Origin: Phycisphaerales bacterium
GTDB taxonomy: Bacteria; Planctomycetota; Phycisphaerae; Phycisphaerales; UBA1924
Reading direction: 5' to 3'
DNA length: 64,000 nt
NCBI GenBank assembly: GCA_020849105.1
Contig: JADLGW010000050.1
Span: 62,001-126,000 of the forward strand
Shown here: positions 1 to 64,000 of the stretch, one piece after another
Position numbering within the stretch: position 1 is the first letter of the stretch
How the letters are laid out: each line of letters opens with the position of its first letter
Notes under the pieces: model-generated
Database searches by the model: none
Seen by the model: the letters and a program-made list of their open reading frames with translations, nothing else
What the model was told of the DNA's origin: nothing
Made by a program: the position numbers and the translations under genes

Positions 1-780
1 CGCTCGGGCACAACGGTGCTGGGCCAGATGCTGTCGAAGCACCGCGATGTGACGTACCTGAACGATCAGTTTTCGCTGTGGGCGGACGCGGCCCCGGAGT
101 ACGACATCTGCGGCAAGGCGCCGTTACCCGGGCCCGGGAAACCGGCGCCGGTGGCTCTGGACGCGCGGGACGCGGGACCGGTGCGGGAGAGGGTGCTGGC
201 GGCACTCGAGCAGCGCCGCGCCGGACGCCGCGTGCTCATCGAGAAACTGGCGGTGAACAACTTCCGCATCCCGTTCCTGCTGGCGCTGGCGCCGGACGCG
301 TACCTGATCAGCATCGTGCGGCACGGGGTGGAGGTCGCGGCGTCGATCGAGCAGCGGGCGCTCAGGAGCAAGTGGTACGGGCCGAACGATCGCAAGTGGG
401 AGTGCCTGAGCGAGCACGCGCGGCGGGCCGGTTACGGAGCGCTGCTGCCCCTGTGCACGTCGTTCTTCTACCGTGGGCTGCTGGAGTGGCGGATGAGCGT
501 GGATGCGGCGTTCGCGTCGCTCTCGACGCTGTGCCCGCCGCGGCTGATCGAGGTCAGGTACGAGGACCTGGTGGAGAACCCTGTGAGCGTGTGCGGACGC
601 CTGGAGAAGTTCCTGGGGATCATGGAGCGCCCGGTGATGCGGGAGTTTGCGGCGACCAGGATCGCGCGGCGCAGCGAGCCGGCTTCGGAGCGGGAGATTC
701 CCGAGCACACCGAACGGATCGCGGGGGCGGCGCTGCGGCGGCTGGGGTACTGGCCGTCGCTGGAGGAGGTGCCCGCGTGA
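1..780 (+). CDS. Sulfotransferase family protein, 5' end missing
   Basis: The frame is open from base 1 and begins inside the gene at RSGTTVLGQM, which looks like the PAPS-binding P-loop of sulfotransferases. The true start therefore lies upstream of the window. A later segment with VRYEDLVENP resembles the second conserved region of the family, which contributes to the 3'-phosphate site and dimer contacts. About 259 residues are visible, close to the usual domain length, so only a short N-terminus is lost. Family knowledge predicts sulfate transfer from PAPS to a carbohydrate or other acceptor; the acceptor cannot be read from the sequence. The stop overlaps the start of a second sulfotransferase-like gene, so the two are probably co-translated. 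Confidence 0.8.
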   Translation, partial: RSGTTVLGQMLSKHRDVTYLNDQFSLWADAAPEYDICGKAPLPGPGKPAPVALDARDAGPVRERVLAALEQRRAGRRVLIEKLAVNNFRIPFLLALAPDAYLISIVRHGVEVAASIEQRALRSKWYGPNDRKWECLSEHARRAGYGALLPLCTSFFYRGLLEWRMSVDAAFASLSTLCPPRLIEVRYEDLVENPVSVCGRLEKFLGIMERPVMREFAATRIARRSEPASEREIPEHTERIAGAALRRLGYWPSLEEVPA

Positions 781-1520
781 GAGACCGGTACTACTTCGGG
801 ACCCTGGCCCGGCAGGTGGACTTCTTTGCATTCCCGCGGACCGGGTCGCACTTCTTCAACTATTGCACCAGCGGCCTGTTCGACCTGGTGGCCCTTCCGA
901 CCCCGGGGATCGACAACTCCGAGGCCGTCAGCCGGCAGCAGGAACTGGATCCCGCGGTGCTGGAGGCGCTCGCTGCGCGGCAGGACGGCGTGCCGTACCA
1001 GCCGGTCATCATCAATCAGCGAGCCACGGGGCAGCACGGCGACCCGGCGCGGGGCGAGCACCCGGTGGTGGTCTTGATCCGCGACCCCATGGCGACGGTG
1101 TACTCGTACTACAACGCCGCGACATCGCGGTGGGGCGCCGGTGAGCGGATCAAGAACGTCGGGGCGTGGGCAGAGGAGAAGTTTGGGCGCTACCACCGGT
1201 TCTACACCCGGGCCCTTGAAGTGCTGCGGACGGGGCCGGGCATCCTGATCCGCTTCGAGGACCTGGCCGCGGGACCGGGGCCGCTGCACGACCTGGTGCG
1301 GCTTGTGGGCGTCCGGCCGAAACTGGAGCCGGACCTGGTGCACCGTCTGACGCGGTTCGACTCGATCACGCGGCCCGGGGCACGGACGTTCTACCGGGCG
1401 GGGGACAATGACGCCTGGAGCCGTGATGCGGCGTGGCGCGGAGTGGTCCCCGGCGCGCCCGCCCGGCTGGATTTCGGTGCCTTTGGCTACGGCGTCGCGG
1501 TGCCCTCTGCTCCGGCGTGA
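777..1520 (+). CDS. Second sulfotransferase-like protein
   Basis: The gene starts at a GTG that shares bases with the TGA of the preceding gene (GTGA), giving 247 residues. The open frame extends much further upstream, but that part overlaps the first sulfotransferase in another phase and is not used. The N-terminus contains FAFPRTGSHFFNY, a degenerate version of the PAPS-binding loop, then VVVLIRDPMATVYSYYNA, typical of the Arg/Ser 3'-phosphate-binding motif, and later LIRFEDLAAGPGPL, matching the region III pattern. It probably transfers sulfate to an unknown acceptor, perhaps together with its neighbour. The two proteins are clearly different from each other, so this is not a recent duplication. 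Confidence 0.75.
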   Translation: MRDRYYFGTLARQVDFFAFPRTGSHFFNYCTSGLFDLVALPTPGIDNSEAVSRQQELDPAVLEALAARQDGVPYQPVIINQRATGQHGDPARGEHPVVVLIRDPMATVYSYYNAATSRWGAGERIKNVGAWAEEKFGRYHRFYTRALEVLRTGPGILIRFEDLAAGPGPLHDLVRLVGVRPKLEPDLVHRLTRFDSITRPGARTFYRAGDNDAWSRDAAWRGVVPGAPARLDFGAFGYGVAVPSAPA

Positions 1521-1569
1521 TGCTCGGCCGTGGGGCGACGAACCGTGATGGAGCGCGGGCGCACGGGAC

Positions 1570-2196
1570 TCAGAATCCGGCGCCCTCGAGCCACGCGGAC
1601 GGCTTGCGCTCCAGCGCGTGGCCGATCAAGAGCAGGGATTCCAGGCTCGGCAGGTGCGTGCCGCGTTCAATGGACGAGAGTTGGCTGACGCTGACACCTG
1701 AGGCCTCCGACAGATCGCGGAGGGTCCAGCCGCGTTCGGTGCGGGCCAGTCGCACCTGGCGGCCCAGGTCAGAGCGCAGACGATCCTGCGGGCGGCGGCC
1801 CAGGTCGAAGCGTTCCGCGGCGTGGGCGAGCACGCGCCGGAGTTCGGCCAGGGAGAAGGGCTTGGCGAGATAGTCCAGCACGTCCTGCTTGAAGGTCAGA
1901 CGCATCGAATCCAGTGATGGGTAGCCCGTGACGACAATCACGCAGAGGCGCGGCCAGCGGGCGCGGATCTCTGCGAGCACCTCTTCCCCGCTGTGGCGGC
2001 CCATCTTGATGTCGAGCAGGACGATGTCCGGTCGCCGGGCTTCCGCGGCCTCCAGGAACGCCTCCGGCGTGGCGACGGCCCGCACGTCGTGGCCCTCGCC
2101 CTCCAGCACTGTCCGGATGTACTGCCGGAAGTCGCCGTCGTCGTCGAGGGCGAGCACCGAGAGCGGTGGCGTGCTTGTGGGTACCGGCTCGGTCAT
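1570..2196 (-). CDS. Response regulator with REC domain and XRE-type HTH output
   Basis: This 208-residue protein starts at an ATG that overlaps the stop of the kinase gene by four bases (ATGA). Residues 12-125 form a receiver domain: acidic pocket at D18-D20, phosphoacceptor D62 in VLLDIKMG, T90 and K112. Residues about 144-205 resemble a Cro/C1 (XRE) helix-turn-helix, with LRDLSEASGVSVSQLSSIER as the helix pair. Most response regulators end in OmpR, NarL or Fis-type DNA-binding domains, so an XRE output is uncommon. It presumably binds DNA after phosphorylation by the kinase encoded directly upstream. Target genes are not visible. An open frame continues upstream of this start but lies within the kinase gene. 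Confidence 0.85.
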   Translation of the reverse strand: MTEPVPTSTPPLSVLALDDDGDFRQYIRTVLEGEGHDVRAVATPEAFLEAAEARRPDIVLLDIKMGRHSGEEVLAEIRARWPRLCVIVVTGYPSLDSMRLTFKQDVLDYLAKPFSLAELRRVLAHAAERFDLGRRPQDRLRSDLGRQVRLARTERGWTLRDLSEASGVSVSQLSSIERGTHLPSLESLLLIGHALERKPSAWLEGAGF

Positions 2197-3773
2197 GGAT
2201 GGTCCCCGACGAGTGCGGCGGGGCCGTCGCCGCCCCCACCTGCCCCAGCATACGGCGCGGGGCGAACAGGGATCAGAACCTCGAACACCGCGCCACCCCC
2301 GCCATCGGCGGCCGGCGGTCCGTTTCGGGCCATGATCAGGCCGCCGTGCTCGCGGATGATGCCCTCGGCGACGGCCAGGCCCAGGCCGGTGCCGTGCGAA
2401 TCGAGGCGCGTGCTGGCGAAGGGCTCGAAGAGCCGGGGCAGCACGTCCGGGTGGATGCCGGGGCCGTTGTCGGTGACGGTGAGGGAAACCCAGTCGCGCC
2501 CCTCTTTGACAAAGGTGTCCGCGCCCAGCACGACGCGGGGTTCGGCGGAGACCGGCGCCGTGCGGGCGGCGTCCACGGCGTTGCGGACCAGGTTCACCAC
2601 CACCTGCACGATGCGGTCGGCGTCGCACTCGACAACCAGCGAATCCGGAACCTGCACGGCGAGCGCCACATCGCGGCCTTCGCGATCCAGGCGGACGAGG
2701 GTCACGGCCTCCTCGGCCACCTCGCGCAGACGTACCGGGGCGGTCCGCGGCGGGCGGACGCGGGCGAAATCGAGCAGGCTGTCGCTGAGGCGCTCCAGGC
2801 GGCGGACGACACGGAGCATGAGGGCGGCCTGGTCCGGGTCCATCCCGGCGGCGGGGTTGCGGGCCAGTTTTTCCACGAGCCCGGAGAGGACCGTCAGCGG
2901 CGTGTTGAGTTCGTGCGCGATGCCCGCTGACATCATGCCGAGGCTTGCCAGGCGATCGGCGTCGGCGAGGTTGCGCCGGGCCGCCTCAAGCAGATGGTTC
3001 TTGCGTTTGAGGTCGGTCGCGACACGCTCCAGTTCGGTGAGGGCCACGCCTAGGGCGCGCTCGTTGCGGCGCAGCGCGATCACGGATTGATTGCGTGAGC
3101 GCATGATCTCACCGAGTTCGTCGGCGGGAATGGCGGCATCGGGGATGAGTTCCGCGCCCGCACGACCCTGCTGGAGCGCCTCGTCCGCGTCAAGGATGCG
3201 CCGGATCGGGCCGTAGACGTTCTGCGGGAGGACAAAGATCTCGAGCGCGGCCGCCACGAGGCCATACACCGCGATGAGCGCGGCCGTAACCAGTCCGTAC
3301 AACTGCCAGACAGCACGGCGGGCCTCGGGGGCCCGCGCCGTGGTCATCCAGAACTCACCCCCCGCGGCCGCGGGCATGTACGCAACGGCGGAGATACCGC
3401 GCCCGGACAGGTGAAAACCCGTAACAACCGATCCGGGCGCCCGTTTCGCAGCGGCGATCGACGCGGGCGTCAGGCCGGTGCTGCCTTCCGGCACGGCTCG
3501 GAGTTCAACCCGCGAGGCGACATCGGCGGGAAGGACCGGCACGGCGCCGTCGTGGTCGCCCGCCTTCTGCAACGCCAGGCGCAGGGACGTGCTCGCCTGC
3601 TGGAGTTCGGCCTGGTGCACGACCTCCGTGACGGCGGGGCGGAGGGCGATGAGCAGGATCGCGGCCAGGCCCAGCGAAAAACATGTATGGAGTATGATGA
3701 GTTTCTTGCGGATACGCATGCCGCCCAGGAATCCGCCGGGCGGACGGGGGGGATGGACCGGGGCGGCGGGCAT
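2193..3773 (-). CDS. Membrane sensor histidine kinase
   Basis: The protein has 526 residues. A first membrane helix lies near residues 24-45, a periplasmic sensor region spans about 50-155, and a second helix lies near 158-180. A HAMP-like stretch follows, then a helical linker. The HisKA segment has H287 in SAGIAHELNTPL. The ATPase domain shows the N box around NLVRNAVDA, the G1 box DNGPGI (435-440) and the G2 box GTGLGL (461-466). These features define an orthodox autophosphorylating kinase. The sensor region matches nothing I recognise, so the signal is unknown. The ATG at 3773 was preferred over the TTG six bases upstream because a TAGGGT box sits six bases before it. The response regulator gene follows with an ATGA overlap. 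Confidence 0.88.
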   Translation of the reverse strand: MPAAPVHPPRPPGGFLGGMRIRKKLIILHTCFSLGLAAILLIALRPAVTEVVHQAELQQASTSLRLALQKAGDHDGAVPVLPADVASRVELRAVPEGSTGLTPASIAAAKRAPGSVVTGFHLSGRGISAVAYMPAAAGGEFWMTTARAPEARRAVWQLYGLVTAALIAVYGLVAAALEIFVLPQNVYGPIRRILDADEALQQGRAGAELIPDAAIPADELGEIMRSRNQSVIALRRNERALGVALTELERVATDLKRKNHLLEAARRNLADADRLASLGMMSAGIAHELNTPLTVLSGLVEKLARNPAAGMDPDQAALMLRVVRRLERLSDSLLDFARVRPPRTAPVRLREVAEEAVTLVRLDREGRDVALAVQVPDSLVVECDADRIVQVVVNLVRNAVDAARTAPVSAEPRVVLGADTFVKEGRDWVSLTVTDNGPGIHPDVLPRLFEPFASTRLDSHGTGLGLAVAEGIIREHGGLIMARNGPPAADGGGGAVFEVLIPVRPAPYAGAGGGGDGPAALVGDHP

Positions 3774-3779
3774 GGACAA

Positions 3780-3785
3780 ACCCTA
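3780..3785 (-). promoter_or_regulatory. Candidate -10 box of histidine kinase gene (leaderless)
   Basis: TAGGGT ends six bases before the ATG, with no Shine-Dalgarno sequence between them. Transcription would begin at or next to the start codon. Confidence 0.45.
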
Positions 3786-3962
3786 CTCGCGCCGGGCGGT
3801 TGTGGCGGGCCGGCAGGATGGGCGGGTGGGTCAAAGAAGGAAGCGAAAACCTCGCGGCGGGTTCGCGGCGCGGGCGGCGGTAACGCACTGCTGCGCTCGA
3901 AGATTCGCGGGCAGCGGCGCCCAACGCACCGACATCTCAAAGCAGCGGTCGGTGGCACGACA

Positions 3963-5291
<1,329 letters not shown>

Positions 5292-5406
5292 GAACTCCCT
5301 CGCCGCGGGTCCGAGAACTACACCGGGGTTGACGCCGCGTCAGTGTATCGGCGCTCGCAGTCTGTTTCTTGTGGCCTCTTGCGACGCCGGCGACATCCCG
5401 GGGGCG

Positions 5407-5823
5407 TCATACCCCCCCGCCCCTTCCCTCCGGGTCATCAGCCTTCGGCAGCGGTGCGCCGGTCAGGTCGAAGCCGGGGCGCGCCGTCCGGTCGCCTTCC
5501 GTTGCGGCGGTCCCGCCACTTGGTCGCGTGGCGGCAGCGTGTGCCGGTTGACGCACCCGGACCTTTGCCGCTATGGCCCTCCTCGCGGAGTCGTACTCGG
5601 CCTGGGTCATCTGTCCGCTGTCGCGCATCCGGCGCAGGCCGTCGAGGATGCCGGTGTGCGAGTCCGCGGCGTGCGACGAGAGCATCACCTTTCGATACGC
5701 CAGGATCGCAAGGCCCGCCCCGATCACCAGGACGAGGAAAACGCCGATCCAGAGCAGGTACGGGCCGATGTCGGTCTTGCGGACAACCTGCGCGAGGACG
5801 ATCGTTGTCGGTGGAGGCGTCAC
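5407..5823 (-). CDS. Single-span membrane protein with SHOCT-like C-terminal segment
   Basis: This 138-residue protein starts at GTG. One membrane helix lies near residues 20-45. The segment around GILDGLRRMRDSGQMTQAEY resembles the short SHOCT/oligomerisation motif often found at the end of small membrane proteins (LxxLxxLRxxGxITEEEFxxxK). The C-terminus is rich in Ala, Pro and Gly and probably disordered. AGGAG is present three bases before the start. No enzymatic motif is seen, and function is unknown. It lies between clpX and an uncharacterised gene on the same strand. Confidence 0.65.
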   Translation of the reverse strand: MTPPPTTIVLAQVVRKTDIGPYLLWIGVFLVLVIGAGLAILAYRKVMLSSHAADSHTGILDGLRRMRDSGQMTQAEYDSARRAIAAKVRVRQPAHAAATRPSGGTAATEGDRTARPGFDLTGAPLPKADDPEGRGGGV

Positions 5824-5880
5824 AGTCTCCTATTCTCCCGCGAGGCCTCGGCCCGCGAGGACCCCGCTGCCGTGTGCGCA

Positions 5881-6624
5881 TCAGAGCGAAGAGCTCCCCA
5901 TCGCCTCGCGAATCGGAACAATGATGTTGGGCACGACGTGCGAGGCCGCGAGTTCCTCGCCGCGCCGGGCCAGGGCGTCCATGACCCGGGGCAGTTCCTT
6001 GGCGTCGGCGACCGAGCCGAACCTGCGGAGCGTGAGGTACACGCTGATGGGCCCGCTCGCCTCGTGGCCGCGGCTGGCCGTCTTGACCTCAAACCCGACC
6101 TCGATCGGTCCGACCCCGCCGCCGGCGTCCCGGATCACCACGCCCAGCAGCGGCTGGCAGTCGGAGGCCTCCGCCCCCGGGATGTCGAGCAGCCGGGCCA
6201 TGGGAGAGTTCGACAGCAGCGCATCGAACACGATGCCGTCGTGATTGGCCGGCGCGGCCAGGTCGAAGCCGTACAGCAGTTCGACGTAGTCCACGTCCAG
6301 GGGGGACACGCTGAGGAAGTACGGGACCAGTTCCAGCACGCAGCGGTGCAGTTCGTAGGCATCCTCGAACCGCGCCGGGTTCACCACCCCCGACCGGATG
6401 TTGTTGTTCTTCACGGCGACCCAGCGGTTGTCGTCGTCGGCGGCCGGGGTCTCCAGCGCCAGTTCATCGCGGTAGCGCCGGAACAGCGACATGCTGGGAA
6501 ACTGGCGGCGCAACCGGTCGCACAGTTCGAGGATGGTCTGCCGCTCGCGGGGCAGATCCAACTTCACGGCCAACTTCTGGTTGACGTAGAAGTCCGAGCA
6601 CAGGGCGCGGTAGGTGTCGGTCAT
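5881..6624 (-). CDS. Conserved hypothetical cytoplasmic protein
   Basis: The product has 247 residues. The ATG at 6624 is chosen over an in-frame GTG five codons upstream because GGAG lies eight bases before it. It is a soluble, acidic protein without signal peptide or membrane helices. Its composition and codon use match the neighbouring real genes. I do not recognise the family. It contains no nucleotide-binding loop or metal cluster. It is transcribed away from the lipoprotein gene at 6706 from a shared intergenic promoter region. Confidence 0.65.
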   Translation of the reverse strand: MTDTYRALCSDFYVNQKLAVKLDLPRERQTILELCDRLRRQFPSMSLFRRYRDELALETPAADDDNRWVAVKNNNIRSGVVNPARFEDAYELHRCVLELVPYFLSVSPLDVDYVELLYGFDLAAPANHDGIVFDALLSNSPMARLLDIPGAEASDCQPLLGVVIRDAGGGVGPIEVGFEVKTASRGHEASGPISVYLTLRRFGSVADAKELPRVMDALARRGEELAASHVVPNIIVPIREAMGSSSL

Positions 6625-6649
6625 CGCGGCGGCTCCCACGGGTCCGGGC

Positions 6650-6659
6650 AGTGTAGGAT
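6650..6659. promoter_or_regulatory. Overlapping divergent -10 boxes
   Basis: On the plus strand TAGGAT occupies 6654-6659, about 46 bases before the lipoprotein start. On the minus strand TACACT occupies 6650-6655, about 25 bases before the divergent gene. The two boxes share two bases, so both genes may be co-regulated or compete for polymerase. Confidence 0.4.
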
Positions 6660-6705
6660 TCGCCCCACACGGGCGGGGCTGATCGCCCGAAACAGGAGTT
6701 CACTC

Positions 6706-7044
6706 ATGATGCGTCTCTCGTTCTGCGTTCGCCTGGCCGGCCTGGGCATGGCCGCCGCCGCTCTCTCGCTCGGCGCCTGCAAGAGCACCGACAACACGGA
6801 CAAGAATCATGCCGCGGCATCCGAGGTCAAGGTCCAGACCGTGAACACGGTCTGCCCCATCGAGGGCGGCTCGTTCAAGCAGGGCTCGCGCGACGTCGCC
6901 GAGACCCGCACCTGGAAGGGCAAGACGATCGGCTTCTGCTGCGACGGCTGCCCGGCGGCCTTCGACAAGATGTCACCCGCGGACAAGGACAAGGTCCTGT
7001 CCATGGCCCAGTCCAACACCAAGCCCGAGGGCGGCCACCACTAA
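6706..7044 (+). CDS. YHS-like lipoprotein with CCDGC metal-binding motif
   Basis: The 112-residue product has a signal peptide ending in a lipobox LGAC, so the mature protein is probably lipid-anchored. The mature part contains NTVCPIEGG and GFCCDGCPAAFDK. This spacing (C-P-hydrophobic-GG, then CC-x-x-C) matches YHS domains, which are thought to bind metal, often copper or iron. The C-terminus ends in Gly-Gly-His-His. AGGAG lies seven bases before the ATG at 6706; the adjacent ATG at 6709 could also serve. The stop overlaps the convergent HAD gene by three bases. A role in metal sensing or handling outside the cytoplasmic membrane is plausible but inferred. Confidence 0.8.
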   Translation: MMRLSFCVRLAGLGMAAAALSLGACKSTDNTDKNHAAASEVKVQTVNTVCPIEGGSFKQGSRDVAETRTWKGKTIGFCCDGCPAAFDKMSPADKDKVLSMAQSNTKPEGGHH

Positions 7045-7751
7045 GCCGTCGCCGACTCCGCGGAGAGCAGCCACCGGGACAGGCCGGGCGTGTCGGAGAG
7101 TGATTCGACCGCCCGGTCTGCACCGGCGGCCATGAGTTGATCGACCGAGAATGGGCCCGTGGCGACGCCGAGTGCCCGGAGGCCGTGGGCCTTGGCGCAC
7201 CGCACGTCGTGCGGCGTGTCGCCGATGATCGTCGCGTGCGCCGCGGGAAGGTCACGGGCGTGGCGGGCGCGATACTTGCCCAGGCCGAGCGGCGGCAGGT
7301 GGTCGCGCGCCGGCGGGTCGTAGGGCGACTCGTCGCCCCAGACCTGCACATGGAACTGCCGCTCGTCGATCCCGCACGCCGCGAGTTTCATGCGGCCGGT
7401 CTCGGGGTAGTTGCCCGTGAGCAGGCCGAGCGTCGCGAGGTCCTGGCGCCGCAGTTCGGCGATCAGGGCGTGCACGCCGGGAAGCGCGTAGGCCGCGCCC
7501 GGGGTCCTGAGCCAGCGTTCCAGGTGCCGGTGGTAGGCGGCGCGGACTCTCTCAATGGCGGGACGGGAGCACTCCAGGCCGCTGCGCCGCAGCATGTCGG
7601 CGATGATCAGCGGGTCCAGTCGGCCGGCCGTCTCGATGCCGTCGGCGGTGAACCGCTCACCGTGGAGCTCGCGCCCGGCGTCGAGTATCGCCTTGATCCC
7701 CACGCCCGAGGTCTTGAGGAGCGTGGCGTCGATGTCGAAGAGCAGAAGCAT
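7041..7751 (-). CDS. HAD-family phosphatase
   Basis: This 236-residue enzyme begins MLLLFDIDATLLKT, where D6 and D8 of the DxDxT motif are the nucleophile and acid/base of haloacid dehalogenase phosphatases. Motif II (GLLTGNY) and motif III/IV (IIGDTPHDVRCAKAHG) are present, and the cap lies between motifs I and II, as in the phosphoglycolate phosphatase/beta-phosphoglucomutase group. The substrate cannot be told. A TTG start two codons upstream is possible, but the ATG at 7751 sits five bases after a TACGCT box. Confidence 0.87.
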   Translation of the reverse strand: MLLLFDIDATLLKTSGVGIKAILDAGRELHGERFTADGIETAGRLDPLIIADMLRRSGLECSRPAIERVRAAYHRHLERWLRTPGAAYALPGVHALIAELRRQDLATLGLLTGNYPETGRMKLAACGIDERQFHVQVWGDESPYDPPARDHLPPLGLGKYRARHARDLPAAHATIIGDTPHDVRCAKAHGLRALGVATGPFSVDQLMAAGADRAVESLSDTPGLSRWLLSAESATA

Positions 7752-7756
7752 CGGCA

Positions 7757-7762
7757 AGCGTA
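7757..7762 (-). promoter_or_regulatory. Candidate -10 box of HAD gene (leaderless)
   Basis: TACGCT ends five bases before the ATG and no ribosome binding site intervenes. Confidence 0.4.
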
Positions 7763-7870
7763 GTCAGCGGCCCGTGGTGCCCTGCCGCCGCAGACGGATT
7801 CGCTCCGGCCTTCCGCCACCGGGCAGTCGGTGCAGGGGTCGCCGGTGGTCGGGGTCATGTTCGGCGGCCG

Positions 7871-10800
7871 CTACGGATGGTCGCCCAGCGACGGTTCCCG
7901 CGCCGGTCGCGGGGTGCCCAGGGTCCGCAGGATGAAGTCCACCTGAAGGTCCTGGTAGTGCTTCCCTCCGATGCCGTGGCGGGAATCGGGGTAGAGCATC
8001 ATTTCAAAGGTCTTGTTCGCGGCTTGGAGGGCGCGGACGAGGCGGGTGTTGTTCTGGAGGTGGACGTTGTCGTCGATCATGCCGTGGGCGAGGAGGAGGC
8101 GGCCGTGGAGGTTTTTCGCGGCCTCGACGACGCTGGTGCGTGTGTAGCCGTCGGGGTTCTCGGCGGGTGTGAGCATGTAGCGTTCGGTGTAGATGGAGTC
8201 GTACTCGCGCCAGTCGGTGACGGGGGCGCCGGCGATGCCGGCGGCAAAGAGTTTGGAGTGGGTGAGGGCGTAGGCGGTCATGAACCCGCCGTAGGAATGA
8301 CCGGCCATGCCGACGCGGGCGGGGTCGACGCCGGGCTGCCCGTTGAGCCAGTTGATCGCGGCCTCGATGTCGGCCATCTCTGACACGCCGAGTTGTTTGT
8401 AGCAGGCCCAGGCGGAGACGGCGCCCTTTCCGCTGGCGCTGCGGGGGTCGGCGCGGAAGACGAGGAAGCCCTCGGCGGCGAGGGCCTGGTCCCACGCGCG
8501 GCCGGGGCCGGCGGACCAGGAATCGGAGATGGTGGGCGCGTGCGGCCCGCCGTAGGTCATGAACCAGGCGGGATACTTGCGGGCGGGGTCGAAGTCCGGC
8601 GGCTTCAGGAGGGTGGCTTCGAGCGGGAAGCCGTCGGGGGCCGCGATCTGGAAGGCGGAGAACTCGCCGAGGGTGAAGCGGGCGAGGTCGCGGACGGGGT
8701 TGGTGTCGAGGGTGCGGACGAGGGAGCCGTCCCTGAGCGAGCGGAGGGCGACGCGGGGCGTCTGCGTGGTGCTGGACCAGGAATCGATGAAGAGGTCGCC
8801 CGTCGGCGCGACCTGCACGCGGTGCGATCCGGGCTCGGTGGTCAGGCGGACGGGGTCGCCGCCGTCCAGCGGCACGCGGTAGAGGTTGTCGGCGGTGTGG
8901 CTGTCGCGGGTGCCGGTGAAGTACAGGACGCCCTCGGCCTCGTCGACGCGCGCGACGGACCGGCATTCCCAGTCGCCGCGGGTGACGCGGCCCATCGAGG
9001 TTCCGTCGGCGGCGTAGCGGTAGAGGTGCTTCCAGCCGTCGCGCTCGGAGGAGAAGAGGAAGGAGCCGTCGCGCAGGAACTTCAGGTACACGGCCTCGTC
9101 GATCCAGGCCTTGGTGGTCTCGCGGAAGAGGACGGTGGGGTCGCCGGCGTCGGCTGGGGCGGAGACGATGTCCATCCAGGTCTGGGTGCGGTTCGTGACG
9201 GTGGTGATGAAGGACGATGAGTCCGGCGTCCACGTGAGGCTGGTGACGAGCGTGGTCGCGGGGTTGTAGGTGGAGAGGTCGAGTTCGCGGGGGTCGCCGC
9301 CGGCGGCGGTGACGGTGAAGACGCGGACGGTGGGGTTGGGCTCGCCGGGCTTCGGGTAGGCGGTGTCCTCGACGCGCTGCTTCAGTTGTGAGTTGTTAAC
9401 GATCGCGTAGCGCGGCTCGGCGGAGGAGTCCACGCGGAGGAAGGCGATGCGGGAGGAGTCGGGCGACCACCAGTACACGCGGGGGCGGCCGCGGCCATAG
9501 ACCTCTTCTTCGTAGACCCAGTCGGCCTTGCCGTTGCGGATGTCGGGCGAGCCGTCGGTGGTGAGGGCGCGCTCGGTGCGGGTGGCGATGTCGACGACGT
9601 AGAGGTTGCTGTCGCGGACGAAGGCGACGAAGGCGGCGTCGGGGCTGAAGGTGGGGAGTTCCTCGGCGGCGGGTGTGTGGGTGAGGCGGACGGCGTGGAG
9701 GCCGTCCGCGGTGGCGTAGTACAGGTCGTTCTCGTGACTCACGAGGAACGCGGTGCGACCCTCGTTCCATGTGCGCGGGCGTGCGGCGGCATCGCGCGCG
9801 GCGCGGTCGGAGAACGCAGAAAGCGCGGCCAGGGCCTTGCGCGCGGGGTCGGGGTCGTAGGCAGGTTCGGCGCGGCCGGTGCGGGCGTCGATCTTCCAGT
9901 TCTTGCCGTCGCGCGTGACGGTGTAGTGCTCGCCGTCGGGGAGCCAGTCGAAGCCGCCGGCGGGCGAGCCGGAGAGGCTCGCGGCGTCCCGGCCGGAGAG
10001 GTCGTCGAAGGTGATGGGGCGCGGCGTGGGCGCGTCCTCGGGGAGCGGGGCGGCGTCGGTGGTAAGGAGCGGGGTCGGCCTCGGGATGCGCAGGACCGGG
10101 AAGTCGGCGCCGACGCTCAGGCCCGCGTCGAAGAAGTTCCAGGTGGTGAGGCCGTCGCTGGCCTGGGGTTCGAGCAGGAAGACCGCGAGCGAGCCGAGTT
10201 TCTGCCCGGTGCGGACGATGAAGGAGCCGGCGTCGAGCGTGCGGGGCTCGGCGCGGCGGGTGGCTTCGACGGCGACGGCGTGGTGCTTCTGGTACTCGCG
10301 CTCGGCGCGGGTGATGGAGTCGATGCGGTAGACCTCGGCATCGACCTCCAGGGTCTCGCGGAGTTCCTCGGCCTTGATCCCGTGGCGCTGGAGGTTCTGG
10401 ACGACCTCGGTCTCGGTTTTCGGGATGACGTAGGCGAAGGGACGCGGGACCGTGAGGGTCGGTTTGAAGTCGGCGACGAGGTCGACCTCGTAGTCCTTCG
10501 GCTCGTCGGTGCGGACGTTCTTGCCGTTGACTTCCTTTTCGACCCAGCCCTTGAAGACGACTTTCTTCTCGAACGGCACGGCCTTCGTGCGGACGGGGAC
10601 CTCGCCCTCGGCGTTGTTGCCGGCGTCGATGACCTTGCGGTCCGCGTCGGCGAGGAGTTTCTTGATCTCGTCCTTGTGGTCCGCGGCCCACTGGAAGGTG
10701 CCGAGCAGGAAGTGCTCCTGGGCCTTGATGCGTTCTTCGTAGGTGGCGTAGGAGTAGGACTCGTTGAGGACGGGGAGGCGGTTGCGGATGCCGACGTAGG

Positions 10801-11701
10801 GCCCGCCGTAGCGGGGCTGGTCGGGGTAGTCCTCCCAGGTCGTGTGGTTTTTCTCGAAGTTGCCGTAGAAGTTGGTGTCGAGGCCGAACTGCTCCATGAC
10901 GGCCTTGCCGATCTCCGGAAGCATGTGGTCGTTGACGAGGGTGATGATGCGTGGGTCGCCCGCGGGGTGCTTGGGCCCGCCGTAGGTCATGGGGTAGCGG
11001 TGCCACGAGCCGTTGGTGGTGTGGCAGTCGATGATGAGGGCGGGGTCCCAGCGGTTGATGAAGCGGACGAGGGCGCGGGTCTCCGGGGCCTCGAGTTTGA
11101 CGTAGTCGCGGTTGAGGTCGAAGCCCTGGGCGTTCTCGCGAATGCCCTGGCCCTCGCTGGGGCCGACCTGGCCGGGGCGGGAGTCCCGGGACATCTTGTC
11201 GTTGCCGTCGGCGTTGTAGATGGGGACGAGGGCGAAGACGCAGTTGGACAGGAGTGACGGGGTGACGGAGTGACGGAGTGACGCGGCGGCCTCGTTCTCC
11301 TCTTCGTCACTCCGTCCCTTCGTCACTTCGTCACCGCCCAGGGCCATGTCGCGCATGAGGGCGAGGAGGGCCTCCTTGCCGTCGACCTCACCGGCGTGGA
11401 TGTTGCCGAAGGCGAGGATGAGCAGTTTGCCGGATGCGGCGGCCTGCTCCGGGGTTTCGACGGGCGGGTCGGCGAGGATGACGAGCGGGATGTCCTTGCC
11501 CTCGAAGGTCTTGCCGATGGTGGAGACGCGGAGCAGCGGCGAGCGGTGCGCGAGGTCGGCGATGAACTCGCCGACCTGTGCGGAGGTGGAGGTGGCGGTG
11601 TAGCGCGAGCGTTCGGCGACGGTGAGGAGCGGGTCGCCGCCCGGCTGAGTTGGCTGGAGCGCGGCGGCGGTGCAGACGAGGGCGGAGACGAGGGCGATCA
11701 T
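7871..11701 (-). CDS. Fused M14 zinc carboxypeptidase and S9 prolyl oligopeptidase/DPP-IV protein
   Basis: A single 1,276-residue frame encodes two complete peptidases behind a signal peptide (residues 1-15). Residues 25-545 are an M14 carboxypeptidase: zinc ligands H102 and E105 in NIHAGEVDG and H227 in IIDCHTTNG, substrate residues N197/R198 in DLNRDY, and the catalytic Glu probably in TYEERI (about 322-323). Residues from about 560 form a DPP-IV-type beta-propeller followed by an S9 hydrolase, with Ser1136 in GHSYGG, Asp about 1210 in HGMIDDNVH and His about 1242 in DSRHGIGG. Both catalytic sets look intact. The protein should act outside the cytoplasm on peptides. Residues 124-146 are a repeat-derived insertion. 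A GGAG site precedes the ATG. Confidence 0.9.
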   Translation of the reverse strand: MIALVSALVCTAAALQPTQPGGDPLLTVAERSRYTATSTSAQVGEFIADLAHRSPLLRVSTIGKTFEGKDIPLVILADPPVETPEQAAASGKLLILAFGNIHAGEVDGKEALLALMRDMALGGDEVTKGRSDEEENEAAASLRHSVTPSLLSNCVFALVPIYNADGNDKMSRDSRPGQVGPSEGQGIRENAQGFDLNRDYVKLEAPETRALVRFINRWDPALIIDCHTTNGSWHRYPMTYGGPKHPAGDPRIITLVNDHMLPEIGKAVMEQFGLDTNFYGNFEKNHTTWEDYPDQPRYGGPYVGIRNRLPVLNESYSYATYEERIKAQEHFLLGTFQWAADHKDEIKKLLADADRKVIDAGNNAEGEVPVRTKAVPFEKKVVFKGWVEKEVNGKNVRTDEPKDYEVDLVADFKPTLTVPRPFAYVIPKTETEVVQNLQRHGIKAEELRETLEVDAEVYRIDSITRAEREYQKHHAVAVEATRRAEPRTLDAGSFIVRTGQKLGSLAVFLLEPQASDGLTTWNFFDAGLSVGADFPVLRIPRPTPLLTTDAAPLPEDAPTPRPITFDDLSGRDAASLSGSPAGGFDWLPDGEHYTVTRDGKNWKIDARTGRAEPAYDPDPARKALAALSAFSDRAARDAAARPRTWNEGRTAFLVSHENDLYYATADGLHAVRLTHTPAAEELPTFSPDAAFVAFVRDSNLYVVDIATRTERALTTDGSPDIRNGKADWVYEEEVYGRGRPRVYWWSPDSSRIAFLRVDSSAEPRYAIVNNSQLKQRVEDTAYPKPGEPNPTVRVFTVTAAGGDPRELDLSTYNPATTLVTSLTWTPDSSSFITTVTNRTQTWMDIVSAPADAGDPTVLFRETTKAWIDEAVYLKFLRDGSFLFSSERDGWKHLYRYAADGTSMGRVTRGDWECRSVARVDEAEGVLYFTGTRDSHTADNLYRVPLDGGDPVRLTTEPGSHRVQVAPTGDLFIDSWSSTTQTPRVALRSLRDGSLVRTLDTNPVRDLARFTLGEFSAFQIAAPDGFPLEATLLKPPDFDPARKYPAWFMTYGGPHAPTISDSWSAGPGRAWDQALAAEGFLVFRADPRSASGKGAVSAWACYKQLGVSEMADIEAAINWLNGQPGVDPARVGMAGHSYGGFMTAYALTHSKLFAAGIAGAPVTDWREYDSIYTERYMLTPAENPDGYTRTSVVEAAKNLHGRLLLAHGMIDDNVHLQNNTRLVRALQAANKTFEMMLYPDSRHGIGGKHYQDLQVDFILRTLGTPRPAREPSLGDHP
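11252..11334. repeat. Inverted heptamer-repeat insertion inside the M14 coding region
   Basis: Two arms, 11252-11283 and 11303-11334, are built from GTGACGGA/GTGACGAA-like units in opposite orientation around a short spacer. They could form a long hairpin. The stretch keeps the reading frame and encodes a low-complexity acidic and Ser-rich loop (about residues 124-148). Confidence 0.6.
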
Positions 11702-11769
11702 GCGCGAGGCTCCGGGTGGATGCGCAGCATCCTACCGCGGGTGTCAAACCCGGCCGGCTGCGGGGCCTG

Positions 11770-12597
11770 TCAATCGCCGAGCGCAGGGGTCTCGCGCGAC
11801 CACGGCGGGAAGAAGAAGAGTTCGCGGGAGCCGAGGAAGTTGGCGAGGAAGTCAGGGCCGAGAAAGGTCCACTGCGGCTCGCCCGTGAGGTTCTCGAACT
11901 GGGACTTGTGGGCGCGGAGAGCGGCCCGCTTCGCGGGCAGCCAGGGGCCGACCTCGGCCGAGACCGGCCGGAGCGGAGCGAGGTCGCGGACCATGCGGCG
12001 CAGCCCGAGGACGGCGCGGGGCGTGACGCGCGAACTGAAGGTCCACATGCGGAGGTTGTAGAGCCAGACCGGGTACTCGTAGGCCGGGCAGGGGATGGCG
12101 CCGGCCTCACCGAGGGACCGCACGGCGGCGGCGATGGCGCGGTGGTCCTGGTGCCAGTCCACACCGAGCGGGGAGAAGACCTGCTCGGGCCGCACGGAGT
12201 CGATGAGCCGGGCGATCGCGTCGCGGAGCCGCGGCGGATCATCGCCGGCGTGGCGGTCCTCGAAGCCGAGTTGGTGAACGCGGCCCGCCGGGACGCCGAG
12301 GGCGGCGCAGGCGTCGATCATCTCCTGCGAACGCATCGCGGCGATCCGGTCCGGCGTGTAGATGCTTGACTTCTGGGAGTGCCGCCCGTCGCAGACCACC
12401 GCGGCGTGGACGACGGTGCCAACGGAAGCAAGGCGCGCCATCGTGCCGCCGACGCCGAGCGACTCGTCGTCGGCGTGGGGGGCGATGACGAGCGTGCGCC
12501 GATGCAGAACCCGGTCGGTGATATCCCGGCCGCGGCCGATCCACAGGCGGCGCAGGGCCGCGAAAAAGCCCTGCTCAAGCCTCAGCCGGATCGGCAT
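11770..12597 (-). CDS. LmbE/PIG-L family N-acetylglucosamine deacetylase-like protein
   Basis: This 275-residue protein contains IAPHADDESLG with H41 and D43/D44, the first zinc-binding motif of the family, and WHQDHRAI, which supplies the distal His ligand. Family members deacetylate N-acetylglucosaminyl groups in glycolipids, mycothiol/bacillithiol precursors or surface sugars. The upstream sequence GGAGGG at a spacing of nine bases supports the ATG at 12597. It lies between the peptidase fusion and a secreted PLP enzyme on the same strand. A role in glycan or glycolipid modification is plausible given nearby glycosyltransferases, but the substrate is unknown. Confidence 0.88.
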   Translation of the reverse strand: MPIRLRLEQGFFAALRRLWIGRGRDITDRVLHRRTLVIAPHADDESLGVGGTMARLASVGTVVHAAVVCDGRHSQKSSIYTPDRIAAMRSQEMIDACAALGVPAGRVHQLGFEDRHAGDDPPRLRDAIARLIDSVRPEQVFSPLGVDWHQDHRAIAAAVRSLGEAGAIPCPAYEYPVWLYNLRMWTFSSRVTPRAVLGLRRMVRDLAPLRPVSAEVGPWLPAKRAALRAHKSQFENLTGEPQWTFLGPDFLANFLGSRELFFFPPWSRETPALGD

Positions 12598-12621
12598 GCG
12601 ACGGTACCCTCCACGCGCCGG

Positions 12622-13938
12622 TCAGTGAGCCGACAACCCCTTCTTCATCGACCATTCGACGCGGTCGCAGAAGCGATCCAGTTCTTCGAGCGAAGTGTAC
12701 ACGCTGGGGGTGATACGAAGGCCCTCGAACTCCGGGTGCGTGATGGCGGTCGTGAGGATGTTGCGACCTTCCCAGAGCCAGTCGCAGAGTCCGGCCGAAT
12801 CGACCCCTTCCACCTGGACGGTGGCGATGCCGCAGGAGAAGGCGGGCCTGAGGCTGGTGTGGAGGCGGGCCCTTCCCGTCTCCAGCAGCCTCTTGGCCCA
12901 GTAGTCGCGCAGGTAGCGAAGGCGGGCCTCCTTTCGGGCGTCGCCGATCGCCTGGTGGAAGGTCAGGGCCTCCGCGATCGAGAGGGATGGCGCCTCCGGG
13001 TGGGTGCCGATCTCCTCGAACTTGCGGATGTTGTCGTCCAGGTCCGGCCCCGACGCCATCAGCGCCCACAGGCCCTTGACCTTCTCCCGGCGGACGTACA
13101 GCAGCCCGGTGCCGTGCGGGGCAAAGAGCCATTTGTGCAGCGACACGCCGTAGTAGTCGCACCCCAGGTCCGGGATCTTGAACGCGAAATGGGCCAGCGC
13201 GTGCGCCCCGTCCACGATCACGGGGATGCCCCCGTTCTTCGTGCGCGCCATCTCGACGACCCTGCGGACGGGCATGATCTGCCCGGTGATGTTGACGATG
13301 TGGCTCATCAGGATGAGCCGCGTGCTGGGCGTGATGTTGGCCTCGTAGAGCCGGACGATCTCGTCATCGTCCTCAGCCGGTATCGGCAGCCTGAACTGTT
13401 TCAGGACCAGCCCCTCGCGGCGCTCGCGCTGCCGGAATGTGGTGATCATGCGGGGGTAGTCAACGGTGGTGGCGAGCACCTCATCCCCGGCGTGGAGTTC
13501 GTGCCCGAACTGGCATATCTGCAGGCTCTCCGAACTGTTCCGCGTGATGGCCACCTCCTCCGCGTCCACGCCCCAGTGCCGGGCAAGCCGCTCGCGCACA
13601 TGCTCCCGCTGCGGCTGCTGCTCCCGCCAGAGCGCCACCGGCGGCGGGCACGAGTTGGCGTAGTCAAGCCGCCGCTTCATGGCGTCCTGCACGGGGCCCG
13701 GTGCCGGCGACACCCCGCCGTTGTTCAGGTTGATGATCGAGCGATCGACGGTGAAGGCGCGGGCGACAAGGGCCCAGTAGTCCTCGTCGCGTGCGGCGTC
13801 GTCCGGGCTCGTGTGGGGCGCACCGATCTCGGCCAGGAGCCCCGATGGCGCACGGCGTCGCCGCGGCGGCGGCAACCCGGCCATGCAGTACGCCGTGGGG
13901 AGACTGATCGCGCCGAGAAAGGCTCGCCGGGTGGCCAT
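12622..13938 (-). CDS. Tat-exported class V aminotransferase (isopenicillin N epimerase-like)
   Basis: The 438-residue protein begins MATRRAFLGAI, with a twin-arginine pair followed by a short hydrophobic stretch, so it is probably exported folded through the Tat pathway. The body is a class V fold-type I PLP enzyme. It has IINLNNGGVSP near the substrate site, ITRNSSES for cofactor phosphate contacts, VDGAHALAH with the Asp that contacts the pyridine nitrogen, and the Schiff-base Lys in VSLHKWLFAP. The closest recognisable group is isopenicillin N epimerase/cysteine desulfurase-like. Export of a PLP enzyme is unusual but known for this group. The reaction is not determined. Confidence 0.88.
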   Translation of the reverse strand: MATRRAFLGAISLPTAYCMAGLPPPRRRRAPSGLLAEIGAPHTSPDDAARDEDYWALVARAFTVDRSIINLNNGGVSPAPGPVQDAMKRRLDYANSCPPPVALWREQQPQREHVRERLARHWGVDAEEVAITRNSSESLQICQFGHELHAGDEVLATTVDYPRMITTFRQRERREGLVLKQFRLPIPAEDDDEIVRLYEANITPSTRLILMSHIVNITGQIMPVRRVVEMARTKNGGIPVIVDGAHALAHFAFKIPDLGCDYYGVSLHKWLFAPHGTGLLYVRREKVKGLWALMASGPDLDDNIRKFEEIGTHPEAPSLSIAEALTFHQAIGDARKEARLRYLRDYWAKRLLETGRARLHTSLRPAFSCGIATVQVEGVDSAGLCDWLWEGRNILTTAITHPEFEGLRITPSVYTSLEELDRFCDRVEWSMKKGLSAH

Positions 13939-13944
13939 GGCGAC

Positions 13945-13950
13945 AGCGTA
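13945..13950 (-). promoter_or_regulatory. Candidate -10 box of aminotransferase gene (leaderless)
   Basis: TACGCT ends six bases before the ATG. It faces the divergent TAGGCT box of the membrane protein gene about 80 bases away. Confidence 0.4.
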
Positions 13951-14027
13951 GCAGAAGGACCCGCGGGTTTCGGGGACATGGAGTTCGGCTCGCTCGCGGC
14001 CGACTCCAGAGCCGTCCGGTCCGCGGG

Positions 14028-14033
14028 TAGGCT
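14028..14033 (+). promoter_or_regulatory. Candidate -10 box of GT-C-like gene (leaderless)
   Basis: TAGGCT ends seven bases before the GTG at 14041. This supports GTG as the start rather than the ATG at 13978. Confidence 0.4.
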
Positions 14034-14040
14034 GGGTGCC

Positions 14041-15417
14041 GTGCCTCCACTCTCCGTTCCAGCCCGAACGGTGCTCACCACGGCGTTGGTTGCCGTGGCG
14101 GTACGCGTGGCGGCGGCCTGGTGCGTCCCCCTGGTGATCACGAACGACGGGGCTGGGTATCTCTCGTGGGCCCTGGCGCTGCGCGGCGGGCGACCGGTCG
14201 ATTGGCCCGCGTTCCGGACGCCGGGGTATTCAGGTTTTCTCGCTGGGGTGATCGCGCTGCTGGGCGAGTCCGTGACGGCGATCCAGGCCGTACAGCACAC
14301 GCTCGGAGTGCTTACGGCGGTGCTGGTGACGCTCATGGCGCGGCGATGGGGATCGCCCGCATGGGGTGTATCGCTCGGGTGCCTGGCGGCGCTGGACCCG
14401 GTGCTGCTGGGCTTTGAGTGCTACGCGCTCACCGAGGCGCTCTCGACGGCGCTGCTGGTGTTCTCGGCGTGGCTTGTGCTGAACAGGCCCGGGTGGCCGC
14501 TCCTGCGCGCGTGCATCCTCGGGACGGCGCTCGGGGCGCTCTGCCTGGTGCGCCCGGCGTTCCAGGTGGTTGTGCCGTTCTTCGGGGTCGCGGTGTGCGT
14601 GGCGCCGGGCGCTGCGCGGCGCACACCGTGTGGGCTGGCACTGGCGGCGGCGCTGGGGGTGACACTGGCGCCGTGGGTCGTGCGGAACGCGCAGCACGGA
14701 ACCTATGGGTTGAGCGGCGCCAAATCCGTGTATTTCTGGATCGGCGCGCACCAGTCGGGGTTGCTCACTCAGCCGCCGCCAGGGGCGCTGCGGGAGGCGT
14801 ACATGGAGTTCGCGGCGCCCGATCCGGCGAGCGACGCAGGCATGCACCGGTTTCTCGGATCGATGCGGGCCTGGAACTCGGCGGCCACGCAGACGGCGCT
14901 GCGCGAGTGGACGTGGATGAGCATCCGTTCGTCGCCGGGGAGGTATGCGCGGGCGTTGGCACGGGCGGCACTCTGGCAGCTGGACGTGGTCATTCCTGGC
15001 GGGCCGATGCCCTCGAACGAGGCTCGCTGGCTGGTGCGGCGGTTGTCGCGGGATGGACGGACGCTCGGCATGCCCGCGGCCAACGTGCAGTACACGGCTT
15101 CGCCGAGCCCGCTGGAACCGTTCTGGACGAACCGCCCGCCGGGATGGTTCGGGTGGTACTTCCTCGCATGGGCGCGGAACCAGCCGGTGCTGCCGATCCG
15201 GGTCGTGCTGTGTGCGTGCGCCCTGGCGGCGACGGTGCTGGCGGCGCGGGCGCGGGAGTACGCGGCGGCGCTCGTGCTGGCGGGGACGCTGGCGTACTGG
15301 GGGGTCCACGCGGCAACGCTGCTCCACAACAGCAGGTACTCGCTGCCGTGCTGGGTGGTGTGGTGGGTAGCACCCGCGGTGATCGTGGGCTGCCGGCGGG
15401 TGATGCGGCGGGGTTGA
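14041..15417 (+). CDS. Polytopic membrane protein, GT-C glycosyltransferase-like
   Basis: The 458-residue product has about ten hydrophobic helices. An early loop reads VITNDGAGYLSWA followed by FRTPGYSGFL. This D-x-x-x-Y...R-P-G-Y pattern resembles the first extracytoplasmic loop of ArnT/PMT-like (GT39 or GT83-type) glycosyltransferases, which use lipid-linked sugars. The open frame runs far upstream through the antisense strand of other genes. The real start is taken as GTG at 14041, with ATG at 13978 as the alternative. It is divergent from the Tat-exported aminotransferase. Function as a sugar transferase at the outer membrane face is inferred from topology and the loop motif. Confidence 0.68.
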   Translation: MPPLSVPARTVLTTALVAVAVRVAAAWCVPLVITNDGAGYLSWALALRGGRPVDWPAFRTPGYSGFLAGVIALLGESVTAIQAVQHTLGVLTAVLVTLMARRWGSPAWGVSLGCLAALDPVLLGFECYALTEALSTALLVFSAWLVLNRPGWPLLRACILGTALGALCLVRPAFQVVVPFFGVAVCVAPGAARRTPCGLALAAALGVTLAPWVVRNAQHGTYGLSGAKSVYFWIGAHQSGLLTQPPPGALREAYMEFAAPDPASDAGMHRFLGSMRAWNSAATQTALREWTWMSIRSSPGRYARALARAALWQLDVVIPGGPMPSNEARWLVRRLSRDGRTLGMPAANVQYTASPSPLEPFWTNRPPGWFGWYFLAWARNQPVLPIRVVLCACALAATVLAARAREYAAALVLAGTLAYWGVHAATLLHNSRYSLPCWVVWWVAPAVIVGCRRVMRRG

Positions 15418-15471
15418 TCGCGACGATGCCCGCTCCGCGGCACGGGCGCTGACGGGCGCGGGGCGCCCGAC

Positions 15472-15477
15472 TACCAT
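15472..15477 (+). promoter_or_regulatory. Candidate -10 box of citrate synthase gene (leaderless)
   Basis: TACCAT ends five bases before the ATG at 15483. No Shine-Dalgarno sequence is present. Confidence 0.45.
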
Positions 15478-15482
15478 CGGCC

Positions 15483-16670
15483 ATGACCCCCCAAACACCC
15501 ACCGCCTCCAAGCCCGACGCGGCCGCATTTGCCAAGGGGCTGGAGGGCATCGTCGCCGGTGAGACGTCCATCTGCTCGGTCGAGCAGGGTGCGCTGATCT
15601 ACCGCGGGTACGAGATCCATGACCTTGCGGCGCACGCGACGTTCGAGGAGGTGGCGCACCTGCTGCTGGTCGGTCACAAGCCGACCGGGAGCGAACTGGC
15701 CCGTTTCAAGGAGGAACTCATCGTCGAGCGCGCCCTCCCGCGCCTCGTCGCGGACTTCCTGAGGAACGCGGGCCCCACCCTCAAGGAGGGCACCGCCGTA
15801 CCGATGGACGTGCTCCGCACCGCGATCTCGATTCTCGGCCACCTGGACGAGGACTGCCAGGACAACTCGGCGGAGGCCAACCTGCGGAAGGCCAAACGCG
15901 TGCTTGCCAAGGTCCCCACGGTCATCGGCCACATGCAGAACGTGATCGACGGCCGGGCCATCATCGGGCAGGAGAAGGGCGGCGATCCGGCCCTCTCGCA
16001 TTCCGCCAACCTCCTCTACATGATGACCGGCCAGAAGCCCGACCGGGACGCGGAGCACGTCATGGACGTGTCGCTGATCCTGTATGCCGAGCATGACCTG
16101 AACGCCAGCACGTTCACCTGCCGCGTGATCGCCGCCACCCTGTCCGACATGCACGGCGCGGTCTGCGGAGGGATCGCCGCCCTGAAGGGGCCCCTCCACG
16201 GCGGCGCCAACGAGGCGGCGATGGAGATGCTGAAGGAGATCCGGCCGTTCGTGGACTCCGGGAAGGGGAGCGTGAATGACTGGATGCAGCGGGCCTTCAC
16301 CGAGAAGCGCAAACTCATGGGCTTCGGCCACCGGGTCTACAAGAACGGCGACCACCGGGCCCCGATCCTGAACAAACTCGGGCGGGCGGTGGCGCTGAAG
16401 AAGGGCAAAGACTGGGCCCGGTGGTTCGACATCGGCGACGAGGTCGAGAAGGTCATGCTCCGCGACAAGAAGATCCACCCGAACGTCGACTTCCCCTGCG
16501 GCATGACGTACTACACCATGGGGATCCCCGTTCCGCAGTACACGCCGATCTTTGTCGCCAGCCGCGTCAGCGGATGGTGCGCCCACATCATGGAGCAGCA
16601 CGCCAATAACCGGCTGATCCGCCCTCTGAGCGTCTACACCGGCCCCCCCCTGAAGAGGTGGAACGGGTAA
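15483..16670 (+). CDS. gltA: Citrate synthase
   Basis: This 395-residue enzyme carries the three catalytic residues of citrate synthase: H239 in LHGGANEAAM, H283 in GFGHRVYK and D336 in NVDFPCG. C-terminal arginines in the RLIRPLS region bind citrate/CoA. The length fits the short dimeric type. It condenses acetyl-CoA and oxaloacetate at the start of the TCA cycle. A 2-methylcitrate synthase activity cannot be excluded because the two are alike in sequence and no prp genes are nearby. It stands alone, followed by a PilZ-J-domain gene after about 150 bases. Confidence 0.92.
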   Translation: MTPQTPTASKPDAAAFAKGLEGIVAGETSICSVEQGALIYRGYEIHDLAAHATFEEVAHLLLVGHKPTGSELARFKEELIVERALPRLVADFLRNAGPTLKEGTAVPMDVLRTAISILGHLDEDCQDNSAEANLRKAKRVLAKVPTVIGHMQNVIDGRAIIGQEKGGDPALSHSANLLYMMTGQKPDRDAEHVMDVSLILYAEHDLNASTFTCRVIAATLSDMHGAVCGGIAALKGPLHGGANEAAMEMLKEIRPFVDSGKGSVNDWMQRAFTEKRKLMGFGHRVYKNGDHRAPILNKLGRAVALKKGKDWARWFDIGDEVEKVMLRDKKIHPNVDFPCGMTYYTMGIPVPQYTPIFVASRVSGWCAHIMEQHANNRLIRPLSVYTGPPLKRWNG

Positions 16671-16822
16671 CTCCCGGGGCACACTCTTGCGGCTTATTCC
16701 GGCACGGCACGGGGTTAGGGGCTTCGCCCCTCTGTCCACCCCGTTCCGCGCTGAATCTATCCCTTCCTGCGTCCGACGAATGCCCCGTGACGAAGGCGAA
16801 CGCCCATGGTCCGGTAAACAAC

Positions 16823-17470
16823 ATGGCCGGAGATGCCCGCAGGCATCCCCGCTATGAAACGGCCATACTCAAGAGCACGCTCGGCGATGTGATGAACCTC
16901 TCCGGTGGCGGGGCGAGGCTCCGCTGCACCGGGAAGACGACCGCGGCACCTGGGCAGGTCGTCCAACTGACGATCCATTCCAACGAGCAGAAACTCCGCG
17001 TGACCGCGCGGATCCTGCGCGTGCAGCGCCGCGGCTTCCGCTCCCATGAGATCGGCCTCGCCTTCGTGGACCTCAAGCCCGGACTCGCCGCCGTTCTGGA
17101 GGGCTTCGCACGCTTCGGGTTCATCGCCCCCAGCGCGGGCAACGCCGGACAGGCCGCCGCGACGCCCCCCTGGGCCGCGGAGCAGCCCGGGCAGGCGCCG
17201 CCCGTCAGCGACAAGAGCCGCAAGCGCGTCCTCCGGGCCATTCTCGAAGTGCCGAACCCGTACGAGCAACTGGAAGTCGCGCCGACCGCGACCGACGAAG
17301 ATATCAAGGCCGCGTACAGGCGCATCGCGCGCAGTTGCCACCCAGACGTGAACCAGGGACCGGAGGCCGCGGCCCGCTTCATCGCCTGCACGCAGGCCTA
17401 TGAACTGCTCGTGGACCCCGAGGCCCGCAGGTTCTACGACCTGGAAGCCGCGAAGCGATCGGCAGCCTGA
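16823..17470 (+). CDS. PilZ domain fused to a J domain
   Basis: The 215-residue protein has an N-terminal PilZ domain with both c-di-GMP motifs: R6xxxR10 in ARRHPRYE and N25xSxxG30 in MNLSGGG. A variable linker (about 102-142) follows. The C-terminus is a J domain with HPD at 173-175 in SCHPDVN and the surrounding helices II and III. J domains stimulate the ATPase of DnaK; PilZ domains usually read c-di-GMP. The fusion would allow second-messenger control of a chaperone step, which is inferred. The start is ATG at 16823; a GTG at 16787 in frame would add 12 residues. The stop abuts the stop of the convergent glycosyltransferase gene. Confidence 0.8.
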   Translation: MAGDARRHPRYETAILKSTLGDVMNLSGGGARLRCTGKTTAAPGQVVQLTIHSNEQKLRVTARILRVQRRGFRSHEIGLAFVDLKPGLAAVLEGFARFGFIAPSAGNAGQAAATPPWAAEQPGQAPPVSDKSRKRVLRAILEVPNPYEQLEVAPTATDEDIKAAYRRIARSCHPDVNQGPEAAARFIACTQAYELLVDPEARRFYDLEAAKRSAA

Positions 17471-19549
17471 TCACCGCCCCCGGAGGCCGCGACGGAGCAG
17501 ACCGGCCAGACGCGAGCGCGGTTTCACCGTATCGCCCCGCAGCATCCCGCGAAGAATCCGCTGCGCGCGGGGCGTGTCCAGCGGAAGGCCCGGGTGCTTC
17601 GCACGCACCCGTTCGTGCAATCCCCGGCGCTCAGCCGGGGTGAGTGACCGCAGCATGGAACCGGGTCGGATGCGGTTGTGAATCAGGAACTCCGGTATCA
17701 CCGCGCCGCGCCCGCCGCGCTCCGCCATCGCGCAGTACACGTCCCAGTCCTCGAACGCCGGCAGCGACTCGTCGTAGCCGCCGGCGGTCAGCAGCGCCTC
17801 CCGATCCAGCAACGCCGTACACGACGACGCGACGTTCGCCACGTGCAGCAGATCGCGATCGAAGCCGACCGGCACAAAGGCCATTGTCGGCTCCCGCGGC
17901 GACCCCTCGAAGCACGACATCCACGACGTGACCAGCACGAGCCCCGGATCCCGCGATACCGCCGCGAGCGCACTCTCAATGAACCGCGGGTCGAGCAGGT
18001 CGTCGGCATCCAGCGGCACGACCCACCGCCCTCGTGCCGCGGCCACGCCCGCGTTCCGTGCCGCGCTCAGCCCCCGGTTGGCCTGCCGGATGACGCGCAG
18101 CCCGCCCCCCCGCCCGCTCCACTCACGCTCGATCTCCGCGAGCGCCCCCGCGGCGCCGGGCTCCGTGGACCCGTCGTCGACGATAATCGTCTCGGTATTG
18201 ACGTGCGTCTGCCGCAGCACGGACCCGGCTGCATCCGGCAGGTACTCCGACAGGTTGTAGAACGGGATGATGACCGACACCAGCGGCCCGGGCGTGCCGG
18301 AAGGTGCCGCGCGCGCCGGGTTGCCATCTCGCCGCCGCTCGATCTCGGTCACGGTCAGCCTCGCGATCGCCGCGGGGTCGCACAGCGCCCGAACCCGCTC
18401 CGGCGCGCCCCGCTCCAGCGCCGTGCGGAGTGAGCCGTCGCCCAGGGCGCGATCCAGCACCGACGCCAGCGATGCTCCCGACCCCGGGTCGCACAGCAGC
18501 CCGCTGACGCCGTCCTCGATGATCTCCGGGATGCCGCCGCGGCGGGTCGCGACCACGACCCTCCCGCACGCCATCGCCTCCAGGCACACGTTGGGGAAGT
18601 TGTCCCACAGCGACGGCACGCACACGACGCTCGCCCCAGCGATGAGCGGGCCCAGTTCACCCCGCGCCCGGTTGTCCTCGAACACGATCGCGGCGCGGCG
18701 CCGGGCCCCAACCTGTTCCCCCAGCCACTCCCGCATCGACCGGCCGCCCGGCGCCGTCGGTGTGTCCACCCCCACCACGCGTACGCGCAGCCGCACCCCC
18801 CGCGCAAGCAGCCGCTGCACCGCATCGATCAGCACCTGGATGCCCTTGCGGTACTCCAGACGGCCGTAGAACAGCACTTCGGGCGTTGCATCGCTGTGCG
18901 GCGGCGCCGGCCGCGGCCCCAGCGAATCGAGCCAGTCAAAATCGAACGGGTAGGGCACCACCGCCGCCCGTTCACCAAGGTCCCCCGTCCGGCCCCGCAC
19001 AAAGTCCAGCATCGCCCGCGATGGCGACAGCACCACGTCCGCTCCCCGGATCGCCTCCACCTCCAGATGCTCCACCATCCCGACGTTCAGGTTCAGCCCC
19101 TCCTGCCGGTTGACCTCCCGCAGCGCGAAGATCGGGCTGTGCAGCCGCACCCCGATCACGGCGCCCGCAAACTCTCCGCGCGTGCTCCGCCCCTTCGCGA
19201 TGAAGTACCCCGCGCCGTAAATATCCGCCGCTTCGATGTACTCAAAGCCGAACTCCGCGTGCAGCCGCCGCAGCGTCAGGTAGATGCCCATCGGCCCGCG
19301 TGTCGCCCGGCACGGGACGTGCGGCAGCGCAGCCTCCCCGCCCCGCTCAACCGCGTGAAGCGCCAGCCCCGGCAGCGCCCGCTCCGCCGCCGGGCGCGAC
19401 ATCTCCGCCAGCACCGCCGGGGTTCCCTCCGTCAGCACATGCACGTCGTGTCCCGCGCCCGCCAGCGCCCGCGCCGCCTGCGCGGTGTACGCCCCGACGC
19501 CCCACCCGCTCAGCGGCGCCAGTTCCGTGCTCACCAGGCAGATGCGCAC
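17471..19549 (-). CDS. Bifunctional glycosyltransferase: GT4 fused to GT2
   Basis: The 692-residue protein begins VRICLVSTELAPLSGWGVG, the start of a GT-B fold GT4 enzyme, with the family E-x7-E region in ACGRVVVATRRGGIPEII. From about residue 398 a second, GT-A fold GT2 domain starts with PLVSVIIPFYNLSEYL, followed by IIVDDGSTEP and a DxD in VPLDADDLLD. It can therefore add two sugars, probably in succession. The start is GTG at 19549 with GGAG five bases upstream. It is the last gene of a four-gene minus-strand glycosyltransferase operon and ends against the PilZ-J gene. Substrates are unknown. Confidence 0.9.
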   Translation of the reverse strand: MRICLVSTELAPLSGWGVGAYTAQAARALAGAGHDVHVLTEGTPAVLAEMSRPAAERALPGLALHAVERGGEAALPHVPCRATRGPMGIYLTLRRLHAEFGFEYIEAADIYGAGYFIAKGRSTRGEFAGAVIGVRLHSPIFALREVNRQEGLNLNVGMVEHLEVEAIRGADVVLSPSRAMLDFVRGRTGDLGERAAVVPYPFDFDWLDSLGPRPAPPHSDATPEVLFYGRLEYRKGIQVLIDAVQRLLARGVRLRVRVVGVDTPTAPGGRSMREWLGEQVGARRRAAIVFEDNRARGELGPLIAGASVVCVPSLWDNFPNVCLEAMACGRVVVATRRGGIPEIIEDGVSGLLCDPGSGASLASVLDRALGDGSLRTALERGAPERVRALCDPAAIARLTVTEIERRRDGNPARAAPSGTPGPLVSVIIPFYNLSEYLPDAAGSVLRQTHVNTETIIVDDGSTEPGAAGALAEIEREWSGRGGGLRVIRQANRGLSAARNAGVAAARGRWVVPLDADDLLDPRFIESALAAVSRDPGLVLVTSWMSCFEGSPREPTMAFVPVGFDRDLLHVANVASSCTALLDREALLTAGGYDESLPAFEDWDVYCAMAERGGRGAVIPEFLIHNRIRPGSMLRSLTPAERRGLHERVRAKHPGLPLDTPRAQRILRGMLRGDTVKPRSRLAGLLRRGLRGR

Positions 19550-19561
19550 GCCCGCTCCAGG

Positions 19562-21328
19562 CTAGACCTTCACGGCCGCGGGCGCCCGCGCCGCCACCAC
19601 CACACCCGGCGCGGCCGGTGCCCCCGGCGCGCGGGGAGGGGTGGAAGGCTCCAGCAACTCCCGGTAGAGCCCCTCCACCTCGGCCACGTGATCGGGGTAA
19701 CTCCGCAGCGTGCTGGCCTCGTGCACTTCCCGCGCCGAGGGCAGCACGACCCGGCCCAGCGCCACCCGCTCGATCCGCTCCGCCAGCGCCGCCGCGTCCC
19801 CCGCGGGGAAGAGCAGGCCGTTCCCCGGCCTTGCCCCTCGGGGCTCCTGGACCCACTCCACCGGCCCTCCCAGGCGAGACGCGATGACAAACTTGCCCGC
19901 GTGCAGATACTCCAGCATGACCAGCGGCGAGTTCTCGAACCAGATGTGCGGCAGCAGCCCCACGTCAAACTCCCCCACCGCCGACAGCAGTTGCAGCAGG
20001 TCGAACCCGCCGTGGAACGACACCTCCGGGTACGCCGACAGCCGCTTGCGGAACGGCCAGTCGTACCCGGAAGCCCGGATGACAAAGTGGCACCGCTGGC
20101 GCGCCTCCCGCGATACGAGCGGGATCGCCCGCGTCAGCACCTCCAGCCCCTTGTTGTTCCGCGTCGTCCCCAGGAACGCGAACCGCACGGGGCGCGCCGG
20201 ACGCACCGCATCCCAGGGGCGCACGCCGTAGAACGGCGATCGGCGCGCCACCCGGTTGAGTTGGTCAAAGTGCGGCTGCCCGAGCCGCACCTGCCGGCCG
20301 ATCTCCGCCCGCAGCCCCATCCGCACCAGCACCCGCAGCAGGAACTCGCTGGGCGGGGTGACCGCGGACGCCCGGTTGAGGGCCTCGATCCCCGCGGTGC
20401 GCCGCCGCCCATACTCGTTGAGCACCGTGAGGTGGTGGTCCGCGCGCAGGAACCGTTCATTCTCGTCGATCGGCGAAGCCCCGATCTCCACGGGCTTCTC
20501 GTGGTCCAGCAGCCGCAGGCCGTGGTCGATCGTCCCGGGGTGCCGCTCATCCGGATCGATATCGAACCCGAGCGGGGCCTCCGGGTCTGGGAATGGCGGC
20601 GAGTAGTCGGCCGCGTCCGGACCGACGAGCGGCATCCCAAGCCGACGCCGCACCGCCCGCCCGACGTGCCGCACCGCCTTCACCGTCGGCCGCCCCGCCG
20701 CCGCGGCCACCGCCTGCTCCAGCCGCCGTCCCCACCGCTCCGCCGATGGATGCGGCGCACCCGGCACGCAATCCACGCACTTCCTTCCCCCCTCGTAGTC
20801 CGTGCATACGCGCATCTCGTTGTGCAGCAGGTCCACCTGCGGGCACACATACCAGTAGTTGTGCGGCGTCACCACCACCGGCCGCCCGCTCGCCCGGATC
20901 GCACCGATCAGGTCCAGGCCGAACCCCTCCAAAGAATGGATGTGCACCACCTCGGCCCCGACCGACCCGAGCCATCGCAGCACCACCCGCGATTGCCGCG
21001 CCGACGACAGTTCCCGCTTCACGTTGCGGAAGTTCTCGATCGCCGGCGACAGGTTGGCCGAGTTCACAAGGTCAAAGCACGCGACCCCGCGCCACTCCTC
21101 CGTCGGCGACACCCGCATCCCGGGGATCAGTGAGTACCGCCGTCCGCTCGCCAAGTAGGACACCCGATGCCCCGACCGCGCCAGCCCCGCCGCCAGTTCC
21201 GAGGCCGAGAGGTTGTACCCGGAACCCTCGCCCGCCTGACGCGACAGCCGCGCCCACCCCAGCACCGCAATCGACAGCGCCCGATCGGTCCGCGACCACT
21301 CCGGGATGGAGAGGGAAGATGCGGTCAT
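19562..21328 (-). CDS. GT4 glycosyltransferase with cysteine cluster
   Basis: This 588-residue GT-B fold enzyme has the donor-side motif around FENSPLVMLEYLHAGKFVIA, corresponding to the E-x7-E of GT4. The N-terminal domain has HNYWYVCPQVDLLHNE, then CTDYEGGRKCVDC. This Cys pattern also occurs in the GT4 gene at 22983, so the two are paralogues. The Cys residues could bind a metal or form a structural clip. ATG overlaps the TGA of the upstream GT2 gene (ATGA) and is preceded by GGGGAGG. It presumably adds a sugar to a surface glycan built by the operon. Confidence 0.87.
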   Translation of the reverse strand: MTASSLSIPEWSRTDRALSIAVLGWARLSRQAGEGSGYNLSASELAAGLARSGHRVSYLASGRRYSLIPGMRVSPTEEWRGVACFDLVNSANLSPAIENFRNVKRELSSARQSRVVLRWLGSVGAEVVHIHSLEGFGLDLIGAIRASGRPVVVTPHNYWYVCPQVDLLHNEMRVCTDYEGGRKCVDCVPGAPHPSAERWGRRLEQAVAAAAGRPTVKAVRHVGRAVRRRLGMPLVGPDAADYSPPFPDPEAPLGFDIDPDERHPGTIDHGLRLLDHEKPVEIGASPIDENERFLRADHHLTVLNEYGRRRTAGIEALNRASAVTPPSEFLLRVLVRMGLRAEIGRQVRLGQPHFDQLNRVARRSPFYGVRPWDAVRPARPVRFAFLGTTRNNKGLEVLTRAIPLVSREARQRCHFVIRASGYDWPFRKRLSAYPEVSFHGGFDLLQLLSAVGEFDVGLLPHIWFENSPLVMLEYLHAGKFVIASRLGGPVEWVQEPRGARPGNGLLFPAGDAAALAERIERVALGRVVLPSAREVHEASTLRSYPDHVAEVEGLYRELLEPSTPPRAPGAPAAPGVVVAARAPAAVKV

Positions 21329-22986
21329 CCGTACCTCCCCTCATGGGCCCGCGGGCGCACCGTCAACGCGTACCACGCCGCCCGCGCCGCCGTGCGGCAC
21401 CACCGCCCGAAGAACGCGATCCGCAGCCGCAGCCCGTCCCGCTCCGCCTGCGCCATCTCCGGCCGTCGCCGGTCGATGTGGACATTCCAGCGCGACCGGA
21501 TGAGCGGGAAGTCGTTCCGCTGGTCAAACACCACGACCGCCGCCGGAGGGTTGCGAAGATAGCCGCGCTGCGTGCGCCACTTGGACGCGCGGCTGGGCAG
21601 GAACCGCACCCGCCGCGGCTGGCGCACCCGCGGGCCCGGGTCGTGCACCCCCGGCGGCGACAGGTACACCCATCGCGGCTGGTCCTGCATCCGCCCGGCC
21701 TCCAGCAGCCCGTGCGTCACCCGGGCCCGCAGGTCATCCGCCCAGGCGATCGACTCCGGCGCGGAGCACATGACAAGAACCTCCGAATCCGCACGGAGCG
21801 CACCGGTGCGATCCAGCGCCGCCAGCAGGGGCTCCGGCGCCGGCCCTTCATCATCGAGCCTGCCGCCGCGTCCGCGCACCATGTCATCCACAGTCCGCCG
21901 GAAGACCTCCGCGTGGAACAGCCGGCAGTGCATCGCCGCCTTGCGCGCGTGCAGGAGCAGGGCGCCGACCCGCCGACGCGCCGAGCGCCGCAGCGCCCGC
22001 CCGCCCAGGACCTTCCGGCACATCCACGCCAGGTTCCGCTCCGCGTAGTACCCGCGCCCCGGCGTCAACTTTGCCAGCCAGTAGGTGTGGTACACCACCG
22101 CGTCCAGGTCCAGCACCACCCGGTACCCCGCCTTCGCGAACCGCAGGCACCAGTCCGCATCGTCGCAGTAGATGAAGTACCGCCGGTCCCAGTACCCCAC
22201 CCGCTTCACCGCGTCCCACCGCGCCAGCAGGCTGCACGCCGACAGCACGTCCACGTCACGCCGCCCCGTGAACGCGCGATCGCCCTTCGTGCCGCCGACC
22301 TCCGCGACCCACGCACGGTGTGAATCATGCTGCCGGTGACCCGGCGGCGGCTCCGGCACCATGCACCCGTTCTCGAAGTCGAAATAGATCGTCGTCTCGA
22401 TCGTCGTCCGGCGGTCCGCGAAGTCCACCGTCCGCGATCCCACCAGGCCGATGCCCCCATCGCTCCGCGCCGTCGCCACCAGCCGCCAGAGCGCCCCGGG
22501 CGGCAGGTCCACATCGTCATCCACCAGCCACACGAACTCCGGTTCCCTCGCCAGCCGCTCCGCCCACGCGAACCCGGTGTTGAACCCGCCGCACCCGCCC
22601 AGGTTGTGCGTATTCCGCACGATCGTCAGCGACGCGAACCCCCCTGCATTCTCCGTGCCCGGGGCCGTCTCGCCGCCGACAAAGGCCGGCCGGTCCGCCT
22701 CCGCCGTGTCATTGTCGATGAGCCGCTCCGGCCGCCACCTATCCACGAGATGCGCCGCCGTTCCGTCACCCGACCCATTATCGATCACCGCCACATCCAT
22801 GATCGGGGCCAGCGAAACCGAGCCCTCCGGCCCTTCATTGCCCGCTTGTCCGGCCAGCGCCCCCAGCACCGCATCCACCGCCCGCTTCCGGTTCCAGGTC
22901 ACGATGACGACGGCCACGCGCGTCGCCGGGGTCGCGACCTGCACGGGCCGCGCCGGCAGCAGCGATGTGCGGGCGACCGCGCTCAT
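21325..22986 (-). CDS. GT2 family glycosyltransferase
   Basis: The 553-residue protein carries the GT-A nucleotide-sugar fold: TRVAVVIVTWNRKRAV at the start, then DNGSGDGTAAHL, and a DxD-like metal site in WLVDDDVDLPPG. The acceptor side has YFIYCDDADWCLRF, typical of rhamnosyl/galactofuranosyl-like GT2 enzymes. The true start is the ATG at 22986, which overlaps the stop of the upstream GT4 gene; the long in-frame extension upstream is not used. It is the second gene of the glycan operon. The sugar cannot be told. Confidence 0.87.
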   Translation of the reverse strand: MSAVARTSLLPARPVQVATPATRVAVVIVTWNRKRAVDAVLGALAGQAGNEGPEGSVSLAPIMDVAVIDNGSGDGTAAHLVDRWRPERLIDNDTAEADRPAFVGGETAPGTENAGGFASLTIVRNTHNLGGCGGFNTGFAWAERLAREPEFVWLVDDDVDLPPGALWRLVATARSDGGIGLVGSRTVDFADRRTTIETTIYFDFENGCMVPEPPPGHRQHDSHRAWVAEVGGTKGDRAFTGRRDVDVLSACSLLARWDAVKRVGYWDRRYFIYCDDADWCLRFAKAGYRVVLDLDAVVYHTYWLAKLTPGRGYYAERNLAWMCRKVLGGRALRRSARRRVGALLLHARKAAMHCRLFHAEVFRRTVDDMVRGRGGRLDDEGPAPEPLLAALDRTGALRADSEVLVMCSAPESIAWADDLRARVTHGLLEAGRMQDQPRWVYLSPPGVHDPGPRVRQPRRVRFLPSRASKWRTQRGYLRNPPAAVVVFDQRNDFPLIRSRWNVHIDRRRPEMAQAERDGLRLRIAFFGRWCRTAARAAWYALTVRPRAHEGRYG

Positions 22987-24524
22987 GGCACACTCCCGGC
23001 GGGTTCCTGAGCACCACGCGGCTCCGCTGCGGTCCTTCGGCTTTCCCGTGCCGCTGCCAACTGGCGGTACAGGTGCTCCATCTCCTCCCCGTGGAACTCC
23101 ATGCTCTTGGGCTTCGTCACACCCTCGCGCAGCGCGGCCAGCAGGCCGGGCTCCACCGTGATGCGCCGCAGCAGCGCGGCCAGCGCTTCCCGATCGTTGG
23201 CCCTGAACAGCAGCCCGTTGACGCCGTCCCGCACGAAGTCCGGGATCCCCCCGATGTCGGCCCCGATCACCGGAAGCCCGCACCCGAAGAACTCGAACAC
23301 CGTCTGCGGCCCATTGTCCCACCACACCGAAGTCACGAGTCCCGCATCGTGCCCGGCCGCGAGCCCCGGGATGTCCCCGAACGTGTACCCCTCACGGATC
23401 GTCAGCCCGCCCAGCCGGCCCCGCAGCCCCCGGAATCGCGCCCGGGCCGCAGCGGCCCCCACCACATGCGCCGACAGGCTCAGCCGCCGCAGGGTCGCGT
23501 CCGGCAGCAGTTCCAGGGCATCCGCCAGCATCGGCAGCCCCTTGTAATAGTTGTTGTACCCCAGGAACAGCAGCCGCGCAGGCCCGACCGCCCGCTGCTC
23601 CGGTCGCGCCCGCGGGAACTCCGACGCGCGCGATCCGATGTGCATTGTTCGGATCACACCCTCATCGACCCCCGTCGCCACGAAACGCCGCCGCACAAAC
23701 TCCGACACCGCCAGTACCGCGTCGCACCCGCTGAGCATGTTCACCATCGCGTCCCGCCGCTCCGCGTACGGGTTCGGCGGCCGTGCCGACGGCGGCTCCG
23801 CCTCGACCGAGTTCGTCAGCGGCGTCAGGTGCGCTGCCGGCCCGGGCGGCGCCGCCCGCCAGGCCCGCTTCAGCCGACCCAGGCCCCTCCCGATCCGTAC
23901 CCGCAGGAGCGGCGGCGGCGGGGGCCCAGGTTCTCGCGGCCCCTCCTCCTCACGGTCTACGCGCAGCGTCCGCTCGACCCACACCGCAGGTTTCGGCGTC
24001 GCGATGCACCGTGCGCACGCGTGCCCGTTCTCGTAGTCCGAGCACGGACGCCGGTGCCCCTGCATCAGGTACACCTGCGGGCAGATCGTGTGGTAGTTGT
24101 GCAGCGAACACACCACGACCGCCCGCCGCCGCGCCGCAGCCGCACACCCGATGCTGAACCCCTCCAGGTTCTGAAAGTGCACCACATCAGGGGCCAGTTC
24201 CGCGAGCAGGCCGTCAAACGCCGCCTCCAGTTCAGGCGCCGAAACCTCCCCAAGCGGCTCACGGAACTGGTGCAGCGACGGCGACAGGACCGGCGAGTTC
24301 ACGAACTCGTAGGAGTCAACCCCCCGCCACGCCCGGTATCGCCACAGCCGCAGCGGGGCGCGGGGTCCGGGGCCGCCAACATGAAGGTTCCCGCTGCTGA
24401 CCGTGCTCACTCGGTGCCCGCGGGCCACAAGCGCCAGGGCGAGCCCCTGCATGTACCCATTGGCCCCGCCCCCGTGGGCGGCGCCCTCCCATACCCGGGC
24501 CCAGTTGACCAGTACGACGCGCAT
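22983..24524 (-). CDS. GT4 glycosyltransferase, first gene of glycan operon
   Basis: The 513-residue GT-B enzyme starts MRVVLVNWARVWEGAAHGGG. It holds the same cysteine pattern as the gene at 19562 (HNYHTICPQVYLMQG, then CSDYENGHACARC) and a C-terminal donor site around FEFFGCGLPVIGADIGG. The internal ATG at 24524 is chosen over an upstream start because the family begins at the first beta strand. TACGCT lies 11 bases before it and may be the promoter of the whole operon (24524 to 17471). All four genes are joined by four-base overlaps or short gaps. It likely acts early in assembling the same oligosaccharide. Confidence 0.87.
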   Translation of the reverse strand: MRVVLVNWARVWEGAAHGGGANGYMQGLALALVARGHRVSTVSSGNLHVGGPGPRAPLRLWRYRAWRGVDSYEFVNSPVLSPSLHQFREPLGEVSAPELEAAFDGLLAELAPDVVHFQNLEGFSIGCAAAARRRAVVVCSLHNYHTICPQVYLMQGHRRPCSDYENGHACARCIATPKPAVWVERTLRVDREEEGPREPGPPPPPLLRVRIGRGLGRLKRAWRAAPPGPAAHLTPLTNSVEAEPPSARPPNPYAERRDAMVNMLSGCDAVLAVSEFVRRRFVATGVDEGVIRTMHIGSRASEFPRARPEQRAVGPARLLFLGYNNYYKGLPMLADALELLPDATLRRLSLSAHVVGAAAARARFRGLRGRLGGLTIREGYTFGDIPGLAAGHDAGLVTSVWWDNGPQTVFEFFGCGLPVIGADIGGIPDFVRDGVNGLLFRANDREALAALLRRITVEPGLLAALREGVTKPKSMEFHGEEMEHLYRQLAAARESRRTAAEPRGAQEPAGSVP

Positions 24525-24567
24525 GCAGGCCCCGGAGCGTAGCGGTCCTGTAGGGCGATTGCCGGGA

Positions 24568-24573
24568 TACTGT
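24568..24573 (+). promoter_or_regulatory. Candidate -10 box of zinc-ribbon/PH gene
   Basis: TACTGT ends five bases before a TTG at 24579, the preferred start of the following gene. It is the weakest of the leaderless candidates because TTG starts are rare on such messages. Confidence 0.3.
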
Positions 24574-24578
24574 TGCAC

Positions 24579-25265
24579 TTGATCCTCCTCAAGTGCGACC
24601 GCTGTGACCGCGTGCTGGAAGCCCCGGACGACCTCGCGGGCCGCAAGATTGAGTGCCCCGCCTGCGGCGACGTCAACCTTGTCCCCGCCGCCCTCGCCGC
24701 CCCCGCGCAGCCCGGCGCACTGTCCGCGATACCCGCGGCCTCACCCGCCAAACCCGCCACTCCGGATCGCGCCGCGGCAGCGGGCTACCCGCCGGCCGCA
24801 GGGCCGGAGCAGCCCGTGATGACCCTGCACCCGGTGACCTTCCGCTCCCGCCCGTTCGTGACGCTGATTGTCCTTGCCGCCCTCCTGGTCGGAGCCGCGG
24901 GGGGTGTTTACTTCAGTCTTATCGCAGCCCAGCGCGACGCCGTGCTCGCCTCCATCGCCTCTCTCCTGTTCATTGCGGCCGTCCTGGTCATCCTGGTCTG
25001 GAAGGTGGCCGCCCGCACGGAACGACTCGAAATCACCAGCAAACGCACCGTCGAGCGCAAAGGCCTGCTCAGCAGGGCCACGACGGAGGTCCTGCACAGC
25101 GACATCCGCAACGTCCAGGTAACCCAGACCCTCGGCCAGCGCATCCTCCGCACCGGCTCGCTCGGCCTTTCGAGCGCCGCCCAGGACGACGTCGAGATCA
25201 TCATGCACAATCTGCCCAACCCCCAGGGCGTCAAACGCGTAGTGGATCTGTACAGGCCGCTGTAA
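24579..25265 (+). CDS. Membrane protein with N-terminal zinc ribbon and bacterial PH domain
   Basis: The 228-residue product opens with LLKCDRCDRVLEAPDD...CPACG, a four-Cys zinc ribbon. A Pro/Ala-rich linker (about 40-80) follows, then two adjacent membrane helices (about 92-140). A bPH2-like (YdbS/YdbT) domain ends the protein, with LEITSKRTVERKGLLSR and RNVQVTQTLGQRIL. Such domains occur in membrane-associated proteins of unknown function. The start may be TTG at 24573 or 24579. It is divergent from the glycosyltransferase operon and separated from it by about 50 bases. Confidence 0.78.
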   Translation: MILLKCDRCDRVLEAPDDLAGRKIECPACGDVNLVPAALAAPAQPGALSAIPAASPAKPATPDRAAAAGYPPAAGPEQPVMTLHPVTFRSRPFVTLIVLAALLVGAAGGVYFSLIAAQRDAVLASIASLLFIAAVLVILVWKVAARTERLEITSKRTVERKGLLSRATTEVLHSDIRNVQVTQTLGQRILRTGSLGLSSAAQDDVEIIMHNLPNPQGVKRVVDLYRPL

Positions 25266-25389
25266 GCCGGAGCCCCTCGAACCCGCGGCACCGGGTTGAC
25301 ACGGCCGCATCCACAGGTATCAATGCCACCCCGCCGATAGAAGGAGCAGGCCCGCCCGCCCGGTCGGACGGCCCGGCAAGGACGCCCGA

Positions 25390-25662
25390 ATGAACTGGGT
25401 CCACAAACTCCGACTCCGAGCATTTGCCCTGCTGGTCGCGGGCACGCTCGCGGCGATCGGCATCGCTTCAATGGCCGCCCTGCCCGTGTGGCCCGTCCTC
25501 GGCGTCGCCGTCGCCGTCGTGACCCTTGTCGTGAACCGGGCCGCCTCCCGCCTCGACTCCCCGACCTGCCTGAGTTGCGGGGCCAGCCTCGCTGCGCAGT
25601 CGCGCGGCGAGCACGGCATCATCTGCCCCGGGTGCGGGTCGATCAGCGACACCCTCGTCTGA
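25390..25662 (+). CDS. Small membrane protein with C-terminal zinc ribbon
   Basis: The 90-residue protein has two hydrophobic helices (about 12-50) followed by a ribbon with CLSCGASLA and CPGCGSISDT. It may be functionally tied to the preceding zinc-ribbon/PH protein, which uses the same combination in reverse order, but no function is known. The ATG follows AGGACG. The gene ends just before the convergent small gene at 25671. Confidence 0.65.
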   Translation: MNWVHKLRLRAFALLVAGTLAAIGIASMAALPVWPVLGVAVAVVTLVVNRAASRLDSPTCLSCGASLAAQSRGEHGIICPGCGSISDTLV

Positions 25663-25670
25663 ACGCGGTT

Positions 25671-25856
25671 TCAGGATTCAAAGTCGGCAAAGGCCCCTTT
25701 GGCGGCCTGGTCGTCGAGGTATCGCTGGAAATCTCCCATCCTGTAGGACAGGAAACAGAAGGCGTGGTGCAGAGCCAGCCACTCAACATCGGAGGGGTCT
25801 TCATCCAGGTCCTTGCGCTGCCGGTTGAGTTCGGCCAGGATCGTCTCGGCTTTCAT
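25671..25856 (-). CDS. Small acidic hypothetical protein
   Basis: The product has 61 residues and no signal peptide or membrane helix. It begins MKAETILAELNRQRKDLDED and ends with an aromatic-rich helix region around HHAFCFLSYRMGDFQ. Codon use and a well placed TACCAT box five bases before the ATG support a real gene. I do not recognise the family. It lies just before the metal-transporter permease gene's 3' end, on the same strand. Confidence 0.55.
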   Translation of the reverse strand: MKAETILAELNRQRKDLDEDPSDVEWLALHHAFCFLSYRMGDFQRYLDDQAAKGAFADFES

Positions 25857-25861
25857 GTTCG

Positions 25862-25867
25862 ATGGTA
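25862..25867 (-). promoter_or_regulatory. Candidate -10 box of 61-residue protein gene (leaderless)
   Basis: TACCAT ends five bases before the ATG. The same hexamer and spacing occur before citrate synthase. Confidence 0.4.
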
Positions 25868-25873
25868 CGAGGC

Positions 25874-26749
25874 TCAGGCCCCTGCGCGTCCGACGGGGAA
25901 CGGCGAGCGGGAGAGCAGGAAGAGAGCCGTGAGCACCGCGACGATGCTGGGCCCGGGGGGCCAGTCGGCCTCAAAGCACAGGACAATCCCGCCCAGCACC
26001 CCGGCCAGGGCGATGACCAACGCCAGGATCATGACCATCCGCAGACGGTCCGAAAGGCGCAGCGCCGTCGCGCCCGGCAGCACCAGCAGAGCCGTCGCCA
26101 GCACCACCCCCGCCAGGCGCATGGACGCCACAATCGCCAGCGTCAGCAGGACCATCAGCATCAGACGCATCGCCCGTGCCGGCACACCGAACGCCCGCGC
26201 CGAGGCCTCGTCATACGCCCAGAACAGCAGCGGACGACGGGCCACCCACAGGGCGGCGACAATCCCCGCGGCCACCCCCCAGGCCAGGGCCGCGTCCGTC
26301 CACGTCACACCGATTGATGAGCCGAACAGGATCGACTCCCACCCCGGGGGCGCGACGAAGGACCCGGGTTGCGACCGCGCCCGCCCGACGGACTCGTGCA
26401 GCAGGATGGCCCCTACCGACATCGCCGTTACCAGCACAATGCCGATAGCGGTGTCCGAGGATGCCCCCCGGCGTTCGCTGAGCCAGGCGATCAGCCACGC
26501 CGAAGCAAGGCAGAACAGCACGATCACGCCCAGATACGCCGCCCCCCCGGCGGCCAGCCCGAGCACCGCGGCGATCCCGACGCCGCCGAACGCCGCGTGG
26601 CTGACGCCCTGCCCGATGAACGAGAGGCGCTTGAGCACGACCAGCACGCTGAGCAGCGAACACATGACCGCGACGCCGAGCCCGACCACGATGCCCGGCA
26701 GGAACAGCCCGCGCTGCACCGGGTCCATGAGGTAGTGAATCGTGTTCAC
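25874..26749 (-). CDS. znuB: Metal ABC transporter permease (ZnuB/MntB type)
   Basis: The 291-residue protein has about eight membrane helices and the ABC-3 family signature around SFIGQGVSHAAFGGVG, which contacts the ATPase. The GTG start at 26749 overlaps the TGA of the ATPase gene (GTGA); an upstream extension of the frame lies inside that gene. With the ATPase and the His-rich binding protein it forms a high-affinity importer for Zn2+ or Mn2+. Confidence 0.9.
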   Translation of the reverse strand: MNTIHYLMDPVQRGLFLPGIVVGLGVAVMCSLLSVLVVLKRLSFIGQGVSHAAFGGVGIAAVLGLAAGGAAYLGVIVLFCLASAWLIAWLSERRGASSDTAIGIVLVTAMSVGAILLHESVGRARSQPGSFVAPPGWESILFGSSIGVTWTDAALAWGVAAGIVAALWVARRPLLFWAYDEASARAFGVPARAMRLMLMVLLTLAIVASMRLAGVVLATALLVLPGATALRLSDRLRMVMILALVIALAGVLGGIVLCFEADWPPGPSIVAVLTALFLLSRSPFPVGRAGA

Positions 26750-27600
26750 GCCGGCCCGCCCTGCCGAGCCGGCCCCTCCCCATGGGACGGGTCCGGGCAC
26801 GCCGCCGCGGGGTGCGCGTGGACATGCAGGTCGCCGAAGATCGCGGCCACGTCATGTCGGAACACCTCCGCCAGCACCGCCGGGGTCAGGCCCTCCGGTG
26901 CGACGTGGCTGTGGAGCGTGCGGCTCAGGCACGCCACCCGGTCGCACCCCGCGGCGATCGCCCGCAGGTCGTGGCTCACCGTGACGATCGTCAGGCCCAG
27001 TTCGCGGTGCAGGTCCCGCACCAGGCCGGCGAAGCGCTGCTGCCCGGCCGGGTCGATGCCCACCGTGGGCTCATCCATCAGCAGGATGCGGGGGCCCGCC
27101 GCCAGCGCTCGCGCGATCATGACCCGTTGCATCTGCCCGCCGGACAGTTTTCCGGCCGGATGATCGCCCAGGTCGGATGCGCCCACCAGGGCCAGTGACC
27201 TGTCCACACGCCCCGCCCGCTCCCGCGGCAGCGCACGCCACGGCGCGACACCCCGCCCGGCGCCCATCGCCACAACCTGCCGAACACTCACCGGGAACGC
27301 CATCTCCGCTTCCAGCCGCTGGGGCACATACCCGATGACCCCCTCACGCCGCGCCCGCTCCGGCGGCATCCCCCACACACGGATCGAACCCGATTGGGGC
27401 GTCAGCAGCCCGAGCGTCAGGCGGAGCAGCGTCGTCTTCCCTCCACCGTTGGGCCCGAGGATGCCGAGACGTTCACCCTGCCGAACGTCCAGTGTTATCC
27501 CCTCCAGGGCCGGGCGCGAGCCGCCGGAGCCCGGGTACGCGAAGGACACACCCCTGTACTCGATGGCGGGACCGGCGAAGGGCGTGGCCGCACTGGGCAT
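26746..27600 (-). CDS. znuC: Metal ABC transporter ATP-binding protein (ZnuC type)
   Basis: The 284-residue ATPase has Walker A GPNGGGKTT, signature KLSGGQMQR, Walker B RILLMDEPTVGID and the H-loop VSHD. The C-terminus after about residue 235 adds a His-containing tail (GDLHVHAHPAAACPD) that could bind metal. It energises the permease encoded immediately downstream. The ATG lies 12 bases after the stop of the binding-protein gene, so all three form one operon in the order A-C-B. Confidence 0.92.
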   Translation of the reverse strand: MPSAATPFAGPAIEYRGVSFAYPGSGGSRPALEGITLDVRQGERLGILGPNGGGKTTLLRLTLGLLTPQSGSIRVWGMPPERARREGVIGYVPQRLEAEMAFPVSVRQVVAMGAGRGVAPWRALPRERAGRVDRSLALVGASDLGDHPAGKLSGGQMQRVMIARALAAGPRILLMDEPTVGIDPAGQQRFAGLVRDLHRELGLTIVTVSHDLRAIAAGCDRVACLSRTLHSHVAPEGLTPAVLAEVFRHDVAAIFGDLHVHAHPAAACPDPSHGEGPARQGGPA

Positions 27601-27612
27601 AGGAAACCGAGT

Positions 27613-28509
27613 CTATCTGCCGCCGGTGGAGAGGACGCGGACCAGTTCGTCAAGGTTGCGCTGCATCAGATCAAACCAGTCCTCGCGCCCCTCCGGGTCG
27701 AGCGTCCCCACGGGCACGCCGGCGGCTTCGGCGATCGCGCGTGCGGCCGCACCGCTGAACTGGGGCTCCACGAACACCGCACGCGCCCCGGAGTGGCGCA
27801 CCGCGTCCACCGCGCCGGCCACCTGGCCGGGGGTCGGCTCCTGGCCTTCAATCGGCCGGATCACGGCCGCGATCTTCAGCCCGTATCGCTCCGCAACCCG
27901 GCCGAATGCGTTGTGGTGGGTCACGATGGACATGCCTTCGAAGGGCGCCAGGCGGGTTCTGTATTCGGTGTCCACCGCGGCCACGCGCCGAAGTACGTCC
28001 GCCTCGATCGCGGCGTCACCGCTCCGCCGGGCGCCGGGCAGGCCGCGGATCGTCCCGCTCAACTCAACGAGGAGAACCTGGACGAGCGACGGGTCCAGCC
28101 ACAGGTGCGGGTCGGGGCCCGAATGGTCGTGGTCATCCGAGTGGTCCCCGCCGTGCCCGGAGATGTTCGCCGCCTGCGCGAAGCAGACGACCTTCTGCGC
28201 CCGGCGCGGATGGGTCCGAAGGAACCTGGCCACCTGCGGGTCGAGCCCCAAACCGACGTACACCACCAGGTCCGCATCCCCGAGTGCGGCCAGGTCCGCC
28301 GGTGTCATCTCGTACCCGTGGAGTGAGCGTCCGGCCGGTACGAGCGTCCGGACCTCCGCATCCGGCGGCGCCAGCGCCCTCACCAGCCCGGACAGCGGCG
28401 CGACGGAAACAACGATCCGCATCGGCCCCGCACGGCGCGTCGGCGGACCCGAATCGCACCCCGCCCAGGTGAGAACACAGGCCAGCAGCAGCAGAATGGA
28501 CGCCCGCAT
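27613..28509 (-). CDS. znuA: Metal-binding lipoprotein of ABC importer (ZnuA type)
   Basis: This 298-residue cluster A-I binding protein has a lipoprotein signal with lipobox WAGC (C18). A His/Asp-rich loop (GHGGDHSDDHDHSG, about 128-141) precedes PHLWLDP. Such loops are typical of zinc-specific ZnuA proteins, so Zn2+ is more likely than Mn2+. Further metal ligands are expected at H around VTHHNAFG and at the C-terminal Asp/Glu. It is the first gene of the operon. A 14-bp palindrome overlaps its likely promoter. Confidence 0.9.
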   Translation of the reverse strand: MRASILLLLACVLTWAGCDSGPPTRRAGPMRIVVSVAPLSGLVRALAPPDAEVRTLVPAGRSLHGYEMTPADLAALGDADLVVYVGLGLDPQVARFLRTHPRRAQKVVCFAQAANISGHGGDHSDDHDHSGPDPHLWLDPSLVQVLLVELSGTIRGLPGARRSGDAAIEADVLRRVAAVDTEYRTRLAPFEGMSIVTHHNAFGRVAERYGLKIAAVIRPIEGQEPTPGQVAGAVDAVRHSGARAVFVEPQFSGAAARAIAEAAGVPVGTLDPEGREDWFDLMQRNLDELVRVLSTGGR

Positions 28510-28549
28510 GACGCTCCGCAGAAGGGACCGGACTGGCCCGCACCCAGCC

Positions 28550-28563
28550 GAGGGTATACCCTC
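28550..28563. promoter_or_regulatory. 14-bp perfect palindrome at znuACB promoter, candidate operator
   Basis: GAGGGTATACCCTC is a perfect inverted repeat centred about 47 bases upstream of the znuA ATG. It contains TATACC, a likely -10 on the minus strand. A repressor bound here (for example a Zur or DtxR-type metal regulator) would block the promoter. The binding protein is unknown. Confidence 0.4.
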
Positions 28564-28593
28564 CTTCCCTTCGCCGGGTTCGCCCGGCGCGCC

Positions 28594-28666
28594 GGGGCGG
28601 TAGCTCAGTTGGTAGAGCGCATCGTTCGCAATGATGAGGTCGGGAGTTCGACTCTCCTCCGCTCCA
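28594..28666 (+). tRNA. tRNA-Ala (anticodon CGC)
   Basis: A full cloverleaf of 73 bases folds here. The acceptor stem pairs GGGGCGG with CCGCTCC and has the G3-U70 wobble that marks tRNA-Ala. The D stem GCTC/GAGC, the anticodon stem CATCG/TGATG with loop TTCGCAA, and the T stem GGGAG/CTCCT with loop TTCGACT are all present. The anticodon CGC reads GCG, a common alanine codon in this GC-rich genome. The 3' CCA is not encoded. A terminator follows. Confidence 0.95.
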
Positions 28667-28673
28667 CTTGCGC

Positions 28674-28703
28674 AAGAAGCCCTGACTCCACGGGGCTTCT
28701 TTG
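28674..28703 (+). terminator. Rho-independent terminator after tRNA-Ala
   Basis: A nine-base stem (AAGAAGCCC paired with GGGCTTCTT) with a ten-base loop is followed by a short T-rich tail. It lies eight bases after the tRNA end. Confidence 0.75.
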
Positions 28704-28729
28704 CTTTCGTACACGCCCGACGTGCCCGC

Positions 28730-30337
28730 CTACGGGATATTGACGTTCGCCTTCAGCAGCCGCGAGAGCCCCGCTTCGATCAGCGGCTTGCACAGGATCA
28801 CCAGGAGCGTGGCCGCGGCCAGATACGGGCCGTAGGGCATCGCCCGCGCGGTCGAGCCCGAGAAGATGCGCTGCACGATCACGAAGTAGATCCCGACGAA
28901 CGCCGCGATGAAGAACGCCAGCGTCGCGTCGATCCAGCCCAGGCACGCGCCGACCGCCGCCATCAGGTGGACGTCGCCCAGCCCCATCGCCTCCTTGCCG
29001 AACGCCAGCGACCCGGCGATGCGGACGAACCACACCACGCCGCCCCCGACCAGGTACCCGAGCAGGCTCCCCGCGAGCGCCGCGACCCACAGCGGCGGCG
29101 TCGCGGCCCCGACCATCCACCAGTGGCCCGCGTACCAGCCCAGAAGCCCGAGCGAGGCCGCGGGCGCCAGGAACGCCATTTCGCGCACCATCTCGCGCCG
29201 GGCGTGCGGGTACATGACCCAGGCGTCCGCGGGGCTCGCCTCCTGGGCGCTCACATCTCCGCCCCGCGATCGCGCCCGCCGCGCAACACCGGACAGGATC
29301 GGACCCAGCAGCAGCCCGGCGAGCCCGCCCCACCACCCGGGCTTGCCCGCAAGGGTCGCCGCACCGGCGCCGAGCGCCGTCACCACAAGGGTCTCCAGCA
29401 CGACGCGTGCAGCCAGCGGCATCGGCTCCGCCGGCAGCCCGGAGCCGTCCACCTTCGGCGGAGGCTCCCCTTCCGCCGCGCCGCTCGTCGCCGCCGCGGG
29501 CTCGGAAGCCGGTCCACCGCCTGTATCGACGCCCCCCGGCGTCTCCGCTCCGCCTGTTGCGTGCGCCTGCTCCCGCTCCCACTTCTCGTAGTCGGCGAAA
29601 CTCCGCCCGATCAGGCGCGAGGCCAGAAGCACGTTGCCGATGATGAGCCCGACCCCGGCCCCCGCGGCCGCGAGGGTCCACGGCCAGCCCCCTTCCCACA
29701 GGCCGTGCCCGAGGTTGCGCACCGGGGTCGGGATCGCCCAGATTTCGCCCGGGGCTGTGAACAGGGACCGCCGCTGCGGGGCAAGGCTGACCCAGGCCGC
29801 CAGCCCGGTGTGTACCGCGATGCCCACGATGGCCGGAACCCAGGTCAGCACCAAGGGGATCGTGAAGGTGCGCGCATCGACCAGGGTCATGGCGATCAGT
29901 GAACCAACCAGGCAGAGCAGCATCACGAACAGGGGCCAGGACACCATCGCCTCGCCGCGTGCCCACTCAGGCTTGATCGTTCCCCAGTCGATGCCGAGCC
30001 ACACGGCGTGGGCCGGCACGACGTACCACAGCAGGTACAGGAGCCCGAACACCACGGCCGTCAGGGCCTCGACCAGCGGGTACTCCGGCGAGATCGGCGA
30101 CCGGCAGAACCGGCACCGGCCCCGCAGCAGCAGCCAGCCGAACACGGGGAAGTTCTCGCGAAACGTGAGTTGCGTCCCGCACGACGGGCAGCGTGAGGGC
30201 GGGCGGACGACGCTGAGCCCCCGCGGCAGCCGGTAGACCAGGACGTTGATAAGCGACCCTACGCACCCGCCGAACGCCATGGCAAAGAGCAGCCACACGA
30301 TGCTCAGCGCCCACATGGGGTCGATCCAGGCGGGCAT
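28730..30337 (-). CDS. Prepilin peptidase (A24) with large central insertion
   Basis: The 535-residue protein is about twice the usual length. It has the N-terminal zinc site C50/C53 and C75/C78, then the first catalytic Asp (D154) in TLVDARTFTIP and the second (D455) in MGLGDVHLM. These Asp residues are about 300 apart, against roughly 60 in standard prepilin peptidases. The insertion contains additional membrane helices and a Pro/Ala/Gly/acidic linker. The enzyme cleaves and probably N-methylates type IV pilin-like or type II secretion pseudopilin precursors. The start ATG at 30337 shares a base with the xseB stop (TGATG). Confidence 0.85.
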   Translation of the reverse strand: MPAWIDPMWALSIVWLLFAMAFGGCVGSLINVLVYRLPRGLSVVRPPSRCPSCGTQLTFRENFPVFGWLLLRGRCRFCRSPISPEYPLVEALTAVVFGLLYLLWYVVPAHAVWLGIDWGTIKPEWARGEAMVSWPLFVMLLCLVGSLIAMTLVDARTFTIPLVLTWVPAIVGIAVHTGLAAWVSLAPQRRSLFTAPGEIWAIPTPVRNLGHGLWEGGWPWTLAAAGAGVGLIIGNVLLASRLIGRSFADYEKWEREQAHATGGAETPGGVDTGGGPASEPAAATSGAAEGEPPPKVDGSGLPAEPMPLAARVVLETLVVTALGAGAATLAGKPGWWGGLAGLLLGPILSGVARRARSRGGDVSAQEASPADAWVMYPHARREMVREMAFLAPAASLGLLGWYAGHWWMVGAATPPLWVAALAGSLLGYLVGGGVVWFVRIAGSLAFGKEAMGLGDVHLMAAVGACLGWIDATLAFFIAAFVGIYFVIVQRIFSGSTARAMPYGPYLAAATLLVILCKPLIEAGLSRLLKANVNIP

Positions 30338-30615
30338 CAGAAGGGTGTGTCCTCTTCGTTTGGCAGGGACGCGGCCTGGCCGGATCGCGGTGCCGCGGCC
30401 GTCTCCGCGTGCATCTGGGCGGTCAGGTCGCGGACCCGCTGCTCCGCCTTCTGAAGCGTCTCCCGGCACGCCCTGATCAGGGCCGCCCCGCGTTCATACT
30501 CGGCGATCGACCGTTCCAGACCGATCTCGCCCGACTCGATCCGCGCGACAATCGCCTCGATCTCCTCGATCGCCTCGTCGAACGTCGGTGGGTCCACGGG
30601 TTCCGGCACGGGCAC
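30337..30615 (-). CDS. xseB: Exodeoxyribonuclease VII small subunit
   Basis: This 92-residue protein has the family helical hairpin, with FDEAIEEIEAIVARIESGEI and LERSIAEYERGAALI. It forms the small subunit of ExoVII, which degrades single-stranded DNA with the large subunit encoded three bases upstream. It begins at GTG. The C-terminus after residue 70 is variable and probably disordered. Confidence 0.9.
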   Translation of the reverse strand: MPVPEPVDPPTFDEAIEEIEAIVARIESGEIGLERSIAEYERGAALIRACRETLQKAEQRVRDLTAQMHAETAAAPRSGQAASLPNEEDTPF

Positions 30616-30618
30616 ACC

Positions 30619-32067
30619 TTACCCGCCGCCGCCGAAAAGGTCGAACTCGCCGGTGTCGGCTCGCGGCCGCACCCGGGCCGGCCTGCGGGCCGGGGAGCCT
30701 TCGACCACCGAACCGAACGAGCCGTCCGCCACCCGGGTCACGACACGGTCGCCGGGACGCACATCCGCCGGTGAGCGGACCAATCGTCCATCTTCGCGCC
30801 GGGTGTAGGAGAAGCCCCGCTCCAGCACGCCCGCCGGGCCGACGGAGCCCAGATGCCGCTCCAGGGCGCTGAGCCGCTCGGTGCGACGGGGCACCAGGCC
30901 GCGTGCCGCCCGTTCCAAGCGGTCCGCGAGGACCTCGAGCGCGGGGCGGGCGGTGCGCCCCCGGATCGCGCCCCGGAGCCGCACCGCCAGGGTCTCGATA
31001 CATGCCCAGCGCGCGGCCAGGACCGCCGTCGGTCGAACACGCTCGAGCGCCGCGCCCGCCAGGTCCAGCCGGTGACGCTCGCGCCCCAGGCGCGCCCTCG
31101 TTGTTGCGCCCAGGACCCGCGCCAGGCCGCCCGCCCGCGCCCCGCTGTCGCGCACGAACCGCGTCAGGGTCCGCCGGAGTTGGTTGCCCCGCGCCGCCAG
31201 TTGGTCAAGGAGTGCCGCAGAGTCCGGGGTGAGACGGACCGCCGCCTGCGTGGGCGTGGCGCACCGCAGGTCCGCGACCAGTTCAGCGATCGTCGTGTCC
31301 ACCTCGTGTCCGATGGCCGCCACCACCGGCACCGGGCTCTCACGGATTGCCGCGGCCACGACCCGTTCATTGAAGGTCCACAGGTCCTCCTTGGACCCCC
31401 CGCCGCGGGTGACCAGGATCACGTCGATCCCCTCGCGGCTGTGGACGCGACCGGCCCATCGCACGGCCGCGGCCACGGCGTCCGCCGCACCCTGCCCCTG
31501 TACAGGCACGTCCAGCAGGATCACTTCGGCCACGCGGCACCGCCGCCGCATCGTTTCCAGGACGTCCTGCAGCGCGGCTCCGGTGCCGCTCGTCACGACG
31601 GCAACTCGGCCCGGGAACGCGGGGATCGGGCGTTTGCGGGCCTCGTCAAACCAGCCCGCCTCGCGGAGTTCGTTGCACAGCGCCCGGAACGCCGCGTCCA
31701 GGACCCCTTCGCCCACAGGCTCGATCTTCGTCACGAGCAGGGAGGTGCGGCCGCCCTTTCCCCAGTAATCCGGGCGCCCGGTCACAACGACCTCGTGCCC
31801 GTTCACCGGCGTGAACCCGCTGACGCGAACGGCCTGGCCGAACATCACGCACGGGACGACGCTCTCGGCGTCCTTCAGGGAGAAGTACCAGTGCGACCCG
31901 GGTTTGAAACCGCTGACCTCCCCCACCACGCGGACCGGAGAAGGGAAGCCGGCCTGGATTGTGTCACCCAGCCGCTGCGAGAGTTGCATGACCGTGAGCA
32001 CGCCGGCGTCACGGGCCGGTGCCTTCGCGCCCGCCATTTTCGTTGGATCAAACGGGAGCCGGGCCAT
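30619..32067 (-). CDS. xseA: Exodeoxyribonuclease VII large subunit
   Basis: The 482-residue protein has an N-terminal OB fold (about 22-120) that begins LTVMQLSQRLGDTI and contains FKPGSHWYFSLKD. The catalytic domain follows with PAFPGRVAVVTSGTGAALQD, VILVTRGGGSKEDLWTFNE and IGHEVDTTIAELVADLR. It degrades single-stranded DNA in repair. Its start overlaps the end of the membrane protein gene at 32048 by 20 bases, and a GATAAT box sits inside that overlap, so it can be expressed independently. Confidence 0.93.
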   Translation of the reverse strand: MARLPFDPTKMAGAKAPARDAGVLTVMQLSQRLGDTIQAGFPSPVRVVGEVSGFKPGSHWYFSLKDAESVVPCVMFGQAVRVSGFTPVNGHEVVVTGRPDYWGKGGRTSLLVTKIEPVGEGVLDAAFRALCNELREAGWFDEARKRPIPAFPGRVAVVTSGTGAALQDVLETMRRRCRVAEVILLDVPVQGQGAADAVAAAVRWAGRVHSREGIDVILVTRGGGSKEDLWTFNERVVAAAIRESPVPVVAAIGHEVDTTIAELVADLRCATPTQAAVRLTPDSAALLDQLAARGNQLRRTLTRFVRDSGARAGGLARVLGATTRARLGRERHRLDLAGAALERVRPTAVLAARWACIETLAVRLRGAIRGRTARPALEVLADRLERAARGLVPRRTERLSALERHLGSVGPAGVLERGFSYTRREDGRLVRSPADVRPGDRVVTRVADGSFGSVVEGSPARRPARVRPRADTGEFDLFGGGG

Positions 32068-32602
32068 GAGACATTATCCCACCGGCCGCACCACCCGGGA
32101 CACGACCGCCCGCGGGGGCCCCGCACTCCGGGCACACGGAACCCGCGCCTCCGCGAAGGTCGTATCCACACCGGGTGCAGCAGCCCGGGTCGCTCACACG
32201 CCTGACAAGCGACCACGCGACCCCCGTCAAACCCGCAACCCCCAGAAGCCACGGCCAGATCGGGACCCAGGTCGCCCGCAGCGTCATGATCGCGGTGACA
32301 CCTCCGGTCGTGCTCGCAAGGCGCCCTTCGGATGAAGAGGGCTTCCACCCACCAGGGCCGGCCATTATGACCGCGGCCGTCATCTCCGGGTGGCCCAGCC
32401 GCCACAGTTTCGGCGTGCGCTGAATCGGCACGCTGCCCCACCCGATCTCGACATCGCCCCGCACAACCCCGACGCTCAGCCGCGACACACTGAGCCACGA
32501 GGGCCGAACGTAACTCAGCGCCAGCCCCGCCGCGAGCGCCGCCGTCAGCACAACGGCGGCGCCGAATGCCAGGTTGACACAGCGCTGCCGGCGCGGGCGC
32601 AC
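32048..32602 (-). CDS. Membrane protein with C-terminal CGYDLRG zinc ribbon
   Basis: The product has 184 residues: an N-terminal membrane helix (about 10-30), a soluble middle part, a second helix (about 115-135) and a ribbon CTRCGYDLRGGAGSVCPECG. The same ribbon type occurs in the proteins encoded at 43623 and, in degenerate form, 37024. It is common in Planctomycetes but has no known function. The gene starts at GTG and overlaps xseA by 20 bases at its end. Confidence 0.7.
   Translation of the reverse strand: MRPRRQRCVNLAFGAAVVLTAALAAGLALSYVRPSWLSVSRLSVGVVRGDVEIGWGSVPIQRTPKLWRLGHPEMTAAVIMAGPGGWKPSSSEGRLASTTGGVTAIMTLRATWVPIWPWLLGVAGLTGVAWSLVRRVSDPGCCTRCGYDLRGGAGSVCPECGAPAGGRVPGGAAGGIMSHGPAPV
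32073..32078 (-). promoter_or_regulatory. Candidate -10 box of xseA (leaderless)
   Basis: GATAAT, five of six matches to the sigma-70 consensus, ends five bases before the ATG. It lies inside the 3' end of the upstream gene. Confidence 0.45.
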
Positions 32603-32603
32603 G

Positions 32604-33221
32604 CTATCGCCCCGTGGCGACCGCGCGGGGCCGGGTGCGCCGGGCCCGTGGCTTGGCCTCCGCGACGCGTCCGCCCCTGAGCGCTATGGCCTCGCCCCGC
32701 CGGATGACCGCCCCGCACTCGCGGCACATCCGTCGCTCGACCGGGCCGTCCCAGAAATCCTCCATGATCCGCTTCAGATCCTGATCGATCTTCTTGAGCA
32801 CCCACCTGGCCTCATGCACGAGGGCGTCGCACTTCGGGCAGTACCACCGCAGGGCATCCTCCCGCGGACGGCCCTTGGCGTCCGTTCCGCGCGGGAACTC
32901 GACGATCAGGCCGACCGTCCCCGCCGGCCGCTGCGGGCGGTGCGGCACCCAGCGCGGCAGCAGGAACAACTCACCCTCCTTGATGATCACGTCGTACGGC
33001 TTCGACCCGTCGAGCGGTCGCACACGCACCGCGATGTCGCCCTCCAGTTGGTAGAACAACTCCTCCGTCGGGTTGACGTGGAAGTCATTCCGCGTATTGG
33101 GGCCGCCCGACACGAACAGGATGGCGTCGTCCGAGCCCGTGAAGAGTTGGCGGTTGGACACCGGTGGCTTGAGGTGCCGGCGGTTGTCCTTGATCCACTT
33201 CCGGAGGTTCATCGTCTCCAT
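32604..33221 (-). CDS. haaO: 3-hydroxyanthranilate 3,4-dioxygenase
   Basis: This 205-residue cupin contains the Fe(II) ligands H48 and E54 in FHVNPTEELFYQ and H94 in WVPHRPQ. The C-terminus has a rubredoxin-like iron site with CPKC and CREC, found in the bacterial enzyme. It opens the ring of 3-hydroxyanthranilate to yield the precursor of quinolinate, in tryptophan catabolism or NAD synthesis. GGAGG five bases before the ATG supports the start. A TATACT box lies at 33239-33244. No other kynurenine-pathway genes are nearby. Confidence 0.9.
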   Translation of the reverse strand: METMNLRKWIKDNRRHLKPPVSNRQLFTGSDDAILFVSGGPNTRNDFHVNPTEELFYQLEGDIAVRVRPLDGSKPYDVIIKEGELFLLPRWVPHRPQRPAGTVGLIVEFPRGTDAKGRPREDALRWYCPKCDALVHEARWVLKKIDQDLKRIMEDFWDGPVERRMCRECGAVIRRGEAIALRGGRVAEAKPRARRTRPRAVATGR

Positions 33222-33315
33222 GCCGTCCTCCCACGCCCAGTATACCGCCGCAACGCCCGGCGCCCTCCACCGGTACAGTATTGACCGCGGCGCTCGCGCC
33301 CGACTGGAGATCCGC

Positions 33316-35466
33316 ATGCGTACGACGGCCCTTTGTCTGCTCGCCCTCGGCCTGTGCACCGCCCCGGCCCTGGCGCAGGTCACCTACCCCCCGACGCAGC
33401 GGGGCGACGTAACCGACACCTATTTCGGGGTCACGGTCCCCGACCCCTACCGCTGGCTGGAGGAACTCGATTCAGCCGCAACGAAGGCCTGGATCGAGGC
33501 GCAGAACACGATCACCTTCGCCTACCTGGAACAGATCCCCCAGCGGGGGGCGATCAAGCAGCGCATCACGGAGCTCTGGAACTACGAGCGCTACGGCATC
33601 CCCTTCAAGGAGGGGGGCAAGTACTTCTACACGTTCAACTCCGGTCTCCAGAACCAGAACATCCTGTACGTCGCCGATTCGCTCGACGCCGACCCCCGCG
33701 TCCTGCTGGACCCCAACACGTTCAGCCAGGACGCGACGGTGGCCCTCGCCTCCTACACCGTCAGCCCCGACGGCCGCTACATCGCCTACGGCACCAGCGA
33801 CGGCGGCACGGACTGGAAGAACTGGAGAATCCGGGACATCGCCACGGGCCAGGACACCCCCGACACCCTGACCTTCACCAAGTTCACCAACATGTCCTGG
33901 GCCCGCGACAGCGGCGGGATGTATTACAGCCGCCACCCGGCGGGCCCCGACGGCAAGGGGGACGGTTCCGCCCGCGTTTCCGTGTACTTCCACAAACTGG
34001 GTGAGCCGCAATCCGCCGACCCGCTCGTCTACGAACTGCCCGACGACCCGACCCGCAACCCCTACGCGACGGCGACCGAAGACGGGAAGTACCTCGTCAT
34101 CGGCGTGTACGAGGGCAACATCGCCAACGCCGTGCACTACCTGGACCTGCGCAGCCCCGGCGCGAAGGTTGTCCGCCTGCTCGACAAGTGGGACGCCCTG
34201 TACGAGTTCCTGGGCAACGAGGATTCGGTCTTCTACTTCCAGACCACCAACGGGGCGCCGAGGGGCCGCGTGGTTGCGATCGACGTGAAGGACCCGGCGG
34301 AGGGCAACTGGCGCACGGTCGTGCCGGAGGCCCAGGAGACGCTCGACACCGCGACGTTTGTCGGTCGGCGGATCGTGGCCCAGTACCTGAAGGATGCCAA
34401 GTCGGCCGTTCGCGTCTACACGCTGGAGGGCCAGGCCCAGGGCGAGGTTGCCCTGCCCGGCATCGGCAGCGCCGGCGGGTTCTCCGGTCACGAGACCGAT
34501 CCGGAGACCTTCTACTCCTTCTCCGGCTTCACCACCCCCATGGAGACCTACCGCTACAACGTCGTCACGGGTGAGTCCTCGCTCTTCAAGCGCCCCAGCG
34601 TCAAGGGGCTCAACCCCGACGCCTTTGAGACCACGCAGGTCTTCTACACCAGCAAGGACGGCACCCGCGTCCCGATGTTCATCGTGCACAAGAAGGGCCT
34701 GACCCTCGACGGCAACAACCCGACCCTGCTCTACGGCTACGGCGGCTTCAACATCTCCCTCACCCCCGGCTTCAGCACCTCGCGGATGGTCTGGATGGAG
34801 ATGGGCGGGGTGCTCGCCATCCCCAACATCCGCGGCGGCGGCGAGTACGGCAAGGCCTGGCACGAGGCGGGGATTCGGGAGCACAAGCAGAACGTCTTCG
34901 ACGACTTCATCGCGGCCGCCGAATGGCTCATCGCCAGCCGCTACACGTCCACCCCGCACCTGGCCATCCAGGGCGGCAGCAACGGCGGCCAGCTGATCGG
35001 CGCGTGCATGACCCAGCGTCCGGACCTGTTCGGCGCGTGCCTGCCCGCCGTCGGTGTGCTGGACATGCTGCGCTACCACCTGCCGAGCATGAACGCCCGG
35101 AACTGGTCCAGCGACTACGGCCTGTCCGAGAACGAGGCCGACTTCCGGGCGCAGATTGCGTACTCGCCCTACCAGAACGTCAAGAAGGGTACCTGCTACC
35201 CGCCCACGCTGGTCACCACCGCCGACCACGACGACCGCGTCGTCCCCTGGCACAGTTTCAAGTTCACCGCGGCCTTGCAGTGGGCCCAGTCGTGCGACAA
35301 CCCGGTCCTGATCCGCGTGGAAACCCGGGCCGGGCACGGCGCCGGCAAGCCCACATGGATGGTGATCGAGGACCTCGCGGACCAGTGGGCGTTCCTGGTA
35401 CGCGTCCTGAAGATGGAGCCGCACCTGCCCGAGGCTTCCGTCGCCCCGACCACGGCCTCGCAGTGA
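33316..35466 (+). CDS. Secreted prolyl oligopeptidase (S9A)
   Basis: The 716-residue enzyme has a signal peptide ending after ALAQ and a seven-bladed propeller domain followed by the alpha/beta hydrolase. The catalytic triad is S555 in [10 protein letters not shown], Asp near 640 in [14 protein letters not shown] and H674 in RAGHGAGKP. It cleaves short peptides after proline and, being exported, would act in the periplasm or outside. GGAGA precedes the ATG by five bases. It is divergent from haaO. Its stop faces the convergent aspartate kinase stop across about 45 bases. Confidence 0.93.
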
Positions 35467-35512
35467 CAGGGCGCCTCGCCCGGCGCGCCGCCCCGAGCCT
35501 GTAGCCGCGGCG

Positions 35513-36805
35513 TCACTGCGCGGGCCTGCCGAGGCCGAACGCCTCGTGCACCGCCCGCAGGGCCCGCTCGCCGTCCTCCTTCGCCAGGATGCAGGAGATC
35601 TTGATCTCGCTGGTCGTGATGTTCTGGATGCGGATGCCTCCGCCCCCTCCTCCCGACTCGGCCTCCGCCAGCGCCCGGAACATGCGGGCCGCCACGCCCG
35701 TGTGCGAGCGCATCCCCACGCCGACCGCCGAGACCTTGCACAGCCCCACGTCCACGCGCACCGCGCCCCACCCCGCCGATCCGACGCCCCTCCCCGGTGC
35801 GGCGTCCAGTTCCGAGAGGATCCGGTCCAGCACCGGCTTGATATCCGCCAGGTCCGAGTGCTCCAGCGTGAACGACACGTTCATCGTGTCCCCCCCCGCC
35901 CCGGTGCCCGTGATCTCATTCTGGATGATGTCGTCGACCATGATGTTCGCCTCCGCGATGGCCGCGAAGATGCGGCCCTGCACGCCGGGCGTGTTCGGCA
36001 GGCTGGGGATGAACACCCGCCCAAGGTTTGTCTTGAGGGCAACACCCGTCACCTGCTCGTGCTCCATCTCGGCGGTCTCAGGGACGATCATGGTTCCGGC
36101 GTCGGGCAGCATGGAATGCCTCACATGAATCGGGACGTTGTACTTCGCGCCCAGCAGCACCGAACGCAGGGCCATCACCTTCGCGCCCACAGCCGCCAGT
36201 TCGATGATCCCCTCGTAACTGATCCGCTCGATCTTGCGGGCGTCCTCCACGATCCGCGGATCGGCGGTGTACACGCCGTCTACGTCCGTGAAGATCTCGC
36301 ACTCCTCCGCTCTCAGAGCCGCGGCCAGGGCCACCGCCGTCGTGTCGGACCCGCCCCGTCCCAGCGTTGTCACCGACCCGTCGGGCCCGACGCCCTGGAA
36401 GCCGGCGACCACAACGATCCTTCCATCGCCGAGGTGCTTCCGGATCGCGGCCTCGTTGATCGAGCGGATCCGCGCCTTCGTGTGGCTGCCATCGGTATGG
36501 AAGCCGACCTGGGGGCCGGTCAGGCTCACGGCGGGCTGGCCGAGGGCGTCGATCGCCATGGCCGTGACGGCGCACGTCACCTGCTCGCCGGTGGCGAGCA
36601 ACTGGTCCATCTCCCGCTTGGGCGGGCTCGGCGTCACGTCCCCGGCCAGTTCGATCAGCCGGTCGGTCGTCTTGCCCATCGCCGATACGACCACGATGAC
36701 GTCGTTGCCCCGCCGCCGGGCGTCGTACGCCCGCTGGGCGCACCGCCGGATCCGATCCGGATCCGCGACCGACGACCCGCCGAACTTTTGCACCAGGAGC
36801 GGCAC
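35513..36805 (-). CDS. lysC: Aspartate kinase
   Basis: The 430-residue enzyme (start GTG at 36805) begins VPLLVQKFGGSSVADPDRI, the ATP/aspartate-binding motif of the family. TTLGRGGSDTTAVALAAAL and FTDVDGVYTADPRIV follow. Two C-terminal ACT domains, the second containing a Gly-rich loop (SGGGGGGIRI), suggest feedback regulation by lysine and/or threonine. It makes aspartyl phosphate for lysine, threonine and methionine synthesis. ATG codons at 36826 and 36832 would add 7-9 residues, but a TATTCT box sits six bases before the GTG, which matches the usual family start. Confidence 0.92.
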   Translation of the reverse strand: MPLLVQKFGGSSVADPDRIRRCAQRAYDARRRGNDVIVVVSAMGKTTDRLIELAGDVTPSPPKREMDQLLATGEQVTCAVTAMAIDALGQPAVSLTGPQVGFHTDGSHTKARIRSINEAAIRKHLGDGRIVVVAGFQGVGPDGSVTTLGRGGSDTTAVALAAALRAEECEIFTDVDGVYTADPRIVEDARKIERISYEGIIELAAVGAKVMALRSVLLGAKYNVPIHVRHSMLPDAGTMIVPETAEMEHEQVTGVALKTNLGRVFIPSLPNTPGVQGRIFAAIAEANIMVDDIIQNEITGTGAGGDTMNVSFTLEHSDLADIKPVLDRILSELDAAPGRGVGSAGWGAVRVDVGLCKVSAVGVGMRSHTGVAARMFRALAEAESGGGGGGIRIQNITTSEIKISCILAKEDGERALRAVHEAFGLGRPAQ

Positions 36806-36811
36806 GCGGTG

Positions 36812-36817
36812 AGAATA
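36812..36817 (-). promoter_or_regulatory. Candidate -10 box of lysC (leaderless)
   Basis: TATTCT ends six bases before the GTG at 36805. It lies between this GTG and upstream ATG codons, so it argues for the shorter protein. Confidence 0.45.
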
Positions 36818-37023
36818 GGGCGGCATGTGCATCCCGCCGCTGTGGCGATCCCGGACGGTTTCGGACCGGTGCTGCCGACCGCTCGCCGGGTGCCAGCCCA
36901 AGGCCTCATCCGTCCGATCCGAGGCCTCGTTCCCGCTTGGTCGGCGGCGATCTCTCACCGGAGTCGGGTTCATGCACCGGTCTGGCGTGCAGGTCCGCTT
37001 CCTGTGGGCAGACCGTGGGCACG

Positions 37024-37877
37024 TCAACCATGGGCCAGAACCATCGCGGTGATGGTCAGCGCGATGGCGGTGAGGCCGCGGAGCGTCATCGCGAGCAGGC
37101 CGGCCCGCGCGCTGAGGTACTCGGTGAGGTAGCACGACCACCACCATGTGCAGACGCCTGTGCCGATCGCGAGCCCGAGCAACGCGACGTGCCCGCTATT
37201 CAGGGCTATGGGGAGGCTGTCCACGACCATGGCGGCCTTGAAATCGAGCATACCCAGGACGACCACGCGCACGCGGACGGCAGGCTGTAGACCAGCGCAC
37301 GGACCAGGTGTCGCCGCCCGGCGCATCGAACAGACGGCGCGGTCAGCAGCAGAACCCCCGCCATCATCAGGTGTGGGAGCGCCGCGATCTCGACGAATCC
37401 GTACACCGGATCGCTGAATGTCGAGCCCGGGCCGGTCGGTACGGTGAAGTACTGGTCATACGGCCAACCGAGTGTTCGCAGCGTAACCGCTGGCCCCTCA
37501 CCGAATGGGCCGCCCACGCCGGCGCCCGTCATGAGGGCCGCGGACACCACGAGGCTGAGTGCCGACACCGCATGGAGGAGACCGAGCCACGCGATAGCCA
37601 TCCACAGGAGCCGGTATGGTGGAGCCTTGTCATTCGGTCGCAGCCCGCGCCACAGCGTCGTGGGAAGCAACGCGACGAGAGTCGTGAGCGCCCACCGCAT
37701 GACGAACCTGCGCCGAGCGTGCTCGATGGACCATCGCGGCCCCGGCTCAAAGAGCCACGCCGCCGGGATGCAGGCGCCGCATTCGGTGCACACGAACTCA
37801 AGCGGACAGGAGGCGAGCCAGGTGGCGATCAGGCCGGTCTGGTCGTACCCGCAGCGGGGACAGAGGGGGGCGTTCAC
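37024..37877 (-). pseudogene. Frameshifted zinc-ribbon membrane protein
   Basis: The first frame starts at GTG 37877 with LCPRCGYDQTG and CTECG (a CGYDLRG-type ribbon). It continues through membrane helices (MRWALTTLVALLPTTLW, LLTAPSV) and runs off frame near 37285. A second frame (37326 down to 37024) carries on with a hydrophobic pattern (VVVLGMLDFKAAMVVDSLPI, LRGLTAIALTITAMVLAHG) and the stop. A -1 shift between about 37326 and 37206 would join them into one 280-residue protein, as expected after loss of one base. It may be a true pseudogene, a sequencing error or, less likely, programmed shifting. Confidence 0.6.
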
Positions 37878-38024
37878 GCGGTCGATGTACCGGCGGGTGT
37901 GCCGCGGGCTGCAAGGGGCCGGAACGGGCCGGACGCGCACACGGGGGCTTCGCGCAGCGCGGCGAGCGTCCTTTCGACCCACTCGCCGCGATCGCCCGCA
38001 CACCTCGTCGGTGGCACGCGGCGG

Positions 38025-38594
38025 TCACGTCGCCGGCACGCCGAGGCCGACCGGCTGCGGGCGCACCGCGTGGGTCGGCTGGAGCGCGAGGCCCAGCCCC
38101 ACCCGCTTGCCGCCCTGCATCGGCGGGATGCCGTCACGATCGATGATCCGCTGGATCGCCATGATGCCCTCCAGCAGCATCTCCGGCCGCGGCGGGCACC
38201 CGGGCACATAGACGTCCACGGGGATGAACTGGTCGATCCCCTGCACGACGGCGTAGGTGTCGAACACGCCGCCGGTCGAGGCGCACGCGCCCATCGAGAT
38301 CACCCACTTGGGCTCGGCCATCTGCAGGTAGATGCGCTGCAGCACCGGCATCGTCTTGGTCGACACCCGCCCGGCGACGATGAGCATGTCGCTCTGGCGC
38401 GGGCTGAAACGCATCGCCTCCGCCCCGAACCGGGCCACGTCGAACCGCGAGCACGCCGTCGCCATCAGTTCGATCCCGCAGCACGCGGTGGCAAACGGCA
38501 TCGGCCAGAGCGAACTCCGCCGCGCCCAGTTGATGACCCGGCGGAGTTGCGTCGTCAGGAACCCGTCAACAGGTAACGCGGCTTCAAGGCCCAT
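38025..38594 (-). CDS. nuoB: NADH-quinone oxidoreductase subunit B
   Basis: The 189-residue protein has the four N2-cluster cysteines: CC at 38-39 in [11 protein letters not shown]103 in MGACASTGG and C133 in VPGCPPRPE. It transfers electrons from iron-sulfur centres to quinone in complex I. No other nuo gene is adjacent, so it is either separated from the main operon or an extra copy. The C-terminus after residue 160 is an extension. Confidence 0.92.
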
Positions 38595-38599
38595 GGGCG

Positions 38600-38605
38600 A
38601 TCCTA
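38600..38605 (-). promoter_or_regulatory. Candidate -10 box of nuoB (leaderless)
   Basis: TAGGAT ends five bases before the ATG and follows directly after the GC-rich repeat at 38607. Confidence 0.45.
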
Positions 38606-38606
38606 T

Positions 38607-38633
38607 GCCGGTGGCGCCGGCTTCCGGCCGGTG
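38607..38633. repeat. GC-rich palindromic repeat, copy 1
   Basis: This 27-base element matches the one at 45435-45461 at 24 positions. Its core CCGGCTTCCGGCCGG can form a hairpin. It abuts the stop codon of the minus-strand lipoprotein gene and may serve as a terminator or REP-like element. Confidence 0.5.
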
Positions 38634-38837
38634 TCAGTCGTGTGACGACATCCGCTTCGGCGGCTTCCGCTGGATCGGGGTCTTCTGATCCTTCCCCGGC
38701 TCCCGGATGTTCGGCTCGTACAGGTCCGCACCGGCCGCCCCGTACCCCCGCGCCCCCACCACATGCTCGTAACAGCCGACGCACGCCATGCACAAGGCGC
38801 CAAGGACCAGAAACCGCAGCCGGGGTCGCCCCTTCAT
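38634..38837 (-). CDS. Small lipoprotein
   Basis: The 67-residue product begins MKGRPRLRFLVLGALCMACV and has a lipobox VGC, giving a mature lipid-anchored peptide of about 45 residues. That peptide is rich in Gly, Pro and basic residues (NIREPGKDQKTPIQRKPPKR). I do not recognise the family. An upstream in-frame extension exists, but the internal ATG is preferred because it gives a good lipoprotein signal and follows a TACGAT box. Confidence 0.6.
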   Translation of the reverse strand: MKGRPRLRFLVLGALCMACVGCYEHVVGARGYGAAGADLYEPNIREPGKDQKTPIQRKPPKRMSSHD

Positions 38838-38843
38838 GCCCTC

Positions 38844-38849
38844 ATCGTA
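38844..38849 (-). promoter_or_regulatory. Candidate -10 box of lipoprotein gene (leaderless)
   Basis: TACGAT ends six bases before the ATG at 38837. Confidence 0.4.
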
Positions 38850-38986
38850 CACCTGGGCGGACAAGTGCATGTTCGTTCTCTTCGGGCTGTACGCCTCCTG
38901 GTCTGGCTTCATCCGACGGACGCCCCCGTGGGGTGCGGCTGCACGGGCTGCAGCGCGCCGGTTGAATCTTGGGCCATAATCGTGCT

Positions 38987-40561
38987 TCAAGACCTCGGCA
39001 TCGCGGCGTTGCTTGGAACCGTCGCCGGCCTGCCGGGTTCGCCCTCGGCACCAACGTCGGATCGTCTGGTGCTGGCCGAGTGATAGCCGTCACTCAGCCC
39101 CGCCAGGCTCGCCACGTCCCTGCCTTTCATCGCATCGATGCGGCACTGGCGGATCGTCTCCGTCGTCCGCCCCGCGGGGCCCGGAGCCGGCGACCCCTCC
39201 AGGTCCAGCCCCAGCGCCAGCACGTCCTCGGCCATGATCCGCTCCGGCGGGCGGGCCAGCGCGAAGCGGTCCGTATCCTCGTCGTTGGTCTCCTGTTCCA
39301 GGCGGTGGACCATGCCGCCGCGGGCCAGGCACGCCAGCATCTGTTCCACAACCGGGCGCTGCACACCCAACTGCTCCGACAACTCGCTCGCCGATGCCGT
39401 CTTCCCGTTCTCGAATCGCTCCGCCAGGGCCACGGTTACGGTCAGGATGGCCGAAGGATCGACGATCACCGGCTCGGCCGCCTCCCGCGGCCGGGCCACC
39501 GTCGCCCGGCTCGTGTGCTGGATGTAGTACGCCACACGCAATCCAAAGAGCGTCACCAGCCACGTGATGTACACCCAGAACAGGAACAGCGGCACAAGCG
39601 CCAGGGACCCGTAGAGCCGGCCGTAGGACGACGCGGCGGACATCCGGACATACTGCGTGAACCCCCACTTGCCGGACTCCCAGCACAGCGCCGCCACGAA
39701 CGCCCCGGCCAGCGCCGCCCGCAGCGATACCCGCGTGTTCGGGATCGTGCAGTAGGCCAGCAGGAACAGCAGCGTGCTGATGCACACCGTGATGCCGAAC
39801 CCGATCAGCCCGATGGTGACGCCCCCCGCGCCCCAGCCCTGGGCCTCCGTGATCCGGGCGGCCCATCCCTTGAACTGCTCGCCGACAAAGAACGTCGCCG
39901 CCAGGAACCCGGTGCCGAGCGTCAGCACGGTCCAGTACTGGGTGATCCGCCGGGCCCACGACCTGCCCACCGGCACCCGGTAGATCTGGTTGAACGAGCG
40001 TTCCATCTCCACGAGCATCCCGATCGCGGCGTAGATCAGCATCGCCAGCCCGATCCACCCGATACTGGCGAACGGCACGGTGCTCACCCGCTTCACCAGG
40101 TCGCCGATGAACGCGTCCAGCCGGGCCGGGTGAGCGTCCACGGCCGGGGCGACCACCGCCCGGGGCTGGGGGATCGCGACGGGCAGGCCGCCGATCAGGC
40201 TCCATTTCGGCGGCGCGGCCTCCGGCTTCTCCGGGACGGAGATATCGCTCAGGCCCGCGTACCTGAATGCGCTGGACAGCAGGTTCTCCACGTCCTGGTT
40301 GGTCGTGAACGCCCGCAGCAGCACCAGCCCCACCACGATCATCGGGATCAGGCTGAAGATCGTGCGGTACGACAGGGCCGCGGCCATCTGCGCCAGCGTC
40401 GAACTCCGGGCGTCGGCGATGGTCTGCCGCAGTGCTTCGGGGTCCGTCGGCACCGGCCCATAACCCAGGTTCGCCTTGACCGCCTCCCACCCCTCCCCGA
40501 TGCGTTCGCGCAGCGACAGCGTGGACTTCGACGGGTCGTGGATCCAGCGGGGGATTCTCAT
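38987..40561 (-). CDS. YihY/BrkB family membrane protein with C-terminal winged helix
   Basis: The 524-residue protein has an N-terminal cytoplasmic helix region, then about six membrane helices with family segments such as MAAALSYRTIFSLIP and the GRLYGSLALVPLFLFWVYIT region. The C-terminal part (about 370-470) resembles a winged helix, with SASELSEQLGVQRPVVEQML. Despite old names (ribonuclease BN, virulence factor BrkB) the function of this family is unclear; it may be a lipid or solute transporter. ATG overlaps the stop of the pseudouridine synthase gene (ATGA), so the two are co-transcribed. Confidence 0.85.
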   Translation of the reverse strand: MRIPRWIHDPSKSTLSLRERIGEGWEAVKANLGYGPVPTDPEALRQTIADARSSTLAQMAAALSYRTIFSLIPMIVVGLVLLRAFTTNQDVENLLSSAFRYAGLSDISVPEKPEAAPPKWSLIGGLPVAIPQPRAVVAPAVDAHPARLDAFIGDLVKRVSTVPFASIGWIGLAMLIYAAIGMLVEMERSFNQIYRVPVGRSWARRITQYWTVLTLGTGFLAATFFVGEQFKGWAARITEAQGWGAGGVTIGLIGFGITVCISTLLFLLAYCTIPNTRVSLRAALAGAFVAALCWESGKWGFTQYVRMSAASSYGRLYGSLALVPLFLFWVYITWLVTLFGLRVAYYIQHTSRATVARPREAAEPVIVDPSAILTVTVALAERFENGKTASASELSEQLGVQRPVVEQMLACLARGGMVHRLEQETNDEDTDRFALARPPERIMAEDVLALGLDLEGSPAPGPAGRTTETIRQCRIDAMKGRDVASLAGLSDGYHSASTRRSDVGAEGEPGRPATVPSNAAMPRS

Positions 40562-41379
40562 GCCCTGGCCCCGGGCGTCGCGGGCCGCCGGGGTCCATCC
40601 TTTGATCGGGTCGCACGACGCAGGGCCTGAACCTCCCGCCGGTCCAGTTCCCTCCAGTTCCCGCGCTGCACCCCGGTCAGCCGCAGCGGCCCCAGGGCCT
40701 CCTGCTCCATCCGTCGCACGGGGTGCCCCTCGCGTGAGAGCACCTCGCGCAGTCGCGGCGTGGGCCCGGCGGCGAGCGTGATCCGGAGGACCGTGCCCGT
40801 GGCCGTGCGCTCCAGCACCTCGATCTCGGCCCGGGACGAGTGCAGCCGCCCGGAGCGGCGGGCGTCCTTCGACTGGGCCTTGGCCAGGTCGCGCTCGGCC
40901 CGCGCGACGGCGGTGTCGCTCATCACGGCCTTCACGGCGACGCGGTAGACCTTCGGCACGCCGAACCGCGGGTGCGTGAGCCGGTGCACCAGTGCGCCGT
41001 CGTTGGTCATCAGCACCAGCCCCGAGGAGTCGAACTCCAGGCGCCCCACGGGCACGAGGCGAACGCGCGACGGGTGCTTCACCAGGTCCAGCACCGTGCG
41101 ACGGTCCGCGCCGGGCTCATCCCCCGTCACCGTAAGCACACGCTCCGGTTTGTTGAGCAGGACGTACACATGCCGGTCTGCCCGGCCCAGCGGCCGGCCG
41201 TCCACGGAGATCCGGTCGATCTCCGGGTCCACGAACACGGGCAGCCGCGACACCGTCGCGCCGTTGACCTGGACACGCCCCTCTTCGATCATCTCCTCGC
41301 ACACCCGGCGCGCGGCCACCCCCGCGTCCGCGAGGACCCGTTGCAACCGAACCCCCGGTTGTGCCGAGCGTTGCCGCAC
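40558..41379 (-). CDS. RsuA/RluB family pseudouridine synthase with Glu at the catalytic position
   Basis: The protein has 273 residues: an N-terminal S4 RNA-binding domain (about 10-65) and a catalytic domain with LVPVGRLEFDSSGLVLMTND. In this family the motif is GRLDxxTxGL, and the Asp is the catalytic nucleophile. Here the codon is GAG (E115), so the usual Asp is replaced by Glu. The rest of the motif and the later FGVPKVYRVAV segment are intact. It may be inactive, act differently or use a nearby residue. The start is GTG behind a TACGAT box. It is followed by the YihY gene with overlap. Confidence 0.87.
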   Translation of the reverse strand: MRQRSAQPGVRLQRVLADAGVAARRVCEEMIEEGRVQVNGATVSRLPVFVDPEIDRISVDGRPLGRADRHVYVLLNKPERVLTVTGDEPGADRRTVLDLVKHPSRVRLVPVGRLEFDSSGLVLMTNDGALVHRLTHPRFGVPKVYRVAVKAVMSDTAVARAERDLAKAQSKDARRSGRLHSSRAEIEVLERTATGTVLRITLAAGPTPRLREVLSREGHPVRRMEQEALGPLRLTGVQRGNWRELDRREVQALRRATRSKDGPRRPATPGARA

Positions 41380-41385
41380 GGATCA

Positions 41386-41391
41386 ATCGTA
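41386..41391 (-). promoter_or_regulatory. Candidate -10 box of pseudouridine synthase gene (leaderless)
   Basis: TACGAT ends six bases before the GTG at 41379. Confidence 0.4.
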
Positions 41392-41528
41392 TTCCTGCGG
41401 TGCCGCGGTACCGATTGGAGGCCCGGGTCGCGGCGACGGCTCATGGCACCCTGCCCGGCTGCGCCTGCCACATCGGCAGGTCGCCGCTCCCGCGGCCCGC
41501 GTCCATGACCTTGTTTTCACCTCCGCCC

Positions 41529-41544
41529 TGGCACCGGCCTTGCA
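41529..41544 (+). promoter_or_regulatory. Candidate sigma-54-type promoter upstream of dnaK
   Basis: TGGCAC is followed, after five bases, by TTGCA. The GG and GC dinucleotides are separated by exactly ten bases, matching the -24/-12 sigma-54 consensus except for one base. It lies about 59 bases before the dnaK ATG. No CIRCE element is present. Enhancer sites were not identified. Confidence 0.4.
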
Positions 41545-41602
41545 ATGATGAAGGGGCAAAGGACTCCAGAGGAATCACCCGCACGAGGGAGGAAGCAACA
41601 GC

Positions 41603-43501
<1,899 letters not shown>

Positions 43502-43506
43502 CCGCT

Positions 43507-43558
43507 TGTGGGGCAGGCGTCCCGCCTGCCCCCGGCAGCCGGGAACGGCCGCCCCACA
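43507..43558. repeat. Palindromic GC-rich intergenic element
   Basis: TGTGGGG at 43507-43513 is mirrored by CCCCACA at 43552-43558. Inside, GGGCAGGC and GCCTGCCC form a tight hairpin around a GTCCC loop. The element lies between the dnaK stop and its terminator, and resembles REP-type repeats. Confidence 0.45.
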
Positions 43559-43578
43559 GATTCCCGCGAACACAAAGA

Positions 43579-43602
43579 CCCCCGCGAAAGCGGGGGTTTT
43601 TC
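43579..43602 (+). terminator. Rho-independent terminator of dnaK
   Basis: CCCCCGC, a GAAA loop and GCGGGGG form a perfect seven-base stem closed by a tetraloop, followed by five Ts. Confidence 0.9.
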
Positions 43603-43611
43603 GTTGGCCGG

Positions 43612-43617
43612 TACACT
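43612..43617 (+). promoter_or_regulatory. Candidate -10 box of zinc-ribbon gene (leaderless)
   Basis: TACACT ends five bases before the GTG at 43623. It sits just after the dnaK terminator, as expected for a new transcription unit. Confidence 0.45.
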
Positions 43618-43622
43618 TGAAG

Positions 43623-44342
43623 GTGGTGGCACGCCCCCGCCCGAAATCCCGGCTCGCGGCGCAGTTCTTTCTTTGCGCCATCTTGGGATTCCTCACCACG
43701 GTTTTCGTCGCTTGGTCGCTCGCCGTCCTCGTCCAGTTCTCGGGCAATCGGCTGAACCGTTCATACTTGGTGCTGGACCGCGGCGCGGTGTGGCAGGTCA
43801 ACGAGTGGCGGTGTCCCGGCGCTCGCAAGTCGTTCTGGTGGCCGATCCTGGTGTTGTCGCAGTTTCCGTCGGAGGACCATGAAGCGATCCTCTCGCATGA
43901 TTTCCCGATGCTCATTCGTGACCCTTCAGAGGGCCCGCGCCCGTACATCCAGGACCCACCACCCGTGGGCGACCCATATGAGCAGCGCGCTCACGCCCGC
44001 GGCTTTCCGTGGCTCGCGCTCTGGTGCCAGATGCGCCCGCCGAAGTCCGGCGTCGGGAGGGCGACCTGGGAAGGTGGCATTCCTCTCGGTTCGCCGTTGT
44101 GGCCCTTCTCCACCGCAACCATGAACTGCCTGCCCCTTCGCCCGATCTGGCCGGGCCTCTTGGGTGATGCCGCGATGTGGGCGGCCGCGTGGGCCGGGGG
44201 CCTGTTTGTGATCTCGGCGCTCCGCCGCGCCCGCCGCCGCCGCCGCGGCCTCTGCCCATCGTGCGGCTACGACCTGCGCGGCACGACCGGCGCGCCGTGC
44301 CCGGAGTGCGGGGCGTCCCCCTCCGCCTCCGCGGCGGCCTGA
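43623..44342 (+). CDS. Membrane protein with C-terminal CGYDLRG zinc ribbon
   Basis: The product has 239 residues. A hydrophobic helix (about 12-38) near the N-terminus is followed by a mostly soluble domain, a second helix near 185-205, a run of arginines and the ribbon CPSCGYDLRGTTGAPCPECG. The domain layout matches the gene at 32048, so they belong to one paralogous group. No function is known. The GTG at 43623 is used; the open frame upstream of it overlaps dnaK and is spurious. Confidence 0.65.
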   Translation: MVARPRPKSRLAAQFFLCAILGFLTTVFVAWSLAVLVQFSGNRLNRSYLVLDRGAVWQVNEWRCPGARKSFWWPILVLSQFPSEDHEAILSHDFPMLIRDPSEGPRPYIQDPPPVGDPYEQRAHARGFPWLALWCQMRPPKSGVGRATWEGGIPLGSPLWPFSTATMNCLPLRPIWPGLLGDAAMWAAAWAGGLFVISALRRARRRRRGLCPSCGYDLRGTTGAPCPECGASPSASAAA

Positions 44343-44433
44343 TCGGCCGGCATTCCCCTTCACGCCCTTTGCGCCGCGCCGAATCGCACAGCCGGCGGCG
44401 TTGGAATGGCGGAGCACACCCAGGAGCACCCGC

Positions 44434-45432
44434 ATGAACCCTTTCCGCACGCTCCTTGCCGCCGCCGCTGTCCTCGCCGCCACCGGGCTCGCGTGCGCCC
44501 AGGGCAGCCCGCCCGCGACCCAGCCGGGGCCCGGAATCTCCGTCGAGTTCCCGGGTGGGACGGTGAACGAGTACGTCGCGGCGCTGAAGAAGGCCGCGGG
44601 GGGGACGCCGGTGAACGCGGTCGTCTCAGAGGAAGCGGGCGTGCAGGTGCTGCCACCCATCTCGCTCAGGTCCGTGTCGCCGTATGTCGCGCTGAGCGCG
44701 ATCCCGGCCGCCGCAGGGTTCGGGACCGGCAACTGGGAGGTCCACCCGATCGCGGAGCCCGGTGCCGCGAGCGTGAACACTGTCTCGGTCGACTTCCTGG
44801 CCCAGGACCGCGGCGGGCGGGGTCTCGAGGTGTTCTCGACACAGCGGCTGCTCAGCGGCGACGCGGCGATCGCGCCGGACGTGCTGCTGACGGCGGTGGA
44901 CACGGCGCTGCAGATGGAGGGTGGGGGGAAGTCCAGGGCTGACGTGATGTTCCACAAGGATTCCGGGCTGCTGCTCGTTCGAGGGAGCCCGTCGCAGTTG
45001 AACGCCGTCAGCCAGGTGATCTCACAACTCCAGGATGACGCAACGCGACGCGGCAAGGACACCGCCCGCACGCGCCAGGTCTCGGCGAGCCAGGAGGCGG
45101 AAATCAGGAAGTGCCAGGTCCGCATCAGCCTCGCCGAGCAGCGCCTCCAGGGCATCAGCCAGCAACTGGCCGAGACCGAGCAGATGGTCAAGGCCGGCAC
45201 CACCCCCATCGCCGAACTTCGCTCACAGCAGCAGCAGCGGGCCCAGGCGGCCGCGGAACTGGAGATCGCCAAGATCGACCTCGGTCGCGCCCAGGCCGAG
45301 GCAGCCGCCGGGGTGGACGCACAGGGCGACGACGAGATCGCCCGGTTGCGGGGTATCGTCGCGCAACTCCAGGCGGAGGTGCAGGCGCTGAAGCAGGCGC
45401 TGGGCGATCAGAAGGGCGGCGGGACGCGATAA
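44434..45432 (+). CDS. Secreted protein with secretin N-domain-like repeats and coiled coil
   Basis: The 332-residue protein has a signal peptide (cleavage near ACAQ). Two segments (about 30-85 and about 160-205, with ADVMFHKDSGLLLVRGSP) resemble the short alpha/beta N-domains of secretins and STN proteins, but no secretin pore domain follows. Residues about 215-325 are Glu/Gln/Ala-rich and predicted coiled coil. AGGAG lies before the ATG. It might be a periplasmic partner of an export machine, which is a guess. It is followed by a GC-rich repeat, then an ECF sigma gene. Confidence 0.65.
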   Translation: MNPFRTLLAAAAVLAATGLACAQGSPPATQPGPGISVEFPGGTVNEYVAALKKAAGGTPVNAVVSEEAGVQVLPPISLRSVSPYVALSAIPAAAGFGTGNWEVHPIAEPGAASVNTVSVDFLAQDRGGRGLEVFSTQRLLSGDAAIAPDVLLTAVDTALQMEGGGKSRADVMFHKDSGLLLVRGSPSQLNAVSQVISQLQDDATRRGKDTARTRQVSASQEAEIRKCQVRISLAEQRLQGISQQLAETEQMVKAGTTPIAELRSQQQQRAQAAAELEIAKIDLGRAQAEAAAGVDAQGDDEIARLRGIVAQLQAEVQALKQALGDQKGGGTR

Positions 45433-45434
45433 TG

Positions 45435-45461
45435 GCCGGCGGGGCCGGCTTCCAGCCGGTG
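45435..45461. repeat. GC-rich palindromic repeat, copy 2
   Basis: This copy shares 24 of 27 positions with that at 38607 and begins two bases after a stop codon (TAA at 45430-45432). The core CCGGCTTCCAGCCGG forms a hairpin. Confidence 0.5.
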
Positions 45462-45487
45462 AGTCCGCCCGCCCGTGAGGCCGCCGA

Positions 45488-46054
45488 GTGCCCGACGCGA
45501 CCGACAGTCTCCGCGACGGCCGGGGTGCCGGGGGGACGGCCCGCCTCACCCCGGCTGTCTCGCGCGGAGACGCGGCGGCGATGGCGGAGTTCTACTCCGC
45601 GTGGTTCGAGCGGGCGTACGGGCTGGCCCGGGCGATCACGCGGCGCGATGAGTCCTTCTGCCTGGACGTGGTGCAGGAGGCGATGCTCCGGGTGGCGCGG
45701 AGGATGAAGGCGATGGGAAGCGAAGCGGACGTGGAGCGGTGGATGGCCCGGGTGGTCCATACCGCGGCGCTCGACCTTCTGCGCAGGGAGTCGCGCCGTG
45801 CGGCCCGCGAGCGCGGCGCGCACGCGCCCACCGCCGCGGAGCCGGACGTTGCCGAGCGCGTGGAGTGGCTGCGGGCCCAGATCGCCGCCCTGCCGCCGGA
45901 GGATGCCGGGCTGATGCGGTTGCGGTACTGGGGAGACAGGACACTCGATGAGGCGGGCGGGCACGAGGGGATGAGCGGCGGGGCGGCGCACGGCAGAATC
46001 CGGCGGGTTCTGTCGAGGCTGCGGCGGTTGGCGAAGGAGAATGACCATGGCTGA
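45488..46054 (+). CDS. ECF-like RNA polymerase sigma factor
   Basis: The 188-residue protein has a sigma region 2 segment (YGLARAITRRDESFCLDVVQ, then MLRVARRMKAM and VERWMARVVHTAALDLLRRE) and a region 4 helix-turn-helix near the C-terminus (LPPEDAGLMRLRYWGDRTLD, then HGRIRRVLSRLRRL). This fits an extracytoplasmic-function sigma factor. It begins at GTG. The following gene starts inside its last codons and encodes a protein with one membrane helix, possibly its anti-sigma factor. The promoters it recognises are not evident here. Confidence 0.8.
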   Translation: MPDATDSLRDGRGAGGTARLTPAVSRGDAAAMAEFYSAWFERAYGLARAITRRDESFCLDVVQEAMLRVARRMKAMGSEADVERWMARVVHTAALDLLRRESRRAARERGAHAPTAAEPDVAERVEWLRAQIAALPPEDAGLMRLRYWGDRTLDEAGGHEGMSGGAAHGRIRRVLSRLRRLAKENDHG

Positions 46055-46508
46055 GGGCACGATCCACCTCTCACCGGCGGGGATCGCCCGACGCGACGCG
46101 ATTCTGGGCGGGGTGCTGGCGGCGTCGCGGTCTCGGCGGCGGCGGCGCGCCGTGGCCCGCGGCGCGGCGCTCGCGGTCCCGGTCATCGCCCTGGGTGCGA
46201 CCGTGTGGGCCGTGCGCTCGGCGCCCGCACCCGCCGCGCCGAGTCCCGTGGTCGTCGGAACGCCCACGCCCACGATCCGGCTCGTGGCGACGGAAGCCGG
46301 CATCGCCGAGCGGTGGGCGTCCCGTGCATCGCCCGCGAGCGTGGAGCGCCTCGATGATGACGACCTCTTCCTGATTCTCAGGTCCGAGGGACGGGCCACC
46401 GGCCTCATCCGCACCGAGGGCCGCGTCACCGTCGTCGGGCTGCAACCCGATGAAACGCCGAAGCCCCGCGGCATGGCCCCTGAACCGCGACATCGACCGT
46501 TGCTCTGA
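46047..46508 (+). CDS. Single-span membrane protein, possible anti-sigma factor
   Basis: This 153-residue protein has a basic N-terminal segment, one membrane helix (about 42-62) and a short extracytoplasmic domain. Location immediately downstream of an ECF sigma gene, with overlap, is typical of anti-sigma factors. It lacks an evident zinc-binding HxxxCxxC (ZAS) motif, so this role is inferred from position only. The ATG at 46047 is taken because GGAG lies seven bases upstream; the ATG at 46041 is too close to it. Confidence 0.55.
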   Translation: MAEGTIHLSPAGIARRDAILGGVLAASRSRRRRRAVARGAALAVPVIALGATVWAVRSAPAPAAPSPVVVGTPTPTIRLVATEAGIAERWASRASPASVERLDDDDLFLILRSEGRATGLIRTEGRVTVVGLQPDETPKPRGMAPEPRHRPLL

Positions 46509-46593
46509 GCGATCACCCTCAACGGCGGTCCATCGCCGTGCGCAGCGGCGCCCACGCGGTCCCGTCACGCTCCCCCACCACGGTCGCGTCCCG

Positions 46594-46599
46594 TATAGT
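46594..46599 (+). promoter_or_regulatory. Candidate -10 box of 84-residue protein gene (leaderless)
   Basis: TATAGT, five of six matches to the consensus, ends five bases before the GTG at 46605. Confidence 0.5.
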
Positions 46600-46604
46600 T
46601 CCGC

Positions 46605-46859
46605 GTGTTCACGCTCGCCCAGGCCGGTTCTCGCGAGGCCCACCTGGCCGGCACCGCCCTTTGGTTGTGGATCTCATTCGCGATCGCCGCGCTGGTGGCG
46701 CTCGGAGCGGCATGGGTCGTCGTGGCCCGGCAGCGGAAGGCGCTGCTGGGCGCCGGCACGAAGCGCCAACGCAAGCCGATCCGCGATGCCTGGCAGGAGG
46801 CCGGGAGGCGACTGCAGGTGGACGACGGGGACGAGGCCGACGAGAGGGATGAGCCGTGA
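46605..46859 (+). CDS. Small single-span membrane protein
   Basis: The 84-residue protein has one membrane helix (about 19-41), then a basic, hydrophilic tail ending in Asp/Glu-rich residues. No family is recognised. It starts at GTG. Its stop overlaps the GTG of the SDR gene (GTGA), so the two form an operon. The small protein may be an accessory of the SDR, but there is no direct evidence. Confidence 0.6.
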   Translation: MFTLAQAGSREAHLAGTALWLWISFAIAALVALGAAWVVVARQRKALLGAGTKRQRKPIRDAWQEAGRRLQVDDGDEADERDEP

Positions 46860-47608
46860 CGGGTCGCCCGGTCGCGATGGTCACGGGCGCGGCGCGGCGC
46901 GTCGGACGCGCGATCGCGCGATCGCTGGCCGAGTCCGCGTTCGACCTCATCCTGACGTACCACCACAGCCACACGGAGGCCACCGAGACCGCGCGCGACC
47001 TGGCGACGCTCGGGGCGGGCGTGCGGCTGGAGCAACTGGACCTGTCCGACCTCGGCGCGGTCGCGGCGTTCGGTGCGAGGCTGGGCGGTGAACTGCCGCG
47101 GCTGGACGTGCTGGTGCACAACGCGTCGGTCTACGGGCCGTCGCCGGTCGCGGCGCTCGACGCGGGCGAACTCCTGAGGAACTACCGGGTCAACGCCGGC
47201 GCCCCGCTGCTGCTTTCGGCCGCACTCGCCCCGCTGCTCTCGCGCTCCCCGCTTCCCGGCGGCGGGTGCATCGTCGCGATGTGCGACATCCACGCGATGG
47301 GACGCCCGCGCCGCGACTTCGCCGCGTACTCAATGTCGAAAGCGGCGCTGGCGGAGATGGTCCGCTCGCTGGCCCGGGACCTGGCCCCGGGCGTCCGCGT
47401 CTGCGGCGTTGCGCCGGGCGTCATCGCGTTCCCGGAGCACGGCCCCGACGCGGACCCGGAGGCGCAGCAGCGGTACCTGTCGCGGGTCCCGCTGGGTCGC
47501 AGCGGTACGCCGCGCGATGCCGCGGAGGTCGTCCGATGGCTCGCCCTCGACGCCCACTACGTCACCGGCGAGATCGTGCGCCTCGATGGGGGCCGGTGGC
47601 TGGCGTAG
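46856..47608 (+). CDS. Short-chain dehydrogenase, pteridine reductase-like
   Basis: The 250-residue SDR has the nucleotide motif VTGAARRVGRAIA, where the RR after Ala is typical of pteridine reductase/FolM-like SDRs and favours NADPH. The active site has DIHAMG and YSMSKAA (YxxxK). The C-terminal LDGGRWLA closes the fold. It may reduce dihydrofolate or dihydromonapterin, but other SDR activities are possible. It is translated from a GTG overlapping the preceding stop. It converges on lipA. Confidence 0.85.
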   Translation: MTGRPVAMVTGAARRVGRAIARSLAESAFDLILTYHHSHTEATETARDLATLGAGVRLEQLDLSDLGAVAAFGARLGGELPRLDVLVHNASVYGPSPVAALDAGELLRNYRVNAGAPLLLSAALAPLLSRSPLPGGGCIVAMCDIHAMGRPRRDFAAYSMSKAALAEMVRSLARDLAPGVRVCGVAPGVIAFPEHGPDADPEAQQRYLSRVPLGRSGTPRDAAEVVRWLALDAHYVTGEIVRLDGGRWLA

Positions 47609-47629
47609 AAACCCGGGCCACGCCACCCG

Positions 47630-48568
47630 TCATCGGGCAACGTGCGTCAGCACGTCCGCCTGGTGGTCCGCGTGGTAACTCGACCGCACCAGCGGCCCCG
47701 ATTCCACAACCTTGAATCCCGCCGCCAGTCCGCGTTCCTTGAACATGGCGAACTGCTCCGGTGTCACCCAGCGGTCAATCGGCAGGTGATTCCGCGTCGG
47801 CTGCAGGTACTGCCCGATGGTCAGGATGTCGCAGGACGCCGCCTCCTGAACCTCCTCCAGCAGCGCCACCACCTCATCGTCCCGCTCCCCGATCCCCACC
47901 ATGATCCCGGTCTTCGCCACGCCCCCTTGCTCCTTCACGCGCCGCAGCAGTTCCACCGAGCGGGCGAACTTCGCGCTGGGGCGCACCGCCGGGTACATCC
48001 GCCGCACCGTCTCCAGGTTGTGGTTGATGATGTGCGGCCGCGCGTCGACCACCATCTGCAGCGCCGCCCAGTTCCCCTCGAAGTCCGGGATCAGCACCTC
48101 GACGGACATGCTCGGGCAGGCCTCGCGGGTCCGGATGATCGTCTCCGCCCAGACCGCCGCCCCGCCGTCGGACAACTCATCCCGGTTCACGCTCGTGATG
48201 ACGACGTGCCGAAGCCCCATCAGCGCCAGGCTCTCGGCCACGCGCCGCGGCTCGTCACGGTCCACCGCACCCGGCCGTCCGGTCTTCACGTTGCAGAACC
48301 CGCACGACCGGGTGCACGTGTCCCCGAGGATCATGATCGTCGCCACGCCCCGCGCCCAGCACTCGCCCATGTTCGGGCAGCCGGCCTCCTGGCAGACCGT
48401 GTGCAGGCGGTGCTGATCCATGATCGCCTTCAGCCGCTGGTACCCCGGACCGCCCGGAACCTTGGCCTTCAGCCACGGAGGTTTGCGTTTCACCGCAAGT
48501 TGCTGGGGCTCACGATCCGAGTTATTGAGGACCATGAGGCTGACCAGCGGCCGATCCATTCTCTTCAT
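47630..48568 (-). CDS. lipA: Lipoyl synthase
   Basis: The 312-residue radical SAM enzyme has both cluster motifs: the auxiliary [15 protein letters not shown] (CxxxxCxxxxxC) and the SAM motif [10 protein letters not shown] (CxxxCxxC). It inserts two sulfurs into octanoyl groups on lipoyl domains of pyruvate and 2-oxoglutarate dehydrogenases. The ATG at 48568 gives a normal length. A GTG at 48643 adds 25 Pro-rich residues and lies four bases after TACAGT, so a longer leaderless form cannot be excluded. The gene is divergent from the export lipoprotein gene at 48800. Confidence 0.95.
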
Positions 48569-48799
48569 CGGGTCGCCACCGAGCGGGCGGGGGTGGCGTG
48601 GGGGGCGGGGCGGAAGGGGTAAGGGCTGGGTCGGCATGGTCACGGTAACTGTAGGAAATGACAGGGACGGTCACCCCGCGCGAACCGCCCGGAACCCGCT
48701 ACGCTATGGGCCTGTGTGATTCGGCGGACGGCCGCCCCGCGCCTGTCGCGGGCGGTTTCCGTGGCGTCCCGCCACGGATGCTCGTGCAAAGGAGCGAAG

Positions 48800-50404
48800 A
48801 TGGGTCTTCCTCGTCGGAGTATCGGGTTCTGGGCGGGCCGCGGCGTGGCGATGGCGGCAATGCTGGCGGTCTTGGCCGGCTCGACCGGCTGCCTCGAAAC
48901 CGATGCCTGGATGGGGGATCCCAGCAAGCCCGGGCGCTGGGAGCGCACCCCCACCAGCACGCCGATCCTGACCCGCCTGTCGAGCATCGAGGGGCCGGAG
49001 GATCAGTTCGTCCAGTACACCGACCCGCAGCCCGAGGATCTGATCCCGGAGGCGTTTGAGTACCGCATCTCCTCGGGCGATCAGTTGAACATCACGATCT
49101 ACAACTACCCGCGTGAGGGGGAGTCGAGCCCGTACCCCCGCATCGTCGACACCCGGGGCATGATCAGCCTGCCGCAGATGGGCGAGTTGACCGTCGAGGG
49201 GCAGACCATCGAGGGCGCCAAGCAGGTGATCGCCGACGCGATGAGGCGCGCCGAACTGGGCGCCAACCCCCTGGTGGACCTCAGCCTGTCGCAGCAGCGG
49301 CTGCTGCGGTTCAGCGTGCTCGGCGCCGTCTATACCCCGGGGCCATACCAGATCCCCGCCGCTGACTTCCGCGTCCTCGAGGCCATAACCGCCGCGGGGG
49401 GGCCCGTCGAATCTGCGATGGCGTCGACCTCCTACATCACGGTCATCCGCCAGATCCCGCTCGAAGACCGCGTGACCGGAGAGCCGAACGTTGTCGCGCC
49501 GCCACCGGACAAGCCGCAGCCCGGCGGCGAGAAACTGATCGACATCATCAACGACCTCTCGAAACCGCCGCCCTCCAGCACACCGCCCTCCAGCACGCCG
49601 CCCTCCAGCACGCCGCCCGCTCCCGCGACGCCTCCGGCAGACGCTTCGTCCAAGCCGGAACAGCCCGCGCCCACGCCGCCCGCCGGGTCACCCGGCGTCC
49701 TGAGCGGCCAGAAGGCCGCCATCCCGCTGATCGATGCCCAGCCGGAGGCCCAACCGGAGAACAAGCCCCGGACCGAGGCGCCACCGCCGAACCCCGCCGC
49801 CGACTCCACCTGGGTCTTCTTGAACGGGAAGTGGATACAGGCCGGGGTTCCGAGCAACGGCGCCTCCACACCGGGTCAACCCGGCCAAGCCGCGGCCAAG
49901 CACCTCGTCACGCAGCGCGTGATCCGGATCCCGATTGCCCCGCTCCTGGCCGGCGATGCGCGGTACAACATCGTGGTTCGGCCGGGAGACGTGATCCGCG
50001 TCCCGACCCAGCCGTCGGGCTTTGTCTTCGTCGCCGGAGAGGTTGCCAGGGCTGGCACCTACGGGCTCAGCGAGCAGATGACCCTGACCGCGGTCATCAC
50101 CGCGGCGGGCGGCCTCGGCGCCCTGGCGATCCCGGAACGGGTGGACCTGACACGCCACATCGGCCATGATCGTCTGGCAACCATCAGGCTCAACCTTCGC
50201 GCGATCAAGGAACGCACACACCCGGACATCTACCTGAAAGCCAACGACCAGATCGACGTTGGAACCAGTTTCTGGGCCACGCCGATGGCAATTATCCGCA
50301 ACGGGTTCAGGGCAACATATGGATTTGGCTTCCTGCTCGACCGGAACTTCGGCGCGGATGTTTTCGGGGCTGAACCCCTTGATAACGGACGAACCATCTT
50401 TTGA
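48800..50404 (+). CDS. Polysaccharide export lipoprotein (Wza-like) with proline-rich insert
   Basis: The 534-residue protein has a lipoprotein signal with lipobox STGC. A Poly_export domain begins near residue 95 (YRISSGDQLNITIYNY). SLBB-type domains follow: LGAVYTPGPYQIP, and later FVFVAGEVARAGTYGLS in the second. Between them lies a long insert rich in Pro, Ser and Gln, including three PPSST units. It should form the outer-membrane pore or its periplasmic part for exopolysaccharide secretion. GGAG precedes the ATG at 48800. It is the first gene of the exosortase/EPS locus. Confidence 0.88.
   Translation: MGLPRRSIGFWAGRGVAMAAMLAVLAGSTGCLETDAWMGDPSKPGRWERTPTSTPILTRLSSIEGPEDQFVQYTDPQPEDLIPEAFEYRISSGDQLNITIYNYPREGESSPYPRIVDTRGMISLPQMGELTVEGQTIEGAKQVIADAMRRAELGANPLVDLSLSQQRLLRFSVLGAVYTPGPYQIPAADFRVLEAITAAGGPVESAMASTSYITVIRQIPLEDRVTGEPNVVAPPPDKPQPGGEKLIDIINDLSKPPPSSTPPSSTPPSSTPPAPATPPADASSKPEQPAPTPPAGSPGVLSGQKAAIPLIDAQPEAQPENKPRTEAPPPNPAADSTWVFLNGKWIQAGVPSNGASTPGQPGQAAAKHLVTQRVIRIPIAPLLAGDARYNIVVRPGDVIRVPTQPSGFVFVAGEVARAGTYGLSEQMTLTAVITAAGGLGALAIPERVDLTRHIGHDRLATIRLNLRAIKERTHPDIYLKANDQIDVGTSFWATPMAIIRNGFRATYGFGFLLDRNFGADVFGAEPLDNGRTIF
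49569..49613 (+). repeat. 15-bp tandem repeat, three copies
   Basis: Three consecutive 15-base units of the form CCCTCCAGCACRCCG encode repeated PPSST within the proline-rich linker of the export lipoprotein. Confidence 0.7.
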
Positions 50405-50501
50405 CCGAGTTGGCCCGGGCTGACCGGGAAGGCCGCGTGAATCTGCCGATCTGGAGGGGTGGGGGCCGCGGCATGTAGGCCGGGCCCGGACCAAGACCCG
50501 A

Positions 50502-50519
50502 ACCGCCCATTGGGGCGGT
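50502..50519. other. Hairpin in leader of exosortase gene
   Basis: ACCGCCC and GGGCGGT pair around a four-base loop, 41 bases before the exosortase GTG. It is not followed by T residues, so it is unlikely to be a terminator. It may affect translation or RNA stability. Confidence 0.3.
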
Positions 50520-50559
50520 CGTAGTACCCCGACCCCCTCCGGACGGCGAGCCCTTCCCA

Positions 50560-51513
50560 GTGACGACCGCGTCATCAACAGACTTTGCGATGCTCCCCAG
50601 CGCCGACCGGCGGATATTGGGCCTGGTGACGCCCGCCGGCGCGCTGGTTGGCGGCCTGCTCTCCCTGGGATTCGTGCTCCTCTTCTTCCGCTGGTTCTAC
50701 ATGCAGCACCAGTTGAGTTCGGACCGCCCGGACGACTGGGGGCACGCCTACGCCGTCCCCTTGATCAGCATCTACCTGGTCTGGACCAGGCGCGAGGCCC
50801 TGGCGCGGGCCCCGGTGGCCCCGTTCTGGCCCGGCCTGGCGCCGTTCCTCCTGGGGATCATGGCGTACTTCTTCTGCGTCACGGGAGCGCGGAACCACAT
50901 GCTGCAGGGGTTCTCCATGATCCTCTGCCTGTTCGGGCTGGTCCTGTTGATCCTGGGCCCGGCCGCCATGAGGTTCCTGTTCCTCCCCATCGCCTTCCTG
51001 GTCTTCGCCGTCACCATTTCTGAAGCCATCATGATCGAACTGACGTTCCAACTCCAGATCATCGCCTCCTACGGCGCCTGGATGGTCCTCAGCACGATCG
51101 GATCGATCTTCGGCTTCGGGTGCGAGGTCAGCACCAACGTGCTCAACATCATCGATGCGCACGGTGTCGTCCACAACCTCAACGTCGCCGAGGCGTGCTC
51201 GGGCATGCGGATGGTCGTCGCGTTCTGCGCACTGGCGGCGGCCACGGCCCTCCTGGGCTGCCGGTACTGGTGGCAGCGCGCCGCGGTCCTCCTCCTGGCC
51301 GTGCCCGTCGCCGTGATCATCAACGTCGGGCGCGTCGCCGTGCTGGGCCTGCTCTCGCTGGCCGATGCCCACCTGTCCGAGGGCTCGGCCCACACGCTCA
51401 TCGGAACGCTGCTCCTGGTCCCGGGGCTCGGCCTCTTCATGCTCGTTGTATGGTCGCTCAACCGTGTGGTCACCGACGACAGGGATGCCGGGAAGGGGGG
51501 CGTCGCCGCATGA
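50560..51513 (+). CDS. Exosortase/archaeosortase family protein
   Basis: The 317-residue polytopic membrane enzyme has the exosortase catalytic residues C213 in EACSGMRM, R258 in INVGRVAV and H278 in GSAHTLIG. About eight membrane helices surround them. Exosortases cleave PEP-CTERM-type C-terminal signals and transfer proteins to a surface anchor. The start is GTG at 50560; an ATG ten codons later is possible. The subfamily (XrtA, XrtU and so on) cannot be assigned by eye. It lies after a Wza-like gene and overlaps epsI by four bases. Confidence 0.93.
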   Translation: MTTASSTDFAMLPSADRRILGLVTPAGALVGGLLSLGFVLLFFRWFYMQHQLSSDRPDDWGHAYAVPLISIYLVWTRREALARAPVAPFWPGLAPFLLGIMAYFFCVTGARNHMLQGFSMILCLFGLVLLILGPAAMRFLFLPIAFLVFAVTISEAIMIELTFQLQIIASYGAWMVLSTIGSIFGFGCEVSTNVLNIIDAHGVVHNLNVAEACSGMRMVVAFCALAAATALLGCRYWWQRAAVLLLAVPVAVIINVGRVAVLGLLSLADAHLSEGSAHTLIGTLLLVPGLGLFMLVVWSLNRVVTDDRDAGKGGVAA

Positions 51514-52397
51514 CCCGCGCCCTCCGAACCCCGGCGTTCCTCACCGCGCTTGGCATTCTTGTGTTCTGCGCCGCGGGGTGGAGCGCCGCCATCAGCGCGT
51601 ACAGCATGTACATGCAGAAGAAGGCGATCTACGCCCCCCAGGGCCGCCTGCTGAGATCGCTGCCGGCGCGCACGGAGCACTGGGAACGCGTCGGACCGGA
51701 CCAGACCGTGGACGCCGAAACGCTCAAGGTGCTCGGCACGGATAACTATGTCACCCGCTCCTACCGGCGCATCGACGCCGCCGATCGTTCCACCCTGGAA
51801 CTGCACGCGGCCTATTACACCAACCAGATCGATACTGTCCCGCACGTCCCGGACCGCTGCTTCGTCGGCGCGGGAATCGCGAAGGTCGGCGGACCCTGGT
51901 TCGTCCCGATCCCGATGGACACCTCCGGATGGGCCCCGCACCCCAGCGCCGGCGCGGAGGAACGGGACGCCCCGCCGGACAAGCGTGTGCTGTCCGTCCG
52001 CCTGCCGGACTCATCCCCCTTCGGCCCGGGGCGGCGTGTCCGCCTGCCCCGCGGCGTGGCACCGGACCGGCCGTTCCAGATGCAGATCAGCAAGTTCGAG
52101 GATCCGAGCGGCCGCACCATTTTCGCCGGGTATTTCTTCATCGCCAACGGGGGTTGGGTCGCCAGCGCCAATGAGGTCCGGACGCTCGCGTTCGACCTGT
52201 CGGAGTACTACGCCTACTACCTGAAGGTCCAGGTCAGTTCCACCAGCGTGAAGTCCGCCGACGAACTCGCCGCCCAGGCCGGGTCACTCCTTGACGACCT
52301 GATGGGCGACATCATGTGCTGCGTCCCTGACTGGACGGAGGTCCAGGACGGCACATATCCCGCCGACAACCCCCGCCGCACGGCCGCGGGCCGATAA
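51510..52397 (+). CDS. epsI: EpsI family exosortase-associated protein
   Basis: This 295-residue protein has an N-terminal membrane anchor (about 8-28). The body contains LELHAAYYTNQIDTVPHVPD and RCFVGAGIAKVGG, the pattern of EpsI/DUF3485 proteins that accompany exosortases, in which a conserved Cys occurs after an HxP segment. The exact function is not known; it is regularly linked to exosortase-dependent exopolysaccharide loci. The ATG overlaps the exosortase stop (ATGA). Confidence 0.87.
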   Translation: MTRALRTPAFLTALGILVFCAAGWSAAISAYSMYMQKKAIYAPQGRLLRSLPARTEHWERVGPDQTVDAETLKVLGTDNYVTRSYRRIDAADRSTLELHAAYYTNQIDTVPHVPDRCFVGAGIAKVGGPWFVPIPMDTSGWAPHPSAGAEERDAPPDKRVLSVRLPDSSPFGPGRRVRLPRGVAPDRPFQMQISKFEDPSGRTIFAGYFFIANGGWVASANEVRTLAFDLSEYYAYYLKVQVSSTSVKSADELAAQAGSLLDDLMGDIMCCVPDWTEVQDGTYPADNPRRTAAGR

Positions 52398-52405
52398 GGA
52401 ATCGC

Positions 52406-55400
52406 ATGGCCTCCAAAGTCAACACACGGTTCGTCGTGATCCTGGCCGCGGTGCTCGTCGCGCTCGTGGGCGGTGTCGCCGCCCTGGCCCTGGTGGTCAG
52501 TTCCCGCAGCGGAGCCAGTTACATCGCCAAGGGCGACGCGAAGATGGCCGCGGGAGATTACGACGCCGCCGCGAGTTTCTACTCAATCGCCGTGAACAAG
52601 GAGCAGCAGAACGTCCCGTGGCTGCTGAAGTGGCGCGAGGCCCTATCGAAGAAGGTACCGCCGAACGACGTGGTCTTCGGCGAGGATTTCAAGATGTACC
52701 TCACCGTCCACCGCGCGCTCGCCACCGCCCGGAAGACCGATGTCCAGGCCCACCGCGACTTCCTGGACATGCTCCTGAAGATGACCCTCGCCGTCGGTGG
52801 GTCCCGAGAATCATGGACCAACCTCCGCACAGAGGCCGACGCCGCCCTGCGCTTCTTCGACGGGTCCGAGACCCCGGAGTCGCAGGGGCTCCGCCGTTAC
52901 CGCGGCCTGGCGGCCATGGGCCTGGACGCGGCCCGCATGGAGATCAGCGAGAGCGACGTGGAAGCCGGCAAGGAGGACCTGGTGGCCGCCCTGGCCGCGG
53001 ACCCGGGCGACGCCGCCAGCGCCGTGGCCCTGTGCGAGTACTACCGCAGGCGCTCGGCGGAAGCCCTGGCCAAGCGGAACACGGCGCTCCAGCAGCAACT
53101 CCTCACCAAGGGCCGGGACGTGCTCAGCGCCGCCCTGGCCGTGAAGCCCGGGGACCCGGACCTCGTCCTGACCGGCCTCGCCTGCGACCTGCAGGACTCC
53201 GTGAGCGGCATCGACCCCGCGCTGCCCGCGACGGAAATCCAGTCCCGCCAGATCGCCGCCGTCAAGGCCCTCGTCCCCCGCCTTGACGAAGCCACCGCCG
53301 CGCTCCGGACCACCGACACCTCACGCATCGGCATCGACCAGATCAGCCAGTTCCTCGGCCTGGCCGACGCCATTGATCCCGCGACCGCCGCGGACCGCGC
53401 CCAGGAACTCGTGGACCGGGCCCTGGCCGATCGGCCCCACTCGGCAGAGTTGATCTACTTCAAGGGCCGCCTCCTGGCCCTCCGCGGCGAGGTTGACGCC
53501 GCGATCGCCCAGTTCCAGAAGACGATCGACCTGCCGCCTCCGCACGTCGGGTTCGAGGGCATCAAGCAGTACTGGCTCGTCGGCCAGTCGCTTTTCTGGC
53601 AGGCGAACACGGCTCTTCTGACGGTGGACAAGACGCCCGACGGACCGGAACGAGACCGAGCCATCGCCGACGCCGCGAAGTTCAGGGACCGCCTCGAGCA
53701 GCGCGTCCCCAAGACCGATCCCGGCCTGAAGTTCATTGACGCCAAACTCGCCATCGCACGGCACGATCTGGCCCTGGCCCAGAAGGACCTGAACGAGTAC
53801 AGCGGCCTGTCGGGCGACACGGGGCCGCTGGCCTTCGAGGCCCTGGTCCTCGGGGCCCAGGTGTCCGAACGCCTCGGCGCTCCCGGCCGCGCCGCCGAAC
53901 TCTACCAGCGGGCGCTCACCGCCAGGCCCCAGTACGTCCCCGTCATGATGGCACTGGCGAACATCACCCACGGCCTGAAGGACCTGAAGACCGCCTCGGA
54001 CCTCTACAGGCGGGTCCTGCAACTCGACCCCTCGAACACCGTCGCCGCCCAGCAACTGGAGATCATCCGCGCCCTCCAGAGCGACCAGGCCCCCACGATC
54101 GCCGATCCCGTCCTCAACGCCCTCGTCACGGCGCAACGCCTCCAGTACCCGCCCGGCGGGAAGGTGGGCGACCCGGACGCCGCCATCGCGGTCCTTCGCA
54201 AGGCGATCACCGCCAACAACAGCGACCCCAGGCTTGTCGGCGCCCTCGCCACCGTGCTCGTCAACCGCAACGACATCCCCGGCGCCGTCGCCGCCGTGGA
54301 CGCGGGCCTGCAGGCCCACCCGGATTCGGACGTGCTCAGGTCGCTGCGCCGCAACCTCAGCGGTGACACGCTCGAGGGCGCCCTGGCCCTCGCCGACGAG
54401 GCCGGTCGGACCCCCATCGACAAGGCCATGAACCGCTACGCCGTCTACCGCGCCCGCAAACTCCCGGACGAAGCGAAGAAGACCCTGGCCGAGGCCGCCG
54501 CGATGGAGGGCTCACACGACGACGCCCGCGTCCTTGAGTCACTCTTCCTCGCGGCCCTCCAGGCGGGCAACCTCACCGAGGCCGACCGCCTGAGCGAGGA
54601 AGCCGCGACGAAGAACATCGATCTCGCCGACGGCCTGACGTTCAAGGCACGCCTCCAGATCGCTCGGGAGAAGTTCGCTGATGCGGGCGTCACGCTCCAG
54701 CAGGCGCTCGACAAGCGCGGGCCCAACGCCGCCGTCTACCGCCTCCTCGGGGACGTCCAGATGCGCCAGGGCCGGCCCCTCCAGGCCATCGAGCAGTACC
54801 GCAACGCCCAGCGCATGAGCCCGACGGACCCGGAGATCGTCCGGGCCCTCCTCATGGCCCTGGCCGGCACCCAGCAGAACGTGGAGGCCCTGCGCGTGGC
54901 CCGCGACGCGGAGCCGTTCATGGGCCCCGACGTTGTCTTCGCCAACATGCGCTACCTGCTGGAAGCCCTGGTGGGAAGCCGCGAGAACGCCGTCAAGGGT
55001 CGCGAGCAACTCGCCGTGCGCGCCCCCGACGATGAGGACAACACGCTCTCGCTTGTCCAGCTCTACATCGAGGACCGCCAGTGGTCCAAGGCGCGCGCGC
55101 TCCTCGACGATCGCCGCGGCAAGAAGGACACCATCAACCTCGTGGGCCTCGACGCCCGCTGGCACGCCGACCAGGGCGACCTGGAGGGCGGCAAGGCGGT
55201 CTGGACGAAGTACCTGGCGTCCATCGATCCCAAGGCCACCGGCCCCTCACCGTTCATCGGGTACTCCCAGTTCCTCGTCCAGCGCGGCGACCCCGCCGGA
55301 GCGCTCGAGCAACTCACAAGCGCGGCCCAGTACCAGGACCCCAAGAGCCCCATCGCTGACCTGGCCCGCGCCGACACCCTCTTCGGCATGCGCCGCTACG

Positions 55401-56983
55401 GAGAGGCCGCCCAGGTCTACGACTCCATCATCGCCGCGGGCGCCCCGGACCCCGAGCTCGTCGTCCACGCGCGCATGATCGAGGCCTACGTCCAGCAGGG
55501 AGACCTGAAGACCGCGGGACAGCGCCTCGCCGCCGTCGGACAGGCCGCGGACTCGAACCTGACCCTCCTAGTCCTGCGGGCGACGCTCGCCCAGCGCCAG
55601 GGGGACCGCCCGGCCGCACGCCAGGCCCTCGACCACGCCGTGGAGCGATTCCCCGACGACCCGATGCCGTACTTCCGCCGCGCTCTCTTCCTGGTGCAGG
55701 ACCCCGACTCCGAGTCCGATGCCCTGGCGGACCTTGACACCGCCCTGCGCCTCCGCCCGTCGTACTGGCAAGCGCTGCAGACCCGCGCCATGATCAACAA
55801 GAGCCGCGGACGCAAGAACGAGGCGCTCACCGACCTCCGCACCGCCGTCGAAACCAACCTCTTCCAGGACGACGTCCGGCTCAACTACATGATCGAACTC
55901 CTGGAAGCCAACCGGGAGCCCGACGCCATCGAGGTGGGCCGCGCGGCCCTGCGCATCCGGCCCAACGACACCGCACTGGCCTCCGGTCTGGCGGACCTCT
56001 TCGCCCAGAGGGGGCGCTGGGACGCCGCCGCTGTCTTCTACGGACACATCTGGGAACTCACGCACGACCAGCGCGACGCCGTGCCGTACCTGGCGGCGCT
56101 CCTGCACAGCAATCCCCCCGCGCTGCCGCAGGCTGCGGCCATCCTTGCCACGCCCGGACTGCCCATCGATTCGAGCACGCCGCTGCTCATGGCCCGGGCC
56201 GACCTGCGCATGAAGCAGAAGGACAACGACGGGGCCTACCGCGATATCATGGCCGCCTACGAGAAGAGCAAGGCCCAGCCGCGCAGCCTCTCGGCCTGGT
56301 ACCAGACGCTGTGCGCGGTCGTCACCGATCCGGCCGTCCGCCTGCAGATCTTCGAGCGCATCTCGCCGGACCCCGCCACCGCCCAGTGGCTCCAGTCCAT
56401 GCGCTGCGACACGCTGGCCCTGCTCCCCGCGCGGCGCGACGAGGCCACCTCCATGGCCGAATCACTCCTTGCGGGGAGCGCGGACACCAACCTCAAACTC
56501 AGCCTGGCACGCATGCTCCAGGACATCTACAACGCCGACCAGAAGTACGACAAGGCGCTTGCCGCCTGCAAGGCCGGGCTCGCCGTCGCCCCCACCGACG
56601 CGATGCTCAACAACAACGCCGCGTCCTACCTGACCAACCGGCTGAACCGCCCACAGGAGGCACTTCCCTACGCGGAAGCCGCGGCGAAAGCGGTCCCGAA
56701 TAACCACGCGATCCTCGACACGCTCGCGGAAGTCCTGGCCGCAACGGGCCAGCACGACAAGGCGATCGACGCGTACGAGCAGGCCGCACAGGTGGCCCCC
56801 ACCACGCCCCTGACCGCGGGTTACCTGCTCAAGGGGCTCAAACTGGCGGTGGAATCGCCCGACCACGCCCGGGCGCGGAAACTCGCCCAGAACCTCCGGT
56901 TCCTGATGCGCCAGGGGACCGATATCCTCACGCCCGAGCAGAACAAGGACCTCGACGAGTACGAGCGCCAGGCAGGCCGATAA
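52406..56983 (+). CDS. Very large TPR-repeat membrane-anchored protein
   Basis: At 1,525 residues this is the longest gene here. An N-terminal membrane anchor (about 10-32) is followed by arrays of helical repeats with TPR signatures throughout, for example YIAKGDAKMAAGDYDAAASF, AAELYQRALTARPQYVPVMM, and NNNAASYLTNRLNRPQEALP at the end. PrsT-like TPR proteins commonly occur in exosortase-linked EPS loci, and this one fills that place, although it is longer. It probably scaffolds export or polymerisation complexes in the periplasm. AAGGAA lies four bases before the ATG. Confidence 0.88.
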   Translation: MASKVNTRFVVILAAVLVALVGGVAALALVVSSRSGASYIAKGDAKMAAGDYDAAASFYSIAVNKEQQNVPWLLKWREALSKKVPPNDVVFGEDFKMYLTVHRALATARKTDVQAHRDFLDMLLKMTLAVGGSRESWTNLRTEADAALRFFDGSETPESQGLRRYRGLAAMGLDAARMEISESDVEAGKEDLVAALAADPGDAASAVALCEYYRRRSAEALAKRNTALQQQLLTKGRDVLSAALAVKPGDPDLVLTGLACDLQDSVSGIDPALPATEIQSRQIAAVKALVPRLDEATAALRTTDTSRIGIDQISQFLGLADAIDPATAADRAQELVDRALADRPHSAELIYFKGRLLALRGEVDAAIAQFQKTIDLPPPHVGFEGIKQYWLVGQSLFWQANTALLTVDKTPDGPERDRAIADAAKFRDRLEQRVPKTDPGLKFIDAKLAIARHDLALAQKDLNEYSGLSGDTGPLAFEALVLGAQVSERLGAPGRAAELYQRALTARPQYVPVMMALANITHGLKDLKTASDLYRRVLQLDPSNTVAAQQLEIIRALQSDQAPTIADPVLNALVTAQRLQYPPGGKVGDPDAAIAVLRKAITANNSDPRLVGALATVLVNRNDIPGAVAAVDAGLQAHPDSDVLRSLRRNLSGDTLEGALALADEAGRTPIDKAMNRYAVYRARKLPDEAKKTLAEAAAMEGSHDDARVLESLFLAALQAGNLTEADRLSEEAATKNIDLADGLTFKARLQIAREKFADAGVTLQQALDKRGPNAAVYRLLGDVQMRQGRPLQAIEQYRNAQRMSPTDPEIVRALLMALAGTQQNVEALRVARDAEPFMGPDVVFANMRYLLEALVGSRENAVKGREQLAVRAPDDEDNTLSLVQLYIEDRQWSKARALLDDRRGKKDTINLVGLDARWHADQGDLEGGKAVWTKYLASIDPKATGPSPFIGYSQFLVQRGDPAGALEQLTSAAQYQDPKSPIADLARADTLFGMRRYGEAAQVYDSIIAAGAPDPELVVHARMIEAYVQQGDLKTAGQRLAAVGQAADSNLTLLVLRATLAQRQGDRPAARQALDHAVERFPDDPMPYFRRALFLVQDPDSESDALADLDTALRLRPSYWQALQTRAMINKSRGRKNEALTDLRTAVETNLFQDDVRLNYMIELLEANREPDAIEVGRAALRIRPNDTALASGLADLFAQRGRWDAAAVFYGHIWELTHDQRDAVPYLAALLHSNPPALPQAAAILATPGLPIDSSTPLLMARADLRMKQKDNDGAYRDIMAAYEKSKAQPRSLSAWYQTLCAVVTDPAVRLQIFERISPDPATAQWLQSMRCDTLALLPARRDEATSMAESLLAGSADTNLKLSLARMLQDIYNADQKYDKALAACKAGLAVAPTDAMLNNNAASYLTNRLNRPQEALPYAEAAAKAVPNNHAILDTLAEVLAATGQHDKAIDAYEQAAQVAPTTPLTAGYLLKGLKLAVESPDHARARKLAQNLRFLMRQGTDILTPEQNKDLDEYERQAGR

Positions 56984-57052
56984 CGGGCGAGCCAGAACCC
57001 CCGACGCCACCCGACGAATGATCCGACAACAGGACGACCAGGACCCCTCCCC

Positions 57053-59242
57053 ATGAGCACCGCGACCATGCCCCGCCCCCCGTCTCCGTCCCCGGCCCGC
57101 CCGGGCGCCGCGACGCAGGCGACCGTCAGCATTGATCCGCTCAAACTGATCCAGAAGCACAAGTGGGTGCTGACGGGGGCGGCGATCACCGGCATCGTGC
57201 TGGGCATCGCCATGCACTACGTCCTGCTGGCGACGGCCCCGATCTACAAGGCGACGGTCCTGTGGGAGTGCTTCAACCAGGAGAAGGACGTCGGCACCCC
57301 CGGCGGCGACCAGGGCTTCAGCGATGAACTCGAAAAGTTCATGGCTACCCAGGCCGCGCTGATGAAGTCCGACCGCATCATCAGCCTGGTCCTGGACGAC
57401 CCGCGCCTGGCACGCACCGCACCCGAATGGCAGTCCCACTTCATGCACGGGGACAGCTTCGACAAGAACGCCGCGGCCTCCAGCCTCGACTTCCGCCTCA
57501 GCGCCGGCATCGTGGGCGACTCGAACCTCGTCCGGCTGTCCTTCTGGGACACCGACAAGAACAGCGCCCTGGGCGTGGCCCGCCTCGTCAGCGACGTCTT
57601 CGAGTCCTGGCGCAAGAACACCGTGACCACCGAGCAGGGCAAGCGGCGTGACTCGCTGAAGAAGGCCATCGACAACACCGAGTCCGAGATCGCCACGCTC
57701 CAGTCCAGCCGCGCCGCCATCATGGTGGAGGCCAAACTCGACACCATGGACGCCTCGTCCTCGAAGGCGACGAGCACCCTCCGCACCCTCTCGGACCAAC
57801 TCGCCGAGGCCGGCCGCAACATGGAACTCTACAAGACCCGTCTGGACAAGATGGAGTCGGAACTCAACTCGCCGACGGGCCCCGTCTACACCGACGACAT
57901 CCGCGAGGCGGCCAACAACGCCCCGGAAATCCTCTACCTCAAGCAGAACATCAACCAGATCGACGGCGAGGTCAAGGCCATGACCCAGCGCCTGGGCGAG
58001 AACGCGATGGACACCGTCGCGCTTCGCTCTCGCCTCGAGGGCCTGACCCAGACCCACAAGGCCGAGTACGAGAAGACGCTCCGGCGCGTCTTCGACAGCC
58101 AACTGGAGCAACTCCGCATGGGCCTGAGTTCCACCATGGCGCTCCAGGCCAACATCGTCGCCAAGATCGATGAGGAAATCGGGCGCGCCAACGACCTCGC
58201 GAAGGTCATGGAGAAGGTCGACGACATCCGCAACTCCATCGCGACCCTGACGAAGATCAAGTCCGACTTCATGGCCAAACTCTCGGGCCTCCAGGCCCTC
58301 TCGGAGCTGGACTCCGCCTACCGCATCCGCATCGTGCAGGAGGCGGCCCTCCCCCGCACCGTCTCGTTCCCCAAGCTCTACATCATGATCCCCCTGGGCT
58401 TCTTCCTGGTCATGGGCCTGGCCGTCGGCCTCATCGTCCTGGTGGAGATCGTGGACCAGCGCGTCAAGGGTCCGTCGGACATCGACATGATCACCAAGGT
58501 CCGCTGCATCGGCCTGATACCGCACGCGGCGGAGGACCCGGCAAGCCCGCAGAAGCCCGAGACCGTCTTCCGCGACGCCCCGCAGGGCGTCATGGCGGAG
58601 AACTTCCGGCAGGCCCGCGGCGCCATCCTCAAACGAATGGACCAGGCGGGGCACAAGTCCCTCGTCGTGCTCGGCGGGCTCCCGGGTTCCGGGGCCACGA
58701 CCATCGCCGTCAACCTCGCCTTCGCCGCCGCCGCCGCCGAGCGCAAGGTTCTGCTCATCGACGGCAACTTCCGCCGCCCGGCCCTCCACAAGGTGCTCGG
58801 GCTCCAGGAGAGGCCCGGCCTGGCCGACGTGCTCGCCGGAACCACGACCCTGGAGGCCGCCGTCCAGATCAGCGATGACACCATGCTGCATGTACTGACC
58901 GTCGGCGCCTCCGACCCGCGCTCCTGCGAGAAACTGGGCGCCGCGTCCATGGGCAATCTCCTGAAACAGGCCGAGGAGGACTACGACCTCGTCATCGTCG
59001 ACGGCCCGCCGGCCGTCGTCGCCGAGGACGGCGTCGCCGCCGCCAACCGCGCGGACGCCTCGCTCCTGGTTGTCCGCGCCCTGAGCGAGAAACGCGGCAT
59101 GGTCGCCCGCCTCCGCAATCAACTCGGAGAGGGACGCGGCGACTTCCTGGGCGTCCTGATCAACGCCGCACGCTCGGCCGCCGGCGGCTACCTCCGCGGC
59201 AACATCCAGGCGACGCACCGCTACACCAACGGGAAGGAGTAG
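57053..59242 (+). CDS. Wzc-like chain-length protein with degenerate tyrosine-kinase domain
   Basis: The 729-residue protein has a Wzz domain between membrane helices (about 38-60 and 443-465) with a long coiled coil between, then a BY-kinase-like domain. In that domain the Walker A loop is GLPGSGATTIAVNL: the essential Lys is replaced by Ala (A548). Walker A' is LLIDGNFRRP, with Asn in place of the second Asp. Walker B is VIVDGPPAV. The C-terminus lacks a Tyr cluster. It probably controls polymer length, while kinase activity is doubtful. Similar pseudokinases may be common in this lineage; a comparison would show. Confidence 0.88.
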   Translation: MSTATMPRPPSPSPARPGAATQATVSIDPLKLIQKHKWVLTGAAITGIVLGIAMHYVLLATAPIYKATVLWECFNQEKDVGTPGGDQGFSDELEKFMATQAALMKSDRIISLVLDDPRLARTAPEWQSHFMHGDSFDKNAAASSLDFRLSAGIVGDSNLVRLSFWDTDKNSALGVARLVSDVFESWRKNTVTTEQGKRRDSLKKAIDNTESEIATLQSSRAAIMVEAKLDTMDASSSKATSTLRTLSDQLAEAGRNMELYKTRLDKMESELNSPTGPVYTDDIREAANNAPEILYLKQNINQIDGEVKAMTQRLGENAMDTVALRSRLEGLTQTHKAEYEKTLRRVFDSQLEQLRMGLSSTMALQANIVAKIDEEIGRANDLAKVMEKVDDIRNSIATLTKIKSDFMAKLSGLQALSELDSAYRIRIVQEAALPRTVSFPKLYIMIPLGFFLVMGLAVGLIVLVEIVDQRVKGPSDIDMITKVRCIGLIPHAAEDPASPQKPETVFRDAPQGVMAENFRQARGAILKRMDQAGHKSLVVLGGLPGSGATTIAVNLAFAAAAAERKVLLIDGNFRRPALHKVLGLQERPGLADVLAGTTTLEAAVQISDDTMLHVLTVGASDPRSCEKLGAASMGNLLKQAEEDYDLVIVDGPPAVVAEDGVAAANRADASLLVVRALSEKRGMVARLRNQLGEGRGDFLGVLINAARSAAGGYLRGNIQATHRYTNGKE

Positions 59243-59293
59243 GCGGCCGCCTGCGCCGCTGCCGTGCCCTCCCACGCCCCGAATCCCGGTCCG

Positions 59294-60268
59294 ATGCGGG
59301 ATGCACGCCGTGTGCTCGTCACCGGCGGCGCCGGGTTCATCGGCTCGCACCTGACGGACCTGCTCCTGGCCCGCGGCGACCACGTCACGGTCATCGACGA
59401 CCTCTCGACCGGTCGCCGCGCCAACCTGCCCGCGTCCCACCCGCGCCTGGATTTCCGGCACGAGGACCTGGGGCGTGCTCTGGGCGCTCTCCCGCGCGGG
59501 GTCGCGTTCGATCAGGTGTACCACCTGGCCGCCGCCGTGGGCGTGAGACTCGTGATGGACGAGCCGGTCCGCTCCATCGAGACCAACATCGAGCAGACCG
59601 CCGCGTTGCTCCGGCACATCGCCGCTTCGCCCTGTCCGACCCTGATCGCCTCCAGTTCGGAGGTCTACGGGAAGTCTGCCAAGTCACCCTTTCAGGAGGA
59701 CGACGACGCGGTCTACGGACCCACCGTTGTCGGGCGATGGTCGTACGCCTGCTCAAAGGCTGTTGATGAGTACCTGGGCCTGGCCTACCACAGGATGCAC
59801 GCCGTACCGGTCGTTATCGCAAGGTTCTTCAACACCGTGGGCCCGCGGCAGGTCGGGGACTACGGCATGGTCCTGCCGCGGTTCGTCACCGCCGCCCTCG
59901 CCGGGCGCGACCTGACCATCCACGGCGATGGGCGCCAGTCGCGCTGCTTCTGCGACGTGCGGGACGTGGTGAATGTCCTGCCCGCCATGCTCGACACCGC
60001 GGCCTGTCGCGGGCACGTCGTCAACGTCGGCTCCGACGTACCGATCACGATCGCGGACCTTGCCTCCCTTGTCATCCGGGTGCTCGGCTCGCGCTCCGGC
60101 ACGCGGGCGATCCCGTATTCCGAGGCCTACCCGACCGGGTTCGAGGACCTGGCGCGACGCCAGCCCGACCTGACCCGCCTCCGCGCTGCCGTGGGGTTCA
60201 AGCCGTCGATCCCGCTGGAGCGAACGATCCTGGACCTGGCCGCCGCGATCCAGGAGGCACCCGCGTGA
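59294..60268 (+). CDS. NAD-dependent sugar-nucleotide epimerase/dehydratase
   Basis: The 324-residue SDR-extended enzyme has the NAD-binding motif VTGGAGFIGSH, ASSSEVYG (Ser of the triad) and YACSKAVDE (YxxxK). The C-terminal NTVGPRQ/GDGRQSRCF region binds the UDP-sugar. It resembles UDP-glucose 4-epimerase and UDP-glucuronate decarboxylase; the exact reaction is not certain. It supplies a sugar nucleotide to the EPS locus. The ATG at 59294 is preferred because the GxxGxxG motif then lies near the start; a GTG at 59264 would add ten residues. Confidence 0.88.
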   Translation: MRDARRVLVTGGAGFIGSHLTDLLLARGDHVTVIDDLSTGRRANLPASHPRLDFRHEDLGRALGALPRGVAFDQVYHLAAAVGVRLVMDEPVRSIETNIEQTAALLRHIAASPCPTLIASSSEVYGKSAKSPFQEDDDAVYGPTVVGRWSYACSKAVDEYLGLAYHRMHAVPVVIARFFNTVGPRQVGDYGMVLPRFVTAALAGRDLTIHGDGRQSRCFCDVRDVVNVLPAMLDTAACRGHVVNVGSDVPITIADLASLVIRVLGSRSGTRAIPYSEAYPTGFEDLARRQPDLTRLRAAVGFKPSIPLERTILDLAAAIQEAPA

Positions 60269-61686
60269 TCCAGGAGGCGGCACAACTCCGCGTGCCCGAG
60301 AACGTCGCCTCGCGCGTCGAGGGCCTCGGCAAGCAGGTCTCGGCCCTGGCCGACCAGGTCAAGGAACTCGCTCGGGTCTCCGGTATCGAGAGCGGCCCCA
60401 CGGTCACCAGGCTGGAGGTCTTCCACGGGTACATCGCCGTGTTCGTCGTGGCCTTTGTGGTGACGCTCCTGGCGACCCCGCTGGTCCGGCGCCTCGCGCT
60501 CTCCCACGGCATCATTGACCGCCCGACCGAGGGGCGCAAGGCCCACCGCCTGCCTGTCGCCTACCTCGGCGGCGTGGCCGTCTTCCTCGGGATCATCGCC
60601 GGCATCCTGTACAGTTACCTGGCGACCGCCATTCCCGGCCTCATGGGCTTCCACCCCACGCGGTACCTGGTGGACGAATCGTTCCACCACATCGTGCCGT
60701 TCTCGGTCCTGCTGGGGCTCACCGTGATCATGCTGGTGGGGCTGCTGGACGACGTTGTCGGCATCCCGCCCCGCGTCAAACTCGGCGGCCAGCTCGTCGC
60801 CGCCGCCGCCCTGGCCTATGACGACGTCGGTGTCCGGGTCGCCGCCGGGCTCCTGCTGCCCCTGGGCCAGTTGCTCGGGAACGAGCGGCTGCTGTATGTC
60901 ATCCAACTCCCGTTCCCGGTGCCCGGGATCGGCACCCAGGTGCAGATCGACGTGGTGTACTGGGCGGGGACGGCGCTCATCGCCGTCTTCGTCCTCGGGG
61001 CCTGCAACGCCTCGAACCTGATCGACGGCCTCGACGGCCTGGCCACCGGCGTGACCGCGATCGCGGCCAGCGGGTTCCTGTTCATCGCGCTCACCCTGGC
61101 CATGCTGGACGACGGTCCCCGCGACGCCCAGCGGATCATCCTGTGCCTGTCGCTGCTCGGGGCGTGCCTCGGGTTCCTCCCGCACAACTTCAATCCCGCC
61201 ACCATTTTCCTGGGAGATTGCGGGTCACTGTTGCTGGGGTTCTGCAGCATCGTCATCGTCCTGACGTTCGGCGACCGCGGGTTCACATACCTGGTCATCG
61301 CGGGCCTGGTCATCTACGCCCTGCCCATTGTCGACACGATCCTGGCCATCATCCGCCGGCGGATGGCCGGCCGTGCCATCTCCGATGCGGACGACCAGCA
61401 CCTCCACCACATGCTCAAGCGCGCCCTGGGGGTCAAGGGGGCGGTCCTCACGCTTTACGGCATGGGGGCCGTCTTCGCCGTCCTGGGCGTGGCCATGAGC
61501 CTGTTCCGGGCCCGGGTGGTCTACGTCGTGGCCCTGGTCGCTATCTCGTTCCTCATCGTGACCGCCGTCAAGATGGCCCGGCGCAAGGCCCTGGATGAGC
61601 AGGCCCTCCATTACAGCCGTGCCGCCCCCACCCGTCGGCGCGAACCGGCCACCGTCCCGCCCGGGGAGCCGCCTCAGGTATACTGA
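60265..61686 (+). CDS. WecA/MraY-family phosphosugar transferase
   Basis: The 473-residue membrane enzyme of the GT4-like prenyl-phosphate transferase family has about ten helices, with GLLDDVVGIP, NASNLIDGLDGLATG, FLGDCGSLLLGF and DDQHLHHMLKRAL. The DD and NxxNxxD motifs are the magnesium and substrate residues. It transfers a phosphosugar from a UDP-sugar to undecaprenyl phosphate, which starts glycan synthesis. A predicted coiled coil of about 45 residues precedes the first helix, an uncommon extension. It starts at GTG overlapping the epimerase stop. Confidence 0.9.
   Translation: MIQEAAQLRVPENVASRVEGLGKQVSALADQVKELARVSGIESGPTVTRLEVFHGYIAVFVVAFVVTLLATPLVRRLALSHGIIDRPTEGRKAHRLPVAYLGGVAVFLGIIAGILYSYLATAIPGLMGFHPTRYLVDESFHHIVPFSVLLGLTVIMLVGLLDDVVGIPPRVKLGGQLVAAAALAYDDVGVRVAAGLLLPLGQLLGNERLLYVIQLPFPVPGIGTQVQIDVVYWAGTALIAVFVLGACNASNLIDGLDGLATGVTAIAASGFLFIALTLAMLDDGPRDAQRIILCLSLLGACLGFLPHNFNPATIFLGDCGSLLLGFCSIVIVLTFGDRGFTYLVIAGLVIYALPIVDTILAIIRRRMAGRAISDADDQHLHHMLKRALGVKGAVLTLYGMGAVFAVLGVAMSLFRARVVYVVALVAISFLIVTAVKMARRKALDEQALHYSRAAPTRRREPATVPPGEPPQVY
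61679..61684 (+). promoter_or_regulatory. Candidate -10 box of parA (leaderless)
   Basis: TATACT, five of six matches to the consensus, ends seven bases before the ATG at 61692. It overlaps the last codons of the preceding gene, so parA and later genes may be transcribed separately. Confidence 0.5.
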
Positions 61687-61691
61687 CCACC

Positions 61692-62573
61692 ATGACCGAG
61701 CACGGAAGCCGGCCCGCCCAGCGAAGGATCGCGCTGCTGAACCAGAAGGGCGGCGTGGGCAAGACCACAACGACCGTCAACCTGGCCGCGGCCGCGGCCG
61801 AACGCGGCCGCTCCGTGCTGCTGGTGGACCTGGACCCGCAGGCCCACGCCACGCTGCACCTGGGCGTGGACCCGGACTCGACCGATCAATCCATATACGA
61901 CCTGATCCTGGACCCTGAGACCGACGCGGCGTCCATCGTCCGCCCGATCAAGGCGAACCTCGCGCTCATCCCCAGCCAGACGGACCTGGCCGCGGCCGAA
62001 CAGGAACTCGCGGCGGCCCCGGACCGACAGCACCGGCTTCGACGGGCCCTGGACCGGGCGGCTGCGCCGTACGACATCGTCATGATCGATTGTCCGCCCT
62101 CGCTGGGGCTGCTCACCGTCGGCGCCCTGGCGGCCGTGCACGAGGTGCTCATCCCCATGCAGGCCCATTTCCTGGCCCTTCAGGGTGTCGGGAAACTGCT
62201 GGAAACGGTCCGCCTGATGACGGTATCGGTGAACCCCGCCCTGCGCGTGGCCGGTGTCGTGCTGTGCATGCACGACGCGACCACGAGCCTCGCGCAGGAG
62301 GTCGTTGCCGACCTTGACGCCTACTTCGAGAAGGCCCGGGACCAGAACGTCCCGTGGAGGGACGCTCGCGTCTTCCGTCCCGCCATCCGCCGCAACATCA
62401 AACTCGCCGAGTGCCCCAGTTTCGGCCAGACGATCTTCGACTACGCGCCCGCGGCGGCCGGGGCCGCTGACTACCGGGCGCTGGCGGGCGCCATCTTCGG
62501 CCCCGCGCCCGCGGCGGCGCCGCCGGAGGTCCGGGTCGTTGCACAGGCCGTCGCGACGGAGCCGGCGCGGTGA
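61692..62573 (+). CDS. ParA/MinD-like ATPase, without parB
   Basis: The 293-residue ATPase has the deviant Walker A NQKGGVGKTTTTVNLA, with both Lys residues, Walker A' VLLVDLDPQAHAT and Walker B IVMIDCPPSLG. It is a complete, probably active ParA, but no parB or DNA centromere site is seen nearby. It may position the export complex or another cargo rather than chromosomes or plasmids; this is inference. The adjacent VanZ-like gene starts inside its stop codon. Confidence 0.88.
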   Translation: MTEHGSRPAQRRIALLNQKGGVGKTTTTVNLAAAAAERGRSVLLVDLDPQAHATLHLGVDPDSTDQSIYDLILDPETDAASIVRPIKANLALIPSQTDLAAAEQELAAAPDRQHRLRRALDRAAAPYDIVMIDCPPSLGLLTVGALAAVHEVLIPMQAHFLALQGVGKLLETVRLMTVSVNPALRVAGVVLCMHDATTSLAQEVVADLDAYFEKARDQNVPWRDARVFRPAIRRNIKLAECPSFGQTIFDYAPAAAGAADYRALAGAIFGPAPAAAPPEVRVVAQAVATEPAR

Positions 62574-62944
62574 ATGGACCCGCCGCGCGCCGCGCCGCGT
62601 TCTGGGTCTACGTCCCCATCCTGTTCACGGCAACCCATTGGCCGCGGCTTGTCATCCCGGCGGAGGGGCGGCCGGACCTCTGGATCCATGTTGGAGTTCT
62701 GGGCCTGTGGACGGCGCTCCTGATCGGGTGCGGGTTCTTCGGCCGACCGCTGTCGGCGCGGAACATCATCACCTCGGCGGTCATCGGCGTCCTGTACGCC
62801 GGTCTGGACGAGGGGCTGCAGGCGATCCCGTGGGTCCACCGCACGGCCGCCTGGGACGACTTCGCGGCTGACTCCCTGGGCGTCGTGCTCGCGGCCGCCG
62901 TCGCCCTGGTGATCGGCTGCATCCGGGGCCCGGGCGAATCATGA
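62570..62944 (+). CDS. VanZ-like membrane protein
   Basis: The 124-residue protein has four membrane helices. PILFTATHWPR and DEGLQAIPWVHRTAAWDDFA are typical of VanZ-like proteins (D-E-x-x-Q and DFxAD-type motifs). VanZ homologues are frequent in exosortase-linked EPS loci; their biochemical role is not clear. It starts at GTG overlapping the parA stop and ends overlapping the murJ start. Confidence 0.82.
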   Translation: MNGPAARRAAFWVYVPILFTATHWPRLVIPAEGRPDLWIHVGVLGLWTALLIGCGFFGRPLSARNIITSAVIGVLYAGLDEGLQAIPWVHRTAAWDDFAADSLGVVLAAAVALVIGCIRGPGES

Positions 62945-64000
62945 ACGCACGCGCGACCGCAGCCGCAGCGACGCCGCCCGCGGCCCCAAGCCTGGGGAGC
63001 GCGGTGCGCACCGTGTCCTCGGTCACGCTCATGTCCCGGGTGGGCGGGCTGATCCGCGACCTGATGCTGGTCTACGTCTTCCGTGGGGCGGGGCCGATCA
63101 GTTCAGCGTTCCTGTCGGCGTTCGCCGTCCCGAACATGTTCCGCCGGCTGTTCGGCGAGGGCGCGCTGTCGGCCGCCTTTATCCCGGAGTACACGCGCGC
63201 CCTGGCCACCCGCCGCGAGGACGCCGACCGTTTCGCGTCGCTCACGGTCGCGGGGCTCCTGGCGGCGACCGGCGCCCTGACCGTGGCCATCGAGGCCGCG
63301 CTCCTGGTCATCCTGCTGGTCGCGCCGGGGGATGAGAACCGGCAACTGTCGCTCCGCCTGGTCATGGTCATGCTGCCGTTCATGCCCCTGGTCTGCGCCG
63401 CGGCGCTGCTGAGCGGGATGCTGCAGGTCCACGGGCGGTTCGGCCCGGCCTCCAGCGGACCCCTGATCCTCAACGGGTTCATCGTGGCGGCCGGCGCCTA
63501 CTACCTGGCCACGGGCCAGCGGGGCGGGGCAACGGTGGCGTACGTCCTGGGCGGGGCGACGGTGCTCTCCGGGCTCACGCAGTGCCTGTGGTTCCTGCGC
63601 CTGCTTCGCGGGCGGGCGTCGTGGACGCGCGACTTCACCGGCCAGCGGGAGCGCGCCCTCCGCATGGGGGCGTGCTTTATTCCGGTGCTCATCGGGCTGG
63701 GGACGCTGCAGATCAACACGTTCATCGACACCCTGCTGGCGGCGTGGCCCAACTGGATCGGGCCCACGATGTTCGGCCGGCCCTGCCCGATGGACCTGGA
63801 ATCGGCCAGCATCATCGGGTTCACGCAGCGGCTGTACCAGTTTCCTCTCGGGGTGTTCGGGATCGCGGTGGCGACAGCGGTCTTCCCGATGCTCTCGCGC
63901 CACGCCGACCACCCCGCGGAGTTTGCCGCCACGCTGCGGCGGGGGCTGCGTCTCTCCCTGTTCATCGGCCTGCCCGCGAGCATCGGCCTGTTCCTGGTCC
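62941..64000 (+). CDS. murJ: Lipid II flippase MurJ, 3' end missing
   Basis: The frame opens at the ATG at 62941 (ATGA with the preceding stop) and is still open at the window end, giving 353 residues of an expected 510 or more. The MOP-family start shows TLMSRVGGLIRDLMLVYVF, then FAVPNMFRRLFGEGALSAAF with the conserved Arg/Glu. Several membrane helices and FTQRLYQFPLGVFGIAVATA follow. It flips lipid II across the membrane for peptidoglycan synthesis; in EPS loci a related MOP flippase can instead move other lipid-linked sugars. Confidence 0.92.
   Translation, partial: MNARATAAAATPPAAPSLGSAVRTVSSVTLMSRVGGLIRDLMLVYVFRGAGPISSAFLSAFAVPNMFRRLFGEGALSAAFIPEYTRALATRREDADRFASLTVAGLLAATGALTVAIEAALLVILLVAPGDENRQLSLRLVMVMLPFMPLVCAAALLSGMLQVHGRFGPASSGPLILNGFIVAAGAYYLATGQRGGATVAYVLGGATVLSGLTQCLWFLRLLRGRASWTRDFTGQRERALRMGACFIPVLIGLGTLQINTFIDTLLAAWPNWIGPTMFGRPCPMDLESASIIGFTQRLYQFPLGVFGIAVATAVFPMLSRHADHPAEFAATLRRGLRLSLFIGLPASIGLFLV

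Follow-up and report, generated by a model that had tools for sequence, protein, structure and literature searches.

Exopeptidases that attack a peptide from opposite ends are normally separate proteins. One gene in the window (the whole 64,000-nucleotide stretch analysed here, from an uncultured planctomycete of the Phycisphaerales) raises the question of whether two peptidases, a zinc carboxypeptidase of family M14 and a serine peptidase of family S9, are joined complete in a single exported chain, whether such a chain is natural, and what it would do. The gene (7871..11701, minus strand, as are all window features below) runs from ATG to stop without an internal stop and encodes 1276 amino acids, beginning with a signal peptide and continuing with the M14 carboxypeptidase and its C-terminal domain, a linker, the DPP-IV propeller and finally the alpha/beta hydrolase. 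Pfam searches of the protein returned Peptidase_M14 at residues 45-243 (E = 3.6e-16), DPPIV_N at residues 668-980 (E = 4.3e-84) and Peptidase_S9 at residues 1072-1258 (E = 1.9e-45). With both families in one open reading frame and both active sites complete, the original prediction of two whole peptidases in one exported chain was borne out. The N-terminal segment (residues 1-20, 11642..11701, MIALVSALVCTAAALQP) is recognisable from its sequence as signal-peptide-like, lacking a basic n-region, and the fused relatives carry clear signal peptides, from which we infer that the fusion protein is exported. Neither a start nor a second signal peptide nor a stop was seen between the halves, where a short linker (residues 551-582, 9956..10051) leads into the DPP-IV N-terminus.

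Active sites and folds of the two halves

The M14 catalytic domain spans residues 25-346 (10664..11629), as placed by Pfam and by a fold match over residues 22-346. Its zinc ligands lie where they had been predicted, with H102 and E105 in an HxxE motif (11387..11398; kept in 79 of 81 fused relatives) and H227 (11021..11023) supported by alignment and conservation. The conserved pair N197-R198 (11108..11113) aligned to the DLNR motif of the solved carboxypeptidases D, N and M, so that the anchor for the substrate's C-terminal carboxylate is present; we take this pair to be the equivalent of the carboxypeptidase A anchor Asn144-Arg145. E314 (10760..10762), the predicted catalytic glutamate and counterpart of Glu270 of carboxypeptidase A, was found in all 81 fused and all 22 stand-alone relatives. 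M14 enzymes that carry these residues remove amino acids from the C-terminus of their substrates. The complete group of seven (H102, E105, R175, N197, R198, H227 and E314) was retained in 79 of the 81 fused relatives, the exceptions being a fragment cut by a contig end (L095) and a copy with a degenerate zinc site and an intact S9 site (L069, 5902-9651), a natural pseudo-carboxypeptidase fusion. Besides the zinc ligands and the S9 triad, the protein has E314 and, in the second half, the E732/E733 pair, which were invariant across 29 aligned fusions.

Modelled alone, the M14 half gave a confident carboxypeptidase fold (pLDDT 88, pTM 0.88), and a fold search with residues 22-346 matched the solved carboxypeptidases A, B, D and T with Z scores of about 26-27.5 (best 27.5) over 250-260 aligned residues at 13-20% identity. 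A profile search placed M14B-type carboxypeptidases D/N/M as the best matches, in an alignment ending near residue 200, and by single sequence the best E value against solved carboxypeptidases was 0.06; the subfamily is thus remote in sequence from them, and its substrate could be unusual. The C-terminal domain that follows (residues 366-550, 10052..10606) is of mixed beta/alpha structure. Sequence searches turned up neither a Pfam match above threshold nor a solved structure related to it, and the fold searches listed matches to the enzyme domains. It was present in all stand-alone full-length M14 relatives examined, and in some other relatives is kept without the catalytic domain.

Within the M14 coding region, GTGACGGA/GTGACGAA octamers form a palindromic array (11250-11335) that gives a strong hairpin on folding (z = -3.8). 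The in-frame insertion of this GTGACGGA-type repeat (11258..11326) adds about 23 amino acids and was not found at this length in 28 aligned relatives, and the array core GTGACGGAGTGACG occurs in 6 copies at 4 sites in the genome.

The second half comprises a DPP-IV-type beta-propeller with its N-terminal segment (residues 583-1000, 8702..9955; Pfam DPPIV_N and phmmer matches to solved bacterial DPP-IV) and an S9 alpha/beta-hydrolase domain (residues 1001-1262, 7916..8701; Pfam Peptidase_S9 and the model of a relative). Alignment and conservation identified the predicted triad, namely the nucleophile S1136 in GHSYGG (8294..8296), D1210 in DDNVH (8072..8074) and H1242 (7976..7978). DPP-IV enzymes hold the free N-terminus of the substrate through a double glutamate and release dipeptides; the corresponding pair here, E732-E733 (9503..9508), was kept in 81 of 81 fused relatives. 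Together with Y1050, S1136, D1210, N1212 and H1242 it was retained in every fused copy that reaches the S9 site, four copies falling short because they end at contig edges or, in L067, because the remainder lies in a second reading frame. Among solved structures, phmmer placed the DPP-IV of Pseudoxanthomonas (E about 1e-119) and Stenotrophomonas (E about 1e-113) nearest. The description "prolyl-type serine peptidase" therefore stood as to an S9 serine peptidase and was imprecise as to the subfamily, which is DPP-IV (S9B), an N-terminal dipeptidase.

The near-full-length model was made for a relative of the window protein (L053, 1199 amino acids, 44-row alignment) and reached a pLDDT of 92.6 and a pTM of 0.87, the latter suggesting that in the modelled chain the two halves take up a defined rather than a floppy arrangement. 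Its S9 half adopted the DPP-IV fold of beta-propeller plus alpha/beta hydrolase, matching Porphyromonas gingivalis DPP4 with a Z score of 39.6 over 678 residues. Prolyl tripeptidyl peptidase followed at a Z score of about 36, and the fold therefore does not separate dipeptide from tripeptide release.

Distribution, selection and origin of the fusion

In a search of 150 genomes of the window's family, over 30 fused chains of full length were recovered, nearly all in one open frame and the majority with 49-63% identity. Bacterial and archaeal genomes were further scanned with a fused-protein profile, which detected fused reading frames in Phycisphaerales, Gemmataceae, Isosphaeraceae and Pirellulaceae (all Planctomycetota) and in a few records named Opitutaceae and Verrucomicrobiales (Verrucomicrobiota). 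Two of the records read as strains rather than metagenome-assembled genomes (Gemmata sp. IIL30 and Aquisphaera insulae JC669). After removal of duplicates, 82 distinct fused sequences remained, in Planctomycetota and a few Verrucomicrobiota, always with M14 first; the fusion is thus common within Planctomycetota and not peculiar to the window genome. One fused protein, from a record named Opitutaceae (L034, 5584-9732), nests beside the Phycisphaerales copies of the window's group, a placement that reflects horizontal transfer or else wrong naming or contamination of the metagenome-assembled genome.

These data bear on the possibility that a sequencing error or the loss of a stop codon in the window genome joined two genes near codon 550. 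That genome is a draft of 61 contigs, its family also has stand-alone M14 and S9 genes, and a more distant relative (L133, 3813-7847) has separate, adjoining M14 and S9 frames 54 bases apart in the same reading frame, an unfused parallel. Against this, the intact fusion recurs in 82 distinct sequences, several of them on contigs of 3.5-4.8 Mb that include single-contig genomes, and the junction holds no remnant start or signal peptide. A frameshift, lost stop or assembly join is ruled out by the recurrence, and we give an error confined to the window genome practically no weight. A split in the other direction was seen in one fused-gene copy (L032 in genome G125, 908-4369), in which stops separate the M14 part from the S9 part.

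Both halves of the natural fusion appear to be maintained. Nine pairs of close relatives gave dN/dS ratios of 0.05-0.17 for the catalytic part of M14 and 0.03-0.29 for the S9 domains, and the values across all four regions (0.03-0.29) denote strong purifying selection in both halves; together with the retained residues, they indicate that both active sites are held by selection. The M14 catalytic domain is absent from three Sedimentisphaerales records (L074, L076 and L096) and two of Gemmataceae type (L091 and L100), whose genes encode a signal peptide, then part of the M14 C-terminal domain, then DPP-IV. Two rows at contig ends (L073 and L097) and the broken L032, similarly labelled by the program's rule, were not counted as losses. 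In the S9 tree the M14-less records nest within the fused clade at two places, and we interpret their lack of M14 as loss by descendants of a fused ancestor. That tree gathers nearly all fused sequences in one well-supported clade, with a separate Pirellula-type fused group; since a single fused clade was not rejected (AU P = 0.275), one or two fusion events are possible. The M14 tree was poorly supported, with fused and stand-alone rows mixed.

Upstream of the gene on the same strand (11770-13938) the window encodes a class V aminotransferase and a deacetylase of PIG-L type, with gaps short enough for these genes to form one operon with the peptidase. At E = 1e-15, none of the window's neighbours (class V aminotransferase, PIG-L, HAD hydrolase) was found in any other fetched locus, with flanks mostly of 1.5-6 kb, and the neighbourhood therefore offers no further functional clue. 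In three loci of Isosphaera/Gemmataceae type (L063, L091 and L100), a gene for an S9-family protein of about 1000 amino acids lies immediately upstream of the fused or DPP-IV gene on the same strand, with about 55 bp between the frames in L063 and L091 and overlapping frames in L100, and the two S9 peptidases may be co-transcribed there.

Proposed function and rival readings

Because the M14 half carries a carboxypeptidase residue set and the S9 half is of DPP-IV type, the two sites should act from opposite ends of a peptide; we infer both activities and their directions from family membership and active-site residues. The zinc M14 domain would remove residues from the C-terminus, while the DPP-IV-type domain would cut dipeptides off the N-terminus, as a rule X-Pro or X-Ala. 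Carried on one chain, both activities would stay side by side on the cell surface or within the periplasm, and peptides derived from the surroundings or from the cell's own exported proteins would be digested there for nutrition, the two halves plausibly acting on the same peptides. We consider it likely, with good though incomplete confidence, that the protein is a single exported bifunctional exopeptidase that trims both peptide ends and keeps the two activities together for digestion. What speaks against this reading is that the M14 catalytic part is missing in the Sedimentisphaerales and the two Gemmataceae-type relatives and degenerate in L069. Stand-alone M14 relatives also occur in many genomes of the same family, so the M14 function does not need the fusion.

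The same losses enter into two other readings. The M14 half, as a zinc amidase or carboxypeptidase, could be specialised for one kind of substrate, for instance acylated amino acids or cell-wall peptides, while DPP-IV works on a different one and the fusion serves co-export or stability. The sequence distance of this M14 subfamily from solved members would fit such a role, as would the lineages that dropped the M14 part and kept DPP-IV; yet the carboxypeptidase residue set is complete, down to the DLNR carboxylate anchor and the catalytic glutamate, and true carboxypeptidases were the best fold matches, and we regard a special substrate as unlikely. Less probable again, and in our judgement improbable, is a mainly structural or regulatory M14 half that shapes access to DPP-IV or its oligomerisation, with its own activity secondary. 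The persistence of the M14 C-terminal domain beside DPP-IV after loss of the catalytic domain in two lineages, and the degenerate copy L069, point that way, but intact active-site residues in all but two of the 81 fused relatives and M14 dN/dS values that fall, like those of the S9 half, in a low range argue for a working enzyme.

Building on the bifunctional reading, we tentatively propose, as a possibility somewhat short of even, that these proteins form an undescribed class of bifunctional exopeptidase whose opposite-direction sites act on the same peptide and clear proline-containing peptides that block either activity alone, the class being an old trait of Planctomycetota with later loss of the carboxypeptidase in some lineages. 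Whether it is of advantage to couple attack on both ends can be tested directly with this conserved natural fusion, and nature supplies the variants for comparison: the complete fusion, forms whose M14 part is missing or degenerate, and M14 and S9 proteins that stand alone. The fusion is also a candidate for hydrolysing proline-rich peptides more completely, and it extends knowledge of protein digestion in planctomycetes.

Comparison with known peptidases

Both modules are of known kinds. The fusion architecture is widespread in the group but apparently undescribed in the open-licence literature searched, as we found no description of an M14-DPP-IV fusion in the full text of open-licence papers. 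Of the suggestion that the architecture might already be common and characterised, the first part thus held for Planctomycetota and a characterisation was not found. Given its presence in many sequenced planctomycetes, the combination is probably listed in domain databases.

The M14 half shares the catalytic fold (Z about 27), the HxxE...H zinc site, the DLNR motif and the catalytic glutamate with the M14 metallocarboxypeptidases (D/N/M, A/B and T; bacterial 4b6z), whereas it is at most 20% identical to them over the fold and is followed by a C-terminal domain of its own (residues 366-550) and by the attached DPP-IV. Closer in sequence are the stand-alone planctomycete M14 proteins of about 540 amino acids, which have the same catalytic and C-terminal domains at 40-48% identity but lack the DPP-IV half. 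On the S9 side, the bacterial DPP-IV enzymes of subfamily S9B (Stenotrophomonas maltophilia 2ecf, Pseudoxanthomonas mexicana 5yp1 and Porphyromonas gingivalis 5olj) have in common with the fusion the propeller and hydrolase, the Ser-Asp-His triad, the double-Glu motif and the oxyanion Tyr, the relative L053 matching 5yp1 and 2ecf at about 34% identity and a Z score of about 38; unlike the fusion, these solved enzymes have no N-terminal M14 enzyme. Stand-alone DPP-IV proteins of acidobacteria (Pyrinomonadaceae and others) are about 47-50% identical to the S9 half of the fusion and likewise lack the M14 half.
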